This document shows, one piece after another, positions 1 to 33,006 of a stretch of DNA of 33,006 nucleotides (positions are counted from its first letter, which is position 1; the number at the start of each line of letters is the position of its first letter). The notes beneath the pieces are model-generated. The model had not been told where the DNA came from, did no database searches, and worked only from the letters and a program-made list of their open reading frames with translations. A program made the position numbers and the translations under genes. Source of the stretch: Nitrospirota bacterium (GTDB lineage Bacteria; Nitrospirota; Nitrospiria; SBBL01; JAADHI01); NCBI GenBank assembly GCA_029261165.1, contig JAJDBV010000043.1, positions 1-33,006 on the forward strand, read 5' to 3'.

Positions 1-29
1 GGCTTGAAGGTATTCCTTTTTGGATCGTG

Positions 30-199
30 GACTCACAATAGTACCCTCCTTTTATCGAAATCTTCGGGTAACATTTATTATGAGTCAACGATCCCTCCTC
101 AGAGCTCACTTCGGTAACATTTTATTTGAGTCAATTCGCCCCCCCCATCTCGTTTGACAACATTTAGGTTATAAACTACACTATTAACGTCTACTCACA
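30..199. repeat. degenerate tandem ~50-bp repeats upstream of the FHA gene
   Basis: Similar units begin near 30, 82 and 128, and a partial one near 190. Each opens with a GACTCA/GAGTCA-like hexamer followed by a pyrimidine-rich CCCTCCT-type stretch. The first three end in a TAACATTT or CAACATTT element. The best-matching pair is 62-87 and 109-133, both CTTCGG-TAACATTT-GAGTCA with small indels. An eight-C run lies at 139-146. No gene is visible in 1-199. The units may be binding sites or a decayed minisatellite; function is unknown. Confidence 0.5.
154..182 (+). promoter_or_regulatory. sigma-70-type promoter for the FHA-kinase operon
   Basis: A perfect TTGACA (154-159) is followed by a 17-bp spacer and TACACT (177-182), a 4/6 match to the -10 box. 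Initiation would fall near 189, only about 10 nt before the GTG at 200. A transcript starting there would have almost no leader and no Shine-Dalgarno sequence. The -35 box overlaps the third unit of the upstream repeats. Confidence 0.5.
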
Positions 200-1645
200 G
201 TGGCCCCTGACCCCCATCAAGTCATGATCAAAGAGCTTATTTCCCACCAAGAAGAACAACTTTCGGAGACGCAGTGCTCCGATCAGCTTATCCCATCGAT
301 CCTTCAGTCAATAAAATCAAAAAAAGAACTGATCACTGCAATATTACTTCTCGAAGATCGTGAGCGCGCGCTCCTACTCTTTATCCTCCAGGATGACCCC
401 TGTTCTTCCTATGAATTAAAAGGCCATTCTTTTTCTTCCCTTTCAATTTCGGAGTACTTGGGAGAGGGAAAGGACTTTCAAGGAACCCTTAAACTATATA
501 CATTAAGTCCGATATTTTTTAAGGCGCTTCTCGTCCTGGCACAAAAAAAACCGAATGTCTTTGCAGGGAGTGATCTTATTAATATTGAAAACCTGCTCGA
601 TCGCCTTGAAACGTGTGAACAAGATGCCGTTTTGTCTCTTAAAAAAGGAGATGAAACATCGCTCTTTTATTTTATGGAAGGAAAGTTGTCGGAGGGTTAC
701 TTTGAAAATGAAAGTGGGCTTGCAGAAGAATCAAACCTCCGGGACAAGCTTTTAATTTACACCTATTCCGCGAATGAAGAAGAGCCTGTGGAACTCAGCC
801 TTTATTATGACCTTGAGGTTGGACCTTTCGATGATATCGAGGATCCTTCTTCAGAATCGAATGGTTCGCCGGCGGACCCACCTGCCAAACATCCCTTGCT
901 TATCCTCAAACGGGACGCCGTTCGCACTTTTAAAGGCAGAAAGAACAAATCTTCCATTATCAAGGGGAATAACCTCCTTGAGGCAAATAAGCGTACTGAA
1001 ATGATTCTCGATAAAGAGATATTCACTTTGGGCCGGGACCACGAGAATGATTGGACCATAAATGATCCGGCCTCCTCAAGAGTCCATGCCATTATTAAAA
1101 GTTGCCCGGATGGCTATTATATTGAAGATCGGGAAAGCCGTAATGGCACGTTCGTCAATAAACAGAGAATCGATCGTCACAAATTGTCGGATCAAGACAA
1201 GATCCAGATCGGCCTCTATCAGTTTGTCTTTTCAGCGGCGGGGAACAAAGAAAAGAGAGTCGTGTCTCCTTCCTCTCTTGTCCAGGACAACAATGAAAAT
1301 TCTGACAGCATCGTGAAGAATCGCCAGAACCTCCCCATGGAAAAGCCCTCCCCCCAGAATTGGGGACTGGAAGTGATATCAGAAAATATGGCCGGAGATT
1401 TTTTTGAATTTTCAGGGGAACTACTCTCACTCGGTCGAGGAGATACAGATATCCAGGTGAAAGACCCTCAAGTTTCCCGACATCATGCCAACATAGAATG
1501 GACAGATGAAGGGTTTGTCCTCTCTGATTGTAAAAGCGCAAATGGAATCTTTGTCAACGATGAACTCATCACGACAAAACAGCTCTTGATCGATGATGTT
1601 ATCAAAGTTGGGGACACCCAATTCAGGGTTGTCTGTAAGGAATGA
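200..1645 (+). CDS. tandem FHA-domain protein
   Basis: A 481-residue protein with two C-terminal forkhead-associated domains, which bind phosphothreonine peptides. FHA1 spans about residues 271-345, with the GR of the first strand at R279 followed by SSRVHA and RNGTFVN. FHA2 spans about 405-479, with R413 followed by SRHHANI and SANGIFVN. Both carry the Gly-Arg, Ser-x-x-His and Asn-Gly signatures. The first 230 residues are acidic and match nothing I recognise. The next gene overlaps the stop codon and encodes a Ser/Thr kinase, so this protein is a likely partner or substrate. The start is uncertain: GTG at 200 lies inside a degenerate upstream repeat and has no clear Shine-Dalgarno; ATG at 224 is a good alternative. 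No signal peptide or membrane segment is seen. Confidence 0.9.
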   Translation: MAPDPHQVMIKELISHQEEQLSETQCSDQLIPSILQSIKSKKELITAILLLEDRERALLLFILQDDPCSSYELKGHSFSSLSISEYLGEGKDFQGTLKLYTLSPIFFKALLVLAQKKPNVFAGSDLINIENLLDRLETCEQDAVLSLKKGDETSLFYFMEGKLSEGYFENESGLAEESNLRDKLLIYTYSANEEEPVELSLYYDLEVGPFDDIEDPSSESNGSPADPPAKHPLLILKRDAVRTFKGRKNKSSIIKGNNLLEANKRTEMILDKEIFTLGRDHENDWTINDPASSRVHAIIKSCPDGYYIEDRESRNGTFVNKQRIDRHKLSDQDKIQIGLYQFVFSAAGNKEKRVVSPSSLVQDNNENSDSIVKNRQNLPMEKPSPQNWGLEVISENMAGDFFEFSGELLSLGRGDTDIQVKDPQVSRHHANIEWTDEGFVLSDCKSANGIFVNDELITTKQLLIDDVIKVGDTQFRVVCKE

Positions 1646-4065
1646 ACAGCGCTTCCTGGAACGAAACCATCACCCGCCTTTTGGAAGATCCCCTCCTGTT
1701 TATCGAGCAGTTCACCTCCGGTCTTTCAACAACCCCGGTCATCGGTTATGCCTTCTTCCTGCTTCTCATTGTATCGGGTTACAAACTATCGAAAAAATAT
1801 TTCGCCATGAGACGGTCCATCACCTCTGATCCGATCAATGAGGCCGTACAGGCAGAACGCTCCCAGGATCCCTATCGCGCCGGAGAGCTTTATGAAAACG
1901 CGGGCCAATACAACAAAGCCATCCGCGCCTATAAGGAGGCGCGAGCCTTTCAACAGATTGGCCGAATATATGAACATCTGAGAGAATGGGAAGAAGCGGC
2001 CCAGTTTTATAAACTGACAGATAATGTTGAAAAATCGGCAATCATGTACCAGAAAGGAGGGCAATACCTTCAGGCCGCGAAAGCCTACCTCCAATGTAAT
2101 AAAAATACACTCGCTGCAGAAATGTATGAAAAAGGAAAACGCTATCAGGAAGCAGCAGAAGTCTATAAGAAGTTTGGAAACATTGAAAAAGCCGCGGCGC
2201 TCTATGAGCAGTCCAGTGAATACGAGAAGGCCGCAGAAGAGTATGAGGCCCATTTCTTAAGGCAGAATATCGCAAACTCAGGTCAATCTTCGGAAAAATG
2301 GAAGCAGATTCAGCAGGCCGGATATAAGAGCGGCCAACTTTACCTCAAGGTCGGGCAATATTTGAAAGCAATGGAAATTTTTTCTGCCGCTGACTTTCCA
2401 AACCAGGCAGCTGAAGCGGCCATTCAGGCCGGAGAAAAAGAAAAAGCGGCCAAGCTATTTCTGACAGCCGGCACCTTTGAAAAGGCGGCAAAGCTTTATG
2501 AACTATTAGGAGATAAAAAACGAAGTCACTGGATCATGGCAAAAAAATACCAGGAAGAATCTGATCTTCCGTCTGCAGCGAAGGCCTTTGAGATGGGAGA
2601 AAACTGGATTGAAGCCGGTGAAATCTATGAGCGGATCGGTGAAAAGGGAAACGCTGGCAGGATGTATATGAACGGTGGAGACTACCATCGCTCGGCTGAA
2701 ATGTTTCATCTGGCCGGAGACAGAAAATCCGCAGCAATGTCGCTCGAAAAGGGCGGTGATTTGCGTGAAGCAGCCGCTCTTTATACAAAACTGGAGATGT
2801 TTGAGCGCGCTGTTCAACTCCATGAACTGCTTGGAGACTACTATTCCGCCGCCCTCCTTTTCAAGGAGATGGGAAAAATGGAGCAATGCCTATCTTACCT
2901 CCAAAAAGTTGATTCACATTCAGGAGATTATTATTCTGCGTCGATCTTGTTGGCGAAGTTGCTGAGAGAGAGAGGCATGGATTCCGCGGCAACAGAACAT
3001 CTCCACAAGATCATCTCGCAGGAAGATATCTCCCCCCACAACATCGAATTATATTATCAGCGCGCCCTACTCTATGAAGAAAATAAGGAGTTTGAAGAAG
3101 CCGTTTCATTCTATGCAAAGATTTTGTCTGAAGATCTTAAGTATAAAGATGTCAAACAACGAAATGATCTCCTTAAGAAAGCTTTAAGAGAAGTAAGGAA
3201 GGCCAAAACACCCGAAAGAAATAGGAATTCAGATCAGGTTGGAGAATCCTCTTCTCCCTCTGATAGTTCAATCCGATATAAAATTATAAAGAAAATTGGA
3301 CAAGGGGGAATGGGTGTCGTATATCAGGCAGAAGACACCCTTTTAAAGAGAATAGTCGCGTATAAGGTTCTCCCAGTCGCCATTAAAGAAAATAAGGCGA
3401 TGCTACAAAACTTTCTCCAAGAGGCGCGTATCGCGGCCGCCCTAAATCATCCCAGCATCGTCACGCTTTATGATACCGGAAAAAATGGAGATGAAATCTT
3501 CATCACGATGGAATATGTCGACGGAATCACCTTGAAAAAATTTCTAGAAAAGCGACGACCCTCTATTCGTGTATCTCTCGAAATCATGAAGTCAATCTGT
3601 ATAGGGATCTCATACGCGCATAACGAAAATGTTGTCCACCGTGATCTTAAGCCGGCAAATATCATGTTGATTCGTAATCATGCAGTCAAAATTATGGATT
3701 TTGGTTTGGCAAAACTCATCACAGAGTCTGTGGCAGACAAGACCTCCGTAAAAGGAACGCCCCTCTATATGTCCCCGGAGCAAATCTTGGGAAACAGGGT
3801 CGATCAGCAGTCTGATATTTATTCTTTAGGCTGCACTTTTTATCGAATTTTAACGGGCCGTCCCCCTTTTACCAAAGGGGATATCTATTATCACCACCTC
3901 CACACCCCGCCTGTATCGCCTAAAAAATACAATCCAAACCTGCCAGATCCTCTGGAAAAAATGATCATGACATCCCTAGAAAAGAAAAAAAAATACAGGT
4001 ACCCAAAAATAGACAGCTTGATCAAAGACCTGGATCATATAAGTCAATCGATAGATCTATCTTAA
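1642..4065 (+). CDS. Ser/Thr protein kinase with N-terminal 13-residue-repeat solenoid
   Basis: An 807-residue Hanks-type kinase. A hydrophobic segment at about residues 33-47 probably tethers it to the inner membrane. Residues 78-426 consist of at least 23 tandem units of exactly 13 residues of the type xEKAAxLYxxxGx. Short breaks occur near 208-227 and 293-309. The kinase domain runs from about 546 to 800 and looks catalytically intact. It has the glycine loop GQGGMGVV, ATP-anchoring K575 (AYKVL), catalytic HRDLKPAN at 666-673, DFG at 686-688 and an SPE variant of the APE motif. Its ATG overlaps the stop of the FHA gene (ATGA), implying translational coupling. The repeats probably form an alpha-solenoid that binds partners; the substrates are unknown. 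The spacing differs from classical 34-residue TPRs. Confidence 0.93.
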   Translation: MNSASWNETITRLLEDPLLFIEQFTSGLSTTPVIGYAFFLLLIVSGYKLSKKYFAMRRSITSDPINEAVQAERSQDPYRAGELYENAGQYNKAIRAYKEARAFQQIGRIYEHLREWEEAAQFYKLTDNVEKSAIMYQKGGQYLQAAKAYLQCNKNTLAAEMYEKGKRYQEAAEVYKKFGNIEKAAALYEQSSEYEKAAEEYEAHFLRQNIANSGQSSEKWKQIQQAGYKSGQLYLKVGQYLKAMEIFSAADFPNQAAEAAIQAGEKEKAAKLFLTAGTFEKAAKLYELLGDKKRSHWIMAKKYQEESDLPSAAKAFEMGENWIEAGEIYERIGEKGNAGRMYMNGGDYHRSAEMFHLAGDRKSAAMSLEKGGDLREAAALYTKLEMFERAVQLHELLGDYYSAALLFKEMGKMEQCLSYLQKVDSHSGDYYSASILLAKLLRERGMDSAATEHLHKIISQEDISPHNIELYYQRALLYEENKEFEEAVSFYAKILSEDLKYKDVKQRNDLLKKALREVRKAKTPERNRNSDQVGESSSPSDSSIRYKIIKKIGQGGMGVVYQAEDTLLKRIVAYKVLPVAIKENKAMLQNFLQEARIAAALNHPSIVTLYDTGKNGDEIFITMEYVDGITLKKFLEKRRPSIRVSLEIMKSICIGISYAHNENVVHRDLKPANIMLIRNHAVKIMDFGLAKLITESVADKTSVKGTPLYMSPEQILGNRVDQQSDIYSLGCTFYRILTGRPPFTKGDIYYHHLHTPPVSPKKYNPNLPDPLEKMIMTSLEKKKKYRYPKIDSLIKDLDHISQSIDLS

Positions 4066-4082
4066 TACCCCCTCCTGGACGG

Positions 4083-6050
4083 TTATCCATGGTCTTTTAT
4101 CACGCCAACCTGAGGAAAATCGGCCAGTCCGCTCTGGAGCGCCTGTGTCTGAAATGATTGATTCTTCCAGAAGATTCCTCCCGGGGTCGTCGTCGGAACA
4201 ACCATGATGTAAAAAAGAGCCCGGCCGATGACCTCATGTACCAGCGCAAGAGAAGATATCCCTCCCCAGATCGACAGTGACAAGCCTCCTTCAAGACCAA
4301 AACCCGCATAGATCAAGGCAACAACAACGAGAATCGCCCAACTTATCCATCTTGCGAAATAGGTCTTCCCATATTTTCCGACCATCAGTCCGAGGGAAAC
4401 GGCGGCCTCTTCACCTCTGGCCGTCATATCGTGTTGATGCGACAGGAGCGCCCCGCCTTGGAGCAACATGCCTACAAGCAGGGGAAAAGCCATCGTAGAG
4501 AGTGTCCGCGCAGGTGAATTTCCCAGAATGAACTCTGCTATGCCGAAGATCAGTCCGATACTCAGGCTTCCAAGGATCAAGGCACTTGAGAAGAATGCGC
4601 CTCCGGAATGCCAATGGTCCCAAAATGGACGGGCATTGATGCGATAGCAACGGTACATACAATAAAGACCCACCGGCCCCATGATCGTTGCCCCGAAGCC
4701 GAGAACTTGTGTCAATATTTCTGGATAAGCCTCTGGAAGCCAGGAGGTTATCATCGGAAATACGGTCACCAGGGCATAGGCAAAAAATAAGTTATAGAAT
4801 GCCCCCACCGCTGCAATCTCCCGGCTTACCCAGGAGTGCCGAAAGTTATACAGGGCACGGTAAAAATATTGTGGTTTGCCCAGATGAAGGGTTGATGAGA
4901 CCAGAGCCGAAGTCTGGAGTACAACCAGTCCGAGTAATCCCACCGCCATGGCAACAGGATGCTGCTCTACAGTCAGAACACCCCCCAAGGTATCGCTAAG
5001 GAAAGGGCTGATAAAAATGAGTAAAAATGCTCCCACAACAAGCTGCGTGGCAAGCGTGAAGAAGACCAGAGGATCTTCACGCGAACGAAGTTGGTTCAGC
5101 CCCCAATGCGCCTTTTTTGCTTTGTCGAGCGGTTTAACACTGAACCCCTTGCTTCCATTTTGATCCCGTTTGTAGCGAATCGGATCGGCATCGACATGCC
5201 TGAAGTCATCCGGCAAGGCGCGGGTTTGTTGAAAACGGATATTGGGCCGTGATATTTCCGGGTCCGGAAAACCGGGAATCTCAAGTTTCGCTTCCTGGCG
5301 GCCTGACGGGATATCCTCTATGACGCCAAACTCGAGGGCATTTCCCAGACAAGCGGTTACGCATGCCGGCTTCAAGCCGACCTCAAGCCGATCTACACAC
5401 ATATTGCATTTCTCAACTTGGCCTTCAACCGGATTCAATTGAGGGGCATTGTAAGGACACACCCAGGTACAGTAGCCGCAGCCAAAACAGATATCAGGGT
5501 CCTGTAAGACCGCTCCGTACTCCAGGTACTTGGTATAAGCCCGAGTCGGACAACCCTTCAGGCAGACAGGGTCCTCACAGTGATTGCAAGCCATGGAGAT
5601 ATTGATACGTGTGACATCCGGGTAGCTTCCTCCCTCAATTGTGCCCACCGTCCTGAAGGCAAGATGAGAAGGCAGGCCGTTCTTTTCGGAACAGGCAGAT
5701 TCACAGGCGTGGCAGGCAATACAGTTGTCAGCGTTAAAATGAAAGCCATGCTGCTTGTAGCGGTCCGGATCAGCAGTCAGGCGCTTCTTTCCGTTGATAT
5801 CTAGGACTTGTCCAGCCAGTTCCGGGTATTCCTGGTCAAGGCAGACAGCGGAGCCATGCAAACTTTTCTTGCCATCACTTCCGGAAGGTTTCAGGAGCAT
5901 ATATTCAGGATGCTGTCGGGACAATGCCGTTTTCAATGACGCACTGACCGGCATATTTTCACTTCCACAACCCCTCGAATTCGTCTGCCCAAGGGAATCG
6001 ATTGTCTCCTCCTCTCCTGACTTCATTTTAGTACTGCCGTGCCACCACAT
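4083..6050 (-). CDS. fused DmsB-type ferredoxin and DmsC-type membrane anchor
   Basis: A 655-residue electron-transfer subunit. Residues about 95-235 carry four cysteine clusters of the DmsB/NrfC type: CIACHACESAC, CNHCEDPVCLKGC, CFGCGYCTWVC and CNMCVDRLEVGLKPACVTAC, enough for four [4Fe-4S] centres. Residues from about 320 to 640 form a polytopic DmsC/YnfH-like domain of about eight membrane segments, expected to oxidise quinol. DmsB and DmsC are normally separate proteins; here they are fused. No twin-arginine or Sec signal is visible, so the clusters should face the cytoplasm. The start at 6050 has GAGGG upstream and overlaps the catalytic gene by 23 bp; ATG at 6026, just after the catalytic stop, is an alternative. 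It converges on the kinase gene with a 17-bp gap in which no terminator is obvious. Confidence 0.92.
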   Translation of the reverse strand: MWWHGSTKMKSGEEETIDSLGQTNSRGCGSENMPVSASLKTALSRQHPEYMLLKPSGSDGKKSLHGSAVCLDQEYPELAGQVLDINGKKRLTADPDRYKQHGFHFNADNCIACHACESACSEKNGLPSHLAFRTVGTIEGGSYPDVTRINISMACNHCEDPVCLKGCPTRAYTKYLEYGAVLQDPDICFGCGYCTWVCPYNAPQLNPVEGQVEKCNMCVDRLEVGLKPACVTACLGNALEFGVIEDIPSGRQEAKLEIPGFPDPEISRPNIRFQQTRALPDDFRHVDADPIRYKRDQNGSKGFSVKPLDKAKKAHWGLNQLRSREDPLVFFTLATQLVVGAFLLIFISPFLSDTLGGVLTVEQHPVAMAVGLLGLVVLQTSALVSSTLHLGKPQYFYRALYNFRHSWVSREIAAVGAFYNLFFAYALVTVFPMITSWLPEAYPEILTQVLGFGATIMGPVGLYCMYRCYRINARPFWDHWHSGGAFFSSALILGSLSIGLIFGIAEFILGNSPARTLSTMAFPLLVGMLLQGGALLSHQHDMTARGEEAAVSLGLMVGKYGKTYFARWISWAILVVVALIYAGFGLEGGLSLSIWGGISSLALVHEVIGRALFYIMVVPTTTPGGIFWKNQSFQTQALQSGLADFPQVGVIKDHG

Positions 6051-8208
6051 TTTCCCTCGCGGCCGCCGCCTGGTCGTCTATTTTTTCGATCCGCACGGCC
6101 GATTGTTTAAACGCCGGCTGGCGCGAATAGGGATCAAGGAGACCGAGGACAAGCCGGTTCACACAATTATAGAAATGCATCGGAATAAAGACAGCATCCT
6201 CCGCAATCCGGTGGGTCAACTGAACCAGGACAATGGCCGAAGACCGGCGTGAAGAAACCCGGACGTACTCCAAGGCTTCAATCTCGAGCCGCACCGCTGT
6301 GACCGGATTCATCTCCATATACGGCGTCGGACTGAATTTATTCAAATTCCCGATCTTACCGGTCTTTGTACGGGTATGCCAATGCTCCACGACCCGCCCG
6401 CTGTTCAGCCAGAAGGGATATTCATCGTCAGGGACCTCATTATTATCCTCAAAAGGAAGTGCAATCAGTTTGGCCTTCCCGTCCGGGTGTTGGAAATATC
6501 CATCGGTATAAAGCCGTCTCGCCCCGTCCGGGTTGTCCTGATTGCAAGGCCATTGAATGCCCCTTTGCGCCTCGATCTTTTCGTGGCTCATCCCTGAGTA
6601 ATCGCAGAGGCGTCCTTTGGAAAGCACCCGCATTTCATCAAAGACCTCTGCCGGGGTTTCGGAAAAGGGTATCCGACCGGACGGATCAAAGCGTTTGGCG
6701 AGCTGCGTGAATATCCAGAGTTCCGGTTTGGCTTCGCCCGGCGGATTTGAGGCTTTTCGGACCACGTTTACACGCCGCTCCGTATTGGTGAAGACCCCCT
6801 CCTTTTCTCCCCAGAGTGCCGCAGGAAGGAAGAGGTGTGCCGATTCAACTGTTTCAACATCTGCATAGATGTCCTGCACAACCAGGAACTCCAATTTTTC
6901 AAGCGTCTTTCTAATGCGTAGCGTGTCGGGCATGGAAGTCATCGGATTTGTGGCAATCAGCCAGAGGCCCTTGATCTCTCCCCTTTCAATGGCAGGAAAG
7001 ATATCCGTTTGCGTCAGACCCCTTTTTTGGGGGAAGAAGTCTTCCTCCACACCCCAATAGTCTGCCATGAAGGCGCGGTCCTCCGTATTTTCCAGTTTTC
7101 GGTATGCCGGCAGACCGGAACAGGAGGAAAATTCGCGCGTCCCCATTGCGTTGCACTGGCCGGTGATGGAGAGTGAGGTTCCCCCCGGCTTTCCGATATT
7201 GCCCGTAATCAGATTCAAGTTGTTAATCGCAGCCACACCATCCGAACCATGCGTCGATTGGTTGATGCCCATGGTCCAGATCGTCATCGCTACCCCGGCT
7301 TCCGCGTATATGTGTGCCACCTTGCGGATCATGCCCTCATCAATGCCGCAGATTTTTGCCGCCATGGCCGGATTATATTGTCCAACCAGCTCCGCAAAAG
7401 CGCTGTGTCCCGAAGTGTGGGCCTCTACATAACCGCGATCTTCCAAACCCTCTTTTAGGATGACATGGACCAGGGCATTCAGGAAGACAAGGTCGGTTCC
7501 TGGCGTAATCGGGACATGAATATCGGCCAGTTGCGCAAACATGGTCACCCGAGGATCGACGACAATCAGGGGAAAGTGATGCCGGTCCTGCGCTTCTTTC
7601 ATCCGCCAGTAGATGATCGGGTGCTGCTCAGGAAGGTTTGATCCGATCGCCAGAAGGCAATTGGTATGCTCAAAATCCTCGTAACAACCCGGAGGACCGT
7701 CACTTCCAAAGGAGCGTTTGTAGCCGGACACCGCAGAGGCCATGCAGAGGGTGGTATTGCCATCGTAATTATTCGTTCCGATCAGGCCCCGGACCAACTT
7801 CCCCAGGGTATAAAATTCCTCGGTATAGATCTGGCCGGTCGAGACGATGGCAAAGCTGTCACGGCCATACTGGGCCTGAATTCGTTGAATTTCGCCCGCC
7901 ATACTTGTCAGGGACGTATCCCACGATGCCTTTTCAAAAGGTTCCGATCTCTTCTTGCGCATGAGTGGAAAGACGCCCCGATTCGGGGTATTAAACAATT
8001 CGAACTCGAAGATCCCTTTCAGGCAAAGCTTTCCCCGATTCACGTCGGCATCCATCACCCCGCGCGTCGTGATCCCCTTCCCGGCCTTATCGACACCCAC
8101 CTCAATGGAACACCCGGTGGAGCAGTATCCGCAGGTTGTATAGACCCACTTCTCAACCGGCTTCGTAGGGATATGGATCGGATTCTTGGTGTGACGGCCA
8201 AATAACAT
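6028..8208 (-). CDS. nasA: cytoplasmic molybdopterin oxidoreductase, assimilatory nitrate reductase type
   Basis: A 726-residue catalytic subunit of the bis-MGD molybdoenzyme family. The N-terminal [4Fe-4S] site is C26-x2-C29-x3-C33 with C62. C155 in TTLCMASAV is the expected molybdenum ligand, and the following SGYKRSFGSDGPPGCYEDFE is typical of the NapA/NasA/NarB group. The C-terminal dinucleotide-binding domain includes IPMHFYN and DPYSRQPAFK. There is no twin-arginine signal, which points to the cytoplasmic assimilatory type rather than periplasmic NapA. The product expected from the family is nitrite from nitrate. The partner subunit downstream overlaps by 23 bp and should deliver electrons from quinol. 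The 5' region holds a sigma-54 promoter and an ANTAR-like attenuator, which fits nitrate assimilation. No nitrite reductase or nitrate transporter lies in this window. The nitrate assignment is an inference; another oxyanion is possible. Confidence 0.87.
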   Translation of the reverse strand: MLFGRHTKNPIHIPTKPVEKWVYTTCGYCSTGCSIEVGVDKAGKGITTRGVMDADVNRGKLCLKGIFEFELFNTPNRGVFPLMRKKRSEPFEKASWDTSLTSMAGEIQRIQAQYGRDSFAIVSTGQIYTEEFYTLGKLVRGLIGTNNYDGNTTLCMASAVSGYKRSFGSDGPPGCYEDFEHTNCLLAIGSNLPEQHPIIYWRMKEAQDRHHFPLIVVDPRVTMFAQLADIHVPITPGTDLVFLNALVHVILKEGLEDRGYVEAHTSGHSAFAELVGQYNPAMAAKICGIDEGMIRKVAHIYAEAGVAMTIWTMGINQSTHGSDGVAAINNLNLITGNIGKPGGTSLSITGQCNAMGTREFSSCSGLPAYRKLENTEDRAFMADYWGVEEDFFPQKRGLTQTDIFPAIERGEIKGLWLIATNPMTSMPDTLRIRKTLEKLEFLVVQDIYADVETVESAHLFLPAALWGEKEGVFTNTERRVNVVRKASNPPGEAKPELWIFTQLAKRFDPSGRIPFSETPAEVFDEMRVLSKGRLCDYSGMSHEKIEAQRGIQWPCNQDNPDGARRLYTDGYFQHPDGKAKLIALPFEDNNEVPDDEYPFWLNSGRVVEHWHTRTKTGKIGNLNKFSPTPYMEMNPVTAVRLEIEALEYVRVSSRRSSAIVLVQLTHRIAEDAVFIPMHFYNCVNRLVLGLLDPYSRQPAFKQSAVRIEKIDDQAAAARENVVARQY

Positions 8209-8230
8209 AAAAGTCCAAAGTTTTAGGTAT

Positions 8231-8289
8231 AAAAAAGCCCGGATTGTGCAACCAGAAAGACCTCTCTTTCCGTTGCCATCAGACCGGGC
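8231..8289 (-). terminator. leader attenuator terminator upstream of the nitrate-reductase-like gene
   Basis: On the minus strand GCCCGG (8289-8284) pairs with CCGGGC (8242-8237), followed at once by six T residues (8236-8231). Between the arms GCAAC/GTTGC and GAAAGA/TCTTTC also pair, giving one long nested hairpin. It ends 23 nt before the ATG at 8208, so it would stop transcription before the operon unless antiterminated. Its 5' arm is shared with hairpin P1 of the overlapping ANTAR-like motif. Confidence 0.8.
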
Positions 8290-8301
8290 GCCTTTGCCAG
8301 T
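8254..8301 (-). promoter_or_regulatory. ANTAR-type dual-hexaloop antitermination element
   Basis: P1 is ACTGGC - loop AAAGGC - GCC(C)GGT (8301-8283): six base pairs with one bulged C and one U-G pair. P2 is GAAAG - loop AGAGGT - CTTTC (8270-8255), extendable by a wobble and a C-G pair. A 12-nt linker joins them. Both hexaloops have A at position 1 and G at position 4, the signature of RNAs bound by ANTAR proteins such as NasR, AmiR and EutV. The P1 3' arm contains GCCCGG, the 5' arm of the terminator, so forming P1 would prevent termination. No ANTAR protein gene lies in this window. Confidence 0.7.
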
Positions 8302-8321
8302 AAATTTATTTTTTTATAATA

Positions 8322-8336
8322 GCAATAAACATGCCC
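8322..8336 (-). promoter_or_regulatory. sigma-54 (-24/-12) promoter
   Basis: The minus strand reads GGGCATGTTTATTGC. This matches the sigma-54 consensus TGGCAC(G)-N-TTGC in the GGCA block, the G, and the full TTGC, with the diagnostic GG-N10-GC spacing. Transcription would begin near 8310, about 9 nt before hairpin P1 of the leader. This is the arrangement expected for an NtrC-type nitrogen-controlled operon. Confidence 0.7.
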
Positions 8337-8442
8337 CCAAGACAACCAAGGTCAAGCAAATATAAAGCATGAATTAAAAGATTGATATTACGCCATTATC
8401 CCAGTTCAAACGCGACGAATGAGGAATCCAACGGATGATTAG

Positions 8443-8476
8443 GACCGACATTTTTGTCTGGTCTTCCACATGGAAG
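8443..8476. promoter_or_regulatory. adjacent dyads, candidate enhancer region for the sigma-54 promoter
   Basis: A hairpin dyad GACCGACA-TTTT-TGTC(T)GGTC (8443-8463) abuts the inverted repeat CTTCCA-CA-TGGAAG (8463-8476). They lie about 130-165 bp upstream of the predicted sigma-54 start, a normal distance for an enhancer-binding protein. Neither matches the classical NtrC palindrome. They also lie downstream of the transglutaminase gene and could be part of its 3' end. The remainder of 8209-8535 has no gene. Confidence 0.3.
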
Positions 8477-8535
8477 TAGGATCGTGTATCAAATGTCTGA
8501 AGAGTCATCTAAGCACTCTCCCCGCACCAAAAAAC

Positions 8536-10512
8536 CTAAGACCGGATCAGATCAATCTGATGTACTTTCAACCAGGATTGAACGCGGCGTTTAAGATCTT
8601 TTTGTTCTTTTGGAGAGATTTTTTCAGGGTCAAATCGATAACGATAATGAAGGGTCAGAATCGATTTTAGAGATTGAATCGATGCCCCTGATAATTTTCC
8701 GCGACCGATTCTTTTTATCCAGAGGGAAAGCGGTTCCCCGGGATCACGACCGAGGCCCAAGGCGTGTAGTTTCCTTATAATTAAATAAAAATCGGAATCG
8801 ACGTTGGCAGAATATCGTTTTGCCCTTCGATCCTTCCCTTCAGTAATAAACCGAGTCACCCGCTTTCTAAGATAGAACTGCCAGAACAGGCTTGCGAAAA
8901 GGATGGCGAAGGGCCAACCAAAATATTCTATCAAAGAAAAATCCTTTTCACTCCCCCGCCACTTTGAAAAAAGGTAGACTCCTCTTGACCAAAAATCACG
9001 TAAGGGTTCCCACATCGAGCTGGAACTCGCTTCAATAGAAGCCCAAACGCTCGGCGTTGTATCCACATTACGCCATACCCCATCAACGTAGGCCAAGGCC
9101 CAGGCATGTGCGTGTCTTTCTCGTACCACAAACTTATTTTCATTCGGCTTGAACTCTTGGACAGAGAATCCCGTCGCATATCGTGCAGGAATACCTGCTT
9201 CCCGAAGAAGCAATACCGTTGCGGTTGCAAAGTACTCACAGTGTCCGGATCGGGACTGAAATAGAAATTCTTCAATACTGTTTCCTTCAAGACGAAGAGA
9301 GTAGAAAAACTTATCTTGAAAAAAGTGTTTTATTTTTTTCAGGACCTCGGATGGGGAGAGCGTATCAAGTTCCAATTCCGAAGCAATCTTTTTAACGGAA
9401 GCTGCTTCGACAGAAGGGATGAACAAGTCGAGTTTATTCGGAGGGCTGTCGAAAGATGCGTTTTGGTCATACCGTGCACGATAAGACACAAGTCCCGGAG
9501 CAAACTCGACCTTGATATCTCCCATTCCATTCCGTCTCATTCCCATGACAGGAAGGTCTTCGATTCTATAGGTACTGTTCGGTAAGGGTAAAATTCTTTG
9601 CCCGTTTCTGAGCACCGCCTCCACAATAAGTTCCTGGTTTGTAAAAGTATTTCTTCGAAGTGTCCAGGTCGTCCCGTTGCTCTCAGATTGTACGGGCCGG
9701 AAGCCTGCATTTGAAGCCAGCCATAATGGGGACTGATAGAGATTATAACTTGCCTCTCGAAGGAGAATCGGGGCTTCTTGATCCTGATTCCGATTCACCC
9801 TGAACAAAATACGGCCAGATTGCTTCAGGGTCTTGATATCTCCTATGGCGGTCGTACTCCGATAGGGGTCCGTCCCTTCCGAAGACATCCAGGATATGAT
9901 TATATTTTCGAGTGTTGTCTGCAGGTAATGCAGTTGAACCTGACCCCAAAATCCAATCGCGCCCGCTAGGAAGAAGGAAGTAATCCATAAGGGCAAAGAA
10001 TATCTTTCAGATTTTAACGGCCATAGGGCCCATGCGGAAATCAGGAACAAGAAAAGATAAAACCATGGAGATCCGTCATTCACACCTCCCGAGGCCAGAA
10101 TACAGATGAAGAAAAATGGGTAGGTCGGATTGATGGCGGAATATGCGTTCTTTTCGCCTTGGAACGGCCGCATCCTGAGGACAATATAAAAAGTATCGAT
10201 ACTGATTTTGTCACAGGGGCTATAAATTTGAGCGATAACGATCGGAGTAAAAAGAAATGGAAGCCATTGGATGAAGGTCAAAATGCTGCCCAATAACTGA
10301 TTTGCAGTAAAAACGTATCCAATCACCCCTAGAAAGAGGAGGGCACTAACATCCCAAATCCGTCTAAAATCAGAGGACGTGGGATGCCATCTCCAGGGGA
10401 GGTAGCGGGACCCTTCACAAGCAACAGCGATTACGGAAGCCAAGGGAAGGAGGTCGACTCGCCATCCCCAAAATAGAAGAGTACAACCCAAAAGGAAGGG
10501 AGGTGTTTTCAT
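8536..10512 (-). CDS. tgpA: TgpA-like membrane transglutaminase
   Basis: A 658-residue protein of the TgpA layout: several N-terminal membrane helices (about residues 1-200), an extracytoplasmic transglutaminase-like domain, one more helix near 530-550 and a cytoplasmic tail of about 100 residues. The catalytic triad is visible as C425 (SGHCEYFA), H469 (RHAHAW) and D484 (NVDTTP). The family acts in the cell envelope and is essential in Pseudomonas aeruginosa; its natural substrate is poorly defined. The ATG overlaps the stop of the DUF58 gene by four bases (ATGA), and this is the last gene of the MoxR-DUF58-TgpA operon. Nothing is missing from the active site. Confidence 0.9.
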   Translation of the reverse strand: MKTPPFLLGCTLLFWGWRVDLLPLASVIAVACEGSRYLPWRWHPTSSDFRRIWDVSALLFLGVIGYVFTANQLLGSILTFIQWLPFLFTPIVIAQIYSPCDKISIDTFYIVLRMRPFQGEKNAYSAINPTYPFFFICILASGGVNDGSPWFYLFLFLISAWALWPLKSERYSLPLWITSFFLAGAIGFWGQVQLHYLQTTLENIIISWMSSEGTDPYRSTTAIGDIKTLKQSGRILFRVNRNQDQEAPILLREASYNLYQSPLWLASNAGFRPVQSESNGTTWTLRRNTFTNQELIVEAVLRNGQRILPLPNSTYRIEDLPVMGMRRNGMGDIKVEFAPGLVSYRARYDQNASFDSPPNKLDLFIPSVEAASVKKIASELELDTLSPSEVLKKIKHFFQDKFFYSLRLEGNSIEEFLFQSRSGHCEYFATATVLLLREAGIPARYATGFSVQEFKPNENKFVVRERHAHAWALAYVDGVWRNVDTTPSVWASIEASSSSMWEPLRDFWSRGVYLFSKWRGSEKDFSLIEYFGWPFAILFASLFWQFYLRKRVTRFITEGKDRRAKRYSANVDSDFYLIIRKLHALGLGRDPGEPLSLWIKRIGRGKLSGASIQSLKSILTLHYRYRFDPEKISPKEQKDLKRRVQSWLKVHQIDLIRS

Positions 10513-11858
10513 ATCTTCGAGAGCCCTTCTTCTATTTTTCCCACCTCTAATCGATGTAAGGAGCGTGGGGTGTCCTTCATTGGACCCAAATCAAGCGGGT
10601 CAGACATCGTGGAATCTCCTATGACAAAAACCAGGACTGGAATACTGTGCCTCTTTAATTGATCAATAAAGTTTTTCCTCTCTTCATCCCATGAAAGAAG
10701 AATGCAGACACAACCACTGATAAGAGATATTCGGTTTATAACAGACCGTCTCAGCGTGTGAAACGGTTTGTCCCGGCACAAGCGGACGGAGGATAGGATC
10801 TCCAGTATCCTCTCCATACTAGAGAGCGCTCTTCCTGCGGTAAAACAATAAGATTCCTCACCAACAAACATGAGGTCCAAGAGTGCTTCCATGGTCTGCA
10901 TCGATGAAGCAAAAGAAGCTGCAACAGAAACGCCTTCTTCAAAAATATCACTGAAGGCTGAGTCAAGGAAGGTGTCTAAGATAAGGGCGTGCCGGACGAG
11001 ATATTCTTCCTGATACTCTTTAACAATGGGTTTCCCCATCTTTGCCCAGCTTTTCCAGTGAATTCTGCGCATGGGATCGCCTACGCGGTAGTCTCTCAAG
11101 GAAACAAAATCTTCCGATTCTCCGACAGAAGAAGTCATAGCAACTCCCCCCTGTTGATATTTCTTTATACCGGGAAGTTGAATCGCTGGGAGCGAATATC
11201 GTTTGGGGAGGACCTGAACCGTTTCATTTGCTCGAACAGTAAGGGATTTTTTAACAAGTCCAAAAGGATCTTTTCTTGTGATCGTCACTCCAGCCAGAAA
11301 AAGCCGGCCTCTATGAAACGGAAGGACCTCACTCTGGATCTCAACGGTTTTCCCGGATTTAATGAGGGGAAGCGGTCGTTCTCTAACCCTACCCTTCAAT
11401 TTCCGTAAAGTAATCCATTGCCACCGGAAATATCCAACATGCCGGTCAAACCAATTTCTTTTTTCTTCGTTGGGCTCACGCGCTTCTAAAAACTCTTTAT
11501 ACGTCGGAATAGTTTCACCAAGATCCTCAAGGAGAGAAAGGCCGGTTTGCGTCTTTGCACTCTCGTTATCTACCATAAATCGATATTTTAACGTCACGCC
11601 TACGGTCCCATATCGAGGAATAATTCTCCTGACAGAAAAACTTGCGCGAAAGAACAGGCTAGAAGTAAGGGAAATAATGATGAGTGCAAATAAAAAGGAA
11701 AAAGCCTGGTAGATCATCATACGTGAGGTATCGAGTCCGAACAGGGCCGTAACGGCAAGTCCACACAATACAAATGCGCCACCTACCGTAAATCGTTTTT
11801 TTATCCGCTTTTGATTTGCGCTGAAAATCCTGAAACTATGATAAAAAAACCGCTTCAC
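10509..11858 (-). CDS. DUF58-domain protein
   Basis: A 449-residue protein with two N-terminal membrane helices (about residues 24-70) and a C-terminal DUF58 region. The hallmark is about residues 255-285, where DYRVGDPMRRIHWKSWAK precedes LVKEYQEE-type sequence; a degenerate vWA-like fold follows. DUF58 proteins nearly always sit beside MoxR ATPases and are thought to act with them in cell-envelope assembly or metalloprotein maturation. The start is GTG at 11858, supported by a strong GGAGGGGG just upstream. It is 29 bp downstream of moxR and overlaps the transglutaminase gene by four bases. Confidence 0.9.
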   Translation of the reverse strand: MKRFFYHSFRIFSANQKRIKKRFTVGGAFVLCGLAVTALFGLDTSRMMIYQAFSFLFALIIISLTSSLFFRASFSVRRIIPRYGTVGVTLKYRFMVDNESAKTQTGLSLLEDLGETIPTYKEFLEAREPNEEKRNWFDRHVGYFRWQWITLRKLKGRVRERPLPLIKSGKTVEIQSEVLPFHRGRLFLAGVTITRKDPFGLVKKSLTVRANETVQVLPKRYSLPAIQLPGIKKYQQGGVAMTSSVGESEDFVSLRDYRVGDPMRRIHWKSWAKMGKPIVKEYQEEYLVRHALILDTFLDSAFSDIFEEGVSVAASFASSMQTMEALLDLMFVGEESYCFTAGRALSSMERILEILSSVRLCRDKPFHTLRRSVINRISLISGCVCILLSWDEERKNFIDQLKRHSIPVLVFVIGDSTMSDPLDLGPMKDTPRSLHRLEVGKIEEGLSKI

Positions 11859-11887
11859 ATGCCCCCTCCGTCAGGCTGCAATCTAAA

Positions 11888-12838
11888 TCAAATCGGAACC
11901 GCGACTTTTTTTAAGATCTCTTCAACGACACTCTTCGCTGTAATGCCTGAAAACCCGGCCTGTGGGTCCATGACCATACGATGCGCAATAACAGGGACAA
12001 CAACCTCCTGTATATGCTCTGGTGTAACAAATTCCCGGCCATCAAAAAGGGCAAGAGCCTGTGCCGTCTTCATCAGGGCCAAAGAAGCGCGAGGGCTGGC
12101 CCCCAACTCCACCCCCTCTGCAGACCGTGTCGCACTGACCAACTCAACAATATAGCGATTTAATTCTTTGGTAATACGGACTTGTCTCACGGTTTTCCTG
12201 AGAAGAAGAGCCTCTTCCATTGAAATGCATTGTGTGACCTCATTCACCGTATGCCCTCGCAACTCGGACGAAAGGATTTCCGTCTCTTCTTCGGGGGCGA
12301 TATAACCGAGACTAAACTGGAGTGCAAACCGATCCATCTGGGCCTCAGGAAGAGGGTAGGTCCCATGAAAGTCGACCGGATTTTGGGTGGCAATCACAAA
12401 GAAAAGATCATCAAGAGGATTAATGACGCCGTCAATACTCACTTGTGCCTCGGCCATTGCTTCCAGGAGCGATGATTGCGTGCGTGGCGATGCCCGATTG
12501 ATCTCATCCGCCAATAATATCTGTGTGAATATTGGTCCTCTATGGAAATGAAATTCCTGGTCTTTCTGATTGTATATCGAAACGCCCAAAATATCTGAAG
12601 GGAGAAGGTCTGGGGTAAATTGAATACGTTTAAAATTTGCGTCAATTGACCGGGCCAGTAATTTTGCTAGCGTTGTTTTACCCGTACCAGGATAGTCCTC
12701 CAGAAGAACATGTCCCCCACTTGCAAAAGCAACGAGAAGATACCTGACCGCACTGAGCTGACCCTTCATAACCTGTTCAATATTTTTTGCGATTTTCTGA
12801 AAGATTTCCATGGAAGTACTACTATGCACCTGATTCAT
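11888..12838 (-). CDS. moxR: MoxR-family AAA+ ATPase
   Basis: A 316-residue AAA+ ATPase. Walker A is YPGTGKTT at 49-56. Walker B is LLADEIN near 110, followed by the MoxR signature NRASPRTQSSLLEAMAE. A sensor-type ATQNP and the VDFHGTYPLPEAQMDRF segment follow. The length is typical. MoxR proteins act as chaperone-like ATPases for membrane or metal-containing protein complexes, usually with a DUF58 and a vWA partner. Here DUF58 and a transglutaminase follow directly. The start ATG has TTAGGA upstream. The 263 bp before it hold a TATACT box (12918-12913) without a convincing -35 and no gene. Confidence 0.95.
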   Translation of the reverse strand: MNQVHSSTSMEIFQKIAKNIEQVMKGQLSAVRYLLVAFASGGHVLLEDYPGTGKTTLAKLLARSIDANFKRIQFTPDLLPSDILGVSIYNQKDQEFHFHRGPIFTQILLADEINRASPRTQSSLLEAMAEAQVSIDGVINPLDDLFFVIATQNPVDFHGTYPLPEAQMDRFALQFSLGYIAPEEETEILSSELRGHTVNEVTQCISMEEALLLRKTVRQVRITKELNRYIVELVSATRSAEGVELGASPRASLALMKTAQALALFDGREFVTPEHIQEVVVPVIAHRMVMDPQAGFSGITAKSVVEEILKKVAVPI

Positions 12839-13101
12839 TTATAGATCCTAAGTGTTTGTTTTTAATTAAAAAATTTCGTCCCACTGCACAGCATCGATAA
12901 ACAGTCTTAAATAGTATACATCATGATCCGGGATTTATGGGAGGAAAACACCTCTTTTCCACAAGAAGAAACATGGAAAAAAGTAGATTGAACGCACAGA
13001 GAGAGCGTAAATCCAGCTCCAAAGGGGAGGGTTCTTCAATCTCTCGGAACCAGCATCGGAAAATGCCAGTGTCAGGTGAAATTTGAGGAAGGATCTAGAG
13101 T

Positions 13102-13611
13102 TTAATGCGAATGACCGTGACCGTGAGAACCCTTGTGATCATGTGAATGACCATGAATGGCAGGATTGTCGTGATCGGGATCTCCTGTTGTGGTATCTTT
13201 CCCTTTACCAACAGTCAACTCAATTTTCTTGACGGACTTCACGTTACAACAATCATTCTCACCTTCCGGAAAGACCAGACGGACAGGCCCTCCCTTTGAC
13301 TCAGGCAGCGGAGCACCCTCACGTTTATAAATGAGGATCCCGTTTTCCAGGGCTTCATCGAGGGGAATGCTCGCAGCATAAATCTCATCCTGCGAAGTAA
13401 AGGTGATGTAGTCTGAATCTGAAAGCGGCCTCGACGCCCTCACCAGTGCGCTCAGGCGGATACCGGATCCGATGACCCCGGAATTGTTCTGATTGATCTC
13501 TTCAACCTGATCTTCTTTTGGAAGGCTTGAAAGTGTTTCGTAATCCCATTTCCCTTCTTTTTCAACCAATCCCGCAACACTCAAAAAAAACCTTTCTTCC
13601 TGCCCCATCAT
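13102..13611 (-). CDS. sulfite-oxidase-fold protein lacking the Moco cysteine, with His-rich tail
   Basis: About 169 residues from the chosen start. The body resembles the molybdopterin-binding domain of sulfite oxidase/YedY: LSVAGLVEKEGKWDYETL, then SGIRLSALV, YITFTSQDEIYAASIPL and GAPLPESKGGPVRLVFP, ending in VKSVKKIELT. The segment where such enzymes carry the molybdenum-binding cysteine is replaced by QVEEINQNNSGV, so it probably does not hold Moco. The last 25 residues contain eight histidines in HGHSHDHK-type runs, likely a metal-binding tail. The start at 13611 (or ATG 13608) has GGGAGAGGA immediately upstream. An upstream TTG at 13701 would add 30 residues but has a weaker site. It follows the J/HTH gene in the same direction. 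No signal peptide is obvious. Confidence 0.75.
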   Translation of the reverse strand: MMGQEERFFLSVAGLVEKEGKWDYETLSSLPKEDQVEEINQNNSGVIGSGIRLSALVRASRPLSDSDYITFTSQDEIYAASIPLDEALENGILIYKREGAPLPESKGGPVRLVFPEGENDCCNVKSVKKIELTVGKGKDTTTGDPDHDNPAIHGHSHDHKGSHGHGHSH

Positions 13612-13620
13612 TCCTCTCCC
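13612..13620 (-). promoter_or_regulatory. ribosome binding site deciding the 13611 start
   Basis: The minus strand reads GGGAGAGGA directly before two consecutive ATG codons (13611 and 13608). This is the strongest Shine-Dalgarno in the 5' part of the reading frame and favours the shorter protein. Confidence 0.5.
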
Positions 13621-13715
13621 TTTCATAGAATCATTGAATAGATCACGGATTGTCTTCTCTCGGAAACATCCCCTGTGCCTCTCTGAAGCGAGATTTGCCA
13701 ATCAACGCCCTTGCT

Positions 13716-14306
13716 TTATCCTTCATCCAGCTCATTTTTCTCAACCCACTGTTGATAACTTTCCAGATAGCCATCGACCACAAGGGTGGAATCCAACTTT
13801 AATATTGCGGCATATTGCTGAAGATAACTCTGAAGATATACCCTTACCGGGAGATTCTTATAATGGTCCTGTTCGAGAAACTGCAGGTAGGCCAAGTTGA
13901 TCTTCGTTAAATCGGCAATCTCCTCGAGAGAAACGCCACGTTTTTCCCGAGCCTGCTTCAGTGCTTCTCCGGTGATTTGACCGGGTAGAAGAATAACATC
14001 ATCCGTTTCACCTGTCGTTGACTCATCTGTATCTTTAAACGTCCGATCATCCAATTCAGGTGACCCTTTAAGAATATCCTGGTTATAACGCTTCCTTTTT
14101 TTCCCGTCAATCAGTGTCTTGTAAGCTTCTTCAATACGATCCAGTATCATTTCCCGGTCATTGGCATCGAACAAGGAGTACGGAGCAATAGAATCCTGAC
14201 TGTATGTTCTTTTTGCCAGTTGGTACGCCTTCTTGATCTCTCCCCATGTCGCGTTGTAAGAAAGCTCAAGTAACTCATAATGATTCTGATCCGAAAACCT
14301 TTTCAT
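13716..14306 (-). CDS. J-like domain fused to RodZ-type helix-turn-helix
   Basis: A 196-residue protein. Residues 5-75 resemble a DnaJ J-domain (HYELLELSYNATWGEIKKAY through EEAYKTLIDGKKRKRYNQ). The HPD tripeptide that activates Hsp70 is missing; YSQDS stands at that place. Residues about 112-180 are a RodZ/XRE-like HTH (LKQAREKRGVSLEEIADLTKI, then FLEQDHYKNLPVRVYLQSYLQQYA). There is no membrane helix, unlike true RodZ. It lies 12 bp after the MinD-like gene and 104 bp before the next gene. The fold may serve protein-protein contacts or DNA binding; a polarity or localisation role with the ATPase is an inference. Confidence 0.82.
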   Translation of the reverse strand: MKRFSDQNHYELLELSYNATWGEIKKAYQLAKRTYSQDSIAPYSLFDANDREMILDRIEEAYKTLIDGKKRKRYNQDILKGSPELDDRTFKDTDESTTGETDDVILLPGQITGEALKQAREKRGVSLEEIADLTKINLAYLQFLEQDHYKNLPVRVYLQSYLQQYAAILKLDSTLVVDGYLESYQQWVEKNELDEG

Positions 14307-14318
14307 TATTAATGAATT

Positions 14319-15302
14319 TTATGCCCGCAATATTAAGTCAAACTTGAGTTCTTCCTCCGCAAGCATATTTTTAACAGCCCTTTCAATAGAGCGTGATGCA
14401 GCAGAGGACGGATATTCCAAGAGTAGAGGACGCTTCTTCTTTGTCGCACGCCAGACGTGGTCATCGTACTCGATACTGCCGACATAATCAACTTTGATGC
14501 CAAAATACTTCAAACAAGAGCTTCTCATAGAAAAACCCAAGGTAATATCGTCTTTCGAACGAACCTGGTTCACTATCAGCTTTGGGCTAAAGGCATAGAT
14601 TGTTTCTTTCAGCATCTGCCCTGCTTTCTCATCAATGGTATCGATGTAGTCGATTAAGTCATGAGGCGTCCGAATCCCCAGCCTATTCTTCTCGTCCATC
14701 GCCATGGTCACGACCTCCTTCACTTCTGGGTCGCGCGCAACTTTTTTGAAACGGCGGTAGAAAGTACTCTTGATAAAACGGTATGTATTTTCAATAGAAG
14801 TCGGTTCCGGGATTACATTTAAGATTCCCATATTAGCGGAGAGAAAAAAATCAAGGTTTGTAAAAGAGGTTCCCGCACCGAGATCAAGGATTATATACTC
14901 GAAGTTGAGATCATGGATTTTCCGAATGAATTTCATCTTCTGGGTATATTTTGGGTTAGAGATTTCAAGGTAATCATATGCCCCTGAGATGAGAGCCAGA
15001 TTTGGAATCTCCGTCTCGACCAGAACCTCCTCAATCTTATTGACTTTACCCTGGACAAAGTCGGAGAGGGTGACTTTAGGGTTCACACCTAAACAGGTGT
15101 GAAGATTTGCACAACCAAGGTCGGCATCAACCAGTAAGACTCTTTTTCCAGCTCTGGCTAAGGTGACGCCCAGGTTGGTCGAAAGAAATGTTTTTCCTGT
15201 CCCTCCCTTTCCCCCCCCAATCGCCCAAATCTCTTTTATTACATCAGACCCCGTTTCGATCCCCGGCAAGGGGAGCGTCTTAAAAAGCTCAAGATTATCC
15301 AT
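14319..15302 (-). CDS. MinD/ParA-family P-loop ATPase
   Basis: A 327-residue ATPase of the MinD/FlhG group. The deviant Walker A is GGKGGTGKT (about 30-38) with signature lysine K32, followed by LLVDADLGCANLHTCLGV and YIILDLGAGTSFTNLDFF. Residues 1-22 form a short leader. I see no clear amphipathic C-terminal membrane-targeting helix of classical MinD, and no minC, minE or flagellar gene is nearby. It therefore probably positions another complex, perhaps through the J/HTH protein encoded 12 bp downstream. Two possible promoters lie in the 244 bp upstream. The basic LRA end is close to the family's normal C-terminus. Confidence 0.9.
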   Translation of the reverse strand: MDNLELFKTLPLPGIETGSDVIKEIWAIGGGKGGTGKTFLSTNLGVTLARAGKRVLLVDADLGCANLHTCLGVNPKVTLSDFVQGKVNKIEEVLVETEIPNLALISGAYDYLEISNPKYTQKMKFIRKIHDLNFEYIILDLGAGTSFTNLDFFLSANMGILNVIPEPTSIENTYRFIKSTFYRRFKKVARDPEVKEVVTMAMDEKNRLGIRTPHDLIDYIDTIDEKAGQMLKETIYAFSPKLIVNQVRSKDDITLGFSMRSSCLKYFGIKVDYVGSIEYDDHVWRATKKKRPLLLEYPSSAASRSIERAVKNMLAEEELKFDLILRA

Positions 15303-15376
15303 GAATCGCCTTATTTCGCCTTGCTATTTTCTTACGATATTACAGATGGGCATCTGGCCACCATACCCCCGGCCCT

Positions 15377-15406
15377 TATATAAATATAAATGAGGCGTCT
15401 TTTCAA
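15377..15406 (-). promoter_or_regulatory. promoter candidate P1 for the MinD-like operon
   Basis: TTGAAA (15406-15401) is followed by an 18-bp spacer and TATATA (15382-15377). Initiation would be near 15370, about 68 nt upstream of the start at 15302. The AT-rich block is immediately followed on the minus strand by GGGCCGGGGG. Confidence 0.4.
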
Positions 15407-15447
15407 GTAAAATTTATGATATTACGATTCGAATAAAATTGCCACCA

Positions 15448-15476
15448 TTCATATATTCATAACGTGCACATGTCAA
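15448..15476 (-). promoter_or_regulatory. promoter candidate P2 for the MinD-like operon
   Basis: A perfect TTGACA (15476-15471) is separated by 17 bp from TATGAA (15453-15448). It lies about 70 bp upstream of candidate P1. Either or both could serve the operon. No terminator for the diguanylate cyclase gene upstream is obvious. Confidence 0.4.
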
Positions 15477-15546
15477 TTTGTGAGTGGATTGATGTAGAGG
15501 GGGGACACTTCGGCAGATAAAGATCCAAAAATGTTCAGGGATCAGG

Positions 15547-16971
15547 TTAAGGCTTCCTTCTTCTCCTTCGCTTCGGAACGGCAGGGAGAGGCTGTGCGTT
15601 CGACGCTTGAGTATCTCCTTCGATTCCAAAAATTTTTGTCCGGTTGCGGCCCTCGGCCTTGGCTTGATAAAGGGCTTTGTCGGCACGGTCGACAAAAGTC
15701 TCCATGCTTGGGAGCGGTCCCTTGTTCCACCACAGGGTGCTGACACCAAAGCTACAGGTCAAGGATATTTTTTCCGAAGATAGCTTTGCCGAAGCGACCA
15801 CTTCCCGCAGACGTTCCGCAAGAGCAAAGGTCTCCTGTTCATTTGATTCAGACGTCATGACCAGGAACTCTTCTCCACCGTAACGCGTGAAGATGTCATA
15901 TTCACGAATAACAGTTTCGAATAATCGGGCCAGACCCTGAAGCACCTGATCGCCTGTCACATGTCCAAAACGGTCGTTGATTCTCTTAAAATGGTCAATG
16001 TCAAGAAGGATGACCGACAATGGATGCTGCAATCGATAGGCACGTTTCATTTCAGTCGTCAGAACCTTGTTGAGGTAGCGGCGGTTGTAAAGTCCGGTAA
16101 GGGGGTCATGAATGGAGAGATTTTTTATCTGTTCGAATGCCTGCTGTTTCTGAATGGCAATCACTGCCTGGGTTGCTAAAGCGCGAAGGGGTTCCAACAT
16201 CGTCGGATCGAACACTCGAGGTTTAAAGTCGTTACAGTAGAGGATGCCAATCGGTCCCTCTTCAGCGATGAGAGGGACCGCGATAAGAGATCGTACGCCT
16301 TCCCTTAAAATGATCGGATTATTAAACGAAGGGTGATCGGAGATGTCTGGAATGAGGATCGGTTCATTGTGTGAAAGGATATATTCAGTCAACCCCCCTG
16401 GACGGACAGGATAGGAGGATTCTCTATAAAACTCGCAGGAAAAACCTTTTGCAGAAACCAGATAGAGCTCTTGCCTCTCCTTGTTGAGGACAGAAAGTGA
16501 ACCGGCCGGCATGCCGGTCATCTTGATGACCCCATTGACAATCGCTTCGAAAACCTGATCAGGGGTGTTGGAGCGGGAAAGCATCAGACCAATTTCTGAG
16601 AGGAGTTGTTGCTCTCCTAACTGGTGCTTGATTTGTCCTTCCTGTTTTTCAAGCTCTTGGATGACATTCCACAGAAGATGGGTCGCCTCCCCCATCGCCA
16701 GATCGAAAGCGCGGTTGGGGAAATTCATGAGTTCCTTCTCCATCCTCGGATCTCCAGTCAGATCGAAGACCAGGTCGACATCCATCAGTTTGAGCACCTG
16801 TGATGGCGTATCCGTGAAGACAGGCAAACCATTCTCCCGTGCCAGAAGGAGACCCGGAGCGTTTGGGTCGTAATCGACCACACCGACGATTTGTACCCAG
16901 TTGAATGTTAACAGGCGCTTTATGACAGTGGTTCCACCCTTGCCAGCGCCGATGACCAAGACCCTTCCCAT
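15547..16971 (-). CDS. Rossmann-GAF-GGDEF diguanylate cyclase
   Basis: A 474-residue enzyme expected to make cyclic di-GMP from two GTP. Residues 1-110 look like a Rossmann nucleotide-binding fold: RVLVIGAGKGGTTVIKRLL, then VVDYDPNAPGLLLARENGLP, and DVDLVFDLTGDP. A GAF domain spans about 125-285. The GGDEF domain runs from about 290 to 450, with an intact active-site GGEEF at 365-369. A complete inhibitory site RxxD (REYD, 356-359) sits exactly five residues before it, predicting product inhibition. The C-terminus is strongly basic (PKRRRRRKP). There is no membrane segment, so it senses a cytosolic ligand, plausibly NAD(H) or CoA. A possible promoter lies directly upstream. It is monocistronic by appearance. 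Confidence 0.93.
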   Translation of the reverse strand: MGRVLVIGAGKGGTTVIKRLLTFNWVQIVGVVDYDPNAPGLLLARENGLPVFTDTPSQVLKLMDVDLVFDLTGDPRMEKELMNFPNRAFDLAMGEATHLLWNVIQELEKQEGQIKHQLGEQQLLSEIGLMLSRSNTPDQVFEAIVNGVIKMTGMPAGSLSVLNKERQELYLVSAKGFSCEFYRESSYPVRPGGLTEYILSHNEPILIPDISDHPSFNNPIILREGVRSLIAVPLIAEEGPIGILYCNDFKPRVFDPTMLEPLRALATQAVIAIQKQQAFEQIKNLSIHDPLTGLYNRRYLNKVLTTEMKRAYRLQHPLSVILLDIDHFKRINDRFGHVTGDQVLQGLARLFETVIREYDIFTRYGGEEFLVMTSESNEQETFALAERLREVVASAKLSSEKISLTCSFGVSTLWWNKGPLPSMETFVDRADKALYQAKAEGRNRTKIFGIEGDTQASNAQPLPAVPKRRRRRKP

Positions 16972-16978
16972 GCATCCA

Positions 16979-17006
16979 AGTTTAACGAATGGTCATATAT
17001 TGTCAA
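16979..17006 (-). promoter_or_regulatory. promoter for the diguanylate cyclase gene
   Basis: A perfect TTGACA (17006-17001) is followed by 16 bp and TAAACT (16984-16979). The expected start point falls at or next to the ATG at 16971, so the message could be leaderless. A 14-bp palindrome lies just upstream of the -35 box. Confidence 0.4.
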
Positions 17007-17011
17007 GCATT

Positions 17012-17025
17012 TTTATCATGATAAA
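17012..17025. promoter_or_regulatory. 14-bp perfect palindrome, candidate operator
   Basis: TTTATCATGATAAA is perfectly self-complementary and lies six bases upstream of the TTGACA of the diguanylate cyclase promoter. The position suits an activator. It does not extend further in either direction. Confidence 0.4.
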
Positions 17026-17124
17026 TCTAACCAACCTTGAAAGAGTTCGGCAAAGATACGATATTGCATATCAGAATAAATTCCAAGTGAGTAAAAGGAC
17101 GGAGATTGTACTCGCTATGTGCGG

Positions 17125-17895
17125 TTAGGCGGAACGAGGCCGAAAGTCAACATTATCCCGTACCCATTTCCACAAACGGTCCTGTTCTGGAAGTTCTTTG
17201 CCTTCATCGAATTGTGAATTCCATCCTTCCATGACTTCGGCTTCCACAGCCCAAAGACGCACACGGCGGCGATCTGTATATTTTCGCCAATTGTCTGCCA
17301 CCTTGGGACTGGTATATGTAAGACGAACCGTAAGCTTTCTGGCCAGAAATTCCAGTACTGAAAAATCGATCTGATTATACGCTTCCCTTTTTCCTATATC
17401 CTCCTTCCTTAGGACATCCGGTACGCCATCACTGACGAGCATCAGAGTAATTGGTGCCAAAACCAGGTTGCGTTCTTTTGCAATCCGAGCCACTTGATTA
17501 AAGTAACTGTTAAAATCAGTGAGCGTGTCACTGGGGGGGAACCAGATCCTTAGATCCTCTTCTATCTCCTCGACACTCTTGTTGGTAAATTCATGAATGG
17601 GATGGAAGGCCTTCGGCTCATCTTCGATTTGGCCGCCAATCGCACCTACAAAAAGTTCGCGAGGCTCTTCCAATTCACCCAGATTATTCAGATGGCCGTA
17701 GATGTAGTATGAGAGGAAGGCTATTGCATCGTCATAATGCCCTGATTTCTCGAATGACCCGCTGATATCAACTCCAACGAAAAATGTCTGACGCGGTCCC
17801 TGTGCCGAAGGCTGCAGATTACATCCCGTTATCCCCACCAAGAGAAGAAATACAGTGAGAAAAACAGATACAATTCGAGTGCTTGTCCATTTCAT
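17125..17895 (-). CDS. von Willebrand factor A-domain lipoprotein
   Basis: A 256-residue protein with a lipoprotein signal peptide: a hydrophobic run to residue 24 and lipobox ITGC with C25 as the modified residue. The mature part is a vWA-like domain. The metal site DISGS is at 43-47, a threonine lies in SDTLTDFN near 122, and an aspartate lies in LVSDGVPD. The MIDAS therefore looks complete, and the domain should bind a divalent cation and a protein ligand outside the inner membrane. The start overlaps the stop of the polytopic membrane protein by four bases (ATGA), so the two are translated together. I do not recognise a named family. The MoxR/DUF58 operon elsewhere in the window lacks its usual vWA partner, but a link is only speculation. 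Confidence 0.85.
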   Translation of the reverse strand: MKWTSTRIVSVFLTVFLLLVGITGCNLQPSAQGPRQTFFVGVDISGSFEKSGHYDDAIAFLSYYIYGHLNNLGELEEPRELFVGAIGGQIEDEPKAFHPIHEFTNKSVEEIEEDLRIWFPPSDTLTDFNSYFNQVARIAKERNLVLAPITLMLVSDGVPDVLRKEDIGKREAYNQIDFSVLEFLARKLTVRLTYTSPKVADNWRKYTDRRRVRLWAVEAEVMEGWNSQFDEGKELPEQDRLWKWVRDNVDFRPRSA

Positions 17896-19130
17896 GATGC
17901 CACCTTTCTTGCCCGAACCTCTATCGAGGAAAGGGCGTCTCGTGTTCCCATGACCTCTTTTAAATTCTTGAAAGGAAGGTTAAATACCGTTCGAGCCGCC
18001 ACTAAAATAAGAGAAAAATTAATCGCAGCAGCCAGGATATGAAGAATGGGAAGCGTCAGGTATTCCAGAATCTCGTCACTTTTCTCATGGAGCCATTCAA
18101 TTTCAGTTTTAAATTCCTGTAGAGGAAGACGCCACCAGTTAAAATCCTGGGCCGGTCGTGGACTAGGTTGCGTTGATCCGGGTCCTGACACCACATCCTG
18201 ACGGGAAATAAATGCAAGTAATAAAGGTGTTCCAAATTGTCCGAACAAAAACCAAGTCATCGCCCTGATCCCTGCCCAGCCAAAACAAGCGAGAGAGAGC
18301 GTAAAAACGGCTCCCATCGCTGCGCCTCCCCCCGTCTGTAAGGCAATCCAGGGTGTAATCGCATCAACCAGTTCACGATATAAAAACATCACTTCAAAGA
18401 ACATGACGAACGTTTCGACCATGACCATCTGGATGATATATCTGATCTCCCGTTTTTGAAAAGCCTCAATGAGCGCTTGAACACAGGCGAAACTTCCAAA
18501 TATCAACATTAGCAAAAACATGTACAAAACCGGACCTGTATACTGAGGAGATTGTACCCCAGCCAAATCAGCAAGCAGTTCTGAAACGGTCGGGAAAAGG
18601 GTATAGGTAAAAATCAAAGATTCAAGTAAACACCAGAAGACCAGCATGATAAATGCAATCCATGGCACACCGGGTTGTGCGTAGCTTTTCGTAATTTCTC
18701 CTGTCATGCGAAAAGGAAGAACAAAGACCTGTTTGACAACTTCAACCAGAAGGTTTAACCCGAGCCGAGCCAAAGAAAAGAACCACCCGATACAAACACC
18801 GACTACCCTGAATAGTCCGACCCAGTAGAACCATACCGCACGTGCGGCATCCCACCAGGCCAGTAGGACCATTGAATAAAACTTCACCCGGTTAGACCTA
18901 AAAGGGATACTGTATAAAGATAACTGCGTACACCATATTGCAGAAACCCAAAGTAGAAGAGGAAACAGCAGAAGAGAAAACTTGGCGACAGCCACCAATC
19001 CGGATGAAGATACCATGAAAAAATCAAAGAGAACAGCTTGTACGTCTGGGATCCACCTTACAGGGAATAAAAGGATCTCAAATACATCTTTCCATTGTTC
19101 GGGTATGATTCTAAAAATAAGCTCAAACAT
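17892..19130 (-). CDS. polytopic membrane protein of unknown function
   Basis: A 412-residue inner-membrane protein that I do not recognise. Hydrophobic stretches near residues 45-66, 84-120, 155-180, 198-220, 228-250, 265-300 and 372-395 suggest about seven or eight membrane segments. A Pro/Ser-rich loop lies near 315-325, and a polar region with an acidic, probably helical stretch (EFKTEIEWLHEKSDEILEYL) at 338-365. The C-terminus is charged. It is the first gene of a two-gene unit with the vWA lipoprotein, whose ATG overlaps this stop. The start ATG has GAAGGAG upstream. A promoter and a leader hairpin precede it. A role as scaffold or channel gated by the vWA partner is possible but unsupported. 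Confidence 0.82.
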   Translation of the reverse strand: MFELIFRIIPEQWKDVFEILLFPVRWIPDVQAVLFDFFMVSSSGLVAVAKFSLLLFPLLLWVSAIWCTQLSLYSIPFRSNRVKFYSMVLLAWWDAARAVWFYWVGLFRVVGVCIGWFFSLARLGLNLLVEVVKQVFVLPFRMTGEITKSYAQPGVPWIAFIMLVFWCLLESLIFTYTLFPTVSELLADLAGVQSPQYTGPVLYMFLLMLIFGSFACVQALIEAFQKREIRYIIQMVMVETFVMFFEVMFLYRELVDAITPWIALQTGGGAAMGAVFTLSLACFGWAGIRAMTWFLFGQFGTPLLLAFISRQDVVSGPGSTQPSPRPAQDFNWWRLPLQEFKTEIEWLHEKSDEILEYLTLPILHILAAAINFSLILVAARTVFNLPFKNLKEVMGTRDALSSIEVRARKVAS

Positions 19131-19155
19131 GATCTCTCCTTCTCTTATTCCCTCC

Positions 19156-19186
19156 CATTGAAAGAAATATATTTATCCTTTCAATG
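19156..19186. promoter_or_regulatory. leader hairpin upstream of the membrane/vWA operon
   Basis: CATTGAAAG (19156-19164) is perfectly complementary to CTTTCAATG (19178-19186), with a 13-nt AT-rich loop. It ends 26 bp before the start at 19130 and lies within the predicted leader. No T-run follows on either strand, so it is unlikely to be an ordinary terminator. It could be an operator or an mRNA stability element. The rest of 19131-19395 holds no gene. Confidence 0.45.
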
Positions 19187-19222
19187 CGGGATAATGGAGG
19201 GGGTTTAAAAGTATTTTGAGAA

Positions 19223-19250
19223 AGAATATCACCAGGTTTTGATTTGTCAA
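19223..19250 (-). promoter_or_regulatory. promoter for the membrane/vWA operon
   Basis: A perfect TTGACA (19250-19245) is followed by 16 bp and TATTCT (19228-19223). Initiation near 19216 would give a leader of about 86 nt that includes the nine-base-pair hairpin. Confidence 0.45.
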
Positions 19251-19395
19251 CGTGAGGGGAGTGATCGAAATGAACTATTCATTGGATGATCGTTAGATCA
19301 TTCGGATAAAAGAAAGATGAATATTTCTCATCTGGAAAGTGTTTACATATAAAAGATTATTTCATCTATTTTTATGGCAAAGATTGAGATATTTT

Positions 19396-20766
19396 TTATG
19401 TCGTTTGGCCAGGAATGGCCGAATCAAGAAAGGAAGTAGGATAGAGGTACTTGTTCATTTTTTTGACCTTTTCAGAGAATACAGCAAAGTATTTTTTATC
19501 CAAAGGAGCACCTCGAAGCACATCGGCTTTTCTGGGGTTTATTGCTTTTCCTTTTTTATAAAGGGTGTAGTGTAGGTGCGGCCCGGTACTTAAACCGGTA
19601 GATCCCACTTTTCCGATCACATCCCCCTGGTCGACCCGCTTTCCCTTCTTAATACCCTTTCCATATGATGAAAGGTGCCCATACAAAGTCCTGTAACCGT
19701 TCCGATGCTTGATGATGACAGTCTTCCCATGGCCTCCCCTCCAGCCGACATAGGAAACGACCCCGCCTCCGGAAGACCGCACCGGCGTTCCATAAGGCGC
19801 CACAAAATCTATCCCGAGATGCGGACGGTTCACTTTCAAGATTGGATGGCGTCGACGGACAGAAAACCCCGAACTAATATAGCGATATCGAAGCGGAGAT
19901 TTGAGGAAGGCCTTTCTCAGGGAATGCCCTTCCTCATCATAATAACCTCCCTTCCCGTCTCCGGGAGCAAAGTGGTATCCTCGATAAGTCTTTCCTTTAT
20001 TGATCATCTCCGCGGCAAGGACACGGCCGGTGTGGATCACCCTTCCATCTTTCTTGAATTGTTCATATACAACCCAGAATCTATCCTTCAATTGAATATC
20101 AGTGCTAAAATCAAGATCCCATGCAAAAATATCGGCAAGTTCAAGGATCACTTCAGAAGGGACACCGGATCGGCCAGCCGACTCAAAAAGGGTGTCAGAA
20201 ATCGACCCCCAGCGGCTGACCACCTCTCGTTCTAAAACAGCTTTTTCTTCAACAACATTAAACCCATTTATGGTCCGTTCGATTTTCAAGGAACGTAAGG
20301 GATCAATCTCGTATAGTAGTGTGCGAACCTCACCACGGACTTCTTTCAAAAAAACCTTCATGCTCCGACCGGGAATCACTTTCCTTAAATCATAAATCGC
20401 TTTCGATGCCTTGGAGATATTGAAGATTTCTCTATCTGAAACGCCTAAAATTGAGAGAACGTCGAAAAGTGAATCACCGGATTTAAAAGTATGGCCTTTG
20501 ACAATTGTGGCTTCTCTAGAAGAAAGCGTGGATAGAATGCTGAGATCTTTTGATTGAAATTGAAGCGGAGAAGCACTGTTGTCCTGAGAAGAACCAGCGC
20601 GCTCGACAGGTGTTATGGAAAAAGGTTTGAAGAGAAGGGCCGGGATTGAACCTGGAATCCACTGCAAAACAGCGAAAAAAACGATAGAGATCAGGCTAAT
20701 CATCAAAGAAAAACCGAGCCGTAAAGAAAAACCGAGCCGTTTCCCCTTGCAATTATTTTTTTTCAT
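19396..20766 (-). CDS. M23 (LytM-type) peptidoglycan endopeptidase
   Basis: About 456 residues. One N-terminal hydrophobic segment (about 15-40) acts as signal anchor. An OapA/LysM-like region lies near 90-150 (HTFKSGDSLFDVLSILGVSD), then a linker domain as in Csd3/MepM-type proteins. The C-terminal M23 domain is near 315-420, with zinc ligands in HLGIDF and GPHLHYT and the TLYGHLSSYGKG segment. All metal-site histidines appear present, so an active endopeptidase on cross-linked peptidoglycan is expected. The start is ATG at 20766; a TTG just before it is unlikely. A perfect 18-bp tandem duplication gives the repeated peptide RLGFSL in the N-terminal region. No cell-division partner gene is adjacent. 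Confidence 0.92.
   Translation of the reverse strand: MKKNNCKGKRLGFSLRLGFSLMISLISIVFFAVLQWIPGSIPALLFKPFSITPVERAGSSQDNSASPLQFQSKDLSILSTLSSREATIVKGHTFKSGDSLFDVLSILGVSDREIFNISKASKAIYDLRKVIPGRSMKVFLKEVRGEVRTLLYEIDPLRSLKIERTINGFNVVEEKAVLEREVVSRWGSISDTLFESAGRSGVPSEVILELADIFAWDLDFSTDIQLKDRFWVVYEQFKKDGRVIHTGRVLAAEMINKGKTYRGYHFAPGDGKGGYYDEEGHSLRKAFLKSPLRYRYISSGFSVRRRHPILKVNRPHLGIDFVAPYGTPVRSSGGGVVSYVGWRGGHGKTVIIKHRNGYRTLYGHLSSYGKGIKKGKRVDQGDVIGKVGSTGLSTGPHLHYTLYKKGKAINPRKADVLRGAPLDKKYFAVFSEKVKKMNKYLYPTSFLDSAIPGQTT
20705..20740. repeat. perfect 18-bp tandem duplication inside the M23 gene
   Basis: The unit AAAGAAAAACCGAGCCGT occurs twice without a gap (20705-20722 and 20723-20740). It is in frame and duplicates six residues at the front of the signal anchor. 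It looks like a recent slippage event. Confidence 0.9.
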
Positions 20767-20831
20767 CAAAACTTTCCGAAAATCTTGACTTTTTCCGTAA
20801 ATAAATCAAATTCATCTAAGTATCAGAGTAA

Positions 20832-20860
20832 ACTATACCAATGGAAAATCCCCTACACAA
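20832..20860 (-). promoter_or_regulatory. extended -10 promoter for the M23 gene
   Basis: TTGTGT (20860-20855), a 17-bp spacer and TATAGT (20837-20832), with TGG making an extended -10. The leader would be about 60 nt. The same TTGTGT/TGnTATAGT combination precedes the gene at 24880. The rest of 20770-21052 shows no gene. Confidence 0.5.
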
Positions 20861-21052
20861 CCGGCAAGCGTTATAAGGCCGTTATTTTCTTAATAAAACA
20901 CAATAAATATTAATATTTTATGGAAATTTAAGGCGCAAAGTTTCCGGCAGGATTCGAATGGGTGGGTATGTCGATTTAAAAAGGCTATATTTTTACGGGA
21001 TAATAGAAGAGCTCCGCTCAGTAAAGTTGGCGTCTGGGCTCGCCTCGCAGGT

Positions 21053-22399
21053 TCAATGCCCGGCCACCATCATTTGAGCTATCTTCAATGTGGGGGAAGC
21101 AGTCGACCGGTCCATATCCAGATCATTTCCGACCATTTCGATCTCTCGGTACATGTCCTTGAGGTTTCCGGCAATCGTCACCTCTTCGACAGGATAAGTG
21201 AGTTCCCCCTTCTCGATCCAGATTCCAGTTGCCCCTCTGGAGTAATCCCCCGTCACCATGTTCACGCCAAATCCGATGAGTTCTGTAACAAAGAAACCGG
21301 AGCCAACGGAACGGATGATCTCATCCTGCGTGTACTTTCCAGGGACCAGATGAAAATTTGTTGATCCCGCGGATGGTGGTGAGCCTGCACTTCGAACAGC
21401 ATTCCCCGTGGAAGGAAGACCGAGCTTCTTTCCTGAGTAGGTATCAAGGAGATAACTTTTAAAAACCCCCTTCTCAAAAATAATCTTTTTGTAGGAAGGG
21501 AGACCCTCTCCATCAAAAGGGCGTGATCCCAAACCGTTTGGCAGTGTCGGATCATCATAGACTGTCACGGCATCCGATGCGATACGCTGGCCGATTTGAT
21601 CGCACAAAAAGGAGGCCTTCTTGTAAATCGCATAACCGGAGGCAGCAGATGCGAGATGCCCGATTAGAGATCCAGCCACTTCCGAATCAAAAATAACCGG
21701 CACCTTCTGGGTGGAGACCTTCCTTGCACCAAGGCGGCGCAATGTCCGGTGTGCTGCCTTTCGTCCAATCGATTCAGGTGACTCAAGTAGACGACTTCTT
21801 CTCTTCGAGCTATACCAGTAATCCCGCTGCATCTTGCCATCCTCAGTCGCAATCGGAACAACAGAAAGAGACGCACTACAGCTACGGTATGTCCCGTTAA
21901 ATCCATTACTCGTCGCATAGAGGATCGACCCCTGATGATGACTAAAATCGCTTCCATCCGAATTGTTTAATCTTTCATCCTGATCCAGGGCCGCCTTTTC
22001 TGCACGCATGGCCAAGTCGATTTTCTCATCAATGGAAAGCGCCTCAATATCGGGATCCTCCATATTGAGTTCAGGGAATGTGACTGCATATTCTTCCGGT
22101 TGGGGTAACCCACGAAAGGGATCTTCCGCGGCAACACGCGCAAGCGCACAGGTATCGGAGAGCAGTTTTTCCAGGGAGGATGACGATAGATCTGAGGTAG
22201 ATGTCATGGCTGAACGGTTACCAAACATAAGGCGCAAGCCCAGCCGTTTCCCTCTGGCATTACTGATCTTTTCAACTGAATTGAGGCGAACCTGTGTCGA
22301 AAATGCGTCACCGATCACAACAACAATATCACCCCCTGTCGCACCCTGCTTCTCGGCCTTCTTGAGTAAAGATCTTGCCTCTTCACTGCTGAATATCAT
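21053..22399 (-). CDS. tldE: TldE/PmbA-family protein
   Basis: About 448 residues, the non-catalytic partner of the TldD/TldE metalloprotease pair. It shares the TldD fold (e.g. VPVIFDSEVAGSLIGHLASAASGYAIYKKASFL and GFFVTELIGFGVNMVTGDYSRGATGIWIEKGELTYPV, abbreviated by position about 225-255 and 368-405). It lacks the HExxxH zinc motif: SLIGHLAS stands there. The E. coli complex processes peptides such as microcin B17 precursors and degrades CcdA. The start is ATG 22399, with GAGGA seven bases upstream; a GTG one codon earlier is less likely. It follows tldD by about 58 bp in the same direction, so the two form an operon. Confidence 0.92.
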   Translation of the reverse strand: MIFSSEEARSLLKKAEKQGATGGDIVVVIGDAFSTQVRLNSVEKISNARGKRLGLRLMFGNRSAMTSTSDLSSSSLEKLLSDTCALARVAAEDPFRGLPQPEEYAVTFPELNMEDPDIEALSIDEKIDLAMRAEKAALDQDERLNNSDGSDFSHHQGSILYATSNGFNGTYRSCSASLSVVPIATEDGKMQRDYWYSSKRRSRLLESPESIGRKAAHRTLRRLGARKVSTQKVPVIFDSEVAGSLIGHLASAASGYAIYKKASFLCDQIGQRIASDAVTVYDDPTLPNGLGSRPFDGEGLPSYKKIIFEKGVFKSYLLDTYSGKKLGLPSTGNAVRSAGSPPSAGSTNFHLVPGKYTQDEIIRSVGSGFFVTELIGFGVNMVTGDYSRGATGIWIEKGELTYPVEEVTIAGNLKDMYREIEMVGNDLDMDRSTASPTLKIAQMMVAGH

Positions 22400-22457
22400 C
22401 ACTAAATCCTCGTCGTAGCATTTACTTAGGAGGGTGTATAGAAGACTGATTTCCGGA

Positions 22458-23933
22458 TCAGCCGCTGGTACCGCCGACCGTCATTTCAGAAATCTTTATC
22501 GTAGGTAGACCAACCCCAACCGGTACACTCTGGCCATCTTTCCCGCAGGTTCCAATTCCAGAATCGAGCGCCATATCACTCCCGACCATCGATACGCGTG
22601 TGAGAACATCCGGCCCGTTTCCGATGAGCGTCGCCCCTTTGACCGGGCTTCCGATCTTTCCATCTTCAATCATGTAGGCCTCACTCGCAGAGAAAACAAA
22701 TTTTCCAGAGGTAATATCGACCTGTCCCCCGCCAAAGGATACTGCGTAGAGTCCACGTTTTACAGAACGAATAATCTCCTCCGGAGGAGAGTCTCCCGCA
22801 AGCATGAAGGTATTGGTCATCCTCGGCATCGGGCTATGGGCATAACTTTCACGCCGACCGTTTCCAGTTAGCGGCATCTTCATCAGGGATGCATTCAAAC
22901 GGTCCTGGAGGTAACCTTTCAAGATCCCTTTTTCGATGAGAACCGTCCTCGAAGTCGGGGTTCCTTCATCATCGCAGTTCAGAGACCCACGTCGCTGAGG
23001 GATGGTACCATCATCTATGACCGTGCAAAGTTCGGAAGCGACCCTTTCTCCCAGCCTGTCTGAAAAAGCCGAGGTTTTTTTTCGATTAAAATCCGCTTCC
23101 AGTCCATGGCCGATCGCTTCATGGAGCAGGATTCCGGGCCATCCAGGACCCAGAACAACTTCCATGGGGCCGGCGGGTGCGTCCACCGCGTCCAGATTCA
23201 ATAGCGCCTGCCGTGCTGCCTCCCTGGCATAGTGCTCTAATGGTTTTTCATCCGAACCGTCGCTCCCCTCCTCCTGGCCCAGGAAGAACCCAAATTCCCT
23301 TCTTCCACCGCCACCAAAAGAACCCACCTGCCGGTTTTTCCCTTGTTCCGCAATACAGGTCACGTTTAAACGCATGAGTGGCAGAACATCTCCAACAACA
23401 AGCCCATTTGATGTTACAACCAGCATGATCTTGTATTCGCTGCTGAAAGATGCCATGACCTTCTTGATGCGTGGGTCTGTCCCCCGCGCCAGACGATCGA
23501 CGCGGTGCAGGAGATCAATTTTTTCCTCAATCGGCACATCAATGGGAGGAGTTCCCACGGAGTAAAGATCCTGACGTGGAGAGGCCGCTTTCTGAATCGG
23601 TATATTTTCGGTCGACTTCCCCTCTTTTGCAATATAGCGTGCAGTCTTAGCCGCGACAAGCAATTGTTCCGTCGAGATATCGTCGGAATACGCATACCCT
23701 GTCTTCTCTTCAGCAATGGCTCGGACCCCCACACCCTGAGAGATATTTTTTGAAACTTTCTTTACAATGCCCTCTTCCAGGCTCAGTGATTCACTCGTCT
23801 GGTATTCAAAGTAAAGGTCGGCATAATCAATTTTTTTCCCCAGGACGCGGCCCAAGGCCGATTCTAGGGATGCGCTCGAAAGATTATACTTTTCGAGAAA
23901 GAATCGGTCCGGCCTGTCGTATTCTGTCTCCAT
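22458..23933 (-). CDS. tldD: TldD metalloprotease
   Basis: A 491-residue protein of typical TldD length. The zinc-binding HExxxH motif is HEAIGH in LLHEAIGHGLEADFNRK (about 267-283). The family's C-terminal metal-ligand region is recognisable near 400-430 (YAVSFGGGQVDITSGKFVFS). Together with TldE it forms a heterodimeric protease that cleaves unfolded small peptides. The start ATG is preceded by GAGGAAAG. A weak promoter (TTGCAA 24003-23998, 17 bp, TAATAT 23980-23975) lies upstream. No peptide-precursor gene was found next to it, so its natural substrate here is unknown. Confidence 0.95.
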   Translation of the reverse strand: METEYDRPDRFFLEKYNLSSASLESALGRVLGKKIDYADLYFEYQTSESLSLEEGIVKKVSKNISQGVGVRAIAEEKTGYAYSDDISTEQLLVAAKTARYIAKEGKSTENIPIQKAASPRQDLYSVGTPPIDVPIEEKIDLLHRVDRLARGTDPRIKKVMASFSSEYKIMLVVTSNGLVVGDVLPLMRLNVTCIAEQGKNRQVGSFGGGGRREFGFFLGQEEGSDGSDEKPLEHYAREAARQALLNLDAVDAPAGPMEVVLGPGWPGILLHEAIGHGLEADFNRKKTSAFSDRLGERVASELCTVIDDGTIPQRRGSLNCDDEGTPTSRTVLIEKGILKGYLQDRLNASLMKMPLTGNGRRESYAHSPMPRMTNTFMLAGDSPPEEIIRSVKRGLYAVSFGGGQVDITSGKFVFSASEAYMIEDGKIGSPVKGATLIGNGPDVLTRVSMVGSDMALDSGIGTCGKDGQSVPVGVGLPTIKISEMTVGGTSG

Positions 23934-23974
23934 CTTCTTTCCTCATGACCTTCGTATATGATTAAACTACGGTA

Positions 23975-24003
23975 ATATTACTGAAGCGACACGTCGATTG
24001 CAA
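23975..24003 (-). promoter_or_regulatory. weak promoter candidate for tldD-tldE
   Basis: TTGCAA, 17-bp spacer, TAATAT. Each box matches four of six consensus positions. The -10 overlaps the 10-bp palindrome GTAATATTAC. Confidence 0.3.
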
Positions 24004-24031
24004 GCCTGATGGGTCTTGTGTCCACAGGCTT
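24002..24031 (-). terminator. hairpin at the 3' end of the thioesterase gene
   Basis: AAGCCTG(A)TGG pairs with CCACAGGCTT: ten base pairs with one bulged A and a nine-base loop. It begins at the thioesterase stop codon. No T-tract follows on the minus strand, so intrinsic termination would be weak. It may protect or process the mRNA end before tldD. Confidence 0.4.
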
Positions 24032-24539
24032 AGGGGCTTTGATCTTTCCTCAGCCGTTTTAATCGGTTTTCTCTTCTGTCCATCGCCTCCCGGAAGCGTA
24101 TACTTTCCTCATCCCCCGTCACGATCAAACCCGGGACGGGGGACGGCCGGCCAAGGGCATCGACCGCCACATAAGTCAAAATGGCACTGCTTGTGTGGAA
24201 ATGTTCTCCAGAGAGGGTGTCTTCCGAGTAGACCTCCACCCCCACTTCCATAGAACTGGTCCCCACACAGTGAATCCTCCCTTTTAGGATGGCCAGATGT
24301 CCCAAGCGGATAGGCGAATGGAAATCAAGTCCCTCCATGGCCGCAGTCACAACCAGCTTTCGGCAATGCCGGTTTGCCACGACCGCCCCGACCAGGTCGA
24401 TCCAGTGCATCAAGGTCCCGCCCAATAGATGACCGAGCATATTGGTATCATTTGGCAGAACGATCTGTGTCATCTCTGCGACCGAATCGCCCACTCTTTT
24501 CTCTTTCGGTTGTTGTATTTTCATAGTCACAAGATACAC
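24030..24539 (-). CDS. acyl-CoA thioesterase, hotdog fold (YciA/BACH type)
   Basis: A 169-residue single-hotdog acyl-CoA hydrolase that releases CoA from acyl thioesters. The family motif N-x3-LGG-x2-MHWID-x3-A is seen as NMLGHLLGGTLMHWIDLVGAV at about 34-54 (shortened here), with MEGLDFHSPI further on. The C-terminal AILTYVAVDALGRPSPVP is typical. The first codon is uncertain: GTG 24539, GTG 24530 (with AAGG eight bases upstream) or ATG 24524 are all possible, and none alters the domain. It lies 96 bp upstream of tldD in the same direction, with a hairpin between them. Substrate chain length cannot be read from sequence. Confidence 0.9.
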   Translation of the reverse strand: MYLVTMKIQQPKEKRVGDSVAEMTQIVLPNDTNMLGHLLGGTLMHWIDLVGAVVANRHCRKLVVTAAMEGLDFHSPIRLGHLAILKGRIHCVGTSSMEVGVEVYSEDTLSGEHFHTSSAILTYVAVDALGRPSPVPGLIVTGDEESIRFREAMDRRENRLKRLRKDQSP

Positions 24540-24642
24540 CTTATCACAGTCAGTGCGCCGGTTTTAATCCTATTCATATTCACTTCTCATTTTTTATTTT
24601 GAAAGAAACGATTGCTCCTATATCTTGTGGCCAGACTTGTGT

Positions 24643-24668
24643 CCTCATTCTGAGATTGCGGAATGAGG
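24643..24668. promoter_or_regulatory. inverted repeat in the 24540-24879 intergenic region
   Basis: CCTCATTC pairs with GAATGAGG across a ten-base loop. This 340-bp divergent region has no gene that I can support. It also holds the hairpin at 24791-24815 and the promoter of the gene at 24880. Function is unknown. Confidence 0.35.
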
Positions 24669-24790
24669 AACCGCCGATTTACCTGAAAATACTGCGTTAT
24701 CGGCCAACGGACTCCTCAACGAACAGGTGAGTATGCCTCGGTCGCCCTTATGGTCTCTGGCCTTGTCTTTCAAGCGACTTGACGGTTTTC

Positions 24791-24815
24791 CCTAAGATCA
24801 AACACTGATCTTGGG
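24791..24815. promoter_or_regulatory. ten-base-pair dyad upstream of the 24880 promoter
   Basis: CCTAAGATCA pairs with TGATCTTGGG (one T-G pair) around the loop AACAC. It ends one base before the putative -35 box (24816-24821). This position suits an activator or repressor. No T-tract follows in either direction. Confidence 0.4.
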
Positions 24816-24845
24816 TTGTGTGCCGCTCTTGAATCCTGATATAGT
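24816..24845 (+). promoter_or_regulatory. extended -10 promoter for the 24880-26871 operon
   Basis: TTGTGT (24816-24821), 18-bp spacer, and TGATATAGT ending at 24845, a perfect TGn extended -10 with TATAGT. Initiation near 24852 leaves a leader of about 28 nt. Confidence 0.5.
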
Positions 24846-24879
24846 GCCATCAATCTTGAAAGAATTCCGGGGATATTAA

Positions 24880-25494
24880 TTGAGTTGGTTTAGGAGCCTA
24901 TTTCACAGGCAAAAACATCAGAATCCGGCAATCGATGCACTTTATCGAAAAATGAAATCTACGGATTCGAGGACGGAAGAATTTGTCTCGCTCCTTCCAA
25001 AGCTTGCCGCCGCGATTGAAGAAGGAAGGGACTATCTGTATCGAAAAGTTCTCGAGGCACAGATCAAAGATTTTGATGCACACTATGGCCGTCATGTCTT
25101 TGAAAAGATCGATGACACAAAAAAAACAGCAATCCTTCATAAATTAACCGCATTCATGTTGGTCTCTTATTTCAATGAACTTACAGACCTCTATAATGAT
25201 ACGGCACTCCCCTCCTCTCTAACAGATGCCCTCCATTTTGAGATTTACGAGGCTATGCCGTCGAAAAACAGTTTTGTCGATTTCCTTACCTATAAAAATC
25301 CGAACTTTGACGACGCCAGCATGGCACCGGCATTCAAGCTTGGGAATGATGTCGCTGAGATCCTGGAAACCTTCGATTTCTCCTTTCCCCTCATAATCTC
25401 ACAACAAGCACCTCTCATCAGACAGATTTCAAAAAAAATCATAAGGCTGGTCCTCTTCAATGAACCGATTGAGGCCGACCCCAAAATCCAATGA
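24880..25494 (+). CDS. hypothetical protein, mostly helical
   Basis: A 204-residue protein that I do not recognise. It has no signal peptide or membrane segment and looks mostly alpha-helical. The N-terminus MSWFRSLFHRQKHQ is basic and aromatic, perhaps a membrane-surface helix. Conserved-looking segments are RDYLYRKVLEAQIKDFDAHY and LILKLTAFMLV-like sequence near 90-105. The start is TTG at 24880, supported by GGGGA upstream and by the absence of another good codon nearby. It is the first gene of an operon: the VanZ-family gene overlaps its stop by four bases (ATGA), and a ComF-family gene follows. This context does not reveal a function. Confidence 0.75.
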   Translation: MSWFRSLFHRQKHQNPAIDALYRKMKSTDSRTEEFVSLLPKLAAAIEEGRDYLYRKVLEAQIKDFDAHYGRHVFEKIDDTKKTAILHKLTAFMLVSYFNELTDLYNDTALPSSLTDALHFEIYEAMPSKNSFVDFLTYKNPNFDDASMAPAFKLGNDVAEILETFDFSFPLIISQQAPLIRQISKKIIRLVLFNEPIEADPKIQ

Positions 25495-26087
25495 AGTATT
25501 ACCTTGTCCCAATCGCCTGGATGGGTATAATATTTTCCCTCTCAACCGATTTCGGTTCGATGAGTAATACGAATGCCCTATTTATTCCGTTCATTAAATT
25601 CTTCGATCCTGAAATTTCAAAAAGTGAATTAATTCATACCCTGATCATGTTTCGAAAAGGCGCGCATCTGGTCGCATACGCCATGCTCTCCACTTTATGG
25701 TTTTACGCGCTCAACCAGGGCAGAAAATGGTCATGGCGTTCGGCCGGCATCGCCTTCGGCATATCGATGTGCTATGCCGGTCTCGACGAATTCCATCAAA
25801 CGTTTATTGAATCCCGATCCGGAGTTTTGTTAGATGTTGGCCTCGATTCATTCGGGGCACTCCTCGGGCTCGGGCTCTGGTTTGGTCGATCCCATTCTGA
25901 ATCATTTATTTCAGTAAAGACCAAGTTCTTCGGTTGGTGGTTTGCGTGGGGTGTCTTTTCCAGTATCATGCTCCTGATCGTAATCAAGGGAGGAAACCTC
26001 ACCTTCCCCGGAATGATGATGATCATCCTAAGCGTCGGAGTCCTGTCGGGAACTGCCGGGGTCCTCTACTATGCCTTTCGACGCTAA
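25491..26087 (+). CDS. VanZ-family membrane protein
   Basis: A 198-residue inner-membrane protein of the VanZ-like family. Typical features are IAWMGIIFSLST near the N-terminus, FRKGAHLVAYAMLSTLWFYAL (about residues 55-75, shortened in places), and the motif CYAGLDEFHQTFIESRSG followed by D-x-G-x-D-x-x-G. About five membrane segments are visible, two of them C-terminal beyond the core domain. VanZ of enterococci gives low-level teicoplanin resistance; most chromosomal relatives have no known function. It overlaps the upstream hypothetical gene by four bases and the downstream ComF gene by 17 bases. Confidence 0.9.
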   Translation: MKYYLVPIAWMGIIFSLSTDFGSMSNTNALFIPFIKFFDPEISKSELIHTLIMFRKGAHLVAYAMLSTLWFYALNQGRKWSWRSAGIAFGISMCYAGLDEFHQTFIESRSGVLLDVGLDSFGALLGLGLWFGRSHSESFISVKTKFFGWWFAWGVFSSIMLLIVIKGGNLTFPGMMMIILSVGVLSGTAGVLYYAFRR

Positions 26088-26871
26088 GTCTATCCTCCCC
26101 TCCCTTGAAGACCTCCTTAACCTTATTTATCCGTGCGTTTGTCTTCAATGCGGTCTTGCGATTCAAAAAATAAACCTTGAGCCTCCCAAAGGATTGGGGG
26201 CGGGCGATGATTCTGGTTTCGAACGACCTCACAGTTTTTGTCCCCCTTGCTGGAGATCTATTCGCCGCCTGGAAGGTCCCGCCTGCCCAGTTTGTTCAGC
26301 CCCTTTGGCTTCAGAGGCCGCCTTGTCTCATAGTCCGAGTCATCGTTGCGGAGATTGCAGGGAGAACACGCCCGCGTTTTCATTCGCCGTAACCCCTTTT
26401 GCTCATGAAGGCGCAATTGCAAAGGCAATTCATGTCTATAAATACCAGAACCAACCAAGGCTCGCGAGACCGCTCGTTCACCTCTTCATCAATGACATTG
26501 CCTCACTTCAGATCGACACCGTCATGGCAATTCCCTTGCATCACACACGGTTGCGTGAACGCGAATTCAACCAATCGCTCCTCCTGGCGAAAGAGGTCTC
26601 CCGCCTTCTCGAAATCCCCTTGCAAATCAATGCCATGCAGCGCATCCGAGAAACACCATCCCAGGTCGGCCTTTCCAGGAAGGCCCGAAAAAAGAATATC
26701 CATCGTGCTTTCCAGGTTCGCAACCCGGAATTCATCCAGGCCCAGCGCATCCTCTTAATCGATGATGTCTATACAACTGGCGCAACTCTGAGAGAGGGGG
26801 CAAAAACACTCATCCGATGCGGAGCGAAAAACGTGGTGGTCGCCGCCTTGGCCAGAATGGTCTCTTCATGA
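26071..26871 (+). CDS. comF: ComF-family phosphoribosyltransferase-like protein
   Basis: A 266-residue protein of the ComF/GntX family. The N-terminal zinc-finger-like region has cysteine pairs CVCLQCG, CPPCW, CPVC and CGDC. The C-terminal PRTase domain carries the PRPP-binding loop ILLIDDVYTTGATL (about 228-241) and the conserved LRERGFNQS-like LREREFNQSLLLAKEVS. ComF proteins take part in natural transformation in some bacteria and bind DNA or nucleotides; a competence role here is not shown. The ATG lies inside the 3' end of the VanZ gene (17-base overlap). No other competence gene is present in the window. No terminator is evident before the next promoter at 26894. Confidence 0.92.
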   Translation: MPFDAKSILPSLEDLLNLIYPCVCLQCGLAIQKINLEPPKGLGAGDDSGFERPHSFCPPCWRSIRRLEGPACPVCSAPLASEAALSHSPSHRCGDCRENTPAFSFAVTPFAHEGAIAKAIHVYKYQNQPRLARPLVHLFINDIASLQIDTVMAIPLHHTRLREREFNQSLLLAKEVSRLLEIPLQINAMQRIRETPSQVGLSRKARKKNIHRAFQVRNPEFIQAQRILLIDDVYTTGATLREGAKTLIRCGAKNVVVAALARMVSS

Positions 26872-26893
26872 TTCCTGAATAATTCTTGAATGG

Positions 26894-26921
26894 TTGACCT
26901 CTGGAAGGGTCTATGTATAAT
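26894..26921 (+). promoter_or_regulatory. strong promoter of the CopZ-like gene with a MerR-like half dyad
   Basis: TTGACC (26894-26899), 16-bp spacer and perfect TATAAT (26916-26921). The spacer includes GACC-N8-GGTC with GGAAGG, reminiscent of CueR-type operators. The spacing is much shorter than the 19-20 bp of MerR-family promoters, so it may work without a regulator. Confidence 0.6.
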
Positions 26922-26952
26922 CTCTATACCTTCAGACGTCCCTATATCAAAT

Positions 26953-26960
26953 GAGGAGGA
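26953..26960 (+). promoter_or_regulatory. ribosome binding site of the CopZ-like gene
   Basis: GAGGAGGA lies six bases before the ATG at 26966. It selects that codon over the in-frame ATG at 26951, which has no site. Confidence 0.7.
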
Positions 26961-26965
26961 TCATC

Positions 26966-27181
26966 ATGGCTGAATCGACAGTCAATATTACGGGAATGAC
27001 TTGTGGACATTGCGTGGAAACCGTGACGAAGGCCTTGGAAGGTCTATCGGGTGTAAACAAAGCCTCCGTCAGTCTCGAAGATCAAAACGCACAAATCTCA
27101 TACGATGAAGGAACAATCGGTATACCAGAAATATCAAAGGCAGTGACCGAAGCTGGATTCGAGATAATTAGCACGCAATAA
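26966..27181 (+). CDS. CopZ-like heavy-metal-associated (HMA) protein
   Basis: A 71-residue single HMA-domain protein. The metal-binding motif GMTCGHC sits near the N-terminus (residues 9-15) and is followed by a typical babbab pattern (VNKASVSLEDQNAQISYDEG). Such proteins carry Cu(I) or another soft metal to P-type ATPases or regulators. No copper ATPase or regulator gene is adjacent. The start is chosen because GAGGAGGA lies six bases upstream. It has its own strong promoter. The 326 bp after it hold no supported gene. Confidence 0.92.
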   Translation: MAESTVNITGMTCGHCVETVTKALEGLSGVNKASVSLEDQNAQISYDEGTIGIPEISKAVTEAGFEIISTQ

Positions 27182-27383
27182 GGCTATAATGACCCTTAAA
27201 AAGTGGGGCTTGTAGAATCTTTTTATTGACTTCTCATAGGGCATGTTATCCACATAATAAATACTGCCCAGTCTCATGGAGTTTCTGAAAATTCTTCTTC
27301 TATTCTCAGGGCTTGCGGTTCGGCCTCCGGGTGGTGTTGACTGTAAAGGTCTGGCAAGAGATCTTGGCTCCGCATCGGACTAT

Positions 27384-27411
27384 TGAACACTTGAAGTTTT
27401 TTTGATATTTT
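27384..27411 (+). promoter_or_regulatory. weak promoter candidate for the parvulin gene
   Basis: TTGAAC (27383-27388), 17-bp spacer and TATTTT (27406-27411), each four of six matches. It is the best candidate in the 27182-27507 region, where I see no gene. A TTGACT near 27226 lacks a partner -10. Confidence 0.3.
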
Positions 27412-27497
27412 AAGACGATCGCTATGGAGATTTATTAAAATCCCCTCCAATAGAAAGGCGAATTCTATATTCACTCTGTGTGTTCACCCCTAATAAC

Positions 27498-27502
27498 AGG
27501 AG
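27498..27502 (+). promoter_or_regulatory. ribosome binding site of the parvulin gene
   Basis: AGGAG lies five bases before the ATG at 27508. It supports this start over an in-frame GTG at 27478. Confidence 0.6.
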
Positions 27503-27507
27503 ATCTA

Positions 27508-27786
27508 ATGAAAGCAAGTGCGCGTCACATATTGGTCGATTCAGAGGAAGCCTGCAATGCCTTAAAAACGGAAATTGCCGACGGCCTTGATTTTTCAGAA
27601 GCTGCGGCACAACATTCAAATTGTCCTTCGGGAAAAAGCGGCGGCGCTCTGGGTGAGTTTTCACCGGGGCAGATGGTTCCTGAGTTTGATCAGGTTGTCT
27701 TCAATTCCGAGGTGGGTCAAGTCCATGGCCCCGTCAAAACAAGCTTTGGCTTTCACCTAATCGAAATTACCAGTCGATCCGAATAA
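27508..27786 (+). CDS. single-domain parvulin peptidyl-prolyl isomerase
   Basis: A 92-residue minimal parvulin of the PpiC/Par10 type that speeds cis-trans isomerisation of peptidyl-proline bonds. The signatures are ARHILVDSEEAC at the N-terminus, ADGLDFSEAAAQHSNCPSG, GALGEFSPGQMVPEFDQVVF and a C-terminal TSFGFHLIEI. It lacks a signal peptide, so it works in the cytoplasm. The start ATG at 27508 has AGGAG five bases before it; an upstream GTG is not supported. A strong terminator follows 17 bp after its stop. Confidence 0.92.
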   Translation: MKASARHILVDSEEACNALKTEIADGLDFSEAAAQHSNCPSGKSGGALGEFSPGQMVPEFDQVVFNSEVGQVHGPVKTSFGFHLIEITSRSE

Positions 27787-27802
27787 TGTAAGGAAAATAA
27801 AA

Positions 27803-27832
27803 ATAGGGGGAAAATTTTCATTTTCCCCCTAT
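27803..27832. terminator. bidirectional intrinsic terminator between parvulin gene and tkt
   Basis: A perfect 12-bp stem, ATAGGGGGAAAA with TTTTCCCCCTAT, closes a six-base loop. The A4/T4 edges beside the G5/C5 core suit both directions. It sits between two convergent genes, 17 bp after the parvulin stop and 61 bp after the tkt stop. Confidence 0.85.
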
Positions 27833-27892
27833 AAGTTTCCAATTTATCATATAATTAGGATTATTTTATCAAGTAACGCTTAAGCATTCAGA

Positions 27893-29911
27893 TCATGACT
27901 TCCCCAGAAGCGCTTGCGCCCGATCGATGATGTTTTCCACCGTAAACCCAAATTCTTTCATGAGGTTTGCTATCGGGGCTGATGCGCCAAAGTGATCGAT
28001 CCCGATCACGTCTCCCCGTTTTCCAACATAACGATGCCAGCCGAAGGTTGCCGCGGCCTCGATTGCCAGACAAGGCGGACCCGATTGAGGGATCACACCT
28101 CTTTGATAATCTTCTGGCTGTTGATCAAACAACTCCCAACTCGGCATGCTGACGACACGGACGGCCTTTCCTTCCGCCTCCAGTCTTTGACTCGCCTCCA
28201 GGGCAAGATGGACCTCTGAACCCGTGGCAATCATAATGATATCAGGAATGCCGGACCCGCTCTCCGTCAGGATGTAGGCCCCCTTTTCGACAAGATCGGC
28301 GGGGGCATACCGGCTGCGATCGATAACCGGCAGTTTTTGTCGAGTAAGAATCAACGCAACCGGTCCGTCTTGGCGTTTGATTGCGAGGCGCCAGGCCACG
28401 GCTGTTTCCATTGCATCCGCAGGACGGATAAGGGTTAGATTGGGTATCGCCCTAAGTCCGGCCATCTGTTCAATCGGTTGGTGGGTCGGGCCGTCTTCTC
28501 CCAGTCCGATGCTGTCATGAGTAAAGACATAAATGACCCGAAGCTTCATCAGCGCAGCCAGGCGCATCGACGGTTTCATATAGTCTGAAAAGACAAGAAA
28601 AGTTCCACCGTAGGGAATCACTCCGCCATGTAGGGCCATGCCGTTTAAAATCCCCCCCATCGCGTGCTCACGTACGCCAAAATGAAGATTCCGCCCACTG
28701 AAATCGTCCCCGCTGATGTCTCCAAACCCCTTGAGGACAGTATTATTGGAAGGGGCTAGGTCCGCGGAACCCCCAATCAGTGTTGGGATCTCTTGCGCAA
28801 CGGCGTTCAATATAGTCCCTGAGGCGCCTCGCGTCGCCACCGGCCCTGTTGGTTTGAAATTTTGGATTGGGTTGTCCCAACCCGACGGACAACCTCCCTG
28901 CATCACCTGGAGAAATTCCTTCCCCAAATCGGGGTATTGCGCCATGTAGCCTTCCCACAGCTTCTGCCACTCCCCTTCGATCTGACGGCCCTTTTCAAGA
29001 CACAAGCGAAAGTGAGACCGGGCCGCATCGGGAACATAAAATTCAGGCGCAAGCGGCCAGCCAAGATTCTTTTTCGTCAGCTTCACTTCTTCGACACCCA
29101 GGGCCTCTCCATGCGCCTTGGCGGTGCCCTGACGATTTGGGCTCCCATAGCCAATTTCGGTTCGGACGATGATCAGGGAAGGGGCTTCTGTCTCAGCTTG
29201 TGCCTCACAAATGGTCTCTGAAAGGGCCTCAAGGTCCTCGGCATCTCCCCCGACGCGAAAGACCTGCCATCCGTAGGCTTCAAACCGCTTTCCGACATCT
29301 TCGGTAAAGGCAAGTTCAGTGCTCCCTTCAATCGTAATCCGGTTATCATCATAAAAACAGATCAGTTTCCCGAGCTTGAGATTCCCCGCCAGGGAGGCCG
29401 CTTCTGACGCGATCCCCTCCATGAGATCACCATCCCCCGCGATAACATAGGTGGTATGGTTAACAATATTAAAATCAGGCCGATTGAAACGTGTTGCAAG
29501 AAAACGCTCAGTGAGGGCCATACCGACCCCATTCGCCAAGCCCTGGCCGAGCGGTCCAGTGGTTGTTTCTACACCGGAGGTATGCCCGTATTCCGGATGT
29601 CCTGGTGTCTTGCTCCCCCATTGGCGAAAACGAACAAGTTCTTCCAGGGAAAGGTCGTAGCCCGTCAGATGAAGCAGGCTGTAAAGAAGCATCGAGGCAT
29701 GCCCGGCAGACAAGATGAAACGATCACGGTCAGACCATTCCGTGTGTTGTGGATTGTGCTTTAGAAATCGGGTCCAGAGCAGGTAGGCCAGAGGTGCGAG
29801 GCCCATTGGCGTCCCCGGATGCCCTGAGTTTGCCTTCTGTACCGCATCGACCGCCAACATGCGGATGGTATTAATACAAAGCGGGTCAATATCTGTATCG
29901 TTATTACCCAT
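27893..29911 (-). CDS. tkt: transketolase
   Basis: A full-length 672-residue thiamine-diphosphate enzyme that moves two-carbon ketol units between sugar phosphates in the pentose phosphate and Calvin-type pathways. Motifs: [20 protein letters not shown] near the N-terminus, the ThDP/Mg motif GDGDLMEG near 155, [16 protein letters not shown] (with catalytic Glu), [19 protein letters not shown] with active-site His, and the C-terminal domain ([13 protein letters not shown]). The start has GGAG eight bases upstream. It is monocistronic; no other sugar-phosphate gene is adjacent, so its pathway partners lie elsewhere. A TTGACA (30027-30022) upstream lacks a good -10. Confidence 0.97.
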
Positions 29912-30092
29912 TACATCATCTCCATTATGGTGACTGAGGCATACGTTGGGCCAAAACCCAATCCCGGATGCAGGATCACACCTTCTTCATTGCTAGGCAG
30001 TCTCATCTTTTGCCTTCTTTTTGTCAAGAGATATCTTAAAGACCTTTTTCATATTGCTTCGTCTTTCTTGACCCAAGCGGTTCCCATATCGA

Positions 30093-30121
30093 TTGACTGA
30101 TTTCAACATTATTGCAATAAT
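30093..30121 (+). promoter_or_regulatory. promoter of the SNase-like gene
   Basis: TTGACT (30093-30098), 17-bp spacer and AATAAT (30116-30121), each five of six matches. The -10 is the right half of a 14-bp perfect palindrome, so a repressor could block it. Initiation near 30128 leaves a 27-nt leader with an AAGGGGGGG Shine-Dalgarno. Confidence 0.55.
30108..30121. promoter_or_regulatory. 14-bp palindrome over the -10 box, candidate operator
   Basis: ATTATTGCAATAAT is perfectly self-complementary and fully covers the -10 element of the SNase promoter. It is in the divergent region between tkt and the nuclease gene. No regulator gene is adjacent. Confidence 0.4.
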
Positions 30122-30154
30122 AATCTTAAGGTCTTAATAAATTGAAGGGGGGGC

Positions 30155-30697
30155 ATGATTATCATCTCGATCCTTTTTGAAATAGGGCAGAATCGACTAT
30201 CTACGGGCTTGGTCTTTCTCCTTCTCCTCTTGTTACCGTCACATTCTTTTGGGACCTCATTTACGGCAAGGGTCATCAAGGTAGTAGAAGGTGACAGAAT
30301 CACCGTCTTACATTCCGGAGCAGTCACCACCTTGCACCTCTCCGAAATAGATTGTCCCGAAAACGACCAGGCCTTCAGTAGAAAAGCAATGGCGTTTACT
30401 GCCACCCTGGTTTTAGAAAGAGTCGTGACCGTCCGCCTCAAAGAAACCAATGCCGGCAAACATCTGGTTGGGGAGGTACTCATGCCGAATGGTCGAAGCC
30501 TGAACCGGGAATTACTCAACGCTGGCCTCGCCTGGTGGGATTGGAAAAATTCCACCGATATGACTTTAGGAGAGATCGAGCAAATCGCACGAAAAAAACG
30601 AATCGGTCTCTGGAGTGCCAACAATCCTATTCCACCATGGAAATTCAGGATGATTTCATCTTGGGAATCCCGGAAGAAAAGCCGAATACTCCGATGA
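30155..30697 (+). CDS. exported staphylococcal-nuclease-like (SNase) protein
   Basis: A 180-residue protein with an N-terminal hydrophobic segment (about residues 17-34) and an SNase/thermonuclease fold: FTARVIKVVEGDRITVLHSG, then EIDCPEND and the C-terminal LNRELLNAGLAWW. Acidic residues equivalent to D21, D40 and E43 of the Staphylococcus nuclease are present. The positions equivalent to R35 and R87 read H (TLHLSEID) and K (NAGKHL). Loss of both arginines makes normal nuclease activity doubtful. It should act outside the cytoplasm. The start ATG has a seven-G Shine-Dalgarno. It precedes the mlaA operon by 229 bp but has its own promoter. Confidence 0.85.
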   Translation: MIIISILFEIGQNRLSTGLVFLLLLLLPSHSFGTSFTARVIKVVEGDRITVLHSGAVTTLHLSEIDCPENDQAFSRKAMAFTATLVLERVVTVRLKETNAGKHLVGEVLMPNGRSLNRELLNAGLAWWDWKNSTDMTLGEIEQIARKKRIGLWSANNPIPPWKFRMISSWESRKKSRILR

Positions 30698-30786
30698 TCC
30701 CCCTGGATTGCATGGGAATCCCTCAAATTGGAAAAACCGAGCGTGTTCCTTGCGTCTCATTTTCATGATGATTTTTACCCATCTTT

Positions 30787-30815
30787 TTGATACCATCAAC
30801 CTATATGGGTATATT
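30787..30815 (+). promoter_or_regulatory. promoter of the mlaA-mlaC-RND operon
   Basis: TTGATA (30787-30792), 17-bp spacer and TATATT (30810-30815), each five of six matches with ideal spacing. The leader would be about 105 nt. The rest of 30698-30926 shows no supported gene. Confidence 0.6.
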
Positions 30816-30926
30816 CCTCACAGTCTACTTTTAGGCTTTATTCTATCATCGTGGGGGTTATGCCCATTACTTTGGCTCGGCCACCCCGACACCCAGGTGA
30901 AAACATGACGTGGATTAAAGGTTTGG

Positions 30927-31778
30927 ATGTTTAGAGGTCGACTGATGTGGCGGCACACACACGTGTTCCTTGCCACCTTGATCAGTCTGGCATCGGTGGT
31001 GGCATTGCTGCCTGATGAAGCCTATGCAGCCGAGGCCAGCCGCGCTGAGTCAGCAGCTTCTCCTGAGGAAGAAGGCGATGTAGAGGCCAATGGAGATTTT
31101 GAAGAATTTGAGGATGAATTCAGTATGGAAGCCCCTCCAGAAGTCTTTGATCCACTCTCCCCTTACAACAGGCTCATGACGCGCTTCAACATTAAACTCT
31201 TTGACTGGGTGCTCAAACCAGCCGCCCTGGGATACAACGACCTTCTCCCGATATCTGGCCGCATAGCGGTCAGTCGTTTTTTCAATAACCTCCTCTTTCC
31301 AATTCGTTTTGTGAATAATCTCCTGCAATTCAAGATAAAAGGTGCCTCGATTGAACTGGCCCGGTTCACTTTGAATACAACGGTCGGGGTTCTTGGTTTT
31401 TTTGATCCCGCAGACGCTTGGCTGAACCTTGACCCCCAAAAAGAAGATTTTGGTCAAACCCTCGGTTATTACGGTGCCCCAGGTATCTTTCACATCGTTC
31501 TTCCTTTCTTCGGTCCGTCGAATCTACGAGATACAGTCGGATTAGGCGCGGACCGGTTTCTAACCTATTCCACCTATGTGTTCTCCGAAGATGTCCTCTC
31601 TGGGTTAGACAAGCATGCGAGTACCGCTATCGGTGCTGGAGTCGAATCATTCGAAAGGCTCAACGAAACGTCTCTGCATCTCGTCGAGATTGACAGTCTA
31701 AAGAAAGACGCACTCGATCTTTACACCTTTACGCGCGATGCCTACGAACAAAATCGGAAGATGGAGATAAGGGATTAA
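30927..31778 (+). CDS. mlaA: MlaA (VacJ) outer-membrane lipid-asymmetry protein
   Basis: A 283-residue MlaA homologue, the outer-membrane part of the Mla phospholipid transport system that removes misplaced phospholipids. The core starts at FDPLSPYNRLMTRFNIKLFDWVLKP (near residue 70, shortened) and includes FFNNLLFPIRFVNNLLQFK, FTLNTTVGVLGFFDPADAW, and FGQTLGYYGAPGIFHIVLPFFGPSNLRDTVG in order. A signal peptide ends near AYA-AE, but there is no lipobox cysteine, unlike E. coli MlaA. About 30 very acidic residues follow. The start could also be ATG 30945, which has GAGG seven bases upstream. mlaC follows after three bases. Confidence 0.92.
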   Translation: MFRGRLMWRHTHVFLATLISLASVVALLPDEAYAAEASRAESAASPEEEGDVEANGDFEEFEDEFSMEAPPEVFDPLSPYNRLMTRFNIKLFDWVLKPAALGYNDLLPISGRIAVSRFFNNLLFPIRFVNNLLQFKIKGASIELARFTLNTTVGVLGFFDPADAWLNLDPQKEDFGQTLGYYGAPGIFHIVLPFFGPSNLRDTVGLGADRFLTYSTYVFSEDVLSGLDKHASTAIGAGVESFERLNETSLHLVEIDSLKKDALDLYTFTRDAYEQNRKMEIRD

Positions 31779-31781
31779 CAG

Positions 31782-32366
31782 ATGAAGAAAGCCATCATTA
31801 TTTCATTCGGTCTATTGTTATTCTATACGCCCGTCATGGCGGATAGCCTTGAAGAAGTTGAGGCTTTCCTAAAAGATAAGCTCTCTGCAACAACAAGGCT
31901 CCTGCAGGATACAAACCTACCCATTGGAGAAAAGAAAGAGAAGATTATCGGTGTCATCAGAGATGCCTTCGACTTTCCATTGATGGCTAAACTGACTCTT
32001 GGAAGAAAACATTGGCCGAGCTTGTCTCAAAATAGAAAAAAGCGATTCACAACCCTTTTTGTTCACCGCCTTCAAGTATCGTATATCGATAAATTAGATC
32101 TATACAAAGATGAAAAAGTGACGATCAACAAACCGGTCCAGGTGAAAAGGAAGATCCATGTCATGACGAAACTCATCTCCGGCACGAAAAAAATAAACAT
32201 GCTCTATAAACTATACAAGTCGAAGAAAAGGGGCTGGCTGATCTATGACGTTGAGATTCAGGGTGTCAGCCTGATTACCACATATCGTTCTCAATTTAAT
32301 GAGGTGCTTCGCACTGGAACCATCGATGACCTTTTCCTGAAAATGGAAGATTCCAGCATTGAATAA
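31782..32366 (+). CDS. mlaC: MlaC-type periplasmic phospholipid-binding protein
   Basis: A 194-residue protein of the MlaC/Ttg2D (toluene tolerance) family, which shuttles phospholipids across the periplasm. It has a clear signal peptide (residues 1-20, ending VMA-DS). The core includes IRDAFDFPLMAKLTLGRKHWPSLS, VHRLQVSYIDKLDLY and a C-terminal KKRGWLIYDVEIQGVSLITTYRSQFNEVL in this order. It begins three bases after mlaA with AAGGG upstream. Family members in hopanoid loci are called HpnM; here the neighbours (MlaA before, RND after) fit either the Mla or the HpnM/HpnN reading. No ABC genes mlaFEDB are within the window. Confidence 0.92.
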   Translation: MKKAIIISFGLLLFYTPVMADSLEEVEAFLKDKLSATTRLLQDTNLPIGEKKEKIIGVIRDAFDFPLMAKLTLGRKHWPSLSQNRKKRFTTLFVHRLQVSYIDKLDLYKDEKVTINKPVQVKRKIHVMTKLISGTKKINMLYKLYKSKKRGWLIYDVEIQGVSLITTYRSQFNEVLRTGTIDDLFLKMEDSSIE

Positions 32367-32411
32367 ATCCCATCCCCCTTTTGTTCTCGATATGGATCTC
32401 AACCGATTCCG

Positions 32412-33006
32412 ATGACTGTTTTTGATTCCATCACGCACTGGTTCTTTGATCGGGTTATTCTTGCACGACCACGCGCGGTGCTTGTCTTCCTTACGCTGTT
32501 TATCTCATTCGTCGGATACCAGGCAAAAGATTTCCGTCTGGATGCATCCGCCGATTCTTTGATCCTCGAAGACGACAAAGACCTTCATAACACACGAACG
32601 GCATACAAGCGCTACGGCCAGCAAGACTTTGTTGTCGTCACATATACCCCAAAAGAAGATCTTTTATCGGAGACAACTCTGAAAAACATCAAAAATTTGA
32701 GGGATGAACTCAAGGCCCTTGATGGTGTCTCTTCGGTCATTTCCCTTCTCGATGTCCCCCTGCTGGACAGCCCGCCCATCCCGATTAAGGAGTTATCCAG
32801 CACAATCATTACGCTTGGCTCACCTCAAGTCGACAAAGAACTGGCTAGGATTGAACTACAAAATAGCCCCATCTACCAAAACCTTGTAGTCAGCCCCGAC
32901 ATGAAGACAACGGCACTTCAGATTGTCTTTCCGAACAGCCTAGACGGAGATGAGCTAATAGAACGCCGCAGCATTTTCAGGAAAAAACAACAAGAAGGAA
33001 CCTTGT
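32412..33006 (+). CDS. RND/MMPL-family transporter, N-terminal part (continues past right edge)
   Basis: Open at the right edge, about 198 residues visible. It begins with one membrane helix (RAVLVFLTLFISFVGYQA, residues 21-38) and then a periplasmic domain starting FRLDASADSLILEDDKDL and YKRYGQQDFVVVTYTP, typical of MMPL/RND lipid exporters. Later VSSVISLLDVP also fits this family. It follows mlaC by 45 bp. HpnN, which transports hopanoids, has this arrangement beside HpnM, and so do uncharacterised MlaA-MlaC-RND loci. ATG at 32412 overlaps the stop of a seven-codon reading frame starting at 32392 (ATGA); no Shine-Dalgarno is obvious. The remaining membrane segments lie outside the window. 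Confidence 0.88.
   Translation, partial: MTVFDSITHWFFDRVILARPRAVLVFLTLFISFVGYQAKDFRLDASADSLILEDDKDLHNTRTAYKRYGQQDFVVVTYTPKEDLLSETTLKNIKNLRDELKALDGVSSVISLLDVPLLDSPPIPIKELSSTIITLGSPQVDKELARIELQNSPIYQNLVVSPDMKTTALQIVFPNSLDGDELIERRSIFRKKQQEGTL

Follow-up and report, generated by a model that had tools for sequence, protein, structure and literature searches.

A leader ahead of a nasA-like gene as a putative single-hexaloop attenuator of an ANTAR nitrogen regulon in Nitrospiria

The leader on the minus strand at 8301→8231 of the window (the whole stretch of 33,006 nucleotides analysed here, contig C38 of the 2.9 Mb genome G000), between a nasA-like gene and an upstream gene ending at 8536, is most likely a single-hexaloop ANTAR attenuator. 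The original prediction of ANTAR-type antitermination ahead of a nitrate-reductase-like operon is well supported by comparison with related leaders, which have a common architecture and strong covariation in the upstream hairpin P1, and by the ANTAR gene carried by each of the 35 genomes with good matches to such leaders. On balance we favour an attenuator of an ANTAR nitrogen regulon in Nitrospiria that has lost P1 and in which the second hairpin, P2, would act alone.

The two hairpins, their hexaloops, the terminator and the overlap between them all lie on the minus strand where the original prediction placed them (Table 1). In finer detail the hairpins differ from that description, as the stem of hairpin 1 consists of three pairs, a bulged C and three further pairs around the core GGC-AAAGGC-GCC, and in the second loop an A-U pair is predicted to form, which would leave a GAGG tetraloop. 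The loop of hairpin 1 has A at position 1 and G at position 4 and is closed by C-G, and its 3' arm is also the 5' arm of the intrinsic terminator, so the two structures are mutually exclusive. Folding of transcripts of successive length bears this out: the closing pair of hairpin 1 has a probability of 0.93 in transcripts that stop short of the final terminator arm and of 0 once this arm is included, when the terminator reaches about 1.0. The leader fold has a z-score of -3.73 relative to shuffles, the hairpins are spaced by 10 nt, and the terminator ends 22 nt ahead of the nasA start. When the leader is shuffled with its dinucleotides preserved, 1.2% of the shuffles contain two A1/G4 hexaloop hairpins of comparable quality, and the loops alone are thus weak evidence, unusual but not decisive; it is comparison with relatives that makes hairpin 1 convincing as P2. 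Rfam scans of the window and of the ANTAR locus gave no relevant match.

Table 1. Features of the leader region and the adjoining genes, in window coordinates
Feature	Position	Strand	Details
Palindrome GACAAAAATGTC	8447..8458		Candidate upstream site for a sigma-54 activator; putative function
Sigma-54 type -24/-12 promoter GGCATGTTTATTGC	8322..8335	-	Motif match; predicted +1 near 8310
Hairpin 1, conserved P2 antiterminator hairpin	8283..8301	-	ACTGGC-AAAGGC-GCC(C)GGT; loop 8295-8290
Hairpin 2	8253..8272	-	CGGAAAG-AGAGGT-CTTTCTG; within the terminator loop; probably no ANTAR site
Intrinsic terminator	8231..8289	-	GCCCGG 8289-8284 with CCGGGC 8242-8237, then six T 8236-8231
nasA-like molybdopterin oxidoreductase, 726 aa	6028..8208	-	Controlled gene; Pfam
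Fused DmsB-like Fe-S / DmsC-like membrane anchor, 655 aa	4083..6050	-	Pfam Fer4_11 + DmsC; NCBIfam DMSO_dmsB under cut-off

Orthologues of nasA in the family are 76-78% identical and carry leaders at the corresponding place. In five genomes (G002, G004, G005, G006 and G007) the orthologous leader comprises P1, P2 and the terminator, for example GAAACAC-AAGGAC-GTGTTTC followed by GGC-TAAGGC-GCC, with the 3' arm of P2 forming the start of the terminator; a sigma-54 motif is recognised in all of these except G004. The architecture common to the leaders is a sigma-54 promoter, P1 (AC-[A/G]NNGNN-GU), P2 (GGC-NAAGGC-GCC) and an overlapping terminator. A direct DNA search with the window leader returned one useful relative (G041) amid chance matches, and the matches listed from a phylum-wide search all fall within the class Nitrospiria. 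A simple scan found no such leader upstream of gammaproteobacterial nasA homologues (about 70% identical).

For a quantitative assessment we rely on R1, a covariance model of 13 leaders from which the window leader was left out. Its seed contains 18 double-changed cells against 6.6 in shuffles, and it matches in 37 of 247 class genomes, where the weak matches in G099 and G102 were discarded as not leader-like, these genomes not being among those listed with an ANTAR gene. Covariation in P1 is strong: an alignment of 41 leaders (39 distinct) has 73 double-changed cells, where shuffles give 21.5 and slid controls 0-20, although this alignment was fitted to R1 and hence leans towards the model. 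Position 4 of the loop is G in all 36 P1 hexaloops and in 36 of 37 P2 hexaloops, position 1 of P1 is mostly A (27 of 36, with G in eight and T in one), and the closing context of P1 is AC/GU in 33 of the 36. The family in Nitrospiria thus has the A1/G4 hexaloop with a conserved closing pair in P1 as well, and its rule for G4 and the closing pair is that described for EutV (PMC3369931) and for NasR by SELEX (PMC7496416). At the level of the regulon, the hexaloop hairpins are therefore conserved and covarying, which was one of the two outcomes on which the original prediction depended, the other being an ANTAR gene in the genome.

According to a pattern search, the same P2 and terminator also precede other nitrogen genes, including a site in the same genome (C22:15406-15452). 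A canonical leader of this genome, scoring 66 bits, stands before a nitrite-assimilation operon with P-II, NarK and nitrite reductase genes, and further leaders are found ahead of amt-glnK, glnA-regulator, P-II, nitrate-transport and nitrite-reductase genes. Downstream genes are nasA-dmsBC, nirD with a nitrite-reductase-like gene, P-II, and a molybdopterin-oxidoreductase::P-II fusion with P-II, NarK and NirB/NirA-like nitrite reductase; Nitrospira-like genomes have a porin together with amt in this place, and a leader that follows glnA precedes a NifA/NtrC-like activator. Genus labels of this kind were assigned from genome size, gene content and the named relatives. In Manganitrophus-like genomes (L193-L197 and L200), two complete P1-P2-terminator leaders stand in tandem before a porin gene, with a sigma-54 site ahead of the first only.

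Several observations lie to the side of this comparison. The strongest leader of the genome lies over a gene in which a molybdopterin oxidoreductase domain is fused to a P-II domain (L224:4271-5377, minus strand). At L223:2161-2236 (G000:C64:22160-22235, plus strand) there is a dual-hexaloop ANTAR-type element with a terminator (32.6 bits), which has a weak sigma-70-like site upstream and no ORF of at least 80 aa soon downstream on its strand, and which may be an ANTAR-binding RNA that stands by itself, as EutX/Rli55 does. Nitrospira-like genomes (loci L242 and L243 and further g16 genomes) have a P1-P2 element in nearly identical form, GACCGAC-AACGAC-GTCGGTC; it precedes porin-amt in both L242 and L243, the latter also having P-II further downstream, and several of these genomes have their ANTAR gene 4-18 kb away from it.

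Sigma-54 sites of the type GGCA(C/T)N5TTGC are located 13-35 nt upstream in 25 of 42 leaders, the window's included, where shuffles give an expectation of 0.1, and rpoN is encoded in the genome. About 110 nt upstream of the window's sigma-54 site lies the palindrome GACAAAAATGTC; L008 and L011 have an identical copy ahead of nasA, and L006, L009, L005 and L007 have variants of it. The pattern GACANNNNTGTC is matched once in the window, with 0.35 expected.

The search for an ANTAR gene in the genome yielded a single one (73.9 bits), encoding a GAF-GAF-ANTAR protein. When residues are numbered by eye relative to the SMN motif, the RNA contacts of EutV are largely kept in this protein, with F for Y164, T for R177, and R168, M172, N173 and R175 retained. 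A NasR-like nitrate sensor, with which the original prediction drew a parallel, is not supported, since GAF domains were the only ones found beside the ANTAR domain and there is no second ANTAR gene; a NasR/NIT-type regulator was rejected, no NIT domain being fused to ANTAR in this genome. Across the class, 176 of 247 genomes have an ANTAR gene, as do all 35 R1-positive genomes (R1 E<=0.012 plus similarly strong matches; G099 and G102 excluded), a co-occurrence with a Fisher probability of 2e-6 if genomes are treated as unrelated. In G041 the gene is physically linked to a leader, in the order ANTAR-nadE-amt-glnK-glnD-glnA-[leader]-activator. Given the GAF-GAF-ANTAR architecture and the general nitrogen target genes, nitrate is no more likely a signal than nitrogen status. 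These target genes, and the similarity between the second GAF region and NifA (103 bits, under the cut-off), lead us to guess that nitrogen status, and not just nitrate, is probably what is sensed.

The product of the controlled gene is not assigned as a NasA/NasC assimilatory nitrate reductase by curated score: it reaches 523 bits to NasC (cut-off 1100) and 572 to Fdh-alpha, both under the curated cut-offs. Its best solved relatives are periplasmic nitrate reductases, e.g. 2jio and 2nap, and because of these and its neighbours a nitrate-reductase role is suggested. The closest named relatives are mostly MAGs of Nitrospirota, Troglogloeales and Manganitrophaceae. A second nasA-like homologue in the genome (L031, G000:C63:44494-46635) is 37% identical and has an in-frame TAA within the aligned stretch.

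We propose that the sigma-54 promoter would start the transcript when its enhancer-binding activator is active, and that the default fate of this transcript would be termination at 8231. The GAF-GAF-ANTAR protein may bind the GGC-AAAGGC-GCC hairpin on the nascent RNA, and the bound P2 would then hold the 5' arm of the terminator, so that polymerase could enter nasA-dmsBC. The recruiting hairpin P1, just upstream in most members of the family, is missing here, with P2 alone putatively sufficient. In the window leader the match to R1 is confined to P2 (positions 30-43, 12.4 bits), and no P1 hexaloop hairpin was found between the predicted +1 and P2. The distance from the promoter TTGC to the GGC of P2 is 23 nt, as against 41 in G002, with about 18 nt missing where P1 is expected, and the predicted transcript begins about 9 nt before P2, which leaves no room for P1. 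Four other leaders are also without P1, those of nirD in G002, G004 and G006 and one in G003 (C47); they have the P2 loop AAAGGC, with 4-7 contiguous P2 pairs.

If P1 had moved into the terminator loop, the ANTAR protein would bind hairpin 1 together with the AGAGGT hairpin, which were the two halves of the target in the original prediction; the gap upstream, the presence of A1 and G4 in both loops and the 10-nt spacing, which falls within the 5-12 nt of eut leaders (PMC3369931), would agree with this. The closing context of the AGAGGT loop is, however, AG/CU and not AC/GU, and closing-pair changes abolished EutV induction (PMC3369931); in addition the loop is predicted to close to GAGG, and among shuffled leaders that contain a 7-bp hexaloop hairpin, about 1/13 have A1 together with G4 by chance. 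Relatives have no hexaloop counterpart of this hairpin: long non-hexaloop hairpins take its place in the G041 and G108 leaders, and nothing like it exists in the four other P1-less leaders. The first half of the predicted target stands as the conserved P2. In relatives the partner P1 sits upstream of hairpin 1 with AC/GU closing, and the AGAGGT hairpin is unlikely to be the second half. We regard the rearranged pair as improbable. Less probable still is a plain terminator of the upstream gene (8536-10512), or a plain block, unrelated to ANTAR. A GC-rich stem with six T and the absence of a relevant Rfam match are what such an element would present, but it sits downstream of its own sigma-54 promoter and close before the nasA start, and termination does not need the upstream GGC arm of P2, which is nevertheless kept in all orthologous leaders.

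The main rival is a decayed attenuator, in which the ANTAR protein no longer releases the terminator without P1 and nasA depends on leaky readthrough or is silent. The missing P1 and the bulge in P2, in a family where relatives keep P1, point in this direction, whereas the P2 sequence, the overlap, the promoter and the reading frames are all intact, as is P2 in the other P1-less leaders; we consider decay rather unlikely. Counting against P2 acting alone are the bulge, the finding that EutV needed P1 to antiterminate in vivo (PMC3369931), and the roughly ten times weaker binding of NasR to a single hairpin than to the pair (PMC7496416); for this genus, moreover, the comparison covers a single species. 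Leaders without P1 become plausible in the light of the EutV-RNA structure, from which it was proposed that a single hexaloop is the minimal ANTAR motif and that P1 serves for recruitment (PMC8934654). A single-hexaloop attenuator therefore remains our preferred reading of the window leader; that it forms a natural working class with the three nirD leaders and the G003 leader is a more tentative suggestion, towards which we do not yet incline. Such leaders bear on whether a single hexaloop suffices, a question raised by the same structure.

ANTAR control of nitrogen genes is already known in Firmicutes and Proteobacteria. Open-access literature, searched in main texts, gave no report of it in Nitrospirota, a phylum not named in the main text of PMC3369931. 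What appears to be new, judged from sequence, is an ANTAR regulon in Nitrospiria and a leader of putative function without P1. In Nitrospiria, to which Nitrospira and the Manganitrophus lineage belong, nitrogen control would then centre on ANTAR antitermination. This would add RNA-level control on top of sigma-54 control outside the Proteobacteria, and provide a target regulon for GAF-ANTAR proteins, which were called uncharacterised in 2012 (PMC3369931).

The ANTAR regulons of Desulfotomaculum and Pelobacter are similar in that many leaders stand on P-II, amt, glutamate/glutamine, nitrate and nitrogenase genes (PMC3369931). With the eut leaders of Enterococcus faecalis the family shares P1-P2 hexaloops, conserved closing pairs and the overlap of P2 with the terminator (PMC3369931), but EutV is a REC-ANTAR protein that acts on ethanolamine genes and needs P1, which the window leader lacks. 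In nasTS-nasA of Paracoccus and Azotobacter, the nasA leader is likewise the site of ANTAR antitermination, on which Ntr control is superimposed (PMC5424462), through a two-protein NasS/NasT sensor unlike that of the window genome. The nasF leader of Klebsiella oxytoca with NasR combines Ntr-controlled initiation, a leader terminator and ANTAR antitermination on nitrate assimilation genes, and also has the C:G closing pair and A1/G4 hexaloops (PMC7496416, PMC5424462). NasR, however, senses nitrate by a NIT domain where the window genome has GAF-GAF-ANTAR, and nasF has two hairpins where the window leader has one canonical hairpin, in a different phylum and gene order.
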